Below, piece after piece: positions 1 through 64,000 of a stretch of DNA of 64,000 nucleotides. The stretch covers positions 434,001 through 498,000 of the forward strand of contig NZ_CP133548.1 in the NCBI RefSeq assembly GCF_031198435.1. Direction: 5' to 3'. A program made the translations under genes and the position numbers. The stretch's first letter is position 1. Each line of letters opens with the position of its first letter. Origin of the DNA: Pleionea litopenaei (lineage in GTDB: Bacteria; Pseudomonadota; Gammaproteobacteria; Enterobacterales; Kangiellaceae). Under the pieces are notes generated by a model. It worked only from the letters and a program-made list of their open reading frames with translations, had not been told where the DNA came from and ran no database searches.

Positions 1-108
1 AATGGAACCTTGATTGCTCATGGCGAAGTGGTCGTTGTTAATGAGAAGTACGGCATTCGTTTGACCGATGTGATGAGCCCAAGTGAACGCATTAAAAAGT
101 TAAAATAA
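1..108 (+). CDS. fliN: Flagellar motor switch protein FliN, C-terminal fragment
   Basis: The frame is open from the left edge and ends with TAA at 106-108. The 35 visible residues (starting [20 protein letters not shown] and ending RIKKLK) match the end of the SpoA/C-ring fold of FliN, the rotor protein that forms the lower C-ring and binds CheY-P-responsive FliM. The stop codon shares one base with the fliO start, as in the usual fliN-fliO-fliP order. Only the C-terminal quarter is present, so nothing can be said about its start or regulation. Confidence 0.9.
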
Positions 109-536
109 TGATGAAACTTGCCTTCTACACGTTCGCTTTTTTAGTTACTACGCCGTTATTTTCTGCATCAGAGACGAAGGCAACGGTTCCTTCGGCGTCT
201 AATTCATTGATGTCAGTCGGTGTAGCATTACTGTTTATTTTATTAGTGATTTTCGCGTGTGCTTGGCTACTACGAAAGTTAAGTGGTCAAAACCTTGGTC
301 GTAACAGCTTAATCAAACTTAAGTCCAGTTTTATGCTAGGCGCAAAAGAGCGTTTGATTGTTGTTGAAGTAGATGGAAAGGTTTTATTACTTGGCGTGAC
401 GGCTCAGAATATTTCAAAAATTGAAGAACTATCGACTGACTGTTTAGAGCAATCAGAGAGTGCTCAGCGTCCGACCTTTCAAGAGGCATTTAAAAGTCAG
501 CTAAAAAAAGCGATGGGGAAATCTGATGATGTCTAA
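108..536 (+). CDS. fliO: Flagellar biosynthesis protein FliO
   Basis: FliO is a small membrane protein that helps assemble the FliP ring of the flagellar type III export gate. The 142-residue product has a hydrophobic N-terminal segment (about residues 5-20), a second strong membrane span (about residues 38-56, rich in L, I, V and A) and a basic cytoplasmic domain containing the family-typical stretch [20 protein letters not shown]. Two ATG codons stand in tandem at 108 and 111, and either could be used. It overlaps fliN by one base and fliP by 11 bases, which implies one transcript and coupled translation. Family identity is clear from sequence and context, although FliO is poorly conserved in general. 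Confidence 0.9.
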
Positions 537-1281
537 GTTGAGCAAAGCGTTTTTGGTCATTTGCATCTTCTTTGCTTTACCGGCCTTTGCGCAGCAGACC
601 TCTGGAATTTTACCTGCGGTGAAAATGGTAACGACACCCGAAGGTGCTCAAGAATACTCGGTAACGTTACAAATTCTGATATTGATGACATTGCTGACGT
701 TTTTACCAGCCATTGTCATTATGATGACCAGCTTTATAAGAATTTCTGTGGTGTTTGCGATTTTACGACAAGCACTGGGCCTACAACAAACACCATCAAA
801 TCAAATATTAATTGGGCTAACTTTATTCTTAAGCTTATTTATTATGGCGCCAGTCATTAATCAAGTAAATGACGAAGCCATTCAGCCTTATTTAAACGAA
901 CAATTAACCTCGACTCAAGCGCTAGAAATTGCAAAAGGGCCTTTTCGTGAATTTATGTTAGCGCAAGTGAGAGAAAATGATTTGATGATGTTTGCTGACA
1001 TAGCCGAGCATGCCATACAACCGGGCCAGTATGACGACGTACCTTTTACGATATTGGTTCCTGCGTTTATTACTAGTGAGCTAAAAACCGCTTTCCAAAT
1101 TGGGTTTCTAATTTTTATTCCATTTCTTGTTATCGACCTTGTTATCGCGAGTATCTTAATGGCGATGGGTATGATGATGTTGTCGCCGATGATTGTCTCG
1201 TTGCCATTCAAGATTATGTTATTTGTGTTAATTGATGGTTGGGCGCTTATTGTTGGTACATTAGCAAATAGTTTTGGGTGA
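526..1281 (+). CDS. fliP: Flagellar type III export gate protein FliP
   Basis: FliP forms the pentameric core of the FliPQR export channel in the inner membrane. The 251-residue product has a cleavable signal peptide (about residues 1-22, ending PAFAQQ), then a hydrophobic block with the motif [20 protein letters not shown], a polar periplasmic-facing middle, and two closely spaced C-terminal spans with [20 protein letters not shown], all hallmarks of FliP/SctR. ATG codons at 526 and 529 are both possible. It sits in the fliO-fliP-fliQ-fliR-flhB-flhA series and overlaps fliO. Confidence 0.97.
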
Positions 1282-1286
1282 CCGAG

Positions 1287-1556
1287 ATGACTCCAGAAAT
1301 TGTTGTTGATGTTTTTAGTCAGGCATTTGGTTTAGTGATTTTACTGGCAGGTTTTATTTTATTGCCAGGGCTAGTGATCGGGTTAATCATTGCTATATTC
1401 CAAGCGGCAACCAGTATTAATGAACAAACGTTAACCTTCTTACCCCGTTTACTCGTCACATTATTGACGCTGTCATTTCTTGGGCACTGGATGGTAGGCA
1501 ACTTAGTGGAGTTTGCTACCACACTTTACAACAGTATTCCTGAGCTGATTGGATAA
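1287..1556 (+). CDS. fliQ: Flagellar export gate protein FliQ
   Basis: FliQ is the small two-span subunit wrapped around the FliP/FliR core of the flagellar export gate. From ATG 1287 the product is 89 residues, the same length as E. coli FliQ, and begins MTPEIVVDVFSQAF like its relatives. The motif IIAIFQAATSINEQTLTFLP is the conserved cytoplasmic loop. An in-frame GTG at 1278 would add three residues and overlap the fliP stop. I prefer the ATG on family length. The stop at 1554-1556 directly abuts the fliR start. Confidence 0.96.
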   Translation: MTPEIVVDVFSQAFGLVILLAGFILLPGLVIGLIIAIFQAATSINEQTLTFLPRLLVTLLTLSFLGHWMVGNLVEFATTLYNSIPELIG

Positions 1557-2336
1557 ATGGTCGTTGAATTCGCAGCTATCAATGACTGGTTAGCACAGTA
1601 TATTTTATCTTTTTGCCGAATTTCTGGAATGCTCATGGCAATGGTGATTATTGGCACTCGTGCGGTTAATCCTCGAGTTAGACTTTTTCTAGCACTAACC
1701 ATCACCGTGGTTGCAGCACCGATGATTAAAGCAAGTTTTGCAGTCGATTTATTCAGCTTATCAGCGGTTTTCCATATTGTTCTACAGACACTGATCGGTG
1801 TCGCTATTGGTTTTATTTCTCGTATTGTGTTCGAGACCTTTGTGGTCGCCGGACAAGTCATTGCGATGCAAACTGGCCTGGGTTTTGCTTCATTAGTTGA
1901 TCAGAATACCGGCGTCAGTGTTCCGACGCTTGGTCAAATGTTTGTAATGATGGCGACACTTATTTTTCTAGCCATTGATGGACACTTAAAATTAATCGAA
2001 ATAATAGTTATGAGCTTTGAAACATTGCCAATCAACGAATCTGAGTACTTCTTTATCAACCTGAATAGATTGATAGAGTGGACGTCACTGATGTTTTCTA
2101 CTGCTTTTATGATGGTGTTGTCAGCGATTGTTGCTTTGCTCGTAATGAATTTAAGCTTGGGTGTTATGACGCGATCCGCTCCACAGCTTAACATTTTTGC
2201 AGTGGGTTTCCCGATCATGACCGTCGTCGGTATGACGATAATCTGGTTTTTATTAAAAAGCTTCTTGCCTCACTTTATTGCTCAGATTGAGCAGGGGCAA
2301 TCTCTAGCTTGTGAACTGTTATTCACGGAGTGTTAG
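1557..2336 (+). CDS. fliR: Flagellar export gate protein FliR
   Basis: FliR completes the helical FliP5-Q4-R1 export gate. The 259-residue protein is almost entirely hydrophobic, with about six predicted membrane spans. It carries typical FliR landmarks: ISGMLMAMVIIGTRAVNPRVR near residues 20-40, MQTGLGFASLVDQNTG near 103-118, and NLSLGVMTRSAPQLNIFAVGFP near 205-226. It starts with no gap after fliQ and its TAG stop is followed immediately by the ATG of flhB, so translation is likely coupled. Confidence 0.97.
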   Translation: MVVEFAAINDWLAQYILSFCRISGMLMAMVIIGTRAVNPRVRLFLALTITVVAAPMIKASFAVDLFSLSAVFHIVLQTLIGVAIGFISRIVFETFVVAGQVIAMQTGLGFASLVDQNTGVSVPTLGQMFVMMATLIFLAIDGHLKLIEIIVMSFETLPINESEYFFINLNRLIEWTSLMFSTAFMMVLSAIVALLVMNLSLGVMTRSAPQLNIFAVGFPIMTVVGMTIIWFLLKSFLPHFIAQIEQGQSLACELLFTEC

Positions 2337-3464
2337 ATGGCCGAGAATGATAGTGGAGAACGTTCCGAAGAGGCCACGCCCAGGCGACTCCAAAAAGCGA
2401 AAGAGCGTGGGCAAGTTCCTCGATCGAAAGAGTTGACGACCGCATTGGTTTTGTTGACAAGTCCGTTAGCATTAATGATGTCATCTTCTGAGATCGCAAA
2501 AGGTTTTGACTCTATTCGGAAGTTAACGCTCTCATTAGACCGCTCAAAAATATTCGATACAAAGTTTATGTTTTATGCGCTTGGTGAAAGTATGTTGGCT
2601 GTTTTCTCTTCACTGATAGTCTTTTTTGTGGCCGTGTTTTTAGTGTCACTGTTTGCTCCAATGTTGCTTGGTGGAATGTCAGTAAGTGCAGAAGCCATCG
2701 CACCTAAGGGTAATCGTATGTCGCCGATGTCTGGATTTAAACGTATGTTTGGAACCAATGCAGCAATGGAGCTAGCGAAAGCAATCGGAAAATTCGCATT
2801 AATCGCCGCTTTTTCTTATTGGGTGATTGAGTCGAATATTTTGAATTATTTTATGTTAGGTCGTTCAACGCCTGAGCGAGAAGTGGTCAGTGCAATTAAT
2901 TATATTTTGGCTGCGTTATTGATGGTTTCTGCACCGTTAATTTTGATCGCCATGATTGATGTGCCATTTCAAATGTGGAATCACGCGAAACAGTTAAAAA
3001 TGACCAAGCAAGAAATAAAAGACGAGTACAAAGAGACTGAAGGGAAGCCCGAGGTAAAAGGGAAAATTCGACAAACACAACGTGAACTTGCTCACCGTAG
3101 AATGATGGAAGCAGTGCCGGATGCTGACGTTGTTGTTACCAACCCTGAGCATTTCTCAGTCGCGTTAAAGTATGATCAGTTAGCAGGTGGTGCGCCGGTA
3201 GTCGTGGCTAAAGGTGCCGATCAAATTGCATTCAATATTCGTAAAGTCGCCAAAGCCCACGATGTGGTCATTATGGAAGCGCCTCCATTGGCACGAGCGT
3301 TATTTCATACTACGAAACTCGACCAAGAAATACCGCAAGAACTTTATCTCGCTGTGGCGCAGGTGCTTGCCTACGTGATGCAGCTGCATGAATATAAGAA
3401 AGGCCGTGCTAAACGTCCTAAAACCATCAATGAATTTCCAATTCCCGACTCGATGAAATATTAG
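2337..3464 (+). CDS. flhB: Flagellar export switch protein FlhB
   Basis: FlhB controls substrate-specificity switching from rod/hook to filament export. The 375-residue protein begins with the polar family signature (ENDSGERSEEATPRRLQKAK), has four membrane spans between about residues 28 and 210, and a cytoplasmic domain with the autocleavage motif. Asn269-Pro270 falls at exactly the position known in Salmonella, but the motif reads NPEH rather than the classical NPTH. The catalytic Asn-Pro pair is intact, so self-cleavage is expected. The linker with KQEIKDEYKETEGKPEVKG is typical of FlhB. Confidence 0.97.
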   Translation: MAENDSGERSEEATPRRLQKAKERGQVPRSKELTTALVLLTSPLALMMSSSEIAKGFDSIRKLTLSLDRSKIFDTKFMFYALGESMLAVFSSLIVFFVAVFLVSLFAPMLLGGMSVSAEAIAPKGNRMSPMSGFKRMFGTNAAMELAKAIGKFALIAAFSYWVIESNILNYFMLGRSTPEREVVSAINYILAALLMVSAPLILIAMIDVPFQMWNHAKQLKMTKQEIKDEYKETEGKPEVKGKIRQTQRELAHRRMMEAVPDADVVVTNPEHFSVALKYDQLAGGAPVVVAKGADQIAFNIRKVAKAHDVVIMEAPPLARALFHTTKLDQEIPQELYLAVAQVLAYVMQLHEYKKGRAKRPKTINEFPIPDSMKY

Positions 3465-3473
3465 GAGTGGACT

Positions 3474-5567
3474 GTGGCTGAAGCAACCCAAAATAGAATG
3501 AAGTTTTTCTCAGTCAGTGGCGCTGGAACACCAATACTTGTATTGATGATTTTGGCAATGATGACCTTGCCGCTTCCTCCTTTAATGTTGGATATGTTTT
3601 TCACGTTTAATATTACTCTCGCATTGTTGGTCTTACTGGCGACGGTGTATACGCTGCGACCATTGGAGTTTGCGGCGTTTCCTACGGTACTGCTTGTTGC
3701 TACGTTACTGCGACTTGCTTTAAATGTTGCGTCAACTCGCGTGGTGTTATTAGAGGGGCATACTGGACCCGGCGCCGCGGGATCGGTCATCGAGTCCTTT
3801 GGAGCCGTTGTTGTGGGTGGCAACTACGCTGTGGGTTTGGTGGTATTTGCGATACTGGTAATCATTAACTTTGTAGTGGTTACTAAGGGTGCGGGGCGAA
3901 TTTCTGAGGTAAGTGCACGATTTACATTAGACGCCATGCCAGGAAAGCAGATGGCCATTGATGCTGATTTAAACGCTGGGATCTTGACGCAAGAAGAGGC
4001 TCGCGATCGCCGGGCAGACGTAGCTAAAGAAGCTGATTTTTATGGTGCAATGGACGGTGCCTCAAAATTTGTTAGAGGAGATGCGGTTGCTGGGTTGTTA
4101 ATTCTGCTGATCAATATTTTAGGCGGTGTTGCCGTTGGTATGGGCCAGCACGGTTTAGATTTTGGTACGGCCATGCAATTTTATGCACTACTGACCATTG
4201 GTGATGGATTAGTTGCGCAAATTCCTTCGTTATTATTATCGACTGGCGCAGCCATTATGGTTACCAGACAAAATTCGTCAAACGACATGGGAACTCAAGT
4301 GGTCGGCGAATTGTTTACTAAACCGAAAGCGTTATGGATTACGGCAGCGATTTTATTTGTGATGGGGATTATTCCGGGCATGCCCCATGTTGCTTTTCTC
4401 TTTTTAGCGTCAGTTACCGCGGGTGTTGCTTACTTATTGGAACAAAAGAAAAAGCAAAAAGCTGAAGATGAGGCAATAGAACAAGAGCGACAAGAAAAAG
4501 TGGTTGAGTCGAAAGAACCGCAGCTGAAAGAATTGTCGTGGGATGACGTTCCGCCGGTTGATCCTATCGGCTTAGAAGTTGGCTATCGATTGATTCCATT
4601 GGTTGATCAGTCGCAAGATGGAAAACTCATGGGAAGAGTGAAGGGCGTTCGTAAAAAGCTGTCTCAAGAGCTTGGTTTTCTTGTCTCACCTGTGCACATT
4701 AGAGACAACTTAGATTTGTCGCCGAATGCCTATCGGATCACCTTAATGGGCGTTGCTGTGGGAGAGGCTGAGATACGTCCTGATCGTGAAATGGCGATTA
4801 ATCCAGGCCAAGTATTTGGAGAAATCGAAGGCATACCGACCAAAGATCCTGCTTTTGGTCTTGATGCCGTATGGATCGAGCCTGGCCAAAAAGAGCAAGC
4901 CCAGTCCATGGGGTACACCGTTGTTGATGCAAGTACCGTTGTCGCGACGCATTTGAGTCAACTGGTTCAAACGCACGCCAATGAATTATTGGGGCACGAA
5001 GAAGTTGAGCATTTATTAAATAAATTGGGCAAATCTGCTCCGAAACTCGTCGAGAGCTTAGTTCCTGATACTTTACCCCTTGGGGTGGTGGTGAAAGTGC
5101 TGCAAAACTTGTTATTGGAGCAGGTGCCCATTCGCGATATGCGCACCATCGCCGAAACTTTGGCGGAGTATGGGAGCCGTAGTCAAGATCCCGGCGTTCT
5201 AACCGCTGCGGTCAGGATCGCGTTAAGTCGATTAATTATTCAGAATATCAATGGGTTAGATCAAGAATTGTCGGTTATTACCTTAGACCCAAATCTGGAA
5301 CAAATATTGCATCAGTCGCTACAGTCCAGTGCGGATGAGAATGTCAATATTGAGCCTGGGTTAGCAGAGAAGCTCCAACAGTCATTGAAAGAAGCTGCTG
5401 ATCAGCAAGAAGCAACCGGAAAAGCGCCAATATTACTGACATCACCGGGACTGAGAAGCAGTCTCGCACATTTTGCACGATTTGGAATTCCTGGACTGCA
5501 TGTTTTGAGTTACCAAGAAATTCCAGATAACAAACAGGTTCGTGTGGTTGCGACAGTAGGGCAATAA
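3474..5567 (+). CDS. flhA: Flagellar export gate protein FlhA
   Basis: FlhA is the nonameric export-gate component whose cytoplasmic ring docks chaperone-substrate complexes. The 697 residues comprise about eight membrane spans in the first 320 residues, including the FHIPEP-type signature MPGKQMAIDADLNAGILT and the charged loop with RADVAKEADFYGAMDGASKFV. A charged linker (about 330-355) and the four-subdomain cytoplasmic part follow. The start is GTG 3474, preceded by AGGAG at 3465-3469. Nine bases separate it from flhB. Confidence 0.97.
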   Translation: MAEATQNRMKFFSVSGAGTPILVLMILAMMTLPLPPLMLDMFFTFNITLALLVLLATVYTLRPLEFAAFPTVLLVATLLRLALNVASTRVVLLEGHTGPGAAGSVIESFGAVVVGGNYAVGLVVFAILVIINFVVVTKGAGRISEVSARFTLDAMPGKQMAIDADLNAGILTQEEARDRRADVAKEADFYGAMDGASKFVRGDAVAGLLILLINILGGVAVGMGQHGLDFGTAMQFYALLTIGDGLVAQIPSLLLSTGAAIMVTRQNSSNDMGTQVVGELFTKPKALWITAAILFVMGIIPGMPHVAFLFLASVTAGVAYLLEQKKKQKAEDEAIEQERQEKVVESKEPQLKELSWDDVPPVDPIGLEVGYRLIPLVDQSQDGKLMGRVKGVRKKLSQELGFLVSPVHIRDNLDLSPNAYRITLMGVAVGEAEIRPDREMAINPGQVFGEIEGIPTKDPAFGLDAVWIEPGQKEQAQSMGYTVVDASTVVATHLSQLVQTHANELLGHEEVEHLLNKLGKSAPKLVESLVPDTLPLGVVVKVLQNLLLEQVPIRDMRTIAETLAEYGSRSQDPGVLTAAVRIALSRLIIQNINGLDQELSVITLDPNLEQILHQSLQSSADENVNIEPGLAEKLQQSLKEAADQQEATGKAPILLTSPGLRSSLAHFARFGIPGLHVLSYQEIPDNKQVRVVATVGQ

Positions 5568-5583
5568 ATGGTGATGCAACATT

Positions 5584-6969
5584 ATGAAAATTAGACGATT
5601 TTTCGCAAAAGATATGCGTTCTGCGCTGAACAGTGTGTCCAAAGAACTGGGCGCAGACGCGGCAATATTATCCAGTCAACGAGTTAATGGTGGTGTTGAG
5701 GTTGTAGCCGCAACCGATTACGAAGAAGCTCTATTGTACAATCAACAAGCTTCATCACCTGCGCCAACACCGAGCACTCAAGAACATTCGTCAACCGAGG
5801 CATTTATTCAAGCCGCGCAACAACGGCAACACCGTGGAGACGTTGAACCGTCAACTAGCCGCTCACCTGCACGAGCCGATAAACCGAGTCAAAGAGCGCC
5901 TGAGCATAGAGCGCCTGAGCATAGAGAGTATCGAGACGAAGAACGCTTTCCAGCTTATTCAAGCCCCAATGACAACCGTTCAGAGACAGCTGCCAATGAG
6001 CCTGCTTATCCTGCATTGCATCAAATTGAGTGGAGTCAAGAACCAACGTTGGTTGCTATGCGCGAAGAGCTGAATTTGTTGCGTACGATGCTGCAGCAAC
6101 AGGTTGCAAAACTTGCAAACGATAAGCGCTCGCAAGAGTCTCCTATTGGTGTCGCTTTAGAGTCAGCGTTAGAAGAGCTTGGTTTGTCTCGCGACTATTT
6201 ACAGAAAGTCGTGCAACAGTGCGAGCAAGACTCATCGTTCGACAGTGCTTGGCAAAAAGCGTTAGCGTTAACGGCGAAAGACATCTTGGTCGCCGATGAC
6301 GATATTATCAAGCGAGGAGGGGTCGTTGCATTAGTCGGGCCGACCGGTGTCGGTAAGACAACAACAATCGCCAAGCTTGCCGCTAAGCAAGTCTTGAAAG
6401 ATGGGGCTGACAGTGTTGCCTTGATCACAACAGATAGTTACCGAATTGCCGCTCACGAACAAATTAAGACGTATGGTCGAATTTTACAAATTCCAGTTCG
6501 AGCCGTGAATGATGAAGCGAGCTTTCGAGAAGCGTTGTATCATTTTTCTGAAAAGAAACTCGTGTTAATCGATACAGCGGGAATGAGTCATTATGACGAG
6601 CGGATGCAGCAACTTATGCAGGTATTATCTAATGATACAGTTAAAATTAGAAATTATTTAGTCTTATCGGCAACCTCTCAAGCCCCGGTACTTAAAGAGT
6701 CGATCAGTTTATTTTCACGTTTTGCTCCACAGGGCTGTATTGTCACAAAAATTGATGAAGCTGCCAGCTTAGGTGAAATAATTTCTACTATAATAAAACA
6801 CAGGCTGAAGGTCACCTACACAACCGATGGTCAGCGAGTGCCTGAAGATATAAGAATTGCACGAGCCCATCACTTGGTGTCTAAAATGGTCTGGGTGACC
6901 AGACATCGACATAGCTCTTCAGCGAGTGAGCAAACTCAAAAACCGAACCGAGCCACAGGAACGCGCTAG
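5584..6969 (+). CDS. flhF: Signal-recognition-particle-type GTPase FlhF (polar flagellum placement)
   Basis: FlhF is an SRP-family GTPase that recruits early flagellar components to the cell pole. The 461-residue protein has an N-terminal B domain (MKIRRFFAKDMRSALNSVSK), a disordered Pro/Ser/Arg linker (about residues 55-155), an N domain and a C-terminal NG GTPase domain. The P-loop GPTGVGKT is at residues 252-259, and LIDTAGM and VTKIDEAASLG are visible further on. The linker contains a 15-bp in-frame tandem duplication encoding RAPEH twice (about 5893-5922). The gene ends by overlapping the GTG of flhG, its regulatory partner. Confidence 0.96.
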   Translation: MKIRRFFAKDMRSALNSVSKELGADAAILSSQRVNGGVEVVAATDYEEALLYNQQASSPAPTPSTQEHSSTEAFIQAAQQRQHRGDVEPSTSRSPARADKPSQRAPEHRAPEHREYRDEERFPAYSSPNDNRSETAANEPAYPALHQIEWSQEPTLVAMREELNLLRTMLQQQVAKLANDKRSQESPIGVALESALEELGLSRDYLQKVVQQCEQDSSFDSAWQKALALTAKDILVADDDIIKRGGVVALVGPTGVGKTTTIAKLAAKQVLKDGADSVALITTDSYRIAAHEQIKTYGRILQIPVRAVNDEASFREALYHFSEKKLVLIDTAGMSHYDERMQQLMQVLSNDTVKIRNYLVLSATSQAPVLKESISLFSRFAPQGCIVTKIDEAASLGEIISTIIKHRLKVTYTTDGQRVPEDIRIARAHHLVSKMVWVTRHRHSSSASEQTQKPNRATGTR

Positions 6970-7844
6970 TGTTAACCAATCAACCAACGAGTGCGTTGCA
7001 CTCACTTTCTGATCAAGCAGCAGGGTTACGTTATATGGGGTCAACTAAGCCAGTTAAAGTTATTGCAATTACCGGAGGTAAAGGCGGCGTTGGTAAAACC
7101 AATATTTCTGTCAACTTAGCGCTTTATTTGAGCCAGCAGGGGCGCCATGTCATGTTATTGGATGCTGACTTAGGGCTTGCCAATGTCGACGTGATGTTGG
7201 GGCTAAAAGTAAGACGAAACCTTCAACACGTTCTGGCAGGTGAATGCGAATTGAATGACATTGTTATCACTGACTCATCAGGTCTACAAATAATTCCTGC
7301 CTCGTCTGGGATGCAGAAAATGGCTGAGTTATCGAGTGCAGAGCATGCTGGGATTATTCGCGCATTCAGTGATATTGGTCAAAACTTAGATTATTTATTA
7401 GTTGATACTTCAGCTGGAATTACCGACAACGTTTTGTCGTTTACGCGAGCCGCTCAAGATGTACTACTCGTTGTATGTGATGAGCCTACCTCGATAACTG
7501 ATGCTTACGCTCTGATGAAAGTATTGCACCGAGATCATAATATTGAACGCTTTAAAATTGTTGCAAATATGGTGCGTACGCCGCAAGAAGGTCGCGAAAT
7601 ATTTGCTAAGTTGAGCAAAGTTACCGATAAGTTTCTTAATGTGATGTTGGAGTATGTGGGGTCTGTGCCTTTCGATGAAAATGTTCGACGAGCGATTAAA
7701 AAGCAAAAGCCGATTATTGACTTATTTCCTCGCTCTCCAGCGTCGGTTGCGATTAAGGCGCTTGGTAAAAAAGTAGAAAATTGGCCCATTCCAATGAATG
7801 CTAGTGGACACATTGAGTTTTTTATGGAACGGTTAGTCCAATAA
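6969..7844 (+). CDS. flhG: MinD-like ATPase FlhG/FleN (flagellar number control)
   Basis: FlhG (FleN in Pseudomonas) is a ParA/MinD-family ATPase that limits flagellar number and antagonises FlhF. The 291-residue product starts with GTG overlapping the flhF stop. Its N-terminus carries DQAAGLR at residues 15-21, which fits the DQAxxLR element known to stimulate the FlhF GTPase. The deviant Walker A reads GGKGGVGKTN, followed by LDADLGLANVDVMLGL and the switch region DTSAGIT. It has the MinD-like fold with a basic C-terminus. Family assignment and partner context are unambiguous. Confidence 0.96.
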   Translation: MLTNQPTSALHSLSDQAAGLRYMGSTKPVKVIAITGGKGGVGKTNISVNLALYLSQQGRHVMLLDADLGLANVDVMLGLKVRRNLQHVLAGECELNDIVITDSSGLQIIPASSGMQKMAELSSAEHAGIIRAFSDIGQNLDYLLVDTSAGITDNVLSFTRAAQDVLLVVCDEPTSITDAYALMKVLHRDHNIERFKIVANMVRTPQEGREIFAKLSKVTDKFLNVMLEYVGSVPFDENVRRAIKKQKPIIDLFPRSPASVAIKALGKKVENWPIPMNASGHIEFFMERLVQ

Positions 7845-7881
7845 GGAGTTATCTGATTTGAACAACCGCTGAGGATTGAAC

Positions 7882-8610
7882 GTGTCTCGAATTGATGCTT
7901 ACAAAAAGGCTGGTGCGCAACAACAAGACGTAATTACTCAATACGCACCGCTGGTTAAGAGGATCGCACATCATTTGATGTCGCGACTGCCTTCTAGTGT
8001 GCAAGTAGAAGACCTTATGCAAGCGGGGATGATTGGCCTTTTAGAAGCTTCCAGAAACTTTGATGCAACCAAAGGCGCAAGTTTTGAAACCTTCGCAGGT
8101 ATTCGAATTCGCGGAGCTATGATCGATGAGATTCGTCGTGGTGACTGGGTACCACGGTCAGTTCATCGCAATACTCGGCGAATAGCCGAGAAAATCGCCG
8201 AAATAGAACAAAAAACAGGGCGAGATGCTCGCGATACAGAGGTTGCCGAAGCCTTAGGTGTGGCGGTTGAAGACTACCGAGTTATGCTAATGGAGACGTC
8301 CAATGGCCATATGCTCGACTTTGATGACCTTGGATTGTCTGAAGATCATTTTAGTGAAGGATTGAGCCATTCAGACGCCACCGAAAACCCATTCGACGAT
8401 TTGCAATCTGCAGACTTTAAATCTTGCTTGGCGACCGCTATCGGCGGTCTTCCAGAGCGAGAGCGCTTAGTTTTAGCTTTGTACTACGATGAAGAGCTTA
8501 ATCTTAAAGAAATTGGAGAGGTGATGGGGGTAAGTGAGTCCCGAATTAGCCAAATCAACAGTCAAGCTATGATTAGGTTACAAAGTCGTTTAAGAGATTG
8601 GCGTAAATAG
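7882..8610 (+). CDS. fliA: RNA polymerase sigma factor FliA (sigma-28)
   Basis: FliA directs RNA polymerase to late flagellar and chemotaxis promoters. The product is about 242 residues, with sigma region 2 (YAPLVKRIAHHLMSRLPSSV through ASFETFAGIRIRGAMIDEIR), region 3 (RRIAEKIAEIEQKTGRDARD) and region 4 (LNLKEIGEVMGVSESRISQI) in the order and length of FliA. The start is probably GTG 7882, because GAGG at 7871-7874 lies seven bases upstream. An in-frame TTG at 7876 is too close to that site. It follows flhG by about 37 bases. No FlgM gene is in the window. Confidence 0.96.
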   Translation: MSRIDAYKKAGAQQQDVITQYAPLVKRIAHHLMSRLPSSVQVEDLMQAGMIGLLEASRNFDATKGASFETFAGIRIRGAMIDEIRRGDWVPRSVHRNTRRIAEKIAEIEQKTGRDARDTEVAEALGVAVEDYRVMLMETSNGHMLDFDDLGLSEDHFSEGLSHSDATENPFDDLQSADFKSCLATAIGGLPERERLVLALYYDEELNLKEIGEVMGVSESRISQINSQAMIRLQSRLRDWRK

Positions 8611-8681
8611 ATAATTTTGACTAACTTTATGTAAAGTAATCTCAGCATTTATGAAAACCTATTATAGGGGAGGTTTTTTCC

Positions 8682-9071
8682 TTGGATAAGAACATGAAAA
8701 TTCTCATAGTTGATGATTTTTCGACCATGAGGCGCATCGTTAAAAACCTGCTGAGGGATTTAGGATTTACCAATACGGCAGAGGCTGACGATGGCCAAAC
8801 TGCTTTACCCATGCTTCAGTCTGGCGATTTTGATTTTCTAGTCACTGACTGGAATATGCCAGGAATGCAAGGGATCGACCTGCTGAAGAATGTTCGTGCC
8901 GATCCGGCATTGAAAGATCTTCCAGTGCTTATGGTCACTGCTGAGGCAAAACGTGAGCAGATTGTCGAGGCGGCACAAGCCGGCGTCAACGGATACATTG
9001 TTAAACCCTTCACGGCAGGTACTTTGAAAGAGAAGATCGATAAGATTTTTGAACGAATCGACGGAAACTAA
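8682..9071 (+). CDS. cheY: Chemotaxis response regulator CheY
   Basis: CheY is the single-domain receiver that carries the phosphoryl signal from CheA to the motor switch. It has 129 residues, the same length as E. coli CheY, with the acidic pair DD near residues 11-12, phospho-acceptor Asp56 in TDWNMPG, Thr in MVTAEAK and Lys in VKPFTAGTL. The start appears to be TTG 8682: GGGGAGG at 8667-8673 is eight bases upstream, while the next ATG (8694) would be about 20 bases away and would delete conserved residues. It opens the chemotaxis gene run after a 71-bp gap behind fliA. Confidence 0.96.
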
Positions 9072-9083
9072 CGGAGCCTCAGA

Positions 9084-9827
9084 ATGGAAACTCAAGACAA
9101 ACTGATGGCCGACGTTACCATTGAGCAGGCTAAGCATTTAATCAAATGCCTTGAAGAAGGAAATGTACAAGCCGCTCGAGAAACCATAGACGGTCTATCA
9201 CAGATTCGTGAAGCCAGCTTATTCTGTGAAGTTGGAAAACTCACTCGCCAATTGCACGAAGCACTCTCTAACTTTCAATTGGACGATAAAATTGCCGGTC
9301 TTGCAGCTCACGAAATTCCAGATGCAAAAGACCGTTTAAACTATGTTATTACGACGACTGAGAACGCAGCAAATAAAACGATGGACTCAGTCGAGCAGTG
9401 TCTGCCTATCTCTGAGAATATTCGCAATACCGCTGAAAGCCTATTGAATGATTGGGAGCGACTCTACCGAAGAGAGCTTAAACCCGGGGAATTTCGCGAG
9501 TTAGCTTCGCGAGTAGAAGAATTCTTAAAATCGGTTGGTAACGATTCAAATAGTTTGAGCGCATTGCTGACCGATGTACTGGTTGCGCAAGATTACCAAG
9601 ATTTAACCGGGCAAGTGATTCGAAAAGTTATCACCTTGGTACAAGATGTTGAAGAAAACCTCGTTGCCTTGATTAAGATGTTTGGTCGAGTTGAAGATTA
9701 TCAACGGGCGCAAACAGAAACTAAACCAGTAAAAGGTGCCGAAGGCCCAATTATCGATCAAAGTAGAGATGATGTTTTGACCAGTCAAGACGACGTCGAC
9801 GATTTACTTTCCAGCTTAGGTTTTTAG
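9084..9827 (+). CDS. cheZ: CheY-phosphate phosphatase CheZ
   Basis: CheZ accelerates dephosphorylation of CheY-P. The 247-residue, largely helical protein contains the diagnostic segment HEIPDAKDRLNYVITTTENA (about residues 73-92), the catalytic-helix region ending VLVAQDYQDLTGQVIRKVI (about 163-181, with the conserved Gln), and the C-terminal CheY-binding peptide DDVDDLLSSLGF. It lies 12 bases after cheY and 12 bases before cheA, so it is cotranscribed. Confidence 0.96.
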   Translation: METQDKLMADVTIEQAKHLIKCLEEGNVQAARETIDGLSQIREASLFCEVGKLTRQLHEALSNFQLDDKIAGLAAHEIPDAKDRLNYVITTTENAANKTMDSVEQCLPISENIRNTAESLLNDWERLYRRELKPGEFRELASRVEEFLKSVGNDSNSLSALLTDVLVAQDYQDLTGQVIRKVITLVQDVEENLVALIKMFGRVEDYQRAQTETKPVKGAEGPIIDQSRDDVLTSQDDVDDLLSSLGF

Positions 9828-9839
9828 AGGAGCTGCTTA

Positions 9840-12035
9840 ATGGCCATCGATGCCGACGAAGAAATATTACAAGACTTTTTGATCGAAGCCGGTGAGATAC
9901 TTGAAACACTGTCAGAGCAGCTTGTTCAATTAGAAAATGATCCTCAAGATATGGATTTATTAAACGCCATATTTCGAGGGTTCCATACCGTCAAAGGCGG
10001 AGCGGGGTTTTTAAACCTAACTGCAATGGTTGAAGTTTGCCATATTACTGAGAACATTTTCGATATATTAAGAAATGGCAGTCGCGTTGCTAACTCTGAT
10101 TTGATGGATTCAGTTCTGCAAGCGCTCGACGCTGTTAATGTCATGTTTGACGAAGTGAAGGCGGGTCAAGAACCCAGTTCTGCCTCCGCAGAACTACTGC
10201 AACAGCTTGAAGAGTTTGCCCACCCAGATAGTGGCGGGGCAGTTGCTACTGAACCAGAACCCGAACCCGAACCGGTTGAAGAGGTATTTGAAGAACCGGT
10301 CGCGAGTAGCGGCGGTGCCAGTAGTGATGAGATCAGTGATGATGAATTTGAGGCGTTGCTTGACGAGATTCATGGCAGTGGTTCGTTTTCACCCAGTCCT
10401 GTGGAACCGCCGAAGGCGGCTGCACCTGAACCTTCATCGAATAGCGATGAGATCAGTGATGATGAATTCGAAGCGTTATTAGACGAGCTGCACGGTAAAG
10501 GTGGTTCGGTGAGCGCTGGCGCTGAAGCGCCAAGCGCACCAGCACCCAGCGGATCTGATGATGCTATTACCGACGATGAGTTTGAAGCGTTACTGGATCA
10601 AATTCATGGGGCAGGCCAAGGGCCTGGTGCAAACAACGCCGCATCAAATGCGGCTCCAGCGGAACCTGTAAAAGCTTCTCCTCCTAAGAATGAAACTAAA
10701 AATGAGCCGCCAAAAGCAGCTCCAAAACCATCGCCAAAGCAACCGGCCCAGAAAGCGCCTGCTCCAAAAGCTAGTGCTCCCGCCAGTCCTGCCAAACCGC
10801 AACCGGCTCCATCGTCTGAGGGTTCTCAAGCAGCAAAAGCTGTGGCTAAGCCCACAAATGTAACCGCAGAGTCGACAGTACGCGTAGATACGGCTCGTCT
10901 TGATGACATAATGAATATGGTTGGTGAGCTGGTTTTGGCGCGAAATCGCTTAAAAATGCTTGGTCAAAATTATCAAGATGAAGCGTTGAATAAAGCGGTT
11001 GCAACTTTGGATGTAGTCACTTCCGATTTGCAAGGCTCAGTAATGAAAACTCGAATGCAGCCGATCAAGAAAGTGTTCGGTCGCTTCCCTCGAGTCGTCC
11101 GCGATTTAGCGCGAAGTCTTAAGAAAGAAATCTCTTTAAATCTTGTCGGTGAAGAAACTGATCTTGATAAAAACCTAGTTGAAGCACTTGCCGATCCGTT
11201 AGTGCATTTGGTTCGAAACTCGGTCGATCACGGAGTTGAAAGTCCAGAGGATCGCGTTGCAGCGGGCAAGCCTAGAACTGGAAAAATTGTTTTATCTGCA
11301 GCGCAAGAAGGTGACCATATTCTGTTGGCCATTGAAGACGATGGTAAAGGTATGGATCCCAATGCATTACGCAAAAAAGCCGTTGAAAAAGGATTAATGG
11401 ATTCAGATCAGGCTGAGCGGTTAAACGATACAGAATGTTTTAATTTAATATTTATGGCTGGGTTCTCAACCAAAGAAGAGATCTCTGATGTCTCGGGTAG
11501 AGGCGTTGGCATGGATGTTGTTAAAACCAAAATCACTCAGTTAAACGGTAGCTTAACCATTGACTCAGAGATGGGTAAAGGGACTAAAATTCTTATCAAG
11601 GTTCCGCTGACGCTCGCAATTTTACCTACTTTGATGGTTACCGTTGGAGAGCAAGTTTTCGCTTTGCCGTTGGCGAGTGTGAATGAAATTTTTCACTTAG
11701 ACTTAACTAAAACTAACGTTGTTGATGGACAAGAAACTGTAATCGTAAGGGAGAAAGCTCTACCTCTTTTCTACCTCGACCGTTGGTTATCAATCACGGC
11801 TATCTCTCCTGACAAGCCAAAAGCAGGACACGTGGTCATTGTACAAGTCGGAACTCATAAAGTCGGGTTCGTGGTTGATGCGTTGATTGGTCAAGAAGAA
11901 GTGGTCATCAAACCGCTTGGAAAGTCGTTGCAAGGTACTCCAGGTATGGCTGGTGCAACCATTACCAGCGATGGCGGCATAGCATTAATATTAGACGTTC
12001 CCAGTCTTCTAAAACATTACGCTAAGCGCTCTTAA
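9840..12035 (+). CDS. cheA: Chemotaxis histidine kinase CheA with triplicated acidic linker motif
   Basis: CheA couples chemoreceptors to CheY and CheB. The 731 residues show an N-terminal Hpt domain (P1; phospho-His49 in HTVKGGAGF), a very long linker (about residues 135-340), the P3 dimerisation helices, the P4 ATPase (LVHLVRNSVDHGVE, DDGKGMD and GRGVGMDVVKTKI) and the CheW-like P5 domain. I see no clear P2 domain. The linker carries three near-identical copies of (E)I(S/T)DDEFEALLD(E/Q)(I/L)HG at about residues 164-179, 204-219 and 241-256, then an Ala/Pro/Lys-rich stretch. With parC and parP downstream, the linker is a candidate for the localisation-and-inheritance region described in Vibrio CheA. 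That link is inference. Confidence 0.96.
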   Translation: MAIDADEEILQDFLIEAGEILETLSEQLVQLENDPQDMDLLNAIFRGFHTVKGGAGFLNLTAMVEVCHITENIFDILRNGSRVANSDLMDSVLQALDAVNVMFDEVKAGQEPSSASAELLQQLEEFAHPDSGGAVATEPEPEPEPVEEVFEEPVASSGGASSDEISDDEFEALLDEIHGSGSFSPSPVEPPKAAAPEPSSNSDEISDDEFEALLDELHGKGGSVSAGAEAPSAPAPSGSDDAITDDEFEALLDQIHGAGQGPGANNAASNAAPAEPVKASPPKNETKNEPPKAAPKPSPKQPAQKAPAPKASAPASPAKPQPAPSSEGSQAAKAVAKPTNVTAESTVRVDTARLDDIMNMVGELVLARNRLKMLGQNYQDEALNKAVATLDVVTSDLQGSVMKTRMQPIKKVFGRFPRVVRDLARSLKKEISLNLVGEETDLDKNLVEALADPLVHLVRNSVDHGVESPEDRVAAGKPRTGKIVLSAAQEGDHILLAIEDDGKGMDPNALRKKAVEKGLMDSDQAERLNDTECFNLIFMAGFSTKEEISDVSGRGVGMDVVKTKITQLNGSLTIDSEMGKGTKILIKVPLTLAILPTLMVTVGEQVFALPLASVNEIFHLDLTKTNVVDGQETVIVREKALPLFYLDRWLSITAISPDKPKAGHVVIVQVGTHKVGFVVDALIGQEEVVIKPLGKSLQGTPGMAGATITSDGGIALILDVPSLLKHYAKRS

Positions 12036-12055
12036 GTCGCTTAAGGAGTGAGTGA

Positions 12056-13093
12056 GTGACAGTAAAAGTTCTGGTCGTAGACGATTCTAATTTTTTCTGT
12101 CGTCGGGTAGCCCAGATTTTAAGTGCTGATCCTATGTTAAAAGTGGTCGGCATTGCCAATAATGGTCAAGAAGCCATTCAGAAAGTTCAACAGCTACAAC
12201 CAGATGTGATTACATTAGATGTAGAAATGCCGGTAATGGATGGCATTACTGCGTTAAAACAAATCATAAAAATTAGTCCTAACACTCGGGCTTTGATGTT
12301 GTCATCACTGACCTATGAAGGCGCCAAGTTAACGCTTGATGCACTCGATGCTGGTGCTGCGGATTTTATGTTGAAAAGCTATGAAGGCATCTCGCAAGCG
12401 AGCGGCCAGTTAGCTTCACAACTAAGAGAGAAAGTAAAAGAGTTGGGAGCTGCGAAGGCTAAAATAAGAACGGTCGCGCCAGCACCAAAACCTGCAGCAC
12501 CGATTAGAACGCCACAAACGGGTCGCTACAAAATTGTTGCAATAGGATCTTCGACTGGGGGGCCTGTTGCCATTCAAAAAATAATTACCGCCTTGCCAAG
12601 CAATTTTCCAGTACCGATAATTATCACTCAGCATATGCCAGGTACCTTTACGGGCGCTTTCGCTCAGCGATTAAACAGCTTGAGTCAGGTAACCGTCGTC
12701 GAGGCACAAGACGGTACGCCCTGTCGTGCAGGAACGGTTTACATTGCTCCTGGTGGACAACAGATGTTGGTCGAGGGAAGCGCCAATCAGGCCAAAATTC
12801 GTGTTAAGCCAACCGACGCTCGGCTGCAATACGCGCCTTGCGTTGACATAACCTTTGCCTCGGTAGCAAAAGTTTATGGGCGAGATAGTTTAGCGATTGT
12901 TTTAACCGGAATGGGGGCCGATGGTCGAGAGGGCTCGCGTATCTTAAAGCAAGCAGGTGCCTCGGTTTGGACTCAAGATCAAGCGTCTTGTGTTGTCTAT
13001 GGCATGCCAATGTCGGTTGCCAAAGCAGGTTACTCAGATTTGGAGTTAAATATCGATTCTATTGCTGATTCGGTATTACAGGTAATTACTTGA
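12056..13093 (+). CDS. cheB: Chemoreceptor methylesterase/glutaminase CheB
   Basis: CheB removes methyl groups from chemoreceptors during adaptation. The 345-residue protein has an N-terminal receiver domain (acceptor Asp55 in TLDVEMPVMDG), a linker rich in Ala and Pro (about residues 128-150) and a C-terminal methylesterase domain. Catalytic residues are visible: Ser166 in IGSSTGGP, His in ITQHMPGTFT and Asp in LTGMGADGREG. The start is GTG 12056, preceded by AAGGAG at 12043-12048. The stop overlaps the motC start by one base. Confidence 0.96.
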   Translation: MTVKVLVVDDSNFFCRRVAQILSADPMLKVVGIANNGQEAIQKVQQLQPDVITLDVEMPVMDGITALKQIIKISPNTRALMLSSLTYEGAKLTLDALDAGAADFMLKSYEGISQASGQLASQLREKVKELGAAKAKIRTVAPAPKPAAPIRTPQTGRYKIVAIGSSTGGPVAIQKIITALPSNFPVPIIITQHMPGTFTGAFAQRLNSLSQVTVVEAQDGTPCRAGTVYIAPGGQQMLVEGSANQAKIRVKPTDARLQYAPCVDITFASVAKVYGRDSLAIVLTGMGADGREGSRILKQAGASVWTQDQASCVVYGMPMSVAKAGYSDLELNIDSIADSVLQVIT

Positions 13094-13845
13094 TGGATAG
13101 CTTAACCTTTGTCGGTCTCTTATTTGCAGTAGTTGCTATTTTCGGTGGGCAATTTTTAGAGGGAGGCTCGATCGATTCCCTGTTGAATTTTCCGGCTGCA
13201 GTGATCGTTTTTGGTGGAACGTTCGGTGCTGTTCTTATTCAAACAAATTTTGCGACTTTGAAACGTTCATTAAAAATGTTTTCGTGGAGCTTTATTTCTC
13301 CAAAACTTGCGCCAGAGCAAGCGATAGAAAAAATGGTTAATTGGAGTGTGAAGGCTCGCAAATCAGGGCTTTTAGGGTTAGAAGATGACATTGATTTGCA
13401 GCAAGATCCCTTTCAAAGAAAAGGCTTGATACTGCTAATCGATGGATCAGAACCAGAAAAGATTCGAGAATCTTTACTGATTGAACTAGAAGCTTCAGAA
13501 AAGCAAGCATTGCAAGCGGTAAAGTTTTATTCCTCTTTAGGAGGCTACGCTCCGACCATGGGAATCGTTGGCGCAGTATTAGGGCTTATTCAAGTCATGG
13601 GAAACCTCTCCGATCCTTCGCAATTGGGGGCAGGTATTGCAACCGCTTTTGTCGCAACGATTTACGGTGTGGGAGCGGCTAATTTAATGTTCTTGCCTAT
13701 TGCAAATAAATTAAAAACCATCGTTCAAGCGCAAAGTTTGTATCGAGAGATGTACATTGAAGGCATTGTTCTAATCGCTGAAGGTGAAAATCCCAAGATA
13801 ATAGAAGGGCGGTTGCAAGGGTTCAACCCTGAGTACGGCCACTAG
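13093..13845 (+). CDS. motC: Flagellar stator protein MotC (MotA family)
   Basis: This is the MotA-type subunit of a flagellar stator ion channel, named MotC in Pseudomonas where it holds the same position after cheB. The roughly 250 residues include four membrane spans: two near the N-terminus (residues about 3-20 and 33-52) and two near residues 150-200 with GGYAPTMGIVGAVLGLIQVM and AFVATIYGVGAANLMFLPIA. A charged cytoplasmic loop between them would contact FliG. The ATG at 13093 overlaps the cheB stop. Whether it conducts protons or sodium cannot be read with confidence. Confidence 0.93.
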   Translation: MDSLTFVGLLFAVVAIFGGQFLEGGSIDSLLNFPAAVIVFGGTFGAVLIQTNFATLKRSLKMFSWSFISPKLAPEQAIEKMVNWSVKARKSGLLGLEDDIDLQQDPFQRKGLILLIDGSEPEKIRESLLIELEASEKQALQAVKFYSSLGGYAPTMGIVGAVLGLIQVMGNLSDPSQLGAGIATAFVATIYGVGAANLMFLPIANKLKTIVQAQSLYREMYIEGIVLIAEGENPKIIEGRLQGFNPEYGH

Positions 13846-13858
13846 TGGGAAGCCAACA

Positions 13859-14848
13859 ATGTTACGAAAATCACAGGTTGAAGAAGAAGATGAAAATACC
13901 GATCGTTGGCTAGTTTCTTATGCTGACTTCATAACTTTGTTGTTTGCTTTCTTTGTCGTCATGTACTCAATTTCGCAAATTAACCAAGGCAAATATCGAA
14001 TACTTTCTCAATCACTTTTATCTGCATTTGACTCGCCTGAAAAAAGTCGTCTGCCAATTCAAGAAGGTGATATTAATCGTTCTAAGACAATGCCGGATCA
14101 ACCACTTCCTATAACTAGAAATAAAGAGGGAGGTGCGAAGGACGAGCCAATCGAAGAAAATTATCTGAGTAGCGAAGAGTTTGATCGAATAGAAACTGCG
14201 TTGAATCAGCAGTTATCGGAGCTAATAAAAGCCGATTTAGTCAGCATTAAGCGCACAAAAAACTGGCTTGAAATAGACTTGAGTAGTGCGATTTTATTTG
14301 AGAGCGGCAGTGATCGACTCACCCAAAGTGCGCAAGTGGTAATCGAAGAAATCGCTAAGACGCTGCGTAACAACAAACAAATCGTGAGTGTTCGTGGACA
14401 CACCGATAACATTCCAATTGAAACGGAACAATTCCGATCAAACTGGGCGCTTTCTGCAGGTAGAGCAGTTGCGGTGGTACGGTTGTTGCAAAGGTTAGCT
14501 ATCCCTCCGCAAAGGTTGCAAGCGCTTGGCTTTGGTGAGTTCCAACCATTAGAGAGTAATGCAACCGCAGAAGGACGAGCGAAAAACCGGCGAGTAACCA
14601 TTGCCATTTCTCGCTACGAGCTTGAAGACCAAGAAAAACTTAAGTCGCAACAGAAACTTGCCGATAAAGGCAAAGAGATTGTGCCTAGTGATCCGCAAGC
14701 TCAAGGCGCTCAAAACAACGTAGAAGCTCAAAAAAGGGAAGAGGAGTCAAAGCAGGGAACCTATGAAGTTGTTCGGCTACCCGGCGGCGGATTGCTTATT
14801 CGCGGCAAAAAAGTGCCGAAAGACTCAGAGCAACAGAAAGACAATTAA
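13859..14848 (+). CDS. motD: Flagellar stator protein MotD (MotB family)
   Basis: This is the MotB-type stator subunit that anchors the MotC channel to peptidoglycan. The 329-residue protein has a short N-terminal cytoplasmic segment, a single membrane span containing the essential ion-binding Asp in YADFITLLFAFFVVMYSI (about residues 20-40), a plug/linker region, and an OmpA-like domain (about residues 130-250) with VSVRGHTDNIP and NWALSAGRAVAVVRLL. A charged Gln/Lys/Glu-rich tail of about 70 residues extends past the OmpA fold. It lies 13 bases after motC. Confidence 0.94.
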   Translation: MLRKSQVEEEDENTDRWLVSYADFITLLFAFFVVMYSISQINQGKYRILSQSLLSAFDSPEKSRLPIQEGDINRSKTMPDQPLPITRNKEGGAKDEPIEENYLSSEEFDRIETALNQQLSELIKADLVSIKRTKNWLEIDLSSAILFESGSDRLTQSAQVVIEEIAKTLRNNKQIVSVRGHTDNIPIETEQFRSNWALSAGRAVAVVRLLQRLAIPPQRLQALGFGEFQPLESNATAEGRAKNRRVTIAISRYELEDQEKLKSQQKLADKGKEIVPSDPQAQGAQNNVEAQKREEESKQGTYEVVRLPGGGLLIRGKKVPKDSEQQKDN

Positions 14849-14855
14849 CAATTAG

Positions 14856-15653
14856 GTGAGTATTTTGAAGGTTTGGACCATTGCGAATCAAAAAGGCGGT
14901 GTTGGTAAAACGACCAGTGTGGCGACATTGGGCGGCTTGCTGGCAGAGTCTGGTGCTCGAGTATTAATGGTTGATTGTGATCCTCACTCTTCATTAACCA
15001 GTTACTATGGATACGATCCCGATGCACTGGCCGCGAACTTGTTTGATATTTTTGAGGCCGATGTTAAACAAGCAAGTGATCTACCTGAGCATGTGATCTT
15101 ACCTACTCAACATGAGGGGTTACATCTAATCGGCTCGTCAATTGCTTTAGCAACACTCGATAGAAAGTTCAGTCAAAAACCCGGCATGGGGTTAGTATTA
15201 AAACACCTCAGAGACGCACTACAAGACCAATTTGATTACATGCTGTTTGATTGTCCTCCAGTACTTGGTGTGCTGCTTGTCAATGCATTAGCTGCAGGAG
15301 AGCAGCTGGTGGTTCCTGTTCAAACTGAATTTTTAGCGCTCAAAGGCCTAGAGCGCATGATGCAAACCATCAATATGGTCACTAAAGCTCAGCGTCATTC
15401 AATCGAGTATCTTATTGTGCCGACGATGTTTGATCGTCGTACCAAAGCCTCGATTGCCACCTTGCGTAATATGCGTGATGAATTTGGAATGCACTTATGG
15501 GAAAAAGTGATTCCAGTCGATACAAAGTTTCGAGATGCGAGTAAACAACATCAAAGTGCGAACTTTCTTTATCCCGATGCTCGAGGGGTTTATGCGTATC
15601 GCAAACTCATGTCTACATTACAGGCAAGAGAGCATCAAGAAAAGGTTGCTTAG
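14856..15653 (+). CDS. parC: ParA-family ATPase ParC (polar chemosensory array positioning)
   Basis: This ParA-like ATPase has a deviant Walker A (NQKGGVGKTTSVATLGGL), Walker A' (VDCDPHSSLT) and Walker B (LFDCPPVLGVLL). Its position after motD and before a CheW-domain protein matches Vibrio parC and the homologous Pseudomonas locus, where ParC directs chemotaxis arrays to the cell pole. The annotated GTG 14856 gives about 265 residues. An in-frame TTG at 14865 has a better ribosome site (AGGTGAG at 14854-14860) and would give MKVWTIANQKGG, closer to the family N-terminus. The protein family is certain. The array role rests on synteny. Confidence 0.88.
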   Translation: MSILKVWTIANQKGGVGKTTSVATLGGLLAESGARVLMVDCDPHSSLTSYYGYDPDALAANLFDIFEADVKQASDLPEHVILPTQHEGLHLIGSSIALATLDRKFSQKPGMGLVLKHLRDALQDQFDYMLFDCPPVLGVLLVNALAAGEQLVVPVQTEFLALKGLERMMQTINMVTKAQRHSIEYLIVPTMFDRRTKASIATLRNMRDEFGMHLWEKVIPVDTKFRDASKQHQSANFLYPDARGVYAYRKLMSTLQAREHQEKVA

Positions 15654-15656
15654 TCA

Positions 15657-16862
15657 ATGAAAAAGCCACACAGTCAAGCTAAGCAAGCGACGCTTCTGCA
15701 AGAGTTTATTGAAGACATGCTCTGGGAAGAAGAGCCCGCTCAAGTCTCTGAACGCATTCATGGCAACGTGAACTCTGCTATGTTACCAGAAGCTGTTTCG
15801 TTATCAGAAAAAGTCACCCAGCCGATCGTTCAGTCAAACACAGAAAAGGCGGAGCCGGAAGCTGCGCATTCATCACATGACCAACCACGAGTGATCAATA
15901 AACAAACGGCCGAACCAAAGCAGACCGGTACTAATGCGTTATCGGCGCACAGCGGATCTGAGTCCAGTCCTTTAGGAAGGAGCAAATCGATATCGCATGA
16001 AGAGCCTTTGGCAGTGGTTGAGTCTTACGTCGCTGGTGAGTTGACTACTGAGCAAGTCGATATTGATGAAAAACTGAGTAAAGTACAGTCTTTGCTTTCC
16101 AATATGCCAGTATTAACGGCGCCGGCGGTACAAGAAAAAACCGTCGAGAAAGTTGTGCTAAAAGCCGACGTTAAAACAGCCACGAAGACAACACCTGAGA
16201 GTCTCGTGAAGTCCGCGGAGATAAAGGCTAAAACGGCTTCACCAGATATTGCAAAGCAATCAAGGCCACAAACCACTGAAGCGCTAAAGCAACCGCTAAA
16301 AGAAGCCCAAACTGCCACTCCTGAGGCGACCGAAGATATCAGTCTTCAAGAGGTTTTCTCTGATTTAAGCTCGCGCGAAGAAGTACGCTTGAAGCAGTTG
16401 CTCGGTGACGAGTTTCAAACACTGATTTTTGATGTTGGTAAGCTTCCTCTGGCGGTTCCTCTGGTGAAACTCGGAGGAATACATGCTTACTCAGAAGAAG
16501 ATATAACGCCATTATTTGGGACACCCGACTGGTTTAAAGGATTAATTCCAGCCGAGCAGGGCAACATAATGTTGGTCGACACGGCGCGGTTTGTGATGCC
16601 CGAAAAATATGATCAAATCAAAGACCAATTAGATTACAAGTACGCAATACTATTGGATGACACACGCTGGGCGTTAGCTTGTACCAACGTTCGTGAAGCG
16701 AAATCTATGTCGTTAGATGATGTTCGTTGGTCCGAAAAAGGAACAAAGAAAGCCTGGTTTGCAGGAATGGTGGTCCAATATATGTGTGCTTTACTTGAGG
16801 TCGACTCCTTGATAAATCTTCTTTATCGACAAGGAAAGTCTGAAAATTCAACAAGAAACTGA
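15657..16862 (+). CDS. parP: ParP-like CheW-domain protein coupling CheA to ParC
   Basis: The 401-residue protein has a long low-complexity N-terminal half (about residues 1-230, rich in Glu, Lys, Ala and Thr) and a C-terminal CheW-like domain (about 245-390). Recognisable CheW-fold pieces are FDVGKLPLAVPLVKLGGIHAY, WFKGLIPAEQGNIMLVDTA, and a C-terminal Trp/Phe-rich strand. This layout and its place between parC and cheW match ParP, which links ParC to the signalling array through its array-integration domain and CheA. It begins three bases after parC. Function is inferred from architecture and synteny because the N-terminal half is unalignable by eye. Confidence 0.8.
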   Translation: MKKPHSQAKQATLLQEFIEDMLWEEEPAQVSERIHGNVNSAMLPEAVSLSEKVTQPIVQSNTEKAEPEAAHSSHDQPRVINKQTAEPKQTGTNALSAHSGSESSPLGRSKSISHEEPLAVVESYVAGELTTEQVDIDEKLSKVQSLLSNMPVLTAPAVQEKTVEKVVLKADVKTATKTTPESLVKSAEIKAKTASPDIAKQSRPQTTEALKQPLKEAQTATPEATEDISLQEVFSDLSSREEVRLKQLLGDEFQTLIFDVGKLPLAVPLVKLGGIHAYSEEDITPLFGTPDWFKGLIPAEQGNIMLVDTARFVMPEKYDQIKDQLDYKYAILLDDTRWALACTNVREAKSMSLDDVRWSEKGTKKAWFAGMVVQYMCALLEVDSLINLLYRQGKSENSTRN

Positions 16863-16947
16863 ATCAACTTAAGAAAAAGCTTCTATTATTAAAGAATAGC
16901 TCACAATTAAATTTCAATTTTGCTTATTTTTAAAGTATTACCTAAGC

Positions 16948-16964
16948 TTGGAATGAATATTGCT
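16948..16964 (+). promoter_or_regulatory. Candidate sigma-54-type promoter element upstream of cheW
   Basis: The sequence has GG at 16950-16951 and GC at 16962-16963 with exactly ten bases between them, and reads TTGG...TTGCT. This matches the -24/-12 spacing and invariant dinucleotides of sigma-54 promoters, but it lacks the C residues of TGGCAC. It lies about 68 bp before the cheW start in a 169-bp gap, the largest inside the che run. A chance match is quite possible. Confidence 0.3.
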
Positions 16965-17031
16965 GTGTGTAACTACATCATTTTTTGGTGAATTATATGC
17001 CAGAAATTTGACGCTCATAGGTAGGAGAGGC

Positions 17032-17535
17032 ATGAGTAACGAAGACTTGAAAAGTAAGGCGGCTAAACTTGCCGACGATGATGAAATATTGCAGTGGGTG
17101 ACTTTTCGATTATCGAGTGAAACCTATGGCATTAATGTGATGCAGGTACAAGAGGTATTGCGCTACAACGAAATAGCTCCGGTACCAGGTGCTCCGCATT
17201 ACGTCCTAGGGATTATCAATCTGCGTGGCAATGTGGTGACGGTTATCGATACGTGTCAACGTTTTGGGCTTTCACCTATCGAAGTTACGGACTCAACTCG
17301 AATTGTCATCATTGAAGCTAATCAGCAAGTGATCGGCATACTCGTTGACGCTGTCGCCGAGGTTGTTTATCTCCGGGCGTCGGAAATTGAAATAGCCCCC
17401 AATGTGGGTAATGATGAAAGCGCTAAATTTATTCAAGGCGTGACACATCGTGAAGGGGAGCTACTGATTTTGGTTGATCTCAACAAACTTCTTGATGAAG
17501 AAGAGTGGCAAGAGCTTGAATATTTAGATTACTAG
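17032..17535 (+). CDS. cheW: Chemotaxis coupling protein CheW
   Basis: CheW bridges chemoreceptors and CheA. The product is about 167 residues, with an N-terminal polar extension of about 20 residues and a canonical CheW fold: VTFRLSSETYGINVMQVQEV, PGAPHYVLGIINLRGNVVTV and HREGELLILVDLNKLL. The start is taken as ATG 17032 because AGGAGAGG at 17023-17030 immediately precedes it. A longer in-frame reading from 16960 has no ribosome site and adds a non-family N-terminus. It is preceded by a 169-bp gap that may hold its own promoter. Confidence 0.95.
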   Translation: MSNEDLKSKAAKLADDDEILQWVTFRLSSETYGINVMQVQEVLRYNEIAPVPGAPHYVLGIINLRGNVVTVIDTCQRFGLSPIEVTDSTRIVIIEANQQVIGILVDAVAEVVYLRASEIEIAPNVGNDESAKFIQGVTHREGELLILVDLNKLLDEEEWQELEYLDY

Positions 17536-17544
17536 GTAAACGCA

Positions 17545-17937
17545 ATGGCAGTTTGGTTCGAAAACAGTGTGTGGTTGGTTATTGGCGGCTTAGTGCTGAG
17601 CCAAGGGGCGTTGTTTGTTCTGTGGTCTGGCGCAAGACGGCAAGTTAAGCTTGTTGAAAAGCAATTAATCGCTTTACGTAAAGAGCAGCAAGCTTTGATC
17701 AGCGGCAACTTGGGGATGGGACGTAAGCTGTTTAAATTTAAAAGTAACCTCGCTCACCTAGAGCAGTCTCAAGTTGACCTCAAACAAACTCAGTCTTCTG
17801 ACAAATCCATTGAGCAAGCTGCAGTGCTTCTAAAAAAGGGAGTCAGTATTGAGGAAGTTATTAGCAGCTGCTCGATTTCTCGAGGCGAAGCCGAACTGAT
17901 GGTGGAGATGCTTAATAATCGCGCAGCCAATTACTAA
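17545..17937 (+). CDS. DUF2802 family protein at end of chemotaxis operon
   Basis: The 130-residue product has one N-terminal membrane span (about residues 8-28), a basic coiled-coil-like segment (about 33-85), and a small C-terminal domain with an HTH-like appearance (AAVLLKKGVSIEEVISSCSISRGEAELMV). I recognise it as the DUF2802 protein that follows cheW in Pseudomonas and Vibrio chemotaxis clusters. Its function is unknown to me. It starts nine bases after cheW, so it is surely cotranscribed. The conserved linkage suggests an accessory role in motility. Confidence 0.8.
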   Translation: MAVWFENSVWLVIGGLVLSQGALFVLWSGARRQVKLVEKQLIALRKEQQALISGNLGMGRKLFKFKSNLAHLEQSQVDLKQTQSSDKSIEQAAVLLKKGVSIEEVISSCSISRGEAELMVEMLNNRAANY

Positions 17938-18064
17938 TACCGATCCTCATTGTTAATGATCATCCTTGCAGCTAACGATCGTCCTCGCAGCTAACGATCG
18001 TCCTCGCAGTTAAAGATCATGTTCATGCAGATGATTGAGTCACGACCCATTCTTAGCGGTATTA
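17935..18064. repeat. 19-bp tandem repeat array bounded by short inverted repeats
   Basis: Four head-to-tail 19-bp units fill 17945-18020. Units 17964-17982, 17983-18001 and 18002-18020 begin CCT(T/C)GCAG(C/T)TAA. The first unit (17945-17963) is more diverged and a decayed fifth may follow. Each unit contains the palindrome ACGATCGT or a variant. The array is flanked by TAATACCG at 17935-17942 and its exact reverse complement CGGTATTA at 18057-18064. It lies between the DUF2802 gene and asd, and the left inverted repeat overlaps the DUF2802 stop codon. It could be a small degenerate non-autonomous element. Confidence 0.7.
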
Positions 18065-18141
18065 AGTTTTATTATTTCACTTCTCATTGTCCTCTCGATA
18101 GAATTCGCTTATTCCAACTTTACAAGTAAAAAGGAAACTGG

Positions 18142-19167
18142 GTGAAAAAGACGCTTTATAATGTGGCCATAGTTGGCGCAACCGGTGCTGTCGGTGTGGT
18201 AATGCGAGAAATTCTCGAACAGCGTAAATTTCCTGTTGGCGAACTGTATTTATTAGCGAGCGAGCGTTCGGCGGGAGAGGAAGTGTCATTCGCAGGGAAA
18301 ACCATTCAAGTTCAAGACTTAAAAGACTTCGATTTCAATAAAGTTGATATTGGTTTATTTTCGGCTGGCGGGTCTATTAGTCGAGAGTATGCACCGAAAG
18401 CAGCTGCGTGTGGCTGTGTCGTTATCGATAATACCTCCGAGTTTCGTTACGATGAGGACATACCGTTAGTCGTTCCTGAGGTGAACCCAGACGCTATTGC
18501 TCAGTATACAAGCCGTGGAATTATAGCTAACCCTAACTGCTCAACCATTCAAATGGTTGTTGCATTGAAGCCTATCGCCGATCGCATAGGTATTGAACGA
18601 ATTAATGTTTGCACCTATCAAGCGGTATCTGGCTCAGGAAAAGAAGCCGTGGATGAATTGGCCCGTCAGACAACGCAGCTTTTAAGTGGTCAATCGCCGA
18701 CGATAGAGGTTTATCCACACCAAATTGCGTTTAATGTGTTGCCACACATTGATGTGTTTCAAGAGAATGGGTACACCAAAGAAGAAATGAAAATGGTGTG
18801 GGAAACTCAAAAAATTATGGGCGACAAGAGTATTCGTGTGAATCCAACAGCCGTACGTGTGCCGGTTTTCTATGGCCATTCAGAAGCGGTACACATTGAA
18901 ACAAAGCAGTCTTTTGAGGTGAGCGATGTACGCATGTGGCTTCAAGAGGCTCCTGGAGTCGAGGTGTTGGATGAGCCAAAAGAGAATCAATACGCTCAGC
19001 CAACGGTCCATGCGGCAGGTCAAGACCCAGTCTTTGTTTCGCGAATTCGTCGCGATATATCTCATGATAGGGGACTTAATCTTTGGGTTGTTTCAGACAA
19101 TGTTCGCAAAGGGGCTGCATTAAACAGTGTCCAAATTGCTGAACTTTTAATTCGAGATTACCTATAA
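18142..19167 (+). CDS. asd: Aspartate-semialdehyde dehydrogenase
   Basis: Asd reduces aspartyl phosphate to aspartate semialdehyde, the branch point to lysine/diaminopimelate, methionine and threonine. The 341-residue protein has the NADP-binding N-terminus (VAIVGATGAVGVVMREIL), catalytic Cys133 in NPNCST, the substrate loop SGSGKEAVDEL, and the VRVPVFYGHSEAVHIET segment. Its length fits the shorter Asd class. The start is GTG 18142 with AAGGA at 18131-18135. It is monocistronic: a repeat array lies upstream and a strong terminator downstream. Confidence 0.96.
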   Translation: MKKTLYNVAIVGATGAVGVVMREILEQRKFPVGELYLLASERSAGEEVSFAGKTIQVQDLKDFDFNKVDIGLFSAGGSISREYAPKAAACGCVVIDNTSEFRYDEDIPLVVPEVNPDAIAQYTSRGIIANPNCSTIQMVVALKPIADRIGIERINVCTYQAVSGSGKEAVDELARQTTQLLSGQSPTIEVYPHQIAFNVLPHIDVFQENGYTKEEMKMVWETQKIMGDKSIRVNPTAVRVPVFYGHSEAVHIETKQSFEVSDVRMWLQEAPGVEVLDEPKENQYAQPTVHAAGQDPVFVSRIRRDISHDRGLNLWVVSDNVRKGAALNSVQIAELLIRDYL

Positions 19168-19201
19168 CTAGCTGATATTTAACGCTAAATTAGTAAAACT
19201 T

Positions 19202-19244
19202 AAAACAAAGAGTTAACATTTAACGTTAACTCTTTGTTTTTTAT
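19202..19244 (+). terminator. Rho-independent terminator after asd
   Basis: A perfect 16-bp stem (19202-19217 with 19225-19240) with a 7-base loop is followed by T-rich sequence. The stem is A-rich on the left and T-rich on the right, so it could act in either direction. It lies 34 bp beyond the asd stop. Confidence 0.85.
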
Positions 19245-19449
19245 AAAAACTAACCTCATGTTAGCAAAAGCATCCTGTTTTGAGACCCAATTCAAATATG
19301 TTGTCGTCTGCGAAAAAAATAATTCCAAAAAATCCAATGTATTTGCTATAGTTACTGCGATATTATAAAGAATAATCTTAAGACAATACTCTAACTCGTT
19401 AACCTGCATACAGGTTTCGGTAAGAGCCAGTAACTAAAGGGAACTTTTT

Positions 19450-21948
19450 ATGTTTCGCAAACTTAGCCTGGTTTTAATAGCAGTTCTAGTTGTTTTCTCA
19501 CTGGGGGTGAACTCGCTAGGACTGGGTGAAATCAAACTAGACTCTGGATTGAATCAGCCATTAAAGGCTGAGATCATGTTGTTTTCACCGGAAGGGATGT
19601 CTGAATTTGAAGTCTCCGCCAGCTTGGCTAGTATGGCTGAGTTTGAGAAGGCGGGTATCGATTACTTCAATTATTTGAGGGATATTCGCTTCAAGACCAT
19701 TCGACGAGAAGGCGATGTGTTGGTGATCGAAGTATCGACTCGTCAGCCGATTAAAGAACCCTATTTGAACTTTTTGGTTGAGTTGAATTGGCCAAAAGGT
19801 CGAATGCTTCGTGAATATACCGTTTTGCTTGACCCACCCGTTTTTTCGAAAGCTCGTTCAGCAACGGTCAACACAACACAAACAACGCAAGATAAATCAC
19901 CGAGAACAACCACAACGTCAACCCCACGCACCACCACGCGTTCAACCACACCTGCAACGCCTCGCATCACTGGAACCACTTATGGTCCTGTTGGCGAAGC
20001 CGAGACTTTGTGGCGCATTGCATCGGGTGTGAGACCTGCTAATGCAAGTATTCATCAAACCTTAGTTGCTTTGTATCGAGCAAATCCTGATGCGTTTTTG
20101 AATAACGACATTAACTTGTTGAAAGAAGGATCGACTTTGGTGATTCCTGACGCGGAATCGATTATGTCAACACCACGTCGCGCAGCTTTACAAGATATGG
20201 TTGCTCGGTTACGCGGTGGCAGTAAAGATACGGTTCTTGATACGACCGGTCGCTCATCAACTCAAAAAAATACCACCCGAGGACAAGATCGGTTACGTCT
20301 AGCAACGCCCAAAAGCTCATCAACTGGAAGTGTTTCTGGTTCTGGAGAGGGTAATCAACAAGAAGTTTCTCGTTTGAAAGACCAGTTGTCGCAAAGCAAA
20401 GAAGCAACTGCGACCCTTGAAGCTGAAAATGAAGAGTTGCGACGTAAATTACAAGATGCGCTAGAAAAAATTGAAAAAGATAAAGGTGCTGGCGTTAACA
20501 TCGACTCCACAGAAGGTGCGGCCATTGCTAACCAGAAAGAAGTGTTTGCCGACACCAAGAAAGATGAAGAACAGAAAACACCTGAGCAAACCCCAACGAC
20601 TGAGCAAGGCGGGCAAGAAACCACTACTGGCACGACCGAGCAAGGCGGAACGAAAGATACCACTGAGCAAGGTCCAGAGCAGCAAGTTGAAGAAACTAAG
20701 AAAGACACTACTAAGTCTATAACCCCGCCAGCCTCTAAGCCAACCGGCTTAAGTGCACCACCGCAATCGACCTCATTTTTTGACGATCCTCTGTACTTGT
20801 ATGGTGCGATTGGCTTAGTGGTCATTTTGTTAGGTGCTTTTGCGGTGATCTGGAAAATGCGTCAGCGAATGTCTGATGACGAATTCCAAGATGATTTGGT
20901 CGTTTCTGCACAAGGCGGTGGCTTTGATTCAGATGATTCTTTTGATGTTCCTGACTCTGCTGACGATCTGTTGGGTGACTTCGACACCGATGATGTGTTT
21001 GAAGATGAGTCAGAAACCGAAGCCGACCCATTGGGTGAAGCCGATATCTATATTGCTTACGGAAAATACGATCAAGCTGAGAAACTATTGATCGATGCGA
21101 TTGGCGCTCAAAACGAACGTAACGACCTTAAGCTTAAGTTACTTGAGTGTTATGCAGAAACGAAAGATAAGGATAAGTTCGAAGCAGCTTATCAGCAGTT
21201 TGCAGATGACTTCTCAAGCGATGGCGATGCTCAACAGCAATATCATGATATTAAATCGAGTGCTTGGCCTGAAGACGCTGACTTAGAAGATGATTTTGAG
21301 TTGCCATCAACAGAAGAAATTTTTGGTGACGACTCTTCGTCACAAGATCTCGATGATGATTTCTCCTTAGATGACTTAGATACTGAAAGTGACGTGTCTC
21401 TGGATGATGACTTTTCGACTGACGAACTTGGCGGTGAAGAGCCTGAGTTTGAGACAGATGATTTAGATTTTGACTTAGATGAAGAGCCTGCTTCTGACGC
21501 TAAAGGAAACGACGACTTTTCTTTAGATGATGAATTATTGGATACTTCAGATGATGATTTAGATCTAGATTCTGATATGTCATTAGATCTTGATTCTGAT
21601 GACAACGACTTAGACCTAGATTTAGATTCAGACTCGACAACGGCTGATTCTGATGACTTTGATTTAGACTCATCGCCTTCAGATTCTGCCTCGGGTTCAG
21701 ATGACTTTAGTCTGGATGATGACGATCTGAACATGGATCTCGATGACGACTTCGATCTGGGTGATGACGATGATCTTGATGCCGACTTGATGGACGGTAC
21801 TGATGAAGCATCGACCAAACTTGATCTTGCCCGTGCTTACATTGATATGGGTGATGTAGACGGTGCAAAAGAGATTCTGAACGAAGTGGTTGAAGAGGGT
21901 TCAGAAGCTCATAAATCTGAAGCGCTAAGTCTTTTAGAAAAGATTTAA
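19450..21948 (+). CDS. fimV: Polar landmark/pilus assembly protein FimV
   Basis: FimV (HubP in Vibrio) is a peptidoglycan-binding inner-membrane protein that organises polar structures and type IV pili. The 832 residues comprise a signal peptide (about 1-22), a conserved FimV N-terminal domain (LGLGEIKLDSGLNQPLKAEI), a Thr-rich linker, a LysM-like region (GPVGEAETLWRIASGVRP, about 178-240), a coiled coil (about 303-345), one membrane span (about 453-470), a cytoplasmic tail extremely rich in Asp and Ser (about 475-780), and the C-terminal FimV motif with TKLDLARAYIDMGDVDGAKE. In this setting it probably also helps position flagellar and chemotaxis proteins, which is inference. Confidence 0.94.
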   Translation: MFRKLSLVLIAVLVVFSLGVNSLGLGEIKLDSGLNQPLKAEIMLFSPEGMSEFEVSASLASMAEFEKAGIDYFNYLRDIRFKTIRREGDVLVIEVSTRQPIKEPYLNFLVELNWPKGRMLREYTVLLDPPVFSKARSATVNTTQTTQDKSPRTTTTSTPRTTTRSTTPATPRITGTTYGPVGEAETLWRIASGVRPANASIHQTLVALYRANPDAFLNNDINLLKEGSTLVIPDAESIMSTPRRAALQDMVARLRGGSKDTVLDTTGRSSTQKNTTRGQDRLRLATPKSSSTGSVSGSGEGNQQEVSRLKDQLSQSKEATATLEAENEELRRKLQDALEKIEKDKGAGVNIDSTEGAAIANQKEVFADTKKDEEQKTPEQTPTTEQGGQETTTGTTEQGGTKDTTEQGPEQQVEETKKDTTKSITPPASKPTGLSAPPQSTSFFDDPLYLYGAIGLVVILLGAFAVIWKMRQRMSDDEFQDDLVVSAQGGGFDSDDSFDVPDSADDLLGDFDTDDVFEDESETEADPLGEADIYIAYGKYDQAEKLLIDAIGAQNERNDLKLKLLECYAETKDKDKFEAAYQQFADDFSSDGDAQQQYHDIKSSAWPEDADLEDDFELPSTEEIFGDDSSSQDLDDDFSLDDLDTESDVSLDDDFSTDELGGEEPEFETDDLDFDLDEEPASDAKGNDDFSLDDELLDTSDDDLDLDSDMSLDLDSDDNDLDLDLDSDSTTADSDDFDLDSSPSDSASGSDDFSLDDDDLNMDLDDDFDLGDDDDLDADLMDGTDEASTKLDLARAYIDMGDVDGAKEILNEVVEEGSEAHKSEALSLLEKI

Positions 21949-21974
21949 TTCAGCAATAACCAAGATATTCTTTT

Positions 21975-22757
21975 ATGATAATTGCTTTGGGTATCGAATA
22001 TCTTGGTACATCTTATAGCGGCTGGCAACGCCAGTCGCATTCTCCTTCTGTTCAAGCCTGCGTTGAAAAAGCATTATCAACGATTGCCGATCATAACGTT
22101 TCTGTGTTTTGCGCTGGTCGTACAGACTCAGGTGTGCACGCTTTAAGCCAAGTGATACATTTTGAAACGCAAGTTGAGAGACCAAGCAAAGCTTGGGTGC
22201 TGGGCGGAAATGCTCATCTACCCGATGATATCTGTGTGCTGTGGGCAAAGGTCATGAACGAAGAGTTTCATGCACGTTTTTCAGCAGTATCGCGGCGTTA
22301 TCGATATGTTATTTTAAATCGTAAGATTCGTCCTGCAGTGTTATCGGGTCAAGTCACCTGGGTTAAAGAAAACCTAGATGAAGAACTCATGCATTTAGCT
22401 GCCCAACATTTACTGGGTGAGCAAGATTTTACCTCATTTCAAGCGGCCAGCTGTCAATCTCCCACACCCTTTCGTAACGTTTTTAATACTCAGGTATTTC
22501 GTCATAATGAGTATCTAGTTATTGAGATAACTGCGAATGCTTTTCTTCATCATATGGTTAGAAACATAGCAGGGAGTTTAATTGAAGTTGGCAAAGGCAA
22601 TCAAAACCCAGAGTGGATAGCTGAGTTGCTTGCGTTAAAAGATAGGACAAAAGCCGCACCAACGGCGAGTCCTAACGGTTTATACTTTGTACAAGCGAAT
22701 TACCCTAACCAGTTTGCAATACCAGGAATAAACAATGGTCCCTGGTTTATAAACTGA
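21975..22757 (+). CDS. truA: tRNA pseudouridine(38-40) synthase TruA
   Basis: TruA isomerises uridines 38-40 in the anticodon arm of tRNAs. The 260-residue protein has the family core: YLGTSYSGWQRQ near the N-terminus, the catalytic Asp in CAGRTDSGVHALSQV, RYRYVILN, and the C-terminal AFLHHMVRNIAGSLIEVGKG. It begins 26 bases after fimV, the same order as in Pseudomonas (fimV-truA). Confidence 0.97.
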   Translation: MIIALGIEYLGTSYSGWQRQSHSPSVQACVEKALSTIADHNVSVFCAGRTDSGVHALSQVIHFETQVERPSKAWVLGGNAHLPDDICVLWAKVMNEEFHARFSAVSRRYRYVILNRKIRPAVLSGQVTWVKENLDEELMHLAAQHLLGEQDFTSFQAASCQSPTPFRNVFNTQVFRHNEYLVIEITANAFLHHMVRNIAGSLIEVGKGNQNPEWIAELLALKDRTKAAPTASPNGLYFVQANYPNQFAIPGINNGPWFIN

Positions 22758-22851
22758 TACGACCAGATTGAGAAAGTTTTCGCTTCTTTATCATGGCGTG
22801 CGTGTTAGAATTCGCCGTTAATTTTAAAAGCTAGATAGAACTGAGTCGAAT

Positions 22852-23739
22852 ATGAGCTGGTTAGAAAGACTTCTTCCTAAAAGAAATACTTCTGTCGATA
22901 GTCGTAAAAAGTCCATTCCAGAGGGAGTGTGGTCAAAATGTGGGCAATGCGCGTCGGTTTTGTATCGTTCAGAGTTAGAGCGAAATTTGGAAGTTTGCCC
23001 AAAGTGCGGCAATCATATGCGGATATCTGCCCGAAAACGTTTAGAAAGGTTCTTAGATCAAGACACCCACAGCGAGCTGGCAGAGTCATTAAAGCCTGTC
23101 GATGCTTTAAAGTTCAGAGACTCCAAAAAGTATAAAGATCGCATGTCGGCGGCACAAAAAGCGACAGGAGAAAATGATGCTCTGATTGTCATGAGCGGTG
23201 AATTACTCGAGATTCCTGTGGTTTGTACTGCATTTGAGTTTAGTTTTATGGGGGGATCGATGGCGTCTGTTGTCGGCGAGAAGTTCGTTCGTGCCGCTAA
23301 CTTCGCGATGGAAAACAACTGTCCCTTGATATGCTTTTCAACCAGTGGTGGGGCACGAATGCAAGAGGCATTACTGTCACTGTTTCAAATGGCAAAAACC
23401 AGCGCAGCCTTAGCCAGAATGTCAGAGAAAGGCATTCCATTTATATCGGTATTAACTGATCCAACGATGGGTGGGGTATCTGCTAGTTTAGCGATGTTAG
23501 GCGATGTGAATGTTGCTGAACCGAATGCCCTGATTGGTTTCGCTGGTCCTCGAGTCATTGAGCAGACCGTGCGAGAAAAATTACCGGAAGGGTTTCAACG
23601 CAGCGAGTTCTTACTTGAAAAAGGTGCGATTGATATGATCGTCGATCGTCGTGAAATGCGCAGCAAACTTGCTTCAATTTTGTCTAAATTAACTCATAAA
23701 CCAGAACCTTTAAGAGTTCAGAACGACGAGCCAGCTTGA
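22852..23739 (+). CDS. accD: Acetyl-CoA carboxylase carboxyltransferase subunit beta
   Basis: AccD with AccA transfers carboxyl from biotin to acetyl-CoA, making malonyl-CoA for fatty-acid synthesis. The 295-residue product has the N-terminal zinc ribbon (CGQC and CPKCGNH, about residues 28-50) and the carboxyltransferase core with [30 protein letters not shown] and [16 protein letters not shown]. Its last bases overlap the folC start, the common accD-folC arrangement. The downstream fab cluster consumes its product. Confidence 0.97.
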
Positions 23740-24959
23740 ACACGCTAGCGCAATGGCTCGATTACATTGAGTCATTGCACCCTCAACACATTGAGATGGG
23801 CTTGCAACGAATTGAAGGCGTTGCGAAGCGCTTGCGTCTACTCGAGTTCGATGCCCCTGTTATTGTTGTTGGGGGAACTAATGGCAAAGGTTCTTGCGTC
23901 GCTACGATTGAGTCTTTGGCCAAAGTCTCTGGACTATCTACAGCCGCCTATACATCACCTCATTTGCTTCGTTTCAATGAGCGACTTAGATTCAATCAGC
24001 AAGAGCTAAGCGATGAAAACTGGGTCGAAGCACTCGAAATTATCGAAAATGCTCGCGAAGATACTCAGTTAACCTATTTTGAATTCACCACGCTCGCTGC
24101 CCTGTGGCTAATAAAACAATTAGGACCTGAGATTATCGTTTTAGAAGTCGGTCTCGGCGGGCGGTTGGACGCAGTCAATATGGTCAATAATGACGTTGCG
24201 ATTATTACCAGCATTGGTATGGACCATGAAGATTGGCTCGGGAATACTCTAGACGCTATTGCAAAAGAAAAAGCGGGTATTGCCAGACCAGGTAAACCGG
24301 TGCTGCTGTGCGGTGAAGAAGTTGCTTCATTAGTCATGCCGTATTTGCCAGACGATAGTCAGGCAATGAATGTAAATGACGCTTGGCGTCTTGAAGGTGA
24401 GTTTTTACAACCGTTGGATGCTGCTGTAGAAAAACACGCTAGTCGTTTATACCCAGACAGCGTTCGAGCTGCGACAGTCGCATTAAAATCGCTTAATGTA
24501 GCTATCTCCAAAGATAATTTTGCAACAGCACTTGAACAAGCGGTATTACCTGGTCGTTGGGAACAGCTCTCTTCAGAGCCAGATTTATGGCTTGATGTCG
24601 CACACAATCCTCAAGCGGTTGCGAACCTCGCTCAAAAAGTTCGCGCGACGGGCAAACGTCGATGGATTTTCATTTGTGCCATGTTGAAAGATAAAAAGTC
24701 AACCGAGAGCTTAGCGCACTTAACTTCGATTGAGGGCACATGGTACTTTGCAGACAGTCAAGGACCGCGCGGAATGACCGGGCAAGAGCTGCTTGATCGT
24801 TGTTCATCTGACTTATCGAATAAGTATGTCATTTCCGACATCGAAACGGAACTTCCTGGGATAATAAGAGATTGCGAGAAAGACTGTGGTATAGTCGTAT
24901 TTGGTTCGTTTTACATCGTTTCGACAGTAAGCGAATGGTTCAAAGATAAAACTTTATAG
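23736..24959 (+). CDS. folC: Dihydrofolate synthase/folylpolyglutamate synthase
   Basis: FolC adds glutamate to dihydropteroate and polyglutamylates folates. The 407-residue protein has the Mur-ligase-like ATP site [17 protein letters not shown], the [12 protein letters not shown] loop, [15 protein letters not shown] and the C-terminal DVAHNPQAV. The start appears to be TTG 23736 within a 4-base TTGA overlap with the accD stop, so coupled translation is likely. [16 protein letters not shown] fits the family N-terminus. It is followed after 35 bp by the SPOR-domain gene, as in dedD neighbourhoods. Confidence 0.95.
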
Positions 24960-24994
24960 GTTAGCAACTCACTCGTATTTTTTTGGTGAAACTC

Positions 24995-25747
24995 ATGTCG
25001 GTAGATCAAACCATTAAGCAACGTCTAATTGGTGCCATAGTATTGGTCGCAATAGCCGTGGTGTTCCTTCCTGGTATTTTAGGGCAGAAAAAGACCAAAG
25101 GAGCATTTGAGACGGCGATCCCTGATAATCGAGGTGTCGTTGAACTGAATAGTTCAAAAGAAAGTAATGGCGCTAACACGCCTTCAGCGGCTAATGATTC
25201 GAGTAAACCGAAAGTTACAAGCCCCGAATCTCAAACAACGACTCGATCAAACCCACAATCTACCGCGCAAAAATCAAGTAACAAGCCTTCGGAAATCAAA
25301 AACGACTCAACCGATGCAAGTGAATCTGCAAATAAGAACCCCAAATCATCTTCGTCTAGAGAAGCTACTGCGGATAAATCTACTACCCAATCTGATGCGA
25401 CTAACAGTCAGAGTCAACAACAAGCGAAAACCAATACCTCGACACCGGCTAAACGAGAAACGCCCAAAGAGAAAGCTAACATTACTGAACTGAAGGAATC
25501 GTCTTGGGTCGTACAGGTGGGGAGTTTTTCATCGCACTCAAATGCAGAGCTATTGGCGAAACGTCTTGAAGAGCAGCAGCTGAAAAGCTTTGTTCGCCCG
25601 GTTGAACTGGCGAAAGACAAAATATTGTATAGGGTGTATGTAGGTCCTTGGTTAAAGAAAGAACAAGCGCAGCAAAATGTCGCGAAAATAGCCGATATTA
25701 CTCGATTGAAGCCGATCGTCACCAGCTGGGAACCGACTAAACAATAG
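24995..25747 (+). CDS. dedD: SPOR-domain cell-division protein, DedD-like
   Basis: From ATG 24995 the product is about 250 residues. It has a short cytoplasmic N-terminus, one membrane span (about residues 10-29, RLIGAIVLVAIAVVFLPGIL), a long Ser/Thr/Asn/Gln/Lys-rich disordered linker, and a C-terminal SPOR domain (about 168-245) with SSWVVQVGSFSSHSNAELLA and YRVYVGPWLKKEQA. SPOR domains bind denuded septal peptidoglycan. The folC-dedD-cvpA-purF order is well known in gammaproteobacteria. Earlier in-frame TTG and GTG codons (24983, 24986) are less likely because GGTGA at 24985-24989 serves the ATG. Confidence 0.87.
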   Translation: MSVDQTIKQRLIGAIVLVAIAVVFLPGILGQKKTKGAFETAIPDNRGVVELNSSKESNGANTPSAANDSSKPKVTSPESQTTTRSNPQSTAQKSSNKPSEIKNDSTDASESANKNPKSSSSREATADKSTTQSDATNSQSQQQAKTNTSTPAKRETPKEKANITELKESSWVVQVGSFSSHSNAELLAKRLEEQQLKSFVRPVELAKDKILYRVYVGPWLKKEQAQQNVAKIADITRLKPIVTSWEPTKQ

Positions 25748-25834
25748 AATTGATAAATACCTAATGTGCGCTAGGCGATGACGAGCCGCTCTGGTAAAAT
25801 GCGCCTGCCAAATAAGTAAATAGGTTCTCGTTCA

Positions 25835-26350
25835 ATGGTGTGGTTTGACTGGGCAATAATAATTCTAATATTCATTTCAACCTTAATCAGCTTGGTTCGT
25901 GGATTCATCAGAGAAGCCTTTTCTTTGGCGGGGTGGATCTTAGCGTTTTTTATCGCGAAATGGTTTTACCTCGATTTGGCTAATTTACTTAAAGACCATA
26001 TTTCTACCCCAAGCCTTCGTTTAGGCATATCTTGGGGTGTTCTATTTTTTCTAACGTTAACGATGTCAGGTTTAGTCAACTTTCTCCTCAGTCAGTTTAT
26101 CGAACGTGCCGGCTTAAGCGGTATGGATAGAATGATGGGTATGGCTTTTGGTGCCGTACGAGGAGTTTTGATTGCATCTGTCCTGATTATTTCTCTTAAA
26201 GTATTCACTCCAGTTGCCCAAGATGCTTGGTGGGAGCAATCGGAGCTGAGGCCTCACTTTGAACTCATTGGCGGATGGTTCTATGATAATTTAAAGAATC
26301 ATCAACCTGAGGTTCCGAAAGAGTTACCGTTTTCGCTTGATACAGATTAA
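25835..26350 (+). CDS. cvpA: CvpA family membrane protein (colicin V production)
   Basis: The 171-residue inner-membrane protein has about four spans and the CvpA hallmarks VWFDWAIIILIFISTLISLV, RGFIREAFSLAGWILAFFIA and GMDRMMGMAFGAVRGVLIA. The family is linked to envelope integrity and colicin V export, but its molecular function is unresolved. It sits 28 bases before purF, with which it is usually cotranscribed. An 87-bp gap upstream may hold a promoter, but I see no strong -35/-10 pair. Confidence 0.93.
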   Translation: MVWFDWAIIILIFISTLISLVRGFIREAFSLAGWILAFFIAKWFYLDLANLLKDHISTPSLRLGISWGVLFFLTLTMSGLVNFLLSQFIERAGLSGMDRMMGMAFGAVRGVLIASVLIISLKVFTPVAQDAWWEQSELRPHFELIGGWFYDNLKNHQPEVPKELPFSLDTD

Positions 26351-26378
26351 CTACGATTAATGAAAGGCTAGAAAATTT

Positions 26379-27902
26379 ATGTGCGGTATAGTTGGTATAG
26401 TAGGGCAATATCCAGTCAATCAGAGTATTTACGACGCTCTTACGGTATTGCAACATCGTGGGCAAGACGCGGCTGGTATGGTGACGCTTCACGATGGTCG
26501 CATGTTTATGAGAAAAGCCAATGGGCTGGTTCGAGATGTGTTTCACACTCGTCATATGCATCGATTATCAGGTAATGTTGGCATAGGCCATGTTCGTTAC
26601 CCAACGGCAGGTTGTTCAAGCTCTGCTGAGGCGCAGCCCTTTTACGTTAACTCTCCGTTTGGTATCGCGCTGGCTCATAACGGTAATCTTACGAATGCAG
26701 CAAACTTGAAACAAGAGCTTTATAAAACCGATCGTCGTCACATCAATACCAGCAGCGACTCAGAAATTTTACTGAATGTATTTGCGCATGAGTTGCAGAA
26801 AAACTCCACACTAAAACCTACACCTGCAGACATATTTGAAGCAGGCCGCCAAGTCTATAAACGTTGTTTTGGTGGTTATGCTGCTGTTGCCTTAATTCTT
26901 GGTGTCGGCATGGTATGTTTTCGAGATGCCTCTGGTATACGTCCACTCGTAATAGGTAAGCGGGAAACAGAACTGGGAATGGAGTATATGGCAGCTTCCG
27001 AGAGTGTTGCACTTGATGCTCTAGGTTATGAATTGATTCGTGATGTAGCGCCTGGAGAAGTTATTTTTGTAGATTTTGAAGGCAACCTACACAGCCAAGT
27101 ATGTGCTGAAAACCCGCAGTTGAGCCCGTGTATATTTGAACACGTTTATTTAGCTCGTCCAGATTCGATGATAGATAATGTGTCGGTATATAAAGCTCGC
27201 TTAAGAATGGGTGAGAAACTGGCTGAAAAAATTCTTCGAGAATGGTCTGATCATGACATAGACGTTGTGATTCCTATTCCCGATACTTCAACTACAAGTG
27301 CGATGCAACTTGCCCATGGGCTTAATTTGAAAATGCGCCATGGCTTTGTAAAGAATCGATATATAGGCAGAACATTTATTATGCCTGGCCAGCAAATGCG
27401 GAAAAAGTCGGTTAGACGTAAGTTGAATGCTATTGAGCTGGAGTTTAAAGGTAAAAATGTCTTATTGGTTGATGACTCGATTGTACGAGGCACAACGAGT
27501 AAGCAAATCGTAGAAATGGCTCGTGAAGCTGGCGCTAATAAAGTTTACTTCGCTTCTGCAGCTCCACCAGTCAGATACCCGAATGTTTATGGAATCGATA
27601 TGCCTGCGGCACAAGAGTTAGTCGCGCATGATCGAAGCATTGAAGAAATTCAAGAGTTGATCGGTACTGATAAATTAATTTATCAAGACTTAGACGACTT
27701 AATCGAATCCGTTCAAGAAGGGAATGCGGACATTTCTCGTTTTGATACTTCGGTGTTCACTGGTGAATACATCACTGGAGACGTTGACGAGAATTACTTA
27801 ACAAATTTAGAGCAATTAAGAAATGATTTAGCCAAGTCTTCAGAAGGCGGGATTGAAGATGTGGATATGGTGATGGATATCCACAATGAAGGCAATGGCT
27901 AG
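26379..27902 (+). CDS. purF: Amidophosphoribosyltransferase
   Basis: PurF makes 5-phosphoribosylamine from PRPP and glutamine, the first committed step of purine synthesis. The 507-residue protein starts MCGIVGIVG, so Cys2 is the exposed N-terminal nucleophile of the glutaminase domain after Met removal. Further motifs are [18 protein letters not shown], the phosphoribosyltransferase core with [14 protein letters not shown], the PRPP loop [13 protein letters not shown] and the C-terminal [13 protein letters not shown]. No PurR-like operator was recognised upstream. Confidence 0.97.
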
Positions 27903-27910
27903 TTTCTGTA

Positions 27911-28495
27911 ATGTTACGCTTGATTGCTAAGTTCTGGTTGTCGCTGTGGGGCTGGAAAGTGGTTGGTGAAAAGCCAACCATAGACAAGTGCGTTATTATA
28001 TTTGCCCCACATACATCTAATTGGGATGTGCTTATTTTATTGTTGGTAAAGTGGTATTCTGGATTACAGCCAACCTTCATAGGTAAGCATACATTGTTTT
28101 GGCCTCCACTTGGATGGTTCTTTCGGGCGATTGGCGGTGAGCCAGTTAATAGAAGTAAGGCCGAAAACGTGGTTGATCAAATTGTTGCTAAATTTAATGA
28201 AAAGCAACACATGCATTTTGCGCTTTCTCCTGAAGGAACTCGCAGCAAAAAAGATCATTGGAAAACCGGGTTTTATCGGGTAGCCGTTAAGGCAGGAGTG
28301 CCGATTCAGCTGGTGTACTTGGATACAACTACCAAAGAAGTCGGGTTTGGTCCAATTCTTGAACCCTGCGGCGACATGCAGCGTGACTTTGAATGGTTAG
28401 CGGAGTTTTATCGTGATAAAAAGGGATTCCGACCAGAGCTTCTTTCTGACATTCGGGCAAACAGTGAGAAATCAACTGACGTTAAAACACAATAA
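27911..28495 (+). CDS. 1-acyl-sn-glycerol-3-phosphate acyltransferase-like protein
   Basis: The 194-residue product belongs to the PlsC-type phospholipid acyltransferase superfamily: FAPHTSNWDVLILL holds the catalytic HX4D motif (about residues 35-42) and LSPEGTRSK is the glycerophosphate-binding motif (about 100-108). It is shorter than PlsC and resembles the small lysophospholipid acyltransferase family found beside unrelated genes. The exact acceptor is unknown. It begins eight bases after purF. Its 3' end overlaps the 5' end of the propeller sensor gene by about 32 bases if that gene starts at 28464. Confidence 0.8.
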   Translation: MLRLIAKFWLSLWGWKVVGEKPTIDKCVIIFAPHTSNWDVLILLLVKWYSGLQPTFIGKHTLFWPPLGWFFRAIGGEPVNRSKAENVVDQIVAKFNEKQHMHFALSPEGTRSKKDHWKTGFYRVAVKAGVPIQLVYLDTTTKEVGFGPILEPCGDMQRDFEWLAEFYRDKKGFRPELLSDIRANSEKSTDVKTQ

Positions 28496-31400
28496 TTTAG
28501 TTTTCAATCATTTACGCAAAGCGTTTTTGGCTTTTCTGTTCGTAACGGCCGTTATCCAGTTGCGAGCAGATTCTACGCATAACCTTGTTACTCTTTCCCC
28601 GCAACTTCACCTTTCTCATTACGCCATTGAAGATGGATTATCGTTAAATACGGTGACTGCTTTTGCTAAAACCCAAGATGGTTATATGTGGATAGGCACG
28701 GAAGATGGCTTAAATCGATTCGATGGATACACCTTTCAAATATTTAAACGTACGGTCGGTAAAGAGAATACCTTGCCTGACAATATGATCTCTGCACTTC
28801 TCGCCGACTCGCAAGGACGACTATGGGTGGGCACTGAAAAAGGGCTTGCTATTTGGAGCGGTGGGACAGACTTTAAAAATGTTCAAACTATGGATGGTAG
28901 TTTAGGTCGAGTGTCGGTTATAGAAGAAGATATTTACAATCGTATTTGGGTGGTCGTTAAACAGCAGTTAATGATGTTTAATGACTCAACTCAAAAACTC
29001 GAGCCATACCACGAGATGTTGAGTGTTAAAACACATCAGGTTAATACCGCGATAGAGTCATTACACTCTGTGGGTCCTCTCGTTTATTTTGGAAAAAAGA
29101 ACTGCCTTAACAGTATTGATATCGCTAACTTAGAGCTAAAAGAACAGTGTTTCACTGAAGATAATATTGGAAGAAAGATTACTCGAATTACGACCATATA
29201 CTCTAATGGTAAAGATCTCATATGGATTGGAACGAGTGAAGGCTTGATTCGCTATAGCACGTTAAGCGGCTCGGCTGAACTATTTCATACATCAGCCGCC
29301 ACTAATCGAAGATTATCTGGGAATCATATTCAATCTCTGTTGGTTGATAATGAGAACAAGGTATGGATTGCAACGGCGACCGGTCTAAATGTTTTTGATC
29401 CGTTAGCTGATAGGGTTTATCAGTACCATAAAAATTATATAGATCAACGAGGTTTACTATCAGACGATATCGTTTCTATTTTTCAAGATGATGTTGGTTT
29501 GGTTTGGCTAGGAACCTATGGCAGTGGCTTAAACGTTTTTAATCGGCAGACACAAAATTTCAATCATTATTTCACCAAACGCGACGCATTCAATTTAAAT
29601 AGTAGTAATACGATCCACAGCATAACAACGGACTTACTGGGTAATATTTGGGTTGGCAGTTATGGTAGTGGGTTATTCCAAATAGATAGCCAAAGAAAAA
29701 CTTTACGTAGAGTTACCGATCATACAGGCAGTTTAAAAAATAGTTTTATAACCTCGTTACACTTTGATATATACGATAACTTGTGGATTTCAACATTGTC
29801 GGGCCTTTATGTTTACGATCCAGACTATCAAAGTTATCACCAAATAAGCCACCCTAAATTTAAAGGCATTGTATCTACCATCAGCGAAGACCGAAATGGT
29901 GATCTTTGGATAGGTGTTGATAGTGGTCTGGTTAAGATTGAAGGCGTTCAAGGTAAATACGATGAAACGGCTAACATTAGAGTGATTGACTTTACTCATC
30001 GAATAAAAAAATATCTAGACGATAAAAATTATATCATTAACGATATTTATGAAGATGTTGAAGGGTTACTCTGGATTGGCTCTGATTTAGGTCTTTTTGT
30101 GGTAGAGCCGAGTACCGAATTTCAACATGCATTTGTTCATGACGAAAACAATACTAAAAGTTTAAGCCACAATTATGTACAAGTTATTTATGAAGATACA
30201 CAAGGCGTGATTTGGATAGGTACTGGAGACGGCCTAAACAAACTGGTGATGAACAACGGTCTAACTCAAAATGCCTATTTTGAGCATTTTAGTGAAGATA
30301 ATGGCTTGGTAAACGACTCAGTTTATGGAATTCTATCCGGAGAAGGCGACGAATTGTGGTTAAGTACAAGCAATGGACTTGTTCGATTTTACACTTCAAC
30401 CAATAAGGTTGAACACTTTACCACTAGAGATGGTTTACAAAGTAATGAATTTAATTTGTGGGCCTATCATAAAAGTTCTGACAATGAAATATTCTTTGGC
30501 GGTATTAACGGTATTACTTCATTTTACCCTGATTCAATCATTGTAGAAAAAAGAGACTTCATTCCTTCGGTTTCATCAATAAAAATTAATAATCAAGCCA
30601 TCCGCTCGTTTGATTCTTTTGAAAAGATTGTTTTATCAAAGAAATCCGATCTTGTCAGTATATCGCTTACTCCACTCGATTTTTCGAACCCTTCAAGCCA
30701 TCAGTTTCGCTATAGACTTAAAGGCTTCAATGATGAGTGGATTGAGATTGGTAGTACACGTGTTATTAATATATCTGGATTGGTAGGTGACGGAGCAACA
30801 TTAGAGATTCAAACAAAAGTGACTGGAAATGATTGGAACTCTCCGATTAAAGATATCGCTATTGAAGTAAATACCAATTTCTGGCAGTCAGAAAAGGGCG
30901 TAATGTTTTATATTGTTCTTAGTTTGGTCTTGGTCAGCGCTATGTTTACGCTTTGGTCTCGCCGCTTGATTAATCGGGGAAGATTGGTTAGAAGTGAATT
31001 GAATGCGAATCGAGAATATATCCGAAACATACAACTTGATATAGAGCGAGAAAAGTCAGCAACCGATTTAGCAAATCAAGAGTTGGTTCAGTTAAGAGAA
31101 CGAATTGCTTATTATGAGTCACGATTTGACGAATATGCTAAGAAAGACAGAATCACTCGCTTTTATAAACGGAAGTTTTTCGAAGAAATTATTAACAATG
31201 AAGATGCGTTTTATAAGTCTAATCAGTTGGATTTTCCTGCGGGTTGTTTAATTACCATCGCCATTAAAAATTACTCGGAGCTATTGGAAAAAGAGCATAA
31301 GGCAAACGTTGAGGCAGCAGTGGCTGATTTTTCAGACATTATCAAAGATTACGTATCTGGCGATGATTTGATATGTCGCTGGAACAGTGAGTGTTTTTTA

Positions 31401-31775
31401 ATGCTCGAGTCGGGTTCAATACATGACATAAAACAAAGGCTTTATAATTTTCATCGACTGATAAGCAATCGTACCTATGACTGTGGTAACGGTCGCCTAC
31501 TTCCTTTTGAATTTATTCTAACGGTTATACCAGTGCCAGTAACCAGTCATCGGTCAAGTCTAATTAATCGAAGTGTGATTGCCTATTTATCGATCGACCT
31601 AATAGAGTCGCTTAAACCCAGAGGTGAACAAGGAGCCTTTGTGTTCAAATGTCGCAGTCAAATGCATCCAGCAGAAATTGAAAAGAAAATTAGCTACGGG
31701 GCTGATTTGCTGATGAATGAAGCGATATTTGAACTGGTGCCCCTTAATGAGTTACTGATAAAGGAAAATGTATGA
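28464..31775 (+). CDS. Two-component-regulator-propeller membrane sensor with degenerate GGDEF domain
   Basis: This is a large periplasmic sensor. After a signal-anchor (about 25 residues with FLAFLFVTAVIQLRAD) it has about 13 copies of a W(I/V/L)GTxxGL-type blade motif, enough for two seven-bladed propellers. A Y_Y_Y domain (HQFRYRLKGFNDEWIEIGST) follows, then one membrane span (MFYIVLSLVLVSAMFTLW), a coiled coil and a C-terminal GGDEF-like fold of about 190 residues. The signature reads RWNSECFLML where active cyclases have RxGG(D/E)EF, so cyclase activity is probably lost. No kinase domain is present. The start is uncertain: GTG 28464 or an upstream GTG at 28413. Its end overlaps the ggt start by four bases. 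Confidence 0.85.
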   Translation: MRNQLTLKHNNLVFNHLRKAFLAFLFVTAVIQLRADSTHNLVTLSPQLHLSHYAIEDGLSLNTVTAFAKTQDGYMWIGTEDGLNRFDGYTFQIFKRTVGKENTLPDNMISALLADSQGRLWVGTEKGLAIWSGGTDFKNVQTMDGSLGRVSVIEEDIYNRIWVVVKQQLMMFNDSTQKLEPYHEMLSVKTHQVNTAIESLHSVGPLVYFGKKNCLNSIDIANLELKEQCFTEDNIGRKITRITTIYSNGKDLIWIGTSEGLIRYSTLSGSAELFHTSAATNRRLSGNHIQSLLVDNENKVWIATATGLNVFDPLADRVYQYHKNYIDQRGLLSDDIVSIFQDDVGLVWLGTYGSGLNVFNRQTQNFNHYFTKRDAFNLNSSNTIHSITTDLLGNIWVGSYGSGLFQIDSQRKTLRRVTDHTGSLKNSFITSLHFDIYDNLWISTLSGLYVYDPDYQSYHQISHPKFKGIVSTISEDRNGDLWIGVDSGLVKIEGVQGKYDETANIRVIDFTHRIKKYLDDKNYIINDIYEDVEGLLWIGSDLGLFVVEPSTEFQHAFVHDENNTKSLSHNYVQVIYEDTQGVIWIGTGDGLNKLVMNNGLTQNAYFEHFSEDNGLVNDSVYGILSGEGDELWLSTSNGLVRFYTSTNKVEHFTTRDGLQSNEFNLWAYHKSSDNEIFFGGINGITSFYPDSIIVEKRDFIPSVSSIKINNQAIRSFDSFEKIVLSKKSDLVSISLTPLDFSNPSSHQFRYRLKGFNDEWIEIGSTRVINISGLVGDGATLEIQTKVTGNDWNSPIKDIAIEVNTNFWQSEKGVMFYIVLSLVLVSAMFTLWSRRLINRGRLVRSELNANREYIRNIQLDIEREKSATDLANQELVQLRERIAYYESRFDEYAKKDRITRFYKRKFFEEIINNEDAFYKSNQLDFPAGCLITIAIKNYSELLEKEHKANVEAAVADFSDIIKDYVSGDDLICRWNSECFLMLESGSIHDIKQRLYNFHRLISNRTYDCGNGRLLPFEFILTVIPVPVTSHRSSLINRSVIAYLSIDLIESLKPRGEQGAFVFKCRSQMHPAEIEKKISYGADLLMNEAIFELVPLNELLIKENV

Positions 31776-33514
31776 TATTAAAATCGACTTTACGATTTTT
31801 CATTGCATTATGTTGTGTAAATGCAATTGCGAACGACGCACTGATAGAGTGGGAATCAATCCATCAACCGATACGATCAGATGGAGGCATGGTTGCTTCA
31901 CAAGAGTTTCGTGCCTCTAAAGTTGCAGCGGATATTCTCGCTCAAGGTGGAAACGCCATTGATGCAGCCGTTGCATTAGGTTTTGCAGAAGCTGTTACTC
32001 TTCCAAAAGCTGGAAATATCGGAGGAGGCGGTTTTATGCTTATTTACCTCGCGAAAGAAGACCGCTTTATTGCAATCGATTATCGAGAAATGGCACCTTC
32101 AAAAGCGAGCGCCTCGATGTTTCTAGACGAAAATGGAAATGTTGATAAGAATTCTGCTAGATACTCCACTAAGTCGTCTGGTGTTCCAGGAACCGTTGCC
32201 GGGTTGCTTCATGCATTAGAAAACTATGGGAGTTTTAAACGAGAGCAAGTTTTACAACCAGCGATCGATTTGGCAAAAGATGGAATAACTGCGGACTATC
32301 CCTTCCTAGATTCTTTAGAAGCTCGTAAGACTCGGCTAATTCAGGACCCTGAGGTTGCTCGATGGTATTTTAAGCCCGACGGAATGAGTTACCGGCCAGG
32401 CGAAATTATGCGTTTCACAGACTTAGCTGAAACCTTAGAAAGAGTTAAATTAAAAGGCGCAGATGGTTTTTATAAAGGCAAAACGGCTCAGTTATTCGAA
32501 ACCTATATGAAAAATAATAACGGTTTTATCGCTGCTTCTGATATGGCAAATTATCAAGCTAAAGAAAGACCAGTGATTCGAGGCACTTATCGAGGATATG
32601 ACGTTGTTTCAATGCCACCTCCTAGTTCTGGTGGAGTACATATTATTCAAGCACTGAATATTCTCGAGAATTTTTCCTTCGACGATGTTCAATGGGGAAG
32701 TTCACAACATATCCATTTGTTAACAGAGACATTCAAGCGAATTTATGCTGATCGAAGCAAGCACTTGGGAGATCCTGATTTTATCGCAGTACCTGTTGAG
32801 CAGCTTATAAATAAAGACTATGCAAAACAGCTTGCCAAAAGTATCTCTTTAGAGAAAGCAACTCCATCGGAAAACATACTTCCCAGCAAATTCCAGATAA
32901 AGGAAAGTAATCAAACGACTCATTTTTCTGTGATTGATCGTTGGGGCAATATTGTAACCAATACGTACACGCTAAACTTTAGTTTTGGATCGGGCAAAAT
33001 AGTTCCGGGTACCGGAGTGTTTTTAAATAATGAAATGGATGACTTCTCAGCCAAACCAGGAAGTCCGAATGCGTACGGTTTACTCGGTGGAAAAGCCAAT
33101 GCGATAGAAGCGAACAAGCGACCGTTAAGTTCGATGACGCCGACCATTATTCTAAAGAACAAACGGCCAGTGTTAGTGACCGGAAGTCCCGGTGGAAGTC
33201 GAATCATTACCACAGTACTTCATCAAATAGTCAATGTGATTGATTTCGGTATGAATATCGCTGACGCTGCCAACATGCCGCGTTTTCATCACCAGTGGTA
33301 TCCTGATAAGATCTTTATAGAGCCAGGTTTTGGCGCCGAGGTTTTACTAAGATTAAAACAACTTGGTCATACAATGTCGAACTCTCGAGTGTCAGGAAGT
33401 GTACAATCAGTTGCTAAAAATGAGAAGGGTGAGGCACTGGGAGCATCTGATCCACGCCGTCAAGGAGCGAAGACCATTGGTGTTATGCAAAGTGGACAAA
33501 TGATTGAGCACTAG
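31772..33514 (+). CDS. ggt: Gamma-glutamyltransferase (glutathione hydrolase)
   Basis: GGT is a periplasmic N-terminal-nucleophile enzyme that cleaves gamma-glutamyl bonds such as in glutathione. The 580-residue precursor has a signal peptide (about 1-21), the large-subunit motifs ASQEFRASKVAADILAQGGN and GNIGGGGFML, and the self-cleavage site in TTHFSVIDRWGN. Thr382 is the predicted nucleophile by alignment with E. coli Thr391. The small subunit has NNEMDDFSAKPG, GSPGGSRIITTVL and a C-terminal VSGSVQSV. The ATG overlaps the stop of the propeller sensor gene (ATGA), so the two are translationally coupled, which suggests a shared physiological role. Confidence 0.95.
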   Translation: MILKSTLRFFIALCCVNAIANDALIEWESIHQPIRSDGGMVASQEFRASKVAADILAQGGNAIDAAVALGFAEAVTLPKAGNIGGGGFMLIYLAKEDRFIAIDYREMAPSKASASMFLDENGNVDKNSARYSTKSSGVPGTVAGLLHALENYGSFKREQVLQPAIDLAKDGITADYPFLDSLEARKTRLIQDPEVARWYFKPDGMSYRPGEIMRFTDLAETLERVKLKGADGFYKGKTAQLFETYMKNNNGFIAASDMANYQAKERPVIRGTYRGYDVVSMPPPSSGGVHIIQALNILENFSFDDVQWGSSQHIHLLTETFKRIYADRSKHLGDPDFIAVPVEQLINKDYAKQLAKSISLEKATPSENILPSKFQIKESNQTTHFSVIDRWGNIVTNTYTLNFSFGSGKIVPGTGVFLNNEMDDFSAKPGSPNAYGLLGGKANAIEANKRPLSSMTPTIILKNKRPVLVTGSPGGSRIITTVLHQIVNVIDFGMNIADAANMPRFHHQWYPDKIFIEPGFGAEVLLRLKQLGHTMSNSRVSGSVQSVAKNEKGEALGASDPRRQGAKTIGVMQSGQMIEH

Positions 33515-33674
33515 GTACTAATGTCTGAAATCAAAACTACTTTATATAAGTTAGCTCAATAAATAAGTACTTCGATTGATTAGTCTGGCCTAGCATAAGT
33601 TCTTCTGCTTGAGTAAGTAAAAAGGGTAGAAGTAGATAGGCTTAGCTCAGCAAAGAAAGCAAAAGCAGTAAAAG

Positions 33675-33706
33675 AAAAAAGCCCACAAGTGTGGGCTTTT
33701 TTTTAT
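33675..33706. terminator. Bidirectional terminator between ggt and rne
   Basis: A stem (33675-33686 with 33691-33702) with loop AAGT has A6 on its left and T8 on its right, so it can terminate both the plus-strand ggt transcript and the minus-strand rne transcript. The two genes converge here. Confidence 0.9.
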
Positions 33707-33722
33707 TACTAACTTTTATTGC

Positions 33723-36700
33723 TTACTGCGCGTCGTTTGGTTCACTTGATTGAGAGGAATCTAGCGACGCTATTGACGCTTTAGCCATCGGACTTTGACT
33801 GCTCGAAACCGCATCAGCAGCAGATTTTTCGCGAGTAATCGGTGGTGTTAAATCAGCATTGCTTTGATGAGAAAACTCTACTGGTTGCAGTTCACCTATT
33901 GACTCTGGTTTTGCCATTGGCGCGTTGGCGTGTCCACGAATGATCACTGGCGCTTTAATTTCTTCTTTTAAGTTATCAGCCGTTGAAGATGACTCTAACT
34001 CACTAGAAGCTGAGGTAGACTCTTCGCTTTTAGAAGCCGAAGACTCTGCAACTTTCACATGTGCTTGTTCAAACGCAACTTCTTGAACTGAATCTTTTTG
34101 AGCTGAAGCTTTTGGCTCATGAGAGTTTGAAGCAGTCGACTCTTCAGTACTAGAACGATTTATTTCTACTTCGCCTGCCGCGCGCTCGATGGTTGATTGC
34201 TCAGAGTGTTGTGACTCTTGTGGCGCGTGCTCAACTTCGGTGCGATTCTCTGACTCAGTCTCCGCTGGCTTAACATCACTTGTGGTGACTTCTTCATTGG
34301 CAGAATCGACCGCTAAATCAGATTGATTTACCTTTGCGTCGTCAGAGATAACGTCTGTTTCTGTATTCTCTTTCGAAGGCACTGTGTTGGAGTCGGCCGC
34401 CGGTTGAAGCGTTTCAGAGGGCTCTGATGGAGCAGTTTCGCTGACCTCGACAGAAGCTTCTTTCGCTAGATCATGTTTTACATTTCTTGACGAAACCGGA
34501 GTGTCGTACGAAGCAATATTGCGTTTTACTTGTTCAGTTTTTGACTCACTTTTTACTGGCTGCTCAGAAGTATTTACAGTTTCAGTCATTGAGGTCTGTG
34601 TTGATGGTTCTGGTTTCTGAGTAGCAACCTCATTTTTAGAGGTATTGGCTAAGACTTTAGCTTCGTCTTTTTGCGTATCTCCCTCTGAATTTCTTTCAGC
34701 CAATTTACGGTTTTTCTCACGAGCAACCTTTTGATCATTACCACGTTCATTACGTGGAACTCTAGGTTCGCGTTTTACCTTGCTGTCAGTTGAACGTTCG
34801 TTTGAACGATTCTCTTGTGATTTATTCTGATCACGTTGCGAACGAGAACGACGATTGTCGTTTCGATTATTATCGCGTTTATTGTCTTGGCGTTTATCTT
34901 GACGATTGTCATTACCGCGTGACTCATTATTTCTAGAATCGTTGTTTTTAGATTCATTACTTTTTGAGTCATTGTTTCTAGAATCATTGTTTCTAGAATC
35001 ATTGCGATCTTGGTTATTGCGTCGGTTTTGTGGTCTTCGTTTATTGCGATTGCCTTGACGTTGATTATTGCGTCGACCTTTATTGTTTTGTTGCTTACCA
35101 CCTTTCTTTTTCTTGTCTTTATCATCAGAGCCAAATAAAAAGTTGAAAATACGTTTTAGTAAGCCTGGTTTATCGTCTTTGCTGTCTTTCTTTTTAGCAA
35201 CCGGAGCTGGCGCAGTAGGAGCTTGAATGGCTTGTACTGCAGGTTGTTCACTGCTTGATTTTGCTGCCGGTGGAGTATAAGCCCGAGACGTTGGCGCTTC
35301 TTCTTCATTGCTTTCGATTTTTAGTTCAAAACTACGATGCTCGGTAACGTCTTCTTCGCGTAAGCGCAAAATTTCAAAGTGTGGAGTTTCCAATTCTGGA
35401 TGTGGTACTAACACCACTTTAACTTTTCTACGTTTTTCTATCGCGGCAATAATTTTACGCTTTTCATTGAGCAAGAAGGTTGCTACATCAACGGGTAGAA
35501 ACGCTTGGACCTGTGATGTTGATTCTTTGGTCGCTTCTTCTTCTATCAAGCGGAAAATTGACAAAGCTAATGATTCAATACCGCGAATTCGTCCGACACC
35601 ATTACAACGAGGGCAGGTTTCTTGGCTAGATTCTCCGAGAGAGGGTTTTAGTCTTTGACGAGACATTTCAAGAAGACCAAATCGAGAAATTCTACCGATT
35701 TGAACTCGAGCTCTGTCAGACTGCAAGGCTTCGTTTAACACTCGCTCTACTTCACGTTGATTTTTTACGGGTGACATATCGATAAAGTCGATAACGATAA
35801 GACCACCAATATCACGTAACCTTAATTGTCGTGCGATTTCTTGGGCGGCTTCTATATTGGTGTTGAGCGCCGTTTCTTCGATATCTGAACCCTTGGTTGC
35901 CCGAGCTGAGTTGATATCGATTGAAATTAACGCTTCAGTCGGATCAATGACGACTGAGCCACCAGAAGGAAGCTGAACTTCTCGCTGAAAAGCCGATTCA
36001 ATTTGCGATTCGATTTGGTAACGATTAAATAAAGGGAACTCTCGATCGGTATATAACTTAACTCGATTCACAAAGTCAGGACGGATCAACTGTAAATAGT
36101 TGCGTACTTTGTCGAAAGCCTCTTGCTTGTCGATGATGATCTCACCAACATCAGGGCGTAGATAGTCGCGAACCGCTCGAATGAGCACATCACTTTCTTG
36201 ATGAATTAAAAAAGGAGCGGGGCGTGCTTCAGCATGCTTTTGAATGGCATCCCAAATATTAAGGAGAACACTTAGATCCCATTGTAATTCTTCAGCGCCA
36301 CGGCCAACGCCCGCTGTTCTAACGATACAACCCATACCTTTAGGCACGTCAATCGATCGCATAGCATCTTTTAATTGTTCCCGTTCATCACCTTCGATGC
36401 GTCGAGAAATTCCCCCTGCTCGAGGGTTCGTTGGCATAAGTACAACATAGCAACCGGCTAAGCTGATTGTCGTTGTTAGCGCAGCGCCTTTTTGGCCTCG
36501 TTCTTCTTTATCGATTTGAACGATTAATTCTTGACCTTCACTTACCGCGTCTTTTATGTTGATTCGACCACGAGCAGATGGGTCTTTAAAATAGGAACGA
36601 GCTATTTCTTTTAGAGGAAGAAAGCCATGCCGCTCAGCGCCATAGTCTACAAACGCAGCCTCTAAACTCGGTTCAATTCGAGTGATACGGCCTTTGTAAA

Positions 36701-36821
36701 TATTGGATTTCTTTTGTTCACGTCCAGGAAGTTCGATGTCGAGGTCGTAAAGACGCTGACCATCGACCAGTGCAACTCGCATTTCTTCTTGCTGAGTCGC
36801 ATTGATTAACATACGTTTCAT
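33723..36821 (-). CDS. rne: Ribonuclease E
   Basis: RNase E initiates mRNA decay and matures stable RNAs, and scaffolds the degradosome. The 1032-residue protein has the N-terminal S1 domain ([40 protein letters not shown]), the 5'-sensor/RNase H-like half, and the DNase I-like catalytic site with [20 protein letters not shown] and IVIDFIDM. The Zn-link is [10 protein letters not shown]. The C-terminal half is disordered. It starts with a basic amphipathic-looking patch ([14 protein letters not shown]), then an Arg/Asn-rich RNA-binding tract with repeated (D/E)SRNN units, then an acidic Ser/Glu tract and a terminal microdomain [11 protein letters not shown] like that near the end of E. coli RNase E. 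Confidence 0.97.
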
Positions 36822-37274
36822 TATTAGTATTACTCTCGTTTTATAATCTAGCGCAGCCGAGAGCTTAGTTATCGAAGGCGAATGACAGGATCAATTAAAT
36901 ACACCGGACCGCCGTACCTTTAATGCCAGTACGTGAAACCCGTGTAATATCTTGAAAACAAAACCAATTTTTGGCTTCCTTGATAGATTGCGCTATCAGT
37001 TACTCAGACATATTAGTTTAACTATGCAGTTTAACCCTGAAGTTTAACTATCCATGTCCGAGCCTATTAATTCCTGCGGACGGCTCAGCTTTGATTTATA
37101 AGGATCATCGCTTGTGAGTCTTACGTTCGCTTGCTTCGATATCTTTGCGTATCGACTGACGCTTATAGTCAGTTAAAGGCTTGCAGCTCAATGTCTTACT
37201 CTAAAACCTGATTGCTTTAGAGGCTGCAAGTAAAAATCTTGTGTTAGAAGGCATTTATGCCTTTTTCTCATAAC
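36822..37274 (-). promoter_or_regulatory. Long structured 5' leader of rne (candidate autoregulatory UTR)
   Basis: This 555-bp rne-rluC gap (36822-37376) has no gene. From the predicted rne promoter the leader would be about 450 nt. Self-complementary elements in it are 37180-37187 with 37223-37230 (8 bp) enclosing 37199-37205 with 37216-37222 (7 bp), 37155-37160 with 37168-37173, and 36981-36986 with 36993-36998. Three 13-bp units beginning AGTTTAAC (plus strand) lie at 37015-37053. E. coli rne has a 361-nt leader whose hairpins recruit RNase E to cleave its own mRNA. A similar role here is inference. Confidence 0.6.
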
Positions 37275-37280
37275 TAGGCA

Positions 37281-37309
37281 AATATAGCAGGGAAGCGAGA
37301 TCTCATCAA
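37281..37309 (-). promoter_or_regulatory. Predicted sigma-70 promoter of rne
   Basis: On the minus strand TTGATG (plus 37304-37309) and TATATT (plus 37281-37286) are separated by exactly 17 bp. Each differs from the sigma-70 consensus by only one or two bases. It points toward rne and places the transcription start near 37274. Confidence 0.65.
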
Positions 37310-37328
37310 TTTATTTATCATTTAATGC

Positions 37329-37334
37329 TACAAT
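37329..37334 (+). promoter_or_regulatory. Candidate -10 element for rluC
   Basis: TACAAT at 37329-37334 is a good -10 hexamer about 43 bp before the rluC start. The -35 position (about 37306-37311) is poor and overlaps the -35 of the divergent rne promoter, so the two transcription units may compete for polymerase. Confidence 0.35.
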
Positions 37335-37376
37335 GCTGGCTTGTTAAATCACTGATTTGAATAAAGTTTAATCATT

Positions 37377-38312
37377 TTGAATAAAGTTCAGTTTATCACT
37401 ATCGACGATAACCACTGCGGACAGCGGATCGACAACTTTTTGGTCACCTTTTTGAAAGGTGTTCCAAAGAGCCATATCTATCGAATTCTTCGTAAGGGTG
37501 AAGTGAGAGTTAATAAAAAGCGGGTGAAGGCGCCTTATAAACTAGAAATTGGCGACTTGATCAGAGTTCCGCCGGTAAGGCTCGCCGAATCTGAAGAAAA
37601 GCCAATCAACGTGAACCTGGATCAGGTCCAAGCTCTTGAGCGGCAAATAATTTACGAAACTGAAGGGTTATTGGTAATTAATAAGCCCTCTGGCATGGCA
37701 GTGCATGGTGGTAGTGGACTGTCATTTGGCGTCATTGAGGCATTACGCCAACTTCGACCTGATGCTAGGTTTTTAGAGCTCGTTCATCGCCTTGATCGCG
37801 ACACCAGTGGCTGCCTTCTTGTTGCCAAAAAACGCAGTGTATTGCGCTTCTTACATGAGCAATTAAGAGATAAGAAAATGCACAAGGAATACGTCGCTCT
37901 TGTTAAGGGGCGTTGGCCCAAACGCACACGTCGGGTCGATGCACCATTACTTAAAAATACACTAAAGTCAGGCGAACGAGTCGTTAAGGTCGACCCTGCC
38001 GGTAAGCCGTCGATAACCGACTTTTCAATTGAACAAAACTTTGAAGGGTTAACTTTGGTTCAATGCAGCCCGGTCACCGGAAGAACTCATCAAATTCGTG
38101 TACATGCTCAGTTTGTTGGTTGTCCAATTGTGGGCGATGCGAAATATGGCGATCAAGAAACGGATCAAATGCTTAGAGAAAAGTTTAACTATTCGCGTTT
38201 GTTTTTACACGCACGCAAGTTAACCTTTAAAGAGAAGCGTGACAGTAAGCCGATTACTGTGAAAGCTGAATACGATGAATCGTTAAGTCAATTATTAGAG
38301 AGGTTACGTTGA
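37377..38312 (+). CDS. rluC: 23S rRNA pseudouridine(955/2504/2580) synthase RluC
   Basis: RluC modifies three uridines in 23S rRNA. The 311-residue protein has an N-terminal S4 RNA-binding domain (QRIDNFLVTFLKGVPKSHIY, RKGEVRVNKKRVK) and the RluA-family catalytic core with HRLDRDTSGCLLVAKK, where the Asp is catalytic, followed by GRTHQIRVHAQF. The only plausible start is TTG 37377, with no clear ribosome-binding site. A 13-bp direct repeat (37356-37368 and 37376-37388) spans the start, and its first copy is closed by an in-frame stop. Divergence from rne is the standard gammaproteobacterial arrangement. Confidence 0.95.
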   Translation: MNKVQFITIDDNHCGQRIDNFLVTFLKGVPKSHIYRILRKGEVRVNKKRVKAPYKLEIGDLIRVPPVRLAESEEKPINVNLDQVQALERQIIYETEGLLVINKPSGMAVHGGSGLSFGVIEALRQLRPDARFLELVHRLDRDTSGCLLVAKKRSVLRFLHEQLRDKKMHKEYVALVKGRWPKRTRRVDAPLLKNTLKSGERVVKVDPAGKPSITDFSIEQNFEGLTLVQCSPVTGRTHQIRVHAQFVGCPIVGDAKYGDQETDQMLREKFNYSRLFLHARKLTFKEKRDSKPITVKAEYDESLSQLLERLR

Positions 38313-38962
38313 TCGAAATTCGTCATCTGATTTTTGATTGGGACGGAACTTTAATGGACTCTGCACCGCGAATTGTATCTGCGATGCAAGAGACCGCGCG
38401 TCGCCTAAATCTGAGTGTGCCGACTGATCATGAGGTAAAACACATTATCGGTCTGAGTTTAGAAAAAGCGTTTGATTGTTTATTTGGTCAATTATCAGAA
38501 GACTTAGTTTCCGCTTTGTATAGCGAGTATCGGTTTCAATATGTTGAAGGAAATCATATAGCAACGCCTCTGTTTGACGGAGCAGAAAGTATGCTGAAAC
38601 AAGTCAAACAATCAGGGTATTCACTTGCGATTGCAACAGGCAAAGCTCGAGCTGGTTTAGAAAGGGTACTTGCAGAAACACCGATCCGTTGTTTATTCAA
38701 TGATTCAATTTGTGCTGATGAGGCCATGAGTAAACCTGAGCCGGATATGCTTCTTCAATTGCTCAAACGCAATCAGTGGGATAAGCAGCATTGCTTAATG
38801 ATAGGAGACACCACACACGATATTGCGATGGCACAAGCGGCGCAGATAAAAACGGTCGCGGTAAGTTACGGTGCTCACAGTCTTGAAGATTTATCGGCGC
38901 TGCAACCCGATTGGTTGATCGATGATATTGGCCAACTTAAAGAAGTACTAAAAATAATCTAA
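38309..38962 (+). CDS. HAD-superfamily phosphatase (phosphoglycolate phosphatase-like)
   Basis: The 217-residue HAD hydrolase has motif I DWDGTLMDS (nucleophile and acid/base Asp), motif II IATGKAR, motif III Lys in SKPEPDML, and motif IV GDTTHDIAMAQAA. The cap domain is helical, as in Gph. The substrate cannot be decided. A member of this family follows rluC in Pseudomonas too. The start is TTG 38309 inside a 4-base overlap with the rluC stop, indicating coupled translation. Confidence 0.88.
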   Translation: MIEIRHLIFDWDGTLMDSAPRIVSAMQETARRLNLSVPTDHEVKHIIGLSLEKAFDCLFGQLSEDLVSALYSEYRFQYVEGNHIATPLFDGAESMLKQVKQSGYSLAIATGKARAGLERVLAETPIRCLFNDSICADEAMSKPEPDMLLQLLKRNQWDKQHCLMIGDTTHDIAMAQAAQIKTVAVSYGAHSLEDLSALQPDWLIDDIGQLKEVLKII

Positions 38963-39027
38963 AGCGTGTTCACTCTCTGGCTTTAAATAATTGAACGGTT
39001 ATAAACCCGGATTGTGCGCTACTTAAG

Positions 39028-39633
39028 CTATTCGGCATTGCCAATCAACAGAGGGTTTAAGCCCAAGTTAATCAGCCCCTTGGTAACGGAAATAAGGGGT
39101 AGACCTACCAATGCGGATGGATCGTGTGTCTCGATGCTATTAAAAAGTGAAATGCCAAGCCCCTCGCATTTAAAACTACCCGCGCAATCAAACGGTGATT
39201 CCAAGGCGACATAATTCTTGATTTCTTGGGATGTCAAAGTTCGAAAATTGACTTTAGTGACATCTAAATGGGTAAAGGTTTGTTGTGTTTGGGTGTTTTG
39301 CATAAACAACGACGTATAAAATTCAGCGGTCTTGTTAGACATATCAGTAAGCTGAGCAATGGCGTTTTCAGCTGTGTGAGGCTTGCCGAGCATTTTATGG
39401 TTGCAATAAGCAACTTGGTCTGACGCGATAACAATGGAAGGCTCTTCTAAACGGCCTATTTGAGTGATGACTGCTGCGGCTTTTTCTGCAGCCAGTCGAG
39501 TTGCCAGTTGCTTAGGATCTTCACCGTTAACTGGCTTTTCGTCGATGTTTGGAGCGATTGATTGGGCTTTTAAGCGAAGTTGTCGCAGTAGTTGTGCTCG
39601 ATAAGTGCTGGAGGAGGCTAAAATTAAATTCAT
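39028..39633 (-). CDS. yceF: Maf-family nucleotide pyrophosphatase (YceF type, 7-methyl-GTP)
   Basis: Maf-family proteins hydrolyse non-canonical nucleoside triphosphates. YceF prefers 7-methyl-GTP. The product is about 201 residues from the second Met (39633), giving MNLILASSSTYRAQLLRQL. Other motifs are VIASDQVAYCNHKMLGKP and CAGSFKCEGLGISLF, the latter with the Cys/Glu pattern of the YceF subgroup. An ATG at 39642 adds three residues and is less family-like. Being next to yceD-rpmF on the opposite strand is the classical arrangement, which supports the YceF assignment. Confidence 0.88.
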   Translation of the reverse strand: MNLILASSSTYRAQLLRQLRLKAQSIAPNIDEKPVNGEDPKQLATRLAAEKAAAVITQIGRLEEPSIVIASDQVAYCNHKMLGKPHTAENAIAQLTDMSNKTAEFYTSLFMQNTQTQQTFTHLDVTKVNFRTLTSQEIKNYVALESPFDCAGSFKCEGLGISLFNSIETHDPSALVGLPLISVTKGLINLGLNPLLIGNAE

Positions 39634-39721
39634 ATTGAACATTAATAAAACACTTTAACTTATTGATTGTTAATAATAAATGGTTTTTTAAAAACTGTCG
39701 AGTTCGGGTTGAAATACAGCG

Positions 39722-39783
39722 ACTGTTGAAAGTAACATAAAACAGCAATTTTTTTTGACCTTTCAACAGTTTATCTATAGAAT
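39722..39783 (+). promoter_or_regulatory. yceD promoter overlapped by an 11-bp inverted repeat
   Basis: TTGACC (39755-39760) and TAGAAT (39778-39783) with a 17-bp spacer form a good sigma-70 promoter. The start of transcription would be about 39790, only some three bases before the yceD ATG (39793), so the mRNA may be nearly leaderless. Perfect inverted repeats ACTGTTGAAAG (39722-39732) and CTTTCAACAGT (39760-39770) flank the -35 and spacer, placed as an operator could be. Confidence 0.55.
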
Positions 39784-39792
39784 TGCGCGCCT

Positions 39793-40311
39793 ATGCAAAA
39801 AGCCGAAGTTACCTGGTCGATAAATCCTTTTAAACTGGCAGAAAATGCTGCGGAGACTCATCGCGAGATTCCAATAAAGCAGTTGTCTCGCTTAAAAGCG
39901 TATTTATCTGATGACGAAGGGGTTCTTAATGCCTCTGTCGTTGGATGGATCGATGAAGATCGACGAAAATTAATGCGTTGTACGATAGACGGCGAAGTGA
40001 CTATGGCATGCCAAACCAGCTTTCAGCCGGTGTCGGTGTCGATTGCATCAGAAGTGGTGTTTTACCCTGTGTTATCAGAAGAAGCCATTGCTTCAGCACC
40101 CGAAGAATACGAAGCCTTTTTGTACGATGAAGAAGAGCTTAATTTGCTAACGTTGATTGAAGACGAAATTATTTTGTCTCTTCCGTTATCCGTTAACGCT
40201 CCAGAGAGTCCGAAGCAACAAAGTTTCGGGCCTAAAATTATTGAAAAAGAAGGCGATAAGCCAAATCCGTTTGCGGTTTTGGCTCAGTTAAAACAGAATT
40301 CTGAAGACTAG
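39793..40311 (+). CDS. yceD: 23S rRNA accumulation protein YceD (DUF177)
   Basis: The 172-residue DUF177 protein precedes rpmF in most proteobacteria and has been linked to 23S rRNA levels. Visible features are the N-terminal SINPFKLAENAAETHREIPI, a Cys at MRCTIDGEVTMACQTSF (two of the family cysteines), and the acidic C-terminal segment NLLTLIEDEIILSLPL. No Shine-Dalgarno sequence is evident, consistent with a very short leader. It is 18 bp from rpmF. Confidence 0.9.
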   Translation: MQKAEVTWSINPFKLAENAAETHREIPIKQLSRLKAYLSDDEGVLNASVVGWIDEDRRKLMRCTIDGEVTMACQTSFQPVSVSIASEVVFYPVLSEEAIASAPEEYEAFLYDEEELNLLTLIEDEIILSLPLSVNAPESPKQQSFGPKIIEKEGDKPNPFAVLAQLKQNSED

Positions 40312-40329
40312 TAATTAGGAGATACGGTA

Positions 40330-40494
40330 ATGGCTGTACAACAGAATCGCAAAACACGTTCAAAGCGTGGCATGCGTCGTTCACACGATGCTTTAACAGG
40401 CCCAACTTTGTCAGAAGATGCAACGACCGGTGAAGTTCATCGTCGTCATCACATCACTGAAGATGGGTACTACAAAGGTCGTAAAGTTTTATAA
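40330..40494 (+). CDS. rpmF: 50S ribosomal protein L32
   Basis: This 54-residue gene reads [20 protein letters not shown] and ends YYKGRKVL. The start MAVQQN(R/K)[15 protein letters not shown] and central [11 protein letters not shown] are diagnostic of bacterial L32. Its position between yceD and plsX is universal. AGGAGATAC at 40318-40326 provides a ribosome-binding site. It lacks the CxxC zinc motif found in some L32 proteins, as is usual for gammaproteobacteria. Confidence 0.97.
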
Positions 40495-40530
40495 AGAAAC
40501 CCGGTTTTATCCAGGTTTTTCTGTAAAATT

Positions 40531-41553
40531 TTGAAACCGATACATCTAGCAATAGATTGCATGGGGGGGGACTTTGGTCCCCCCGTCATTGTTGCTGCAG
40601 CAATCATTGCGCTGCGCGAAAATCCTTCCCTAAAACTCTCTCTTTTTGGTCAACAGGCTGCTATACAACAAGAGTTGGCTGGCGCTTCCGATAAATTATT
40701 ATCTCGTATTACTCTCGTTCATTGTGAAGAGGTTGTCGAAATGGACGACAAGCCATCGGTCGCATTGAGAGGCAAAAAACAATCTTCAATGCGCTTAGCA
40801 TTAAACGCAGTTCGCGATGAGGCAGTTGATGGTTGTGTCAGTGCGGGAAATACAGGCGCTTTAATGGCTTTAGCGCGGTTTGTTTTAAAAATGATTCCTG
40901 GGATTGATAGGCCTGCCATTATTACTGCCGTGCCCACTGAATCAGGCCATACCTATATGCTCGATTTGGGCGCTAATGTCGACTGTGACTCAGAAACCTT
41001 GTTTCAATTTGGAATAATGGGGTCGGTATTGTGTGCAGCAAACGACGCTTTGAAAGCGCCGAGAGTGGGCTTATTGAACATTGGTGAAGAAGAGATAAAG
41101 GGTAATGATCAAGTCAAGCAAGCTGCGAAACTTCTGAGTGAGTGTGCTGAAGTTAATTATGTCGGTTTTATCGAAGGAAACGATATCTTCAAAGGCAAGT
41201 GTGATGTCGTTGTGACCGATGGTTTTACCGGCAACAATGTATTAAAAGCAAGTGAGGGAATCGTTCGTTTACTCGGCATGAAACTAAAAGCCGTGTTCGA
41301 AGCTAATCGATTAAACAAACTGGTCGGATTGATTATTCGCCCAATTCTGAAATCATTTAAAAAGGAAATTGACCCAGATCGCTATAATGGCGCGACTCTT
41401 ATTGGATTGAAGGGTATAGTGATAAAAAGTCATGGTGGAGCATCGGTTAAGGCAACCGTCCATGCCATTGAAGAAGCCATAAAAGAAGTCAACCATTCTG
41501 TGCCCAGTAAAATTGCAGAAGAAGTAGAAAAACTCGTAAACAGTAGGACATAA
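40531..41553 (+). CDS. plsX: Phosphate acyltransferase PlsX
   Basis: PlsX makes acyl-phosphate from acyl-ACP for phospholipid synthesis. The 340-residue protein has the N-terminal [38 protein letters not shown], the loop [14 protein letters not shown], and [18 protein letters not shown]. The start looks like TTG 40531 with only a weak AGG upstream. A G8 run at 40563-40570 and C6 at 40579-40584 form an 8-bp hairpin with a TTTG loop at codons for GGDFGPP, about 35 bases into the gene. It leads the fab cluster. Confidence 0.95.
40565..40584 (+). promoter_or_regulatory. G/C hairpin inside the plsX 5' coding region
   Basis: GGGGGGAC (40565-40572), loop TTTG, GTCCCCCC (40577-40584) is a perfect 8-bp stem of unusual stability for this A+T-rich region, starting 34 bases after the presumed TTG start. 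The codons used are GGG GGG ... CCC CCC although alternatives exist. It could slow ribosome initiation or be an mRNA-processing site, or be chance. Confidence 0.4.
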
Positions 41554-41557
41554 CGTT

Positions 41558-42517
41558 ATGTATAGTCGTATTTCAGGTACCGGAAGTTATTTACCAAGCC
41601 TTGTCCGGACCAACGCCGATCTTGAGAAAATGGTCGAAACGTCTGATCAATGGATCGTCGAGCGAACCGGCATCAAACAAAGGCACATCGCCGATGATTC
41701 AGATACCGCTTCAACCATTGCCGCGAAAGCTGCCCTAAAAGCGATCGAAGCCGCGGGTCTTGAAAAAACAGACATCGATATGGTGATTTGTGCGACAGCG
41801 ACCCCTGATCGGCTATTTCCAAGCACGGCCTGTTTTGTGACTCGTCATCTTGGGCTAGAAGGCGTTGCCGCATTTGATGTAACCGCTGCGTGCGCAGGGT
41901 TTGTATACGGACTTAGCGTGGCGGACCAATACATTAAAACTGGTCATAAGAAGAACGTCTTGGTCATTGGAACGGAAGTATTATCTCGAATTGTTGACTG
42001 GAATGATCGTACGACCTGTGTATTGTTTGGAGACGGAGCCGGTGCGGTAGTATTGTCTGCGAGTGAAGAGCAAGGGCTATTGTCAACCCACGTACATGCC
42101 GATGGAAAATACGTCGACCTGCTTTATTCTCCTAATGCCATTCGAGGACAAACAGAAGGGTGCGCGAGCCCGAAAGTGTTTATGAGTGGCAATGAAGTAT
42201 TTAAAGTAGCGGTCAAAACATTGAGCAGCATTGTCGATGAAACCCTTGAAGCCAATCAATTACAAAAATCAGATATTGACTGGTTAGTCCCACATCAAGC
42301 GAATATTCGTATTATTCAAGCGACCGCTAAGAAATTACAAATGCCAATGGAGCAAGTTGTAGTAACGGTCGATCAACATGGAAACACCTCAAGTGCGTCG
42401 ATTCCACTCGCTCTTGATGCTGCCGTTCGCGATGGCCGCATCCAACGAGGACAAACCGTTTTATTAGAAACGTTTGGCGGTGGCTTTGCTTGGGCCTCTG
42501 CACTGATGAAATTTTAA
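41558..42517 (+). CDS. fabH: 3-oxoacyl-ACP synthase III (FabH)
   Basis: FabH condenses acetyl-CoA with malonyl-ACP to start fatty-acid synthesis. The 319-residue thiolase-fold enzyme has the catalytic triad: Cys112 in [11 protein letters not shown], His in VPHQANIRI and Asn in [10 protein letters not shown]. The N-terminus has [20 protein letters not shown] and [12 protein letters not shown]. It is four bases after plsX and part of the plsX-fabH-fabD-fabG-acpP-fabF run. Confidence 0.97.
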
Positions 42518-42544
42518 AAAAATAAGAATGTAAAGGAGTATTGC

Positions 42545-43474
42545 ATGAGCAATGCATTTATTTTTCCTGGCCAAGGATCACAATCTTTGGGCATGTTAAG
42601 TAGTTTCCAAAACCAACCCATCATTACTGAAGCTTTTCAAGAATCATCAGATGCTCTTGGTTATGATTTATGGGCATTATGTCAAGAAGGGCCTGAGGAG
42701 CAACTTAATCAGACCGACAAAACTCAGCCAGCATTGCTGACTGCAAGTGTGGCGTTATGGCGCTTGTGGAATGAACAAAGTGAAACTCGTCCACAGGTAC
42801 TGGCCGGCCATAGTCTTGGTGAGTACTCTGCTTTGGTTTGTGCGGACGTTTTATCTCTTGGAGAGGCTGCTTCTTTGGTAGCTGCAAGAGGGGAATTTAT
42901 GCAACAGGCAGTGCCTGCTGGTACGGGGAAAATGGCTGCCATCATAGGTTTAGATGATAGTGCAATTCTTGAGGCTTGCCTTGCAGCGGAGCAAGGCGAA
43001 GTGGTTGCGCCTGTCAACTATAATTCGCCAGGCCAAGTGGTTATCGCCGGAAATGCTGCCGCTGTCGATCGAGCGATGGAAGAGTGCAAAACACGAGGCG
43101 CTAAGCGAGCGTTGCCCTTACCCGTAAGTGTTCCTTCTCATTGCGCGTTAATGAAACCGGCAGCAGAAAAGTTAGCCGAAAAGTTGGCGTCTGTAGCCTT
43201 TAATTCACCGTCTATTGATGTCATCAATAATGTAGATGTTTCCATCGAACAGTCGCAAGAAGCGATTAAAGAGGCTTTGGTACGTCAGCTTTACAGTCCC
43301 GTAAGATGGACTGAAACCATTTCTAAAATAGTGTCTATGTCGATTAATAGTTTTGTTGAGTGTGGCGCTGGCAATGTGCTTAGTGGACTGAACAAGCGAA
43401 TTGATCGGAGTATCAATAGCTATCCATTGTTAGATTCGGATAAATTCTCCAGTGCCGTAGACACTTTAAAATAA
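42545..43474 (+). CDS. fabD: Malonyl-CoA:ACP transacylase
   Basis: FabD moves malonyl from CoA to ACP. The 309 residues include FIFPGQGSQSLGML at the start, the nucleophile Ser in GHSLGEYSALV, the Gln/Arg positions in AARGEFMQ, and the catalytic His in SVPSHCALM. AAAGGAG at 42532-42538 is a strong ribosome-binding site. It lies 27 bp after fabH. Confidence 0.97.
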   Translation: MSNAFIFPGQGSQSLGMLSSFQNQPIITEAFQESSDALGYDLWALCQEGPEEQLNQTDKTQPALLTASVALWRLWNEQSETRPQVLAGHSLGEYSALVCADVLSLGEAASLVAARGEFMQQAVPAGTGKMAAIIGLDDSAILEACLAAEQGEVVAPVNYNSPGQVVIAGNAAAVDRAMEECKTRGAKRALPLPVSVPSHCALMKPAAEKLAEKLASVAFNSPSIDVINNVDVSIEQSQEAIKEALVRQLYSPVRWTETISKIVSMSINSFVECGAGNVLSGLNKRIDRSINSYPLLDSDKFSSAVDTLK

Positions 43475-43493
43475 TCATCAAGGGAACACTTAA

Positions 43494-44240
43494 ATGACTG
43501 AACAATCAAAATTAGTATTAATTACCGGTGCTAGTCGAGGCATAGGTAAAGCAATAGCGATTGCTCTTGGTCAGCAAGGCCACACTCTAGTTGGCACTGC
43601 AACCAGCGAAAATGGAGCAACCAAAATATCAGAATATTTTGCTGCTGAAGGAATTAAGGGGCAGGGAATGGTCGTTAACGTTGCCGATTCTGACTCTATA
43701 GAACAGCTGCTAGCCGCAATTAAAGAAGCTTACGGAGCAACACCTGATATTCTGGTCAATAATGCCGGCATTACACGAGATAACTTGTTAATGCGAATGA
43801 AAGATGATGAGTGGGAAAGCATTCTTCAAACCAACTTGACGTCAATCTATCGGTTGTCGAAAGCTTGCTTACGCGGCATGACTAAAGCTCGATGGGGAAG
43901 AATCATTAGCGTAGGATCGGTGGTTGGAACAACCGGAAATCCCGGACAGACGAACTATTCAGCCGCTAAAGCGGCAGTGATAGGATTCTCTAAATCGCTA
44001 GCCAAAGAAGTTGGTTCTCGAGGGATCACGGTCAACGTTGTAGCGCCTGGTTTTATCGACACTGATATGACACAAGCTTTGTCAGATGAGCAACGAAATG
44101 GACTACAACAGCAGATTGCTTTGGGTCGATTAGGTCGTCCAGAAGACATCGCAGCGGCGGTAAATTTCCTTGCTTCTGATGCCGCAGGGTACATTACTGG
44201 CGAAACTTTACATGTAAATGGCGGTATGAATATGGCTTAA
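43494..44240 (+). CDS. fabG: 3-oxoacyl-ACP reductase FabG
   Basis: FabG is the NADPH-dependent beta-ketoacyl reductase of fatty-acid elongation. The 248-residue short-chain dehydrogenase has the cofactor motif TGASRGIGKAIA, NNAGITRDNLLMRMK, catalytic Ser (ISVGSVVGTTG) and YSAAKAA (Tyr-x-x-x-Lys), and the C-terminal GYITGETLHVNGGMNMA. It is 19 bp after fabD. A 183-bp gap with a likely promoter separates it from acpP. Confidence 0.97.
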   Translation: MTEQSKLVLITGASRGIGKAIAIALGQQGHTLVGTATSENGATKISEYFAAEGIKGQGMVVNVADSDSIEQLLAAIKEAYGATPDILVNNAGITRDNLLMRMKDDEWESILQTNLTSIYRLSKACLRGMTKARWGRIISVGSVVGTTGNPGQTNYSAAKAAVIGFSKSLAKEVGSRGITVNVVAPGFIDTDMTQALSDEQRNGLQQQIALGRLGRPEDIAAAVNFLASDAAGYITGETLHVNGGMNMA

Positions 44241-44277
44241 TCTCGGCATGAGAATTAAGCTGAATTGAAATAACTGC

Positions 44278-44307
44278 TTGATTTTAGTCAGGTAAAGCCA
44301 TGATAAT
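44278..44307 (+). promoter_or_regulatory. Candidate acpP promoter
   Basis: TTGATT (44278-44283) and GATAAT (44302-44307) are separated by 18 bp and lie about 115 bp before acpP, in a gap of 183 bp that is unusually large for this operon. An internal promoter would fit the high expression expected of ACP. Confidence 0.5.
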
Positions 44308-44423
44308 AGAATCTGTTTGTGGTCTGACCAAGAATTATTTAGCAATTGCGACTTGCAGTTTGCATACGAATCAATAAACTAGCAGCGCATTAAAGCCTGT
44401 GAATTTGGAGGAAAAACTTAGTC

Positions 44424-44666
44424 ATGAGTACTATTGAAGAGCGCGTAAAGAAGATTGTTGTTGAGCAATTGGGCGTTAAAGAAGAAGAAGTAACCGCAGA
44501 ATCGTCATTTGTCGACGACCTTGGTGCAGACTCTTTAGACACTGTTGAGTTAGTCATGGCTCTTGAAGAAGAGTTCGATACTGAAATCCCAGATGAAGAA
44601 GCTGAGAAGATCAGTACTGTTCAAGCTGCTGTAGACTACATCAAAGCGAATGTAGAAGGCGCTTAA
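44424..44666 (+). CDS. acpP: Acyl carrier protein
   Basis: ACP carries growing acyl chains on phosphopantetheine. The 80-residue acidic protein has the attachment site Ser37 in [20 protein letters not shown] and ends [13 protein letters not shown]. The start ATG follows GGAGGAAA at 44408-44415. It is bounded by a promoter-bearing gap upstream and a terminator downstream, which would allow expression higher than its neighbours. Confidence 0.98.
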
Positions 44667-44673
44667 GTCTTTC

Positions 44674-44739
44674 TGCGGACTCGTCCGCACAGGATTGTAA
44701 AAAACCGCATTGAAAGTTATCTTTCTATGCGGTTTTTTT
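44674..44739 (+). terminator. Terminator after acpP
   Basis: Two hairpins follow the stop: TGCGGA (44674-44679) with TCCGCA (44684-44689), then a larger stem 44699-44710 with 44727-44738 that continues into an inner GAAAG/CTTTC stem with a TTAT loop and ends in a T7 tract. The second is a canonical Rho-independent terminator, probably partial so that fabF is still reached. Confidence 0.85.
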
Positions 44740-44851
44740 ATCGAGAAAATAAATCTCTTAGTGGCAAAGTTACGTAAAATATTAGTCATTATCAACAGCG
44801 TTTAATGGCAGTGCGTTAGAGATTTAATCTTAAAACTAAGGAGACATGATA

Positions 44852-46090
44852 GTGAATGGTCGACGCGTAGTAGTAACCGGGTTAGGAATGGTTTCTCCAC
44901 TAGGGCTTAATGTTGAAGATACCTGGAGTAATTTGATTGCGGGTAAAAGCGGCGTAGCGCCTATTGAAAGTTTTGATGTTACAGACTTCAATACTCGTTT
45001 TAGCGCTTCAGTCAAAGGCTTTGATGCTTCTGCTTTCATGTCGGCCAAAGACGCAAAAAAATTCGATCCATTTATTCAGTTTGGAATTGCTGCCAGCGTT
45101 CAAGCAATTAATGATGCTGGCATCGATATGGAGCAAGAGGATCCACAAAGAGTCGGCGTTTGTGTTGGCTCTGGCATCGGTGGGTTATCGGCAACTGAAG
45201 AAAATATTCTTAAGTTACACAATAATGGTCCGAGAAAAGTCTCTCCGTTTTATGTGCCAGGATCGATCATTAATATGATTTCGGGTCAACTGTCGATCAT
45301 GTATGGAATGCGCGGTCCTAATATTTCAATTGTTACCGCTTGCACAACGGGCGTTCACTCGATTGGTCAAGCAGCGCGAATGATTGCTTATGGCGATGCC
45401 GATGTGATGGTTGCAGGTGGTGCTGAAATGGCCACTTGCCCAATCGGCTTGGCAGGCTTTTCTGCGGCTCGAGCATTGTCAACCCGCAACGATTCACCTC
45501 AGCAAGCCAGTCGGCCGTGGGACAAAGATCGTGATGGTTTTGTGCTTGGAGATGGCGCAGGTGTTCTTGTGATTGAAGAATATGAAAAAGCGAAAGCACG
45601 CGGCGCAAAGATTTACGCCGAATTAACCGGTTTCGGCATGAGTGGAGACGCCCATCATATGACGGCTCCACCAGAAAATGGCGACGGAGCAGCACTTTCT
45701 ATGCGCAATGCGCTAAAAGATGCGGGCTTAACGGCTGACTCTGTGCAATACATTAATGCCCATGGAACGTCGACAAAAGTCGGTGATCTCGCTGAATGCC
45801 GCGCGATTAAATCAGTGTTAGGTAGTCATTCAGACAAGGTTATGGTTAGCTCAACTAAGTCAGCGATAGGTCATCTTCTTGGTGCCGCTGGTTCTGTTGA
45901 AGCCATTTTCAGTATTCTTGCTATTCGAGACAATGTCGCTCCTCCAACACTAAACTTAGAAAATCCAGACGAAGGATGTGATCTAGACTTTGTCCCACTA
46001 ACCGCGAAAGAGTCGAAAATTGACACAACCTTGTGCAACAGTTTTGGGTTCGGTGGCACTAACGGCTCCTTATTATTTCAGCGCATTTAA
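44852..46090 (+). CDS. fabF: 3-oxoacyl-ACP synthase II (FabF)
   Basis: FabF elongates acyl-ACP with malonyl-ACP. From GTG 44852 it has about 412 residues and starts [18 protein letters not shown], like E. coli FabF. AAGGAG (44838-44843) is eight bases upstream of that GTG but only two from the ATG at 44846, so I prefer GTG. Catalytic Cys164 sits in [12 protein letters not shown], with His in [12 protein letters not shown] and [12 protein letters not shown]. The C-terminus has [14 protein letters not shown]. Confidence 0.96.
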
Positions 46091-46102
46091 TGCCTGAATT
46101 GC

Positions 46103-46930
46103 ATGATAATTGAGTTAGTATCCCATTCCACTAATATCAACCCTCGAAATAGAGGGTTGAATTACGGTGATGGTTTTTTTTCCACAGGCAAGATCTCAAA
46201 TTCAAAATTAGAATTAATTGATAAACATTTAGCACGTCTAGAAACCAGTGCGAATCATTTAGGTTTTACTGATTTTGATGTTGATCAACTAGCGGAGTTT
46301 TTCACTCACCTATCTCTTCCGCTTTTTGGCGTAGGCAAGATACTCGTTACTCGCGATGGCGATGTTCGTGGATATGGAATTGGTCAAAAACAGACGACCC
46401 GTGTTTTTATTTTCATTGAACCAAAAGAATCTGATTGGTTTGATAGTTCTGCTCAGCGCATGATTATATGCAAAACTAACGCGAGTATTAATCCATCTCT
46501 CTCTAAAATAAAGCACTTGAATCGGTTAGATAACGTCTTAGCAAGAAACGAAGTGGTTGCACAGAACGCTGATGAGGGTGTTATGGTCGCTACTAAATAT
46601 TGCGAACAACAGTTAACGCCTCAACAATTTGTGGTCAGTGCAACGCAGGCGAATATTTTCGCGTTTATCGATGGTTGTTTTGTTACTCCAAAATTAGAAG
46701 CTTACGGAGTACAAGGAATTATTCGAAACCTTATTCTAGAAAATTTCAGTGACTGTCCGGTCATTGCTCGTGATCTTTATCTCTCGGAGCTGGCTCAAGC
46801 GGATGCAATTGTTCTAACAAATTGTTTAAGAGGGGTCGTTCCGGTAAACTTTCTTGAAGATAAACAATTGATTGGTAGCGAAATTGCTGAATCTTTATCA
46901 ACATGGCTAAATAAGAATAAACATGATTAA
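46103..46930 (+). CDS. pabC: Aminodeoxychorismate lyase PabC
   Basis: PabC releases 4-aminobenzoate from aminodeoxychorismate for folate synthesis. The 275-residue PLP enzyme of the branched-chain aminotransferase fold has RGLNYGDGFFSTG near the N-terminus, the PLP-binding Lys in IKHLNRLDNVLARNE, and LTNCLRGVVPV near the C-terminus. It is 12 bp after fabF and overlaps mltG by 8 bp, matching the acpP-fabF-pabC-mltG-tmk-holB order. Confidence 0.93.
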   Translation: MIIELVSHSTNINPRNRGLNYGDGFFSTGKISNSKLELIDKHLARLETSANHLGFTDFDVDQLAEFFTHLSLPLFGVGKILVTRDGDVRGYGIGQKQTTRVFIFIEPKESDWFDSSAQRMIICKTNASINPSLSKIKHLNRLDNVLARNEVVAQNADEGVMVATKYCEQQLTPQQFVVSATQANIFAFIDGCFVTPKLEAYGVQGIIRNLILENFSDCPVIARDLYLSELAQADAIVLTNCLRGVVPVNFLEDKQLIGSEIAESLSTWLNKNKHD

Positions 46931-47927
46931 AGCTCGATCTCTCGTTGGTTTGTTAACGTTAATTGTCATTATGACGATCAGTTGGTTTTACTTTTCTTAT
47001 CAACAGTTTTTGTCTGCGCCGATTGTTAAACAGCAATCTTTGGTTTTTGAAGTTAAAGCCGGTAGCGGTGCAAACGCTGTTTTGAGCCAACTTGTATCAG
47101 AAGAACTGACCTCTCAAGAATGGTTTGGTCGAATATTTCTAAAGCTTCATCCAGAGCTAACTCAAGTAAAAGCAGGTCGCTATTTGTTATCGCCTTCAAT
47201 GACAATTCACGATGTGTTTGAATTACTGGTCAGTGGTAAGCAAATTCAATACACCTTCACCATCGTTGAAGGATTAACTTTTAATCAAGTGGTTAGAATG
47301 TTGCTACAACATGGTGAAATTGATACCACCGATCTCAAGGGATTAAATGATAAACAAATATTCGAAGCGCTAGATCTCAAATACGATCATGCCGAAGGTG
47401 CGTTATTCGCTGATACTTATCATTTTCCAGCCGGATACAATGCCGCTGATCTTTTACGACGTTCGCACCAGCGCTTATTAGCAGTACTCGAAGAAGAATG
47501 GTCTGAGCGACAATCAAATTTGCCTTACCAAACGCCGTATCAAGCTCTAATCATGGCTTCGATAATAGAAAAGGAAACCGCGCTTGAATCAGAAAGAGCA
47601 ACCATTGCAGGTGTGTTTGTGAGACGTTTGCAGAAAAAGATGCGGTTACAAACGGACCCTACCGTCATTTATGGTATTGGTGAAAACTTCGATGGCAATA
47701 TTACTCGGAAACACCTTCGCACCGATACACCCTACAACACTTACACGCGACGCGGCTTACCACCAACACCAATTGCGATCGTCGGAAGAGAAGCGATTCA
47801 TGCGGCACTTAATCCTGAGCCTGGTAGCGCTCTATATTTCGTCGCCAAAGGTGACGGCAGTCATCAATTTAGTGATACACTTGAAGAACACAATCAAGCC
47901 GTAAAAAAATATCAATTAAAGCAGTAG
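46923..47927 (+). CDS. mltG: Endolytic murein transglycosylase MltG (YceG)
   Basis: MltG cleaves nascent peptidoglycan strands in the inner membrane. The 334-residue protein has an N-terminal membrane anchor (about residues 8-27), a LysM-like segment (about 45-110), and the YceG catalytic domain with the Glu in MASIIEKETALESERATIAG and the conserved LQTDPTVIYGIG and TPYNTYTRRGLPPTPI. It overlaps pabC by eight bases and is one base from tmk. Confidence 0.96.
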   Translation: MIKARSLVGLLTLIVIMTISWFYFSYQQFLSAPIVKQQSLVFEVKAGSGANAVLSQLVSEELTSQEWFGRIFLKLHPELTQVKAGRYLLSPSMTIHDVFELLVSGKQIQYTFTIVEGLTFNQVVRMLLQHGEIDTTDLKGLNDKQIFEALDLKYDHAEGALFADTYHFPAGYNAADLLRRSHQRLLAVLEEEWSERQSNLPYQTPYQALIMASIIEKETALESERATIAGVFVRRLQKKMRLQTDPTVIYGIGENFDGNITRKHLRTDTPYNTYTRRGLPPTPIAIVGREAIHAALNPEPGSALYFVAKGDGSHQFSDTLEEHNQAVKKYQLKQ

Positions 47928-47928
47928 C

Positions 47929-48558
47929 ATGAGCGCACAATTTATAACAATTGAAGGCAGTGAAGGTGGTGGAAAAACCACCAACTTAGAGTTGATGAAA
48001 ACCTTACTCGAAGACGCCGGTATTCCTTATGTCGTTACCCGTGAACCCGGTGGGACTGAGTTAGCGGAGCAACTTCGTGAGTTACTGTTAGCCTGCCGAG
48101 ATGAACCGGTAACGCCTCAGGCTGAGTTGTTATTAATGTTTGCAGCTCGATCTCAACATGTTGAGAACTTCATAAAGCCTGAACTGGCTAAAGGAAACTG
48201 GGTGATTTCTGATCGTTTTACCGATGCCACATTTGCTTATCAAGGAGGAGGGCGAAAACTTTCATGGCAATTAATCGAGGAGCTTGAATTAATAGCCATT
48301 GATGGATTTAAGCCAAACTTAACGTTACTTCTTGATCTCGACCCTAATATTGGTTTGGGTAGAGCTGCACAACGCGGAGAGTTCGATCGTTTTGAACAAG
48401 AAGAAATAGAATTTTTTAATCGCGTGCGTTCGGCGTATTTGCGGCGAATGCAAGAAGACGAACTACGGTTTATGCTGGTTGACGCAAGCCAGTCACTTGA
48501 AGATGTTCAGACATCGATCACTAAGCAGTTTAATGCTTTTCTAGAACAACATAGGTAA
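47929..48558 (+). CDS. tmk: Thymidylate kinase
   Basis: Tmk phosphorylates dTMP to dTDP. The 209-residue protein has the P-loop EGSEGGGKTT, the DR(E)PGG-type motif TREPGGTELAEQLR, and ISDRFTDATFAYQGGGRKLS. The LID region is RAAQRGEFDRFEQE. The stop shares one base with the holB start. Confidence 0.97.
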   Translation: MSAQFITIEGSEGGGKTTNLELMKTLLEDAGIPYVVTREPGGTELAEQLRELLLACRDEPVTPQAELLLMFAARSQHVENFIKPELAKGNWVISDRFTDATFAYQGGGRKLSWQLIEELELIAIDGFKPNLTLLLDLDPNIGLGRAAQRGEFDRFEQEEIEFFNRVRSAYLRRMQEDELRFMLVDASQSLEDVQTSITKQFNAFLEQHR

Positions 48559-49538
48559 TGCCAGTGTACGTGTGGCAAGAAGAAGCATTTAATAGTCTAG
48601 TTAAAGCGCGGCAAAGTCAGCGCTTACCGCATGCACTATTGTTAACCAGCAAGGCAGGCTATGGCGCAGACACATGGTTGCATGAGGCGTCTCAATGGGT
48701 TTTATGCGCAGCGCCAACTGCTAAGGGTGCTTGCCATTCATGCCGTTCTTGTCAGCTCTTCGTTGCGCAAAATCATCCTGATTATTATTGGATAGAGACT
48801 GCGGAAGATAAAAAACAAATCTCTATATCTCAGATCAGAGAACTCTCCAGTAATTTAACGGAAACGGCAGCCGTGTCAACCTGGCGATTAGCGGTTATTT
48901 TTCAAGCGGAGAAAATGACGATTGCTGGGTATAACGCTTTGTTAAAAACATTAGAAGAACCTGGCGATGACGTTTTATTGATGCTGTATACTGCCGAACG
49001 AAACAGTTTACCTGCAACCATCATCAGTCGCTGCCAACACCTCCATTTAGATAATGACGACGTCAATGTGAGTCGCCAATGGCTCACCCAAGAGTGTCCA
49101 GAGGCTAGCCCAGATGAACTTAATTTGGCACTAGCATTGACTCACAACGCTCCCTTGGCAGCAAAAGCCATGCTTGAGGCAGGGGAAATCGAAGCCTACA
49201 AACAGGCTATTCAGGTGCTTGTAGACGTCGGCCTGTCAAAACGACCGTTTTGGGAAGCTCAACACTCTGGAATTGATGACCAATCGTTTCTTCAATCTTG
49301 GGAGTTTTTATGCAGTCAAGTGATCAAGTTGCGTCAAAATGCTCCTGTTTCCGTGCCTGCTCTACAAAATTTAATCGGTTCGCTTGCAGAACTTGCCAAT
49401 GTACAGCTATTATTCAAGCTTAGAGATGAAATTTTGTTTCAACTCAAGCAGTTAAAAGAGGGAGTTAGTTTGAATTTGAATATGCAAACTGACGCGCTCG
49501 CAAAGCAGTGGCAGCAAGCATTTCAAATTAGGCGTTAA
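48558..49538 (+). CDS. holB: DNA polymerase III subunit delta'
   Basis: HolB is the delta-prime subunit of the clamp loader. The 326-residue protein starts WQEEAFNSLVKARQSQRLPH and has the zinc-binding cysteines CAAP..CHSCRSCQL (about residues 51-72), the family SRC motif in ISRCQHL, and LLKTLEEPGDDVLLML. It lacks a functional Walker A lysine, as delta-prime normally does. It is followed by 209 bp that hold a tandem repeat. Confidence 0.96.
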   Translation: MPVYVWQEEAFNSLVKARQSQRLPHALLLTSKAGYGADTWLHEASQWVLCAAPTAKGACHSCRSCQLFVAQNHPDYYWIETAEDKKQISISQIRELSSNLTETAAVSTWRLAVIFQAEKMTIAGYNALLKTLEEPGDDVLLMLYTAERNSLPATIISRCQHLHLDNDDVNVSRQWLTQECPEASPDELNLALALTHNAPLAAKAMLEAGEIEAYKQAIQVLVDVGLSKRPFWEAQHSGIDDQSFLQSWEFLCSQVIKLRQNAPVSVPALQNLIGSLAELANVQLLFKLRDEILFQLKQLKEGVSLNLNMQTDALAKQWQQAFQIRR

Positions 49539-49552
49539 AGCCGACTTTAGCA

Positions 49553-49632
49553 TTTGAAAGCGGCACCTTTTGAGAGCTGTAACCGTTGAGAACTACGACC
49601 TTTGAGAGCTGTAACCTTTGACTGGCAAGGCC
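49553..49632 (+). repeat. 16-bp tandem repeat array between holB and pilZ
   Basis: Five units of 16 bp run from 49553 to 49632. Units 49569-49584 and 49601-49616 are identical (TTTGAGAGCTGTAACC). The units between and around them (49553, 49585, 49617) are diverged versions keeping TTTGA/GTTGA at the start and ACC/GCC at the end. The array is 14 bp after the holB stop and about 115 bp before pilZ. Confidence 0.75.
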
Positions 49633-49747
49633 TTGGGCAATTTTGTAGGTAATGATCCGATACAATCTGCGAAGTAATGAGATGTGTTACGAAGGCTAGG
49701 TCATTTTAACGTTTGAAATATAAGAACATAGGTAACTGAGTAAAACG

Positions 49748-50107
49748 ATGTCGACGCAACCGAAAGCCGCTCCAAGACACGGTATTCTGTCTTTGACGAT
49801 CAAAGACAAAGCGGTTTTGTACGCTGCCTATATGCCGTTCGTTCAAAACGGTGGTCTTTTTATTCCAACTCATAAGCAATACAGTCTTGGCGACGAAGTT
49901 TTCATGTTATTGTCGCTTATGGACGAGAAAGAAAAAATTCCAGTGGCGGGCAAAATTATCTGGATAACGCCCAAAGGCGCACAAGGAAACAAAGCAACCG
50001 GAATTGGAGTCCAGTTTTCAAATCAAGACAATGGTCAAGCACGTACCAAAATTGAGACTTATTTAGCTGGAACACTAAATTCCGAGCGCTCCACACACAC
50101 AATGTAA
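49748..50107 (+). CDS. pilZ: Type IV pilus PilZ protein
   Basis: The 119-residue single-domain protein lies between holB and a TatD gene, the position of the founding Pseudomonas pilZ, needed for type IV pilus assembly. The fold is seen in FVQNGGLFIPTHKQYSLGDEVFMLLSL and KIIWITPKGAQGNKATGIGVQF. It lacks the RxxxR and (D/N)xSxxG c-di-GMP-binding motifs, like true PilZ, so it probably acts by protein contacts and not as a c-di-GMP sensor. Confidence 0.9.
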   Translation: MSTQPKAAPRHGILSLTIKDKAVLYAAYMPFVQNGGLFIPTHKQYSLGDEVFMLLSLMDEKEKIPVAGKIIWITPKGAQGNKATGIGVQFSNQDNGQARTKIETYLAGTLNSERSTHTM

Positions 50108-50117
50108 CCTTTGATTC

Positions 50118-50921
50118 ATGCTTATTGACTCTCATTGCCACTTAGATCGAGTGGACTTATCTGATTTTAATGGAAACTTAGAGAACGCACTCAACTACGC
50201 TGAGCAGTGTGGTGTGAAAGGGTTTCTATGCATTGCAACGGATCGTGACAACGTAGCCGCAGTTCGTAAAATTGCACAGCAAGACGCAAGAGTGCATTGT
50301 TCTGTGGGTTTACATCCGCTGTCGAAAGAGTTAGATACAACCGACTTATTCAATTATTTACTGACACAAAGTAATGCAGATGAAGTCGTCGCTATTGGCG
50401 AAACAGGACTCGATGGCTTCTACGCTAAAGAAACGATCCCGGCGCAATTGGAGTCTTTTCTAGTTCATTTTGAAGCCGCTAAACAGCAGCAATTGCCTTT
50501 GGTGATTCATACTCGTGAGGCACGTCAACAAACTTTAGATTTAATCTTATCGGACCCTCGTGAAAATGCCGGTGTATTGCATTGTTTTACGGAGGACTGG
50601 GAGATGGCAAAGCTTGCTATAGATGCCGGTTATTTTGTGTCTATTTCTGGAATCGTGACGTTTAAGCAAGCAGAAAATGTGCGAGAGATGGCACGGAAAA
50701 TTCCTCTGGATCGATTATTAGTGGAAACCGACTCTCCATACTTATCGCCGGTACCTTATCGGGGTAAGCCGTGCCAGCCTGCCTACACTAGAAATACTGC
50801 AGAATTTTTAGCCGAACTTCGGGGCGAGTCTTTCGAGCTGCTAGCAGAACAAACGACGAAAAACTATTTTCAACTCTTTGCCAAGGCCAAGCGGCATGAA
50901 GCGACTCGCACTGCAATGTGA
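50118..50921 (+). CDS. TatD-family metal-dependent hydrolase (YcfH type)
   Basis: The 267-residue TIM-barrel hydrolase has the metal ligands HxH in DSHCHLDRVD, Glu in IGETGLDGFYA, His in VIHTREARQQ, His in LHCFTEDWEM, and Asp in VETDSPYLSP. Family members are 3'-5' exonucleases/deoxyribonucleases. The substrate in vivo is uncertain. It is ten bases after pilZ, as in Pseudomonas and E. coli (holB-pilZ/ycfH). Its 3' end overlaps the tyrR-like gene by 26 bases. Confidence 0.92.
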   Translation: MLIDSHCHLDRVDLSDFNGNLENALNYAEQCGVKGFLCIATDRDNVAAVRKIAQQDARVHCSVGLHPLSKELDTTDLFNYLLTQSNADEVVAIGETGLDGFYAKETIPAQLESFLVHFEAAKQQQLPLVIHTREARQQTLDLILSDPRENAGVLHCFTEDWEMAKLAIDAGYFVSISGIVTFKQAENVREMARKIPLDRLLVETDSPYLSPVPYRGKPCQPAYTRNTAEFLAELRGESFELLAEQTTKNYFQLFAKAKRHEATRTAM

Positions 50922-52422
50922 AGATCGTCTTGGTGTTGTACAAGATGTGGTCTCTTTAATTACTGAGCAGAAAATAGACTTACGTGGTATTGAGTTAACT
51001 GATAAACAATTGTTTCTGCGTCTAAAAGTTTCCGAAAGCATCGCTAAGCAACTGTCAGCCGATCTTTTAACAATCGCTGGTATTCATAAGGTTCATGACG
51101 TTTCGTTAATGCCGTCAGAGCGTGAACATCAAGAGCTGAAGCGTTTGATGGATCATTTTCCTGAAGCGGTCGCATCGATTGATCGTCAAGGGCTTTTGGT
51201 AAGTGCAAACCAAGGGTTTTACCAGCAAATAGAACAGCTGGGAGTGACATCACAAGCCATCGATCAATTGATCGATCAGCAGCATTTGAACGAGTTATTT
51301 CGACAGCTCGATGCCCATAGAAGCGCTGAGTTGACCTTAACCAAGCAGCAACGCACCTTGTACATTGAAGCCATCGCGACTGCCACTGGTGATAACGGGC
51401 GAGTAGAGCATGCGTTAGTAATCTTACGTGTTCCCTCTGAAATGGTCTCGAAACTAGAACATTGGAATCGAGATCGATCAATCCCATTTGCGCATTTAGT
51501 TGCGAGTTCTCAGGTCATGAAACAGCTGTGTAAAGAAGCTCAGCGCTTTGCGACTTTAAACGAACCATTGCTGATTGAAGGCGAAACGGGCACCGGTAAA
51601 GAGGTGTTTGCGCGGGCAACACATATCGCTCGTTCTCCTGATAAACCCTTTTTAGCACTTAACTGCGCGTCGCTTCCGGATAGTGCAGCCGAAAACGAGT
51701 TGTTTGGCTTTATCGACTCTACCAATAAATCTGCGAAACCGGGTTTAATAGAACTTGCAGAAGGGGGAACGCTGTACTTCGATGAAATTGGTGAGATGTC
51801 TCCTTATCTGCAAGTTAAGTTACTTCGTTTTTTAGAAACGGGTCGCTTTAGAAAAGTGGGTAGTGAACGAGAAGTCGCCATTCAAGTAAAGGTGATTGCA
51901 TCGACCCAAAGAAATCTAAAAGCCTTGTGCAAGCAGGGCAGTTTTCGAGAAGATCTTTACTATCGATTAAATGTTCTAAATTTGGTTCTACCACCATTGC
52001 GCTCTCGCAGAGACGATATCATCCCACTGGCCAATCACTTTCTCGAGTTAGGGTGCAAACGTCTCGATCGATCATTAGTTACCATGAGCAAGCGAGCACA
52101 ATTGGTTTTAGCCCGCTATAACTGGCCTGGGAACATACGAGAGCTAGAGAATATTATTTTTCGTGGTTTGTCGAAAGTAAGCGGAACGCAACTATCGACT
52201 CGACATCTCAATATGCCGATGCTGCGCTCACTGGATATAGAGTTGATCGCTGGCGACGATGATTTGTCCCACAAGGAGATCATGAAAAACTTTGAGCGAC
52301 AGTTACTGGAGTATCTGTACCCTCTGTATCCGAGCAGTCGTCGACTGGCAGAAAAACTTCACCTCTCACATACCTCAATTGCTAATAAACTTCGCGAGTT
52401 TGGGTTAGAGCAATCCAATTAA
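50896..52422 (+). CDS. tyrR: TyrR/PhhR-family aromatic amino-acid regulator
   Basis: This regulator of aromatic amino-acid metabolism has about 508 residues from ATG 50896. It comprises an ACT domain starting LALQCEDRLGVVQDVVSLIT (about 1-75), a PAS domain (about 80-190), an AAA+ domain with Walker A GETGTGKE and YFDEIGEMSPYL, and a C-terminal helix-turn-helix (SSRRLAEKLHLSHTSIANKL). The GAFTGA loop that contacts sigma-54 is missing (ELFGFIDSTNKSAKPG in its place), as in TyrR, which acts on sigma-70 promoters. It sits directly upstream of two TyrR boxes and the hpd operon. An in-frame TTG at 50878 is unlikely. Confidence 0.92.
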   Translation: MKRLALQCEDRLGVVQDVVSLITEQKIDLRGIELTDKQLFLRLKVSESIAKQLSADLLTIAGIHKVHDVSLMPSEREHQELKRLMDHFPEAVASIDRQGLLVSANQGFYQQIEQLGVTSQAIDQLIDQQHLNELFRQLDAHRSAELTLTKQQRTLYIEAIATATGDNGRVEHALVILRVPSEMVSKLEHWNRDRSIPFAHLVASSQVMKQLCKEAQRFATLNEPLLIEGETGTGKEVFARATHIARSPDKPFLALNCASLPDSAAENELFGFIDSTNKSAKPGLIELAEGGTLYFDEIGEMSPYLQVKLLRFLETGRFRKVGSEREVAIQVKVIASTQRNLKALCKQGSFREDLYYRLNVLNLVLPPLRSRRDDIIPLANHFLELGCKRLDRSLVTMSKRAQLVLARYNWPGNIRELENIIFRGLSKVSGTQLSTRHLNMPMLRSLDIELIAGDDDLSHKEIMKNFERQLLEYLYPLYPSSRRLAEKLHLSHTSIANKLREFGLEQSN

Positions 52423-52440
52423 CAACCTTTGGTTATTAGG

Positions 52441-52458
52441 TGTAAAAAAATATTTACA
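52441..52458 (+). promoter_or_regulatory. TyrR box 1
   Basis: TGTAAA (52441-52446), six bases, TTTACA (52453-52458): a perfect match to the established TyrR/PhhR operator TGTAAA-N6-TTTACA. It lies 18 bp past the tyrR stop codon and about 168 bp upstream of the predicted hpd transcription start. Confidence 0.85.
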
Positions 52459-52513
52459 CTTAATTCAACGCCAAGTTATTCAAAAATAAGCAGTATTTTG
52501 AATTCTACTTACC

Positions 52514-52531
52514 TGTAAATAAATCTTTACA
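52514..52531 (+). promoter_or_regulatory. TyrR box 2
   Basis: TGTAAA (52514-52519), six bases, TTTACA (52526-52531): a second perfect TyrR operator. It is 73 bp from the first, close to seven helical turns, so both sites face the same side of the DNA. It is centred about 95 bp upstream of the predicted hpd transcription start. Confidence 0.85.
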
Positions 52532-52605
52532 AAAATCAAGTCGGGTAGCCTGGCTAATCTATTAAGTACTTTTAATTCAATGATTTAAAAAAACTTTTTA
52601 TTCCG

Positions 52606-52611
52606 TATAAT
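52606..52611 (+). promoter_or_regulatory. -10 element of the hpd operon promoter
   Basis: TATAAT at 52606-52611 is a consensus -10, 55 bp before the hpd ATG. The -35 region (about 52583-52588, ATTTAA) is poor, which fits a promoter that depends on an activator such as the TyrR-like protein bound upstream. Confidence 0.6.
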
Positions 52612-52666
52612 AGTGCTCATCCAGTGCGTAATTGCACGTTAATTAAACGCTTAAGAGGTTTTCATC

Positions 52667-53746
52667 ATGGACAATCATCAAGAAATTAACCCATTAGGTA
52701 CTGACGGTTTTGAGTTTGTTGAATATTCGGCTCCCGATGCAGAAGGAATCGAAAAACTACAAAATCTTTTTTCACTGCTTGGATTCACGCCCATTGCGAA
52801 GCATAAGCGCAAAGACGTAACTTTATATCGTCAAGGTGATGTTAATTTTCTGATCAATGCAGATCAAGGCACTTACTTTCATGAGTTTTCTAAAGCTCAT
52901 GGGCCATGCGCATGCGCGATGGCTTTTCGGGTCGGCGATGCTCAAGCTGCGTTTGAATACGCAGTAAAGCAAGGCGCAACGCCCTTCGATAAAGCGGATA
53001 TAGCCGACGGTGAGTTATCAGTGCCAGCAGTTTACGGTATCGGCGACTCGGTCTTGTACTTTGTCGACCAGTATGGCGATAACACGATTTATGACCATGA
53101 TTTTGAATACTTCGAAGGCGTCGATAAGCATCCTACTGGTGTTGGTCTCTACGAACTTGATCATTTAACCCATAACGTAATGCGCGGCAATATGGATAAA
53201 TGGGCTGGATTTTACGAAAATATTGGGAATTTCCGAGAAATTCGTTACTTCGATATTGAGGGCAAGTTAACGGGACTAGTGTCTCGCGCCATGACGGCTC
53301 CCTGTGGAAAAATTCGCATTCCAATTAATGAGTCATCAGACGATAAATCGCAAATTGAAGAGTATCTCAGAGAGTATCAAGGTGAAGGCATTCAACACAT
53401 TGCATTAACCACTGATAATATCTATCAAACAGTGCGTTCTTTACGTGAAATGGGCATGGACTTTATGCCAACGCCAGACACCTATTATGAAAAGATCAAT
53501 GGGCGCGTACCTGGACATGAAGAAAACGTTCAAGAACTTGCTGATTTGCGAATTCTCATTGATGGTGCTCCGGTAGAGGGTGATGGTATTCTATTGCAAA
53601 TCTTCACTCAGACAGTGATTGGCCCAATCTTCTTTGAGATTATTCAGCGAAAAGGCAACCAAGGTTTTGGTGAAGGAAACTTTAAAGCGTTATTCGAATC
53701 AATCGAAGAAGACCAAATCCGTCGTGGCGTTATCAGCGCGGATTAA
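52667..53746 (+). CDS. hpd: 4-hydroxyphenylpyruvate dioxygenase
   Basis: HPD converts 4-hydroxyphenylpyruvate to homogentisate. The 359-residue vicinal-oxygen-chelate enzyme shows its three Fe(II) ligands: His in ELDHLTHNVMRG, His in EGIQHIALTTDNI and Glu in FFEIIQRKGNQGFGEGN. GAGG at 52653-52656 serves the ATG. It is first in an operon with hmgA and fahA, downstream of two TyrR boxes. Confidence 0.97.
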   Translation: MDNHQEINPLGTDGFEFVEYSAPDAEGIEKLQNLFSLLGFTPIAKHKRKDVTLYRQGDVNFLINADQGTYFHEFSKAHGPCACAMAFRVGDAQAAFEYAVKQGATPFDKADIADGELSVPAVYGIGDSVLYFVDQYGDNTIYDHDFEYFEGVDKHPTGVGLYELDHLTHNVMRGNMDKWAGFYENIGNFREIRYFDIEGKLTGLVSRAMTAPCGKIRIPINESSDDKSQIEEYLREYQGEGIQHIALTTDNIYQTVRSLREMGMDFMPTPDTYYEKINGRVPGHEENVQELADLRILIDGAPVEGDGILLQIFTQTVIGPIFFEIIQRKGNQGFGEGNFKALFESIEEDQIRRGVISAD

Positions 53747-53773
53747 TCGTCGTTCTTTTTAAAGGAGCATCAA

Positions 53774-54904
53774 ATGCGTAAGTGGATATCATTTCCTCAC
53801 AAAGAAGGTAAAGTTTCGCGTCAAGCGCATGCAGACTTTCCTGAAGAGGGCATTTATGAGCGAGAAGCCGGTAGAAGTGGTTTTTTTGGGCCTGCCGCTC
53901 ATTTTCATCACCAACGTCCACCCACGAGTTGGGATTCATGGGAAGGGCCATTGCGTCCACGAGCTTTTAATTTAAATGATTTAGAAACCAACGTTCATTC
54001 ACCTTTTGCGTCACCCATTGTGCTGCACAATGCGTCGTGTAAGTTTCGCTTTTGGCGGTGTGAACGTAACATGGACTTTTTGGTTCGCAATGCAGACGGT
54101 GACGACCTTTTATTCATTCACTCTGGCGCTGGCGAGTTGTTCTGTGATTACGGTCATTTAACACTGCGAGACGGTGATTATGTTGTCATTCCCCGCAGCA
54201 CTATGTGGCGACTTGAACCAACAGAACCTATGTCTATTTTGATCATTGAAGCAACGAATGATTCTTACCAATTGCCAGAAAAGGGTTTGGTTGGGCCGCA
54301 TGCGATTTTCGATCCGGCGATGCTCGATATCCCGCAAATAGACGACGCATTTAAAGCCCAACAAACCGATAGCAAGTGGACGGTTGAAATTAAGCGACGA
54401 GATGAAATTTCGAAGGTTCATTTTTCTTACAGTCCTCTTGATGCGATTGGATGGCACGGTGATTTATCGGTGGTGCGAATTAACTGGCGTGATATTCGTC
54501 CGTTAATGTCTCATCGTTATCACTTACCTCCTTCAGCGCACACAACATTTGTCGCAAGCCGCTTTGTTGTTTGCACTTTTGTACCGCGTCCGATTGAATC
54601 GGATCCAGGGGCGTTGAAAGTGCCTTTTTACCACAATAACGACGACTTCGATGAAGTCATTTTCTATCATGCCGGCAATTTCTTTAGCCGCGACAACATC
54701 GATGCTGGAATGGTCACTTTCCATCCCTGCGGCTTTACTCATGGTCCTCATCCTAAAGCATTTGCGGCAGGTCAAGAGTACGCTAAAAAAGAAACGGATG
54801 AAGTTGCTGTTATGTTGGATACTCGTGATCCATTAGAAATTGGTGCGCCTGCGTATACCGTAGAAGACGACGCATATTCTGAAAGTTGGAAGGTTAAAAA
54901 GTAA
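53774..54904 (+). CDS. hmgA: Homogentisate 1,2-dioxygenase (short form)
   Basis: HmgA opens the homogentisate ring to maleylacetoacetate. The 376-residue protein resembles the family in FGPAAHFHHQRPPTSWDSWEGPLRPRAF-like text near the N-terminus (about residues 35-62), RNMDFLVRNADGDDLLFIHSGAG, and the C-terminal metal site around NNNDDFDEVIFYHAGNFFSR and FTHGPHPKAF. It is about 55-70 residues shorter than the classical enzymes of roughly 430-445 residues, a known bacterial variant. AAAGGAG at 53760-53766 precedes the ATG. It lies 27 bp after hpd. Confidence 0.92.
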   Translation: MRKWISFPHKEGKVSRQAHADFPEEGIYEREAGRSGFFGPAAHFHHQRPPTSWDSWEGPLRPRAFNLNDLETNVHSPFASPIVLHNASCKFRFWRCERNMDFLVRNADGDDLLFIHSGAGELFCDYGHLTLRDGDYVVIPRSTMWRLEPTEPMSILIIEATNDSYQLPEKGLVGPHAIFDPAMLDIPQIDDAFKAQQTDSKWTVEIKRRDEISKVHFSYSPLDAIGWHGDLSVVRINWRDIRPLMSHRYHLPPSAHTTFVASRFVVCTFVPRPIESDPGALKVPFYHNNDDFDEVIFYHAGNFFSRDNIDAGMVTFHPCGFTHGPHPKAFAAGQEYAKKETDEVAVMLDTRDPLEIGAPAYTVEDDAYSESWKVKK

Positions 54905-54914
54905 GGTTAACTCA

Positions 54915-55901
54915 ATGAAATTAGCAAGTTTAAAAAACAATACTCGTGACGGTGAATTAGTCGTTGTTAGTCGCGATTTAAAAAAAGCCGTGAAAATTCC
55001 TGATGTAGCGCGAACGATGCAACAGCTATTGGATGACTGGAAAAGTTTGGCATCTAAAGCTCAAGTTGTTTATGAGCAACTGAATGAAGGTCAATGTGAT
55101 ACTGCATTTGACTTTGACGAAAGTGCTTGTGAATCACCGCTTCCTAGAGCTTATCAGTGGGCCGATGGAAGCGCCTATGTGAACCATGTTGAGTTAGTTC
55201 GAAAAGCTCGTGGCGCAGAAATGCCAGAAACGTTTTGGACTGACCCACTCATGTATCAGGGTGGCAGTGATGCTTTTTTAGGGCCGCGCGAAAATATTGA
55301 AATGGCTTCTGAAGAATATGGCATCGACATGGAGTCGGAAGTCGCGGTTATTGTTGATGATCTGCCTATGGCAGCGACAAAAGATGAAGCACGTGACGCG
55401 ATTCGATTATTTATGCTGGTTAATGATGTTTCATTAAGAAACCTGATTCCGGGTGAGTTGGCAAAAGGTTTTGGCTTTTTTCAAAGCAAACCATCGAGTG
55501 CCTTTTCTCCAGTCGCGGTTACTGCAGATGAGTTAGGTTCAGCGTGGGATGGAGACAAGGTCCATTTGCCTTTGGTTACTCATTTAAATGATGAGTTGTT
55601 TGGTCGACCAAACTGTGGCGTTGACATGACGTTTGACTTTCCTACCATCGTTGCTCATGCTGCCAAAACTCGTCCACTGGGTGCCGGCGCAATCATCGGC
55701 TCAGGAACCATTTCAAACTACGATCGTTCAGCCGGGTCCAGTTGTTTAGCTGAGAAGCGGATGCTTGAAATTGTGGCTGATGGCAAACCAACTACGCCAT
55801 TTATGAAGTTTGGTGATCAAGTAAGAATTGAAATGTTCGACGAAGCTGGTCATTCAATCTTTGGCGCCATAGACCAGAAAGTTACTGAATATAAAAAGTA
55901 A
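54915..55901 (+). CDS. fahA: Fumarylacetoacetate hydrolase family protein
   Basis: This enzyme hydrolyses fumarylacetoacetate to fumarate and acetoacetate, the last step of tyrosine breakdown. The 328-residue FAH-fold protein has the metal-binding acid cluster in YGIDMESEVAVIVDD, VNDVSLRNLIPGELAKGFGF, and GAGAIIGSGTISNYDRS. It starts ten bases after hmgA, and a terminator follows nine bases past its stop. It belongs to the prokaryotic FahA type, not the catechol-pathway hydrolases, judging by operon context. Confidence 0.93.
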   Translation: MKLASLKNNTRDGELVVVSRDLKKAVKIPDVARTMQQLLDDWKSLASKAQVVYEQLNEGQCDTAFDFDESACESPLPRAYQWADGSAYVNHVELVRKARGAEMPETFWTDPLMYQGGSDAFLGPRENIEMASEEYGIDMESEVAVIVDDLPMAATKDEARDAIRLFMLVNDVSLRNLIPGELAKGFGFFQSKPSSAFSPVAVTADELGSAWDGDKVHLPLVTHLNDELFGRPNCGVDMTFDFPTIVAHAAKTRPLGAGAIIGSGTISNYDRSAGSSCLAEKRMLEIVADGKPTTPFMKFGDQVRIEMFDEAGHSIFGAIDQKVTEYKK

Positions 55902-55909
55902 GAACCATT

Positions 55910-55936
55910 AGGCCCACATTCAGCGTGGGCCTTTTT
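55910..55936 (+). terminator. Terminator of the hpd-hmgA-fahA operon
   Basis: AGGCCCAC (55910-55917) pairs with GTGGGCCT (55925-55932) around a 7-base loop and runs into a T tract. It separates maiA from the rest of the pathway genes. Confidence 0.9.
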
Positions 55937-55952
55937 ATAGCTAATGAGCGAT

Positions 55953-55983
55953 TTGACGTTACTGGTTTGGGTTAATCTATAAT
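55953..55983 (+). promoter_or_regulatory. Candidate maiA promoter
   Basis: TTGACG (55953-55958) and a consensus TATAAT (55978-55983) are separated by 19 bp, slightly longer than ideal. The element lies about 130 bp before the maiA start and just after the operon terminator. No TyrR box was seen between it and maiA. Confidence 0.5.
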
Positions 55984-56115
55984 AAACCTTCAGTTACGGT
56001 TTTGAATAAGTGTTTCAGCCTGCAAAGCGTGTTTAAATTCAGACTAATCTGTTTTGAGCACCTTATTTACGATGTTCGTTACAACGAAATACAACAATAA
56101 ATGAGAGGTGAGGGC

Positions 56116-56766
56116 ATGTATAAATTATTTGGATATTGGCGGTCGACTGCAGCGTACCGAGTGCGAATTGCGCTTAACCTGAAACAAGTTTCCTACGAGA
56201 ATGTTTCGGTACACTTAGTAAAAGACGGTGGTGAGCAGCACCAACCAGATTATCGCTCGCTCAACCCTCAAGGATTGGTTCCTTTACTGGTCGATGGTGA
56301 CTTTCGTTTGAACCAGTCGACGGCGATATTAGAGTATTTAGACGAAAAATACTCAAACCCTCTATTGTTACCCGAAAGCCTTGAAGAAAAAGCCAAGGTA
56401 CGTGCGTTTTGCCAAGAAATTGCCTGCGATATTCACCCTTTGAACAATTTACGTGTTTTGCAATATTTATCCGGTCCATTAGCGGTTGATGACAAGGCCA
56501 AGTCAGACTGGTACGCGCACTGGATTCATCAAGGTTTTACCGCATTAGAAAGTGAGTTGAAGCAAAGTAGTTCCGATGGGCGTTATTGCTTTGGCTCCAA
56601 AATATCGATGGCCGATTTGTATCTTGTTCCTCAAGTTTACAATGCAATGCGTTTTAATGTTGATCTTTCTAGCTTCCCAACGATTTGTGCCATTAATGAT
56701 CATTGCTTAACTCATCAAGCATTCAGTGACGCGGCACCAGAAAGCCAACCTGACGCAGTGCTTTAA
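56116..56766 (+). CDS. maiA: Maleylacetoacetate isomerase (zeta-class GST)
   Basis: MaiA isomerises maleylacetoacetate to fumarylacetoacetate using glutathione. From ATG 56116 the protein has about 216 residues and starts MYKLFGYWRSTAAYRVRIAL, with RSTAAYRV in place of the usual SSCxxRV motif but keeping the key Ser. NPQGLVPLLVDGD, LNQSTAILEYLDE and the C-terminal helical domain (ISMADLYLVPQVYNAMRF) are typical. AGGTGAGG just upstream favours 56116 over the ATG at 56101. It has its own promoter and is outside the hpd operon terminator. Confidence 0.93.
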   Translation: MYKLFGYWRSTAAYRVRIALNLKQVSYENVSVHLVKDGGEQHQPDYRSLNPQGLVPLLVDGDFRLNQSTAILEYLDEKYSNPLLLPESLEEKAKVRAFCQEIACDIHPLNNLRVLQYLSGPLAVDDKAKSDWYAHWIHQGFTALESELKQSSSDGRYCFGSKISMADLYLVPQVYNAMRFNVDLSSFPTICAINDHCLTHQAFSDAAPESQPDAVL

Positions 56767-56888
56767 TTAGGGAACTTGTGCAGTAAGCTCTTGTCCTAAC
56801 CTTCATCTGATATATACTATGGCGCACTTTAAATGCGCCTTTATTGGTGTATTAATAATAATTGATTACTTTTTGTACGGGATGCTTC

Positions 56889-58355
56889 ATGCATAAACAA
56901 TCTTTGTTGGCGCTTAGTGTTGCGGCGCTGTTGCCATGTGTTGCGGTCAAGGCGGCTAATTTGCCGGTTGCCTACGATATTATTGACTTAGGTGCACTCG
57001 AACCTATGCCTCCGACGGCGACGACGACAGGGGCAAAGTCTTCCTTTGGGTATGCCATCAATAACGACAACTCTGCCGTCGGTGTGTCCATCGGTGCTCA
57101 TGACTACACTTCGACCCAAGTGGTTAATGGTGTAACCGTGGTTGAAGATGTAACCATTAACCTCGTACAAAGTGTTTATTTTCCAAATTTAAACCGTCAA
57201 ATCACTCCACCGGAACAAGAGCTGGGTTTCGGCGTATCGGGACGCGGTAACTATGCAACGACCATTAACGACGAATCAAATGGTAACGGTTTAATTGGTG
57301 GATACGCTTACGACAAAATCGACATTGATAACTTCGATAATTCAGATAATTGCACCCAAACTGACCCACTAACGGTCGATATTCGTCGTGCTTTTATGTT
57401 CGATTTGAATGACCAGCTAACCAAAGTACCTGCGAATATTTTTCCTGGACAAGATTTAGGTACCGACGCTGAATATATGACCAGCGCGTTTTTAGGCTCG
57501 AATGAGCAATATATGGTGGGGTATGTTGAGCAGGTTACTCAGAAAGATTCTTGTGGGAATGCGCAAGATTTTGCTCGCAGAGGAATGATTTACAACGTTG
57601 ACACTGCAGAAGTCATTGTGTACCCAAGTCTTGAAACAACTGGTGATCAGGTGATTTCTGCGACGTCAGTGATACGCTCGATCAATGCAAACGGCGATTT
57701 AGTCGGTGCATCAACCATTTTAGATGACGATGAAGAAAGACGAACCATCGCTGTTCATGGCAATGTTGCCGATGTGCAGTTTGTCTCGGTAGCTGGTCTA
57801 GAAGGAGCAACATCGAGCAGCTTTGAAGACTTAAACGACCAAGGAATTATGGTTGGGGGGTCAAACAAAGCCGATAGCTTAAATAACCTGACGGCGTTTT
57901 ATTACGACTCTCAATCACAAGAAAGTGTTGAAATTGGTTATTTAAGAGACGATTTAGCCTATTCGCAAGCGTTGGCGATAAACAATGAGAACTTGATCGT
58001 TGGTGTATCACAAGCCAGCTACTCACCTTCATCATTTAAACCGTTTATTTTCGATGCAGATGATGCTGCTGCGACACCGGTTGATTTGAACTCCTTAGTT
58101 GATTGTGACGCTGGTTGGTCGCTAAGCGAAGTTCGAGATATTAATGACAATGGTTGGATAGTCGGTACCGGGACATTATTGGTTAGTGATGGAGAGGGTG
58201 GTTTTACCGGAGAAGTGAGAGCCTTTGCATTAAAGCCAAGAAATGAGCCTGCCAATCAAAACTGCGTCACAGATGACGATAGCTCAAGTGATAGCGGGAG
58301 TTTATCTTGGTTCGTTTTACTAGGTTTAGGTCTGTTTCGAAGAAAACGTCAATAG
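56889..58355 (+). CDS. DUF3466 family secreted protein with GlyGly-CTERM-like tail
   Basis: The roughly 488-residue product from ATG 56889 has a signal peptide (about 1-23, ending VAVKAANLP) and several short internal repeats of the form IN(D/N)xxxxVG(G/V)S, for example INNDNSAVGVS, INANGDLVGAS, LNDQGIMVGGS, INNENLIVGVS and INDNGWIVGTG. These resemble HAF-type extracellular repeats. The end (SDSGSLSWFVLLGLGLFRRK) has a Gly/Ser stretch, hydrophobic segment and basic tip, as in GlyGly-CTERM rhombosortase substrates. I place it in DUF3466 from memory of related proteins. The function is unknown. A leading in-frame TTG at 56862 is unlikely. Confidence 0.75.
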   Translation: MHKQSLLALSVAALLPCVAVKAANLPVAYDIIDLGALEPMPPTATTTGAKSSFGYAINNDNSAVGVSIGAHDYTSTQVVNGVTVVEDVTINLVQSVYFPNLNRQITPPEQELGFGVSGRGNYATTINDESNGNGLIGGYAYDKIDIDNFDNSDNCTQTDPLTVDIRRAFMFDLNDQLTKVPANIFPGQDLGTDAEYMTSAFLGSNEQYMVGYVEQVTQKDSCGNAQDFARRGMIYNVDTAEVIVYPSLETTGDQVISATSVIRSINANGDLVGASTILDDDEERRTIAVHGNVADVQFVSVAGLEGATSSSFEDLNDQGIMVGGSNKADSLNNLTAFYYDSQSQESVEIGYLRDDLAYSQALAINNENLIVGVSQASYSPSSFKPFIFDADDAAATPVDLNSLVDCDAGWSLSEVRDINDNGWIVGTGTLLVSDGEGGFTGEVRAFALKPRNEPANQNCVTDDDSSSDSGSLSWFVLLGLGLFRRKRQ

Positions 58356-58377
58356 ATTGAGGATGCACTTCGTTTAA

Positions 58378-58415
58378 GCATTAAAAAAGGCAGCGTTCGC
58401 TGCCTTTTTTAATGC
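58378..58415. terminator. Bidirectional terminator after the DUF3466 gene
   Basis: A perfect 17-bp stem (58378-58394 with 58399-58415) encloses the tetraloop GTTC, with A6 on one side and T6 on the other. It can end the plus-strand gene and the minus-strand small gene whose stop is at 58523. Confidence 0.92.
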
Positions 58416-58522
58416 TTTTACTTTCTGTCTGACTCATTGTGAAGCTTGAGCACATGCCATTATAAAAAGCGGGCGATTAGAAAGTGTTTTTATCGTAGAG
58501 TCAACTTTGTTGACCAGAGCTC

Positions 58523-58693
58523 TTATTGAGCTGTAGGTTCTGCCATATCATTGATGAATTGTAAGCCCATCTGGTTGTAAAAGCTTTGCTCGGCAACTAA
58601 CAAGTTTCGGAATTCATCAAAATCTTGTTGAGTAAGTGCATAGGATTCTTGTGCTTTTTCTTTGTTATTTTCCATCGAATTCTCTAAGTTCAT
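58523..58693 (-). CDS. Small acidic protein of unknown function (56 aa)
   Basis: This minus-strand gene starts at ATG 58693, with a strong GGAGG eight bases upstream (plus 58702-58706). The 56-residue product is rich in Asn, Gln and Glu, has no membrane span and contains YALTQQDFDEFRNLLVAEQSF, likely a helix pair. I recognise no family. It stands alone between a bidirectional terminator and a second small minus-strand gene about 100 bp upstream. The good ribosome site is the main evidence that it is real. Confidence 0.55.
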   Translation of the reverse strand: MNLENSMENNKEKAQESYALTQQDFDEFRNLLVAEQSFYNQMGLQFINDMAEPTAQ

Positions 58694-58795
58694 ATTGCTA
58701 CCCTCCAACAATAAGATTATCTCAAAATAGGAATTTTTTATGAGAAAAGGGTCTCATTGTTTAAAAAATGTACCTATTTGGAGAAGGTGAGCGAC

Positions 58796-59011
58796 TTACT
58801 GAAAGCGTCTAGCTAGAGATTCAACCTTTTCTTGAATCGAACCATCATAAGGCCAGTCTTCTGGATAACTTCCGATTTCTTCAAGATCATTTTGACTAAG
58901 CGGTTGAGAAATGTGTTTTTCAAGGCGCTGAGACGTTTGAATGTGGAATTCAGCGAATTGCCATTGTTTACCTAAACAAATGTAGCCTGACTCATTAGTG
59001 TACCACTGCAT
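58796..59011 (-). CDS. Small protein of unknown function (71 aa)
   Basis: The minus-strand product MQWYTNESGYICLGKQWQFA continues with a helical part (LEKHISQPLSQNDLEEIGSY) and ends SLARRFQ. It has two Trp in PEDWPYDG and WQFAEFHI and looks like a compact folded domain. I recognise no family and see only a weak ribosome site. Its amino-acid composition is protein-like and unlike the shadow frames around it. It is 102 bp upstream of the 56-residue gene and could be cotranscribed with it. Confidence 0.45.
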   Translation of the reverse strand: MQWYTNESGYICLGKQWQFAEFHIQTSQRLEKHISQPLSQNDLEEIGSYPEDWPYDGSIQEKVESLARRFQ

Positions 59012-59205
59012 AATATGTCGCTCTATGAGGTTAACGCTTAGTCAGTTTAAGGCTTATAAGATATTATTCTAGGGTCTAATTCACATAATGGCAGGGTAAA
59101 ATTACCGCTTGATTAACAAAGGTTAAGTTAGTGGGCCTGTGAGTTGTGTGAGTAGGCAGAGCTTCCGTAAAAAACACTGAAAGCTCAACCTACCCGAAGC
59201 AAAGG

Positions 59206-60864
59206 TTACATATTAGGGTAGTTAGGACCACCAGCACCTTCTGGACATACCCACGTAATGTTTTGAGTTGGGTCTTTAATATCACAGGTTTTGCAATGAA
59301 CGCAGTTCTGCGCATTGATTTGCAATCGCGGGTTGCTGCCATCGTCATCACGAACAATTTCATACACGCCAGCGGGACAATAGCGTTGAGCGGGTTCATC
59401 ATATAGGGCAAGGTTATGGTCAACTGGAACTGACTCATCGGAAAGCTTCAAGTGACACGGTTGATCTTCTTCATGGTTGGTATTAGAAATAAATACCGAA
59501 GAGAGCTTATCAAAGGATAACTTGCCATCAGGTTTAATGTATTGAGGTTTTGAACATTCTGCAGCGGGGCGTAACTGTTCATGATCTGGTTTAGGGTCGC
59601 TTAGCGTCCATGGAAGCTTTCCGTTGAAAATATTAATATCGATAAATGCATAAGCGGCACCTAAAATATTGCCCCATTTGTGTTGTGCTGGCCCAAAGTT
59701 TCTTTGTTGGTGCAACTCTTTGTAGGCCCAAGACTGTTGGTAAGATTCAGAGAAGCTCTCTAAGTCATCGTTTGAACGTCCAGCATCAATAGCCTGTACA
59801 ATCACCTCTGCAGCGACCATTCCTGACTTCATTGCCGTGTGCGTGCCTTTGATTTTGGCAAAGTTTAGTGTTCCAGCATCGTCACCAATGAGCAGTCCTC
59901 CGGGAAAGTGCATTTTCGGTTGAGATTGCAATCCTCCTTTTACCAGTGCCCGAGCACCGTAGGAAACTCGCTCGCCATTTTCGAGGTACTTCGCAATAAT
60001 TGGGTGATGCTTATAGCGTTGAAATTCGTCGAAAGGACTAACATGTGGGTTGGAGTAGGAAAGGTCGGTAATGAGTCCTACGACGACTTGATTGTCTTCT
60101 AAGTGATACAGGAATCCACCGCCTGTACTTTTGGTTTCAGACAGTGGCCAGCCAGCAGTATGAACTACTAAACCAGCTTCATGTTGTTCTTCAGGTATTG
60201 TCCATAACTCTTTGATTCCAATACCATAATGCTGAGGATCTTTGCCTTTAGTTAACGCATACTTGTCGATGAGTTGTTTGCCAAGGTGACCACGACAACC
60301 CTCGGCAAAAACCGTATATTTGGCGTGCAACTCCATGCCTTGCATATAGCCGTCTTTTTCACTGCCATCGGCGCCAACACCCATATCACCCGTTGCAATA
60401 CCTTTGACTGAACCATCGTCGTTGTAAAGAATTTCGGCCGCTGCAAAGCCTGGAAATATTTCAACGCCCATGGATTCCGCTTTTTCTGCAAGCCAGCGAC
60501 AAAGGTTGCCGACACTGATGATATAGTTTCCTTCATTATGCATCGTTTTAGGCACGAATAATGATGGGATTTTCTGAGCTTTAGTTGCCGATTTCATCAG
60601 AAAAATATCATCGCCTTTGACTGGGGTAAGGAGCGGTGCTGATTGCTCTTTCCAGTCTGGAACTAGCTCATTCAGGGCACTTGGCTCGAATACTGCGCCA
60701 GATAGAATATGTGCTCCTACTTCAGACCCTTTCTCAACGACAACGATCGTTAATGGCTCTTCACGAGAATCATTGAGTTGTGCGAGCTTGATTGCAGTTG
60801 ATAATCCCGCTGGCCCAGCGCCTACAATTACGACATCAAATTCCATAGACTCACGTTCAGACAT
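59206..60864 (-). CDS. etfD: Electron-transfer flavoprotein-ubiquinone oxidoreductase
   Basis: ETF-QO passes electrons from ETF to ubiquinone. From ATG 60864 it has about 552 residues, starting MSERESMEFDVVIVGAGPAGLS with the FAD-binding GxGxxG. It has HILSGAVFEPSALNEL, the ubiquinone region, and a C-terminal 4Fe-4S domain with RYCPAGVYEIV, NCVHCKTCDIKD and WVCPEGAGGPNYPNM. GGGGAGG lies nine bases before ATG 60864. An in-frame TTG at 60924 is unlikely. It is divergent from etfB/etfA, its electron donor. Confidence 0.96.
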   Translation of the reverse strand: MSERESMEFDVVIVGAGPAGLSTAIKLAQLNDSREEPLTIVVVEKGSEVGAHILSGAVFEPSALNELVPDWKEQSAPLLTPVKGDDIFLMKSATKAQKIPSLFVPKTMHNEGNYIISVGNLCRWLAEKAESMGVEIFPGFAAAEILYNDDGSVKGIATGDMGVGADGSEKDGYMQGMELHAKYTVFAEGCRGHLGKQLIDKYALTKGKDPQHYGIGIKELWTIPEEQHEAGLVVHTAGWPLSETKSTGGGFLYHLEDNQVVVGLITDLSYSNPHVSPFDEFQRYKHHPIIAKYLENGERVSYGARALVKGGLQSQPKMHFPGGLLIGDDAGTLNFAKIKGTHTAMKSGMVAAEVIVQAIDAGRSNDDLESFSESYQQSWAYKELHQQRNFGPAQHKWGNILGAAYAFIDINIFNGKLPWTLSDPKPDHEQLRPAAECSKPQYIKPDGKLSFDKLSSVFISNTNHEEDQPCHLKLSDESVPVDHNLALYDEPAQRYCPAGVYEIVRDDDGSNPRLQINAQNCVHCKTCDIKDPTQNITWVCPEGAGGPNYPNM

Positions 60865-61038
60865 TAACCTTTTCCTCCCCAATTTGGCGACTTTGTGTAA
60901 CTCTTGGTTATATTTTCGCGGCAAGACGGTTGATCTTTACAGACGATCCCGTCAGAATCTTGCCTTTATTTGACCCGTACATTGCGGTGCAATAACGGTT
61001 TATTTCGCTATTATATACAACTCAGTACAGGACAATCC

Positions 61039-61788
61039 ATGAAAATTCTGGTAGCCGTGAAACGCGTGATTGACTACAACGTCAAAGTTCGTGTGAAAGC
61101 CGACAATTCTGGCGTAGAAACCGCCAATGTTAAAATGTCGATGAATCCATTTTGTGAGATCGCCGTAGAGGAAGCGGTACGACTGAAAGAGAAAGGCGTT
61201 GCCTCAGAAGTCGTCGTTGTCTCAATTGGCCCTCAGCAAGCTCAAGAGACGTTGCGTACTGCGCTTGCGCTCGGTGCTGATCGTGCGATTTTGATTAAGA
61301 CTGATGACGAAGTCCAGCCACTTGCTGTCAGCAAACTTTTAAAACAAGTGGTCGAAAAAGAGTCGCCGAATATGGTTATTTTAGGAAAACAAACCATTGA
61401 TGGCGACAACAATCAAACTGGCCAGATGCTATCAGCGCTTCTTGACTGGCCACAAGGTACCTTTGCCTCTGAAGTAACCGTTGATGGCGATTCCGTCAAT
61501 GTTACTCGAGAAATTGATGGTGGATTAGAAACCGTGCGTCTAGCGCTGCCCGCGATTGTGACTACCGACCTACGATTAAATGAGCCCCGTTTTGCGAAGC
61601 TTCCTAATATCATGAAGGCTAAAAAGAAGCCGCTAGAAGAAGTATCTCCAGCGGATCTCGGCGTCGATATTACGCCGCGAGTTAAAACCTTGAAAGTCGA
61701 AGCTCCTGCGTCTCGCGAAGCGGGAATTAAGGTCGAGTCTGTAGCAGAATTGGTTGATAAACTAAAAAATGAAGCAAAGGTGATCTAA
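61039..61788 (+). CDS. etfB: Electron transfer flavoprotein subunit beta
   Basis: EtfB binds AMP and, with EtfA, relays electrons from acyl-CoA and other dehydrogenases. From ATG 61039 the protein has 249 residues and starts [20 protein letters not shown]. It has [49 protein letters not shown] and the C-terminal [13 protein letters not shown] longer in-frame reading from 60970 would overlap the divergent promoter region and lacks family similarity. The etfA gene follows without a gap. Confidence 0.96.
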
Positions 61789-62718
61789 ATGACAACTTTA
61801 GTAATTGCAGAACACAACAATCAAGAGCTGCAAGCGGCCACCTTGAACACCATTGCTGCAGCTCAAGCGATCGGTGGAGATGTTCACCTTTTGATTGCTG
61901 GCAAAGACGTTGCAAACATTGCTGAGAAAGCGAAGTCAGTCAGTGGCGTAGCCAAAGTCTTAACCGCTCAAGCGGATCATTTTGAGCACTTACTGGCGGA
62001 GTCTGTTGCGAATCTTGTGCTTGCGAATGCAGAGGGCTACTCGCATATCTTGGCTCCAGCAACGACGTTCGGTAAAAACTTTATGCCTCGCGTTGCTGCA
62101 AAACTTGATGTTCAAATGATTTCAGACATCACTGCTGTGGAATCTGAAAACACATTTAAGCGTCCAGTTTTTGCCGGTAATGCTATCGCTACCGTGCAGT
62201 CTGAAGACTCAGTTAAAGTTATCACTGTGCGTGCAACGGCATTTGACGCGGTTGCAGTAGAGGGTGGTAGTGCTGAAGTGGCTGCGGCGGCTTCATCAGA
62301 AGCTTTCGCTGCGGCTAGTTTTGTCGGACAAGAGCTCACTAAATCTGAGCGTCCTGAGCTTACCTCTGCAAAAGTCATCATTTCTGGTGGCCGTGGTATG
62401 CAAAGCGGTGACAATTTCCATTTACTAGAAACTATCGCTGATAAGCTGGGTGCTGCTGTAGGCGCATCTCGAGCTGCAGTCGACGCAGGTTTTGTTCCAA
62501 ACGATTATCAAGTCGGACAAACGGGTAAGATTGTTGCGCCAGAACTTTATATCGCTGTTGGTATTTCTGGCGCGATACAACACTTGGCTGGCATGAAAGA
62601 CAGTAAAGTGATTGTCGCGATCAATAAAGACGAAGAAGCGCCCATTTTCCAAGTTGCTGACTACGGACTGGTTGCCGATTTGTTTAAAGTGTTGCCGGAG
62701 TTACAAGACGCTTTATAA
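61789..62718 (+). CDS. etfA: Electron transfer flavoprotein subunit alpha
   Basis: EtfA carries the FAD of the ETF heterodimer. The 309-residue protein has the N-terminal ETF fold and the C-terminal FAD domain with [74 protein letters not shown] and [19 protein letters not shown]. It directly abuts etfB. A bidirectional terminator follows. Confidence 0.97.
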
Positions 62719-62732
62719 CATTCATAGCTAAT

Positions 62733-62762
62733 AAAAAAAGCGTGCTTAGCACGCTTTTTTTA
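62733..62762. terminator. Bidirectional terminator between etfA and the SDR gene
   Basis: A 13-bp stem (62733-62745 with 62749-62761) around TTA has A7 and T7 flanks. It serves convergent transcripts from etfA and the minus-strand dehydrogenase gene. Confidence 0.92.
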
Positions 62763-62803
62763 TGTCTAAATATACGTCATCGATTTGAAAGATGTAGCTA
62801 CGT

Positions 62804-63631
62804 TTAATCTAAAAATAAATCAGGGTAAAGAGGCTCGCTAGGGTTGACAGCGTAGTGCGAAAAATCCTCTACGCCGTCCAGTTTTAAAACGTCTTCATCG
62901 AGTAATGTTTGCCCATTAAACCGTTCGTACTGACTGTTGACCATTGACATGGCTGCATCGGCCATAATGTCTGGTTTGCGGCAGTTGTTGAGCATATTTT
63001 GGTTGCCGACGGCAAACTCAATGGCAGCGGTCGCAATCATAGTTTTGGGCCAAAGCGCATTGACCGCAATGGAATAGGGCCGTAACTCTTCAGCCAAGCC
63101 TAGGGTTAACAAAGTCATTCCGTACTTTGAAAGCGTGTAGGGTGCGTAGTCTTTTAACCATTTCGGATTCAAATTTAACGGTGGGCAAAGCGATAAAATA
63201 TGAGCGTTGGGAGATTGTTTTAAATAGGGAATGGCGTAATGACTTAATGTATAAACAGCTCGATGATTCACTGACTGCATCAAGTCGTAACGTTTCGGAC
63301 TGGTCTGCTCAACATTGGTTAAGCTGATTGCTCCAGCATTATTTACGAGTACGTCAATGCTTCCAAATTCAAGGTGAGCTTGTTCGAGAGCCATTTTAAC
63401 TTGAATCTCTTTTCTTACATCTAACTGTATTGGCAAAGCGCTACCGCCGAGTGCCGAAACTTCTTCTGCCACCGAGAAGATAGTCCCTTGGAGTTTTGGA
63501 TGCTCCTCAGCGGACTTTGACGCAATAACGACATTAGCTCCTTCTTTAGCCGCTGCTAGAGCGATTGCTCGGCCTATTCCTCTGCTTGCTCCAGTGATAA
63601 AAATGGTTTTATTGGTCATCTTCATGCGCAT
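62804..63631 (-). CDS. HSDL2-like short-chain dehydrogenase/reductase
   Basis: The 275-residue classical SDR has the cofactor motif TGASRGIGRAIALAAAKEG, NNAGAISLTNVEQTSPKRYD, and YTLSKYGM (Tyr-x-x-x-Lys). The long acceptor-side insert with HILSLCPPLNLNPKWLKDYA, where the usual catalytic Ser lies in LSLCPP, is characteristic of hydroxysteroid dehydrogenase-like protein 2. NSQYERFNGQTLLDEDVL near the end supports this subgroup. The substrate is unknown. GGA five bases upstream supports ATG 63631, although Mets at 63625 and 63619 are possible. Confidence 0.85.
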   Translation of the reverse strand: MRMKMTNKTIFITGASRGIGRAIALAAAKEGANVVIASKSAEEHPKLQGTIFSVAEEVSALGGSALPIQLDVRKEIQVKMALEQAHLEFGSIDVLVNNAGAISLTNVEQTSPKRYDLMQSVNHRAVYTLSHYAIPYLKQSPNAHILSLCPPLNLNPKWLKDYAPYTLSKYGMTLLTLGLAEELRPYSIAVNALWPKTMIATAAIEFAVGNQNMLNNCRKPDIMADAAMSMVNSQYERFNGQTLLDEDVLKLDGVEDFSHYAVNPSEPLYPDLFLD

Positions 63632-63695
63632 TATTATCCTTTTTTAAATTCTAGTTTGGCGAAAGCTTGTTTAGTTCTGCCTGTTTTAGCTGCGT

Positions 63696-63905
63696 TTAAT
63701 AATGAGGAGGTCGCTCATCGGCGGTCTTATCGTCATTTTGCTCATTTTGCAGGGTGGTTAGTTGCGTTGATAGTTTACTAATTTGATGACTCAGTTCATC
63801 TATTTGTTTTCGTTGGGCAATAACCGTTTGATTTAGTGTTTCGATGGTGTCATCTTGAAACGAGAGTTGGCATTCTAAATCGGTTACTCGTTGTTCTATA
63901 TTCAT
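63696..63905 (-). CDS. slyX: SlyX family protein
   Basis: The 69-residue coiled-coil protein begins MNIEQRVTDLECQLSFQDDT and ends ADERPPHY. The SlyX family shares this LExxLSFQDDTIExLNxxVxxQ pattern and the terminal RPPHY. The function is unknown. It lies 64 bp upstream of the SDR gene on the same strand. Confidence 0.93.
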   Translation of the reverse strand: MNIEQRVTDLECQLSFQDDTIETLNQTVIAQRKQIDELSHQISKLSTQLTTLQNEQNDDKTADERPPHY

Positions 63906-63956
63906 GGATTGCTCGTTTTTTTAATCGTTCGATTAGATAAATTTCTGCGTTTAATG

Positions 63957-64000
63957 TTACAACAGTCCGTTGCTTTTGATAATCTTTGCTAACCACAAAA
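63957..64000 (-). CDS. Possible C-terminal end of a minus-strand gene entering from the right
   Basis: On the minus strand a frame is open from the window edge to TAA at 63957-63959, giving 13 codons (LWLAKIIKSNGLL). It sits upstream of slyX on the same strand. The length is too short to recognise a family, and it may be chance. Confidence 0.2.
   Translation of the reverse strand, partial: LWLAKIIKSNGLL

Follow-up and report, generated by a model that had tools for sequence, protein, structure and literature searches.

In Pleionea litopenaei, a tyrR-like gene stands directly upstream of hpd, the gene for 4-hydroxyphenylpyruvate dioxygenase, and two palindromes of the TyrR box type lie between them, both at some distance from the hpd promoter. 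This raises the question of how a TyrR-type protein could act on hpd from two such remote sites. That TyrR/PhhR proteins control hpd has been published for Pseudomonas, and the same has been predicted in other gammaproteobacteria. What is less usual here is that the paired boxes are remote and locked in their spacing, that few other perfect sites exist, and that tyrR itself shows no box. Our literature search found no paper covering both Pleionea and TyrR. We analyzed a stretch of 64,000 nucleotides around the locus (the window, whose coordinates are used below) together with the rest of the genome and the genomes of related bacteria.

RESULTS

Two perfect TyrR boxes upstream of the hpd operon

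The boxes are located in the 244-bp gap between tyrR (50896-52422, forward strand) and hpd (52667-53746, forward strand). Box 1, the distal one (52441-52458), and box 2, the proximal one (52514-52531), neither of them assigned to a strand, each match TGTAAA-N6-TTTACA at 12/12 positions and lie 73 bp apart, just as a previous, sequence-only reading of this DNA had described them. A TyrR box has been called strong when 10 or more of 12 positions match the consensus, the invariant G and C among them (PMC4374768), and both boxes satisfy this definition in full (12/12). Up to two mismatches, the remainder of the window contains four two-mismatch sites and nothing else. The spacing corresponds to 6.95 helical turns at 10.5 bp per turn. 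With the predicted transcription start set 7 bp after the -10 hexamer, the box centers were computed at -168.5 and -95.5, in agreement with the earlier values of about -168 and -95.

The promoter had been described as a consensus TATAAT with a poor -35 element. The -10 hexamer TATAAT (52606-52611, forward strand), which is the same in all six related promoters compared, indeed follows the -35 hexamer TTTAAA (52584-52589, forward strand) after a 16-bp spacer, and a TTTA-type hexamer occupies this place, 16 bp from TATAAT, in 6/6 promoters. Judged by these elements, the hpd promoter is of the sigma-70 type. Neither box overlaps it, and 64 bp separate box 2 from the center of the -35 hexamer.

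The product of hpd matches TIGR01263 with 423 bits (cutoff, 277). It is followed on the same strand by an hmgA-like gene of the homogentisate 1,2-dioxygenase family (53774-54904; PF20510, 58.1 bits, cutoff 20.2; TIGR01015, 79 bits, below the cutoff of 510.75) and by a fumarylacetoacetate hydrolase-family (fah-like) gene (54915-55901; PF01557 with 122 bits and PF18288 with 100, each above its cutoff). A GC-rich hairpin and then a T run, read by eye, lie 3' of the fah-like gene at 55911-55936. This hairpin is probably the end of the hpd operon, and maiA, encoding maleylacetoacetate isomerase (56116-56766, forward strand; TIGR01262, 285 bits, cutoff 171), probably forms a separate unit, as it comes after the hairpin and T run. 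A terminator scan found none between tyrR and hpd, so read-through from tyrR into hpd is possible.

The regulator and its own transcription

The gene at 50896-52422 encodes a protein of 508 amino acids whose assignment to the TyrR/PhhR family, made previously from the letters alone, is borne out by profile and structure matches. Its C-terminal region matches the TyrR/PhhR helix-turn-helix profile TIGR04381 with 73.7 bits (cutoff of 30 reached) and the TyrR-homolog helix-turn-helix 1g2h (E 2.7e-10), and residues 3-111 form an ACT-type N-terminal domain matching the E. coli TyrR N-domain 2jhe (E 4.8e-15). The best full-length family match is NF008085, the curated TyrR equivalog; as its cutoff of 576 bits is not reached (442.5 bits), the protein is a member of the family rather than an exact equivalent of E. 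coli TyrR. Alignment to NtrC1 revealed that the GAFTGA loop, through which sigma-54 activators make their contact, is replaced and shortened. TyrR is expected to be without this loop. A regulator of this kind is unlikely to activate with sigma-54, and a sigma-54 promoter was rejected on the missing loop together with the absence of GG-N10-GC from the window promoter. Strings of the form GG-N10-GC occur in 3/6 related promoters at no shared position.

The start of tyrR lies within the 3' end of a tatD-like gene, and tyrR is therefore probably cotranscribed with the preceding genes. Scanning of 25220-52440, which covers 25 kb upstream of tyrR, detected no TyrR box with up to two mismatches, so no feedback is visible in the window, and tyrR autoregulation was rejected on this result. 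The earlier proposal of a complete tyrosine-responsive circuit thus stands for the family of the regulator and for the co-occurrence of box and regulator (see below), but not for feedback.

TyrR can also repress, and repression is called its primary mechanism in E. coli (PMC4374768). This raises the possibility that a TyrR oligomer bridging -168 and -95 shuts the hpd promoter and is released or remodeled as amino acid levels change; two strong sites at a fixed spacing would suit such a repression loop as well. However, no box overlaps the promoter, the -35 hexamer is weak, as in activated promoters, and PhhR activates breakdown genes in Pseudomonas (PMC5343134). We consider repression of hpd unlikely and favor its activation by TyrR bound to both boxes.

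Spacing is kept in the family while sequence is not

Among 41 genomes searched, full-length TyrR was found in six of the family, G000 to G004 from one genus and G009 from another. In all six, tyrR immediately precedes hpd and the pair of boxes is present. The nearest named genome is that of Pleionea mediterranea (hpd 86% identical), whose promoter is the same as that of G002, so that the two were treated as one. Box 1 shows no mismatch in 6/6 promoters. Box 2 is perfect in four, has one mismatch in G001 and three in G003, where the 3-mismatch site was chosen by position and a 2-mismatch site (minus one outer base pair) lies nearer to box 1, a choice that favors constant spacing.

In the order G000, G004, G002, G001, G003 and G009, the boxes are 73, 72, 76, 74, 73 and 74 bp apart (SD, 1.4), and the center of box 2 is 83.5, 83.5, 85.5, 84.5, 83.5 and 82.5 bp from the -10 hexamer (SD, 1.0). 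The distance from the -10 hexamer to the ATG is 61, 72, 107, 95, 53 and 131 bp (SD, 29.9). The sequence between the boxes has diverged almost to background, with identities of 0.41 to 0.64 over the 15 promoter pairs versus 0.41 to 0.49 for shuffled sequence. Distances are kept and letters are not, and this is the best sequence evidence that the spacing matters. The helical register is approximate, as the 76 bp of G002 amount to 7.24 turns. A kept spacing with unkept sequence in between is what cooperative or looped binding would need.

Boxes at hpd occur with TyrR

When 350 bp upstream of hpd were scanned in 30 genomes, the genome studied here included, a box with up to two mismatches was found in 7/10 genomes with full-length TyrR and in 0/20 without. 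Within the family the box was present in 6/6 genomes with TyrR and in 0/16 without, the latter showing none even at three mismatches. In three genomes outside the family (G025, G038 and G039), TyrR is encoded but hpd lacks a box. Conversely, G027 lacks TyrR and yet has a site with three mismatches at hpd. G029, also outside the family, carries a partial TyrR-like frame (residues 2-327) and was counted as being without TyrR. These counts are not independent, as the genomes are related and two genera provide most of the support.

Many genomes of the family (G005 to G008, G010, G012 to G018 and G020 to G024) harbor hpd with no full-length TyrR found, some of these genomes being incomplete. This suggests that the regulator has been lost or gained within the family.

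A second operon with a perfect box

A whole-genome scan for TGTAAA-N6-TTTACA, proposed earlier as a way to define the regulon, identified five perfect boxes in the 4.42-Mb genome versus one for the pattern read backwards. Two are upstream of hpd, one is upstream of a second hpd operon, hpd2-VOC-phhA, and two are within coding sequences (L003 and L005, by eye a membrane metalloprotease-like and an NRPS-like protein); the 3/5 that are noncoding are thus all at operons for tyrosine/phenylalanine breakdown. Looser cutoffs gave 32 sites versus 21 for the reversed pattern with up to one mismatch and 310 versus 328 with up to two, so that essentially only the perfect sites stand out. The five genomes of the genus together contain 15 perfect boxes, and the reversed pattern occurs 4 times in them. 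Of the 15 boxes, 8 are at hpd, 2 at hpd2-phhA, 4 in coding sequence and 1 intergenic, the last beside a second palindrome with one mismatch and between genes that are unrelated by eye.

We inspected the surroundings of all 27 one-mismatch sites, 15 in reading frames and 12 outside, and recognized no aromatic amino acid gene near them by eye (at L140, with a family search). At L140:1467-1518, two one-mismatch palindromes 34 bp apart lie upstream of a gene for a 201-aa protein (no Pfam match) and an HTH_3 gene, and G004 has a pair resembling them (L163). These palindromes are more likely to be sites of the adjoining HTH_3 protein than of TyrR.

The perfect box of the second operon is at genome position 2,050,508, upstream of hpd2 (TIGR01263, 386 bits), which is followed by a VOC-family gene and by phhA for phenylalanine 4-monooxygenase (TIGR01267, 332 bits). 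The operon spans L146:6896-9526, or about 2,047.9-2,050.5 kb of contig C1 of the genome. Its box is absent in G001 and weak in G003; counted from hpd2, a box is present in 4/6 genomes with TyrR and in 0/14 without, a count that shares 13 of the 14 TyrR-less and 2 of the 6 TyrR-bearing genomes with the hpd count. Ten base pairs from the box, at L146:9485-9498, lies a perfect TTGAT-N4-ATCAA, which we take to be an FNR-type palindrome and which is present in 4/4 genomes of the genus that have hpd2. The usual working position of FNR-type sites is -41.5. If the palindrome works there, the hpd2 TyrR box would be at about -67, an ordinary activator position. An FNR-type palindrome is odd at hpd2-phhA, given that the enzymes use oxygen.

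Boxes and box pairs in other bacteria

From 80 hpd loci we compared 78 promoters, having dropped L071 (about 120 bp of upstream sequence only) and L088 (P. mediterranea, grouped with its relatives). A TyrR-type box (up to two mismatches, invariant G and C) is present in 49/78, and none of 59 permutations of the half-site reached more than 7. This suggests that TyrR-type control of hpd is common in gammaproteobacteria, in agreement with the regulon predictions in PMC5343134.

One further explanation is that a different regulator binds the palindromes, or that they arose by chance. Perfect matches do occur within coding sequences (L003 and L005), and a similar conserved double palindrome stands beside the HTH_3 gene (L140 and L163). 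However, box occurrence follows tyrR, none of the 59 permutations does as well as the half-site in hpd promoters, and the control pattern occurs once in 4.42 Mb, which makes this explanation very improbable. A chance origin was rejected on the genome and genus counts against the reversed pattern and on the half-site permutations.

Two near-perfect boxes 69-99 bp apart were found at 33 places in 29 of the 394 genomes of the order, versus 1 place for the reversed pattern. The adjoining gene was identified at 9 of the 33: four are hpd, one tyrP, one tyrR, two DAHP synthase and one trpX (tryptophan ABC transporter), the trpX and tyrR matches being below the curated cutoff. L177 resembles the trpX locus by eye. 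Paired near-perfect boxes are carried by 23 small genomes of one family (f27; L171 to L193), where those checked are at a trpX-like transporter or a DAHP synthase gene.

The pair spacings in other hpd loci lean to whole helical turns. With up to two mismatches, the Rayleigh test gave P 0.056 for 27 pairs and 0.066 for 18 genus/spacing values, neither significant; with up to three, the nominal values were 6e-6 (62 pairs) and 3e-4 (41 values), kinship being ignored. A period of 10.5 bp was the top-scoring of eight tried. The reversed-box control yielded 0 and 3 pairs, too few for comparison, and the phasing score of 0.408 compares with 0.383 in the one permuted control with at least eight values. 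We take helical phasing outside the family as no more than a hint.

The constancy of both distances would also suit activation from two independent sites with no loop, the spacing being kept only since either site needs a particular distance to face polymerase. The distance from box 2 to the -10 hexamer is as constant as that from box to box (SD, 1.0 and 1.4 bp), hpd2 has a single box, and box 2 is almost lost in G003. A protein at -168, however, could hardly contact polymerase unless the DNA were bent; box 1 is conserved better than box 2 (perfect in 6/6), and boxes paired at 69-99 bp are found at other aromatic amino acid genes as well. We regard independent action as improbable and joint occupation of the two boxes as the better account.

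An IHF-like element on the -35 hexamer

An element with one mismatch to WATCARNNNNTTR, which we take to be the IHF consensus, lies at 52575-52587 on the forward strand and overlaps the -35 hexamer. A match to WATCARNNNNTTR with up to one mismatch is present between box 2 and the -10 hexamer in 6/6 promoters, which none of 1,000 permuted motifs equaled; it is at -43 to -31, on the -35 hexamer, in 4/6 promoters and at -56 to -44 of the opposite strand in two. Simple shuffles gave 0/500 for this interval. With the -35 hexamer excluded, 34.6% of permuted motifs did as well (0.346), and the excess was gone. Between box 1 and box 2, simple shuffles gave P 0.034 and permuted motifs 0.08. The element may be an IHF site or simply an extended -35 region, and from its place on the -35 hexamer it could compete with polymerase at least as plausibly as it could assist by bending the DNA.

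DISCUSSION

We propose, with a probability of roughly 70%, that a TyrR/PhhR-type protein, encoded next door and supplied with plentiful phenylalanine or tyrosine, binds and occupies both boxes and activates hpd-hmgA-fah at its sigma-70 promoter with the weak -35 hexamer, so that tyrosine breakdown would be switched on. Box 1, at about -168 and the more strictly conserved, would be the anchor of a TyrR oligomer. The same oligomer would grip box 2, seven turns closer to the promoter at about -95, and reach polymerase from that site. A single box would serve hpd2-VOC-phhA. We infer binding, ligand, activation, polymerase contact and looping alike. Activation by an oligomer on both boxes is favored because the sigma-70 promoter is not overlapped, because of the position of box 2 and the better-kept distal box, and because of the published behavior of the TyrR hexamer, of weak boxes and of folA: with tyrosine and ATP, TyrR forms a hexamer able to join several sites, weak boxes need a strong one nearby, and E. 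coli folA is activated by hexameric TyrR with the help of IHF (PMC4374768).

Comparison with known systems shows both likenesses and differences. PhhR of Pseudomonas aeruginosa controls phhABC, hpd and dhcA (PMC5343134). In both cases a TyrR-family regulator, here by prediction, stands over hpd and phenylalanine hydroxylase genes for phenylalanine/tyrosine breakdown, whereas here tyrR and hpd are direct neighbors on one strand, tyrR first, and phhA is in a distant operon with a second hpd. Regulon predictions for TyrR in gammaproteobacteria list hpd, hmgABC and phhAB with the most conserved members and commonly include tyrR itself, and for Shewanella TyrR has been described as a master regulator of amino acid catabolism (PMC5343134, PMC3223726). 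These regulons average 13.4 target genes per genome, by arithmetic from Table 1 of PMC5343134. In contrast, noncoding perfect boxes here mark two operons, neither of them that of tyrR, in a count restricted to perfect boxes.

TyrR also activates mtr and folA of E. coli and ipdC of Enterobacter, which are like hpd in having a sigma-70-type promoter with strong boxes upstream, activation at hpd being our prediction (PMC4374768). In mtr the boxes are adjacent (8 bp apart) and the strong box is 42 bp above the -35 element (PMC4374768), whereas here both are perfect, 73 bp apart, and the nearer one is 64 bp above the -35 center; the comparison of 64 with 42 bp is good to a few bases, as the mtr account does not give its reference base in the -35 element. 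The sequence-only reading had called the boxes farther upstream than typical. This is fair, yet box 2 is only about two turns past the activating box of mtr, and folA offers a published precedent.

More speculatively, and with considerable doubt on our part, TyrR of this genus may have shrunk from the regulator of a broad regulon to a dedicated, non-autoregulated local tyrosine/phenylalanine switch. It would work as a two-site sigma-70 enhancer in which an oligomer of TyrR, with its anchor at the perfect distal box, grips another site seven turns away, with the conserved IHF-like element on the -35 hexamer as a second input, for example by competing with polymerase until the loop forms.

The locus provides a clean test of distance and helical register for TyrR-type activators working with sigma-70, in that six diverged promoters keep their distances and lose their sequence, and relatives without TyrR are natural controls. 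For the biology of this marine family, the Kangiellaceae, our reading would extend TyrR/PhhR control of hpd to its members and would add hpd2-VOC-phhA as a second target operon.
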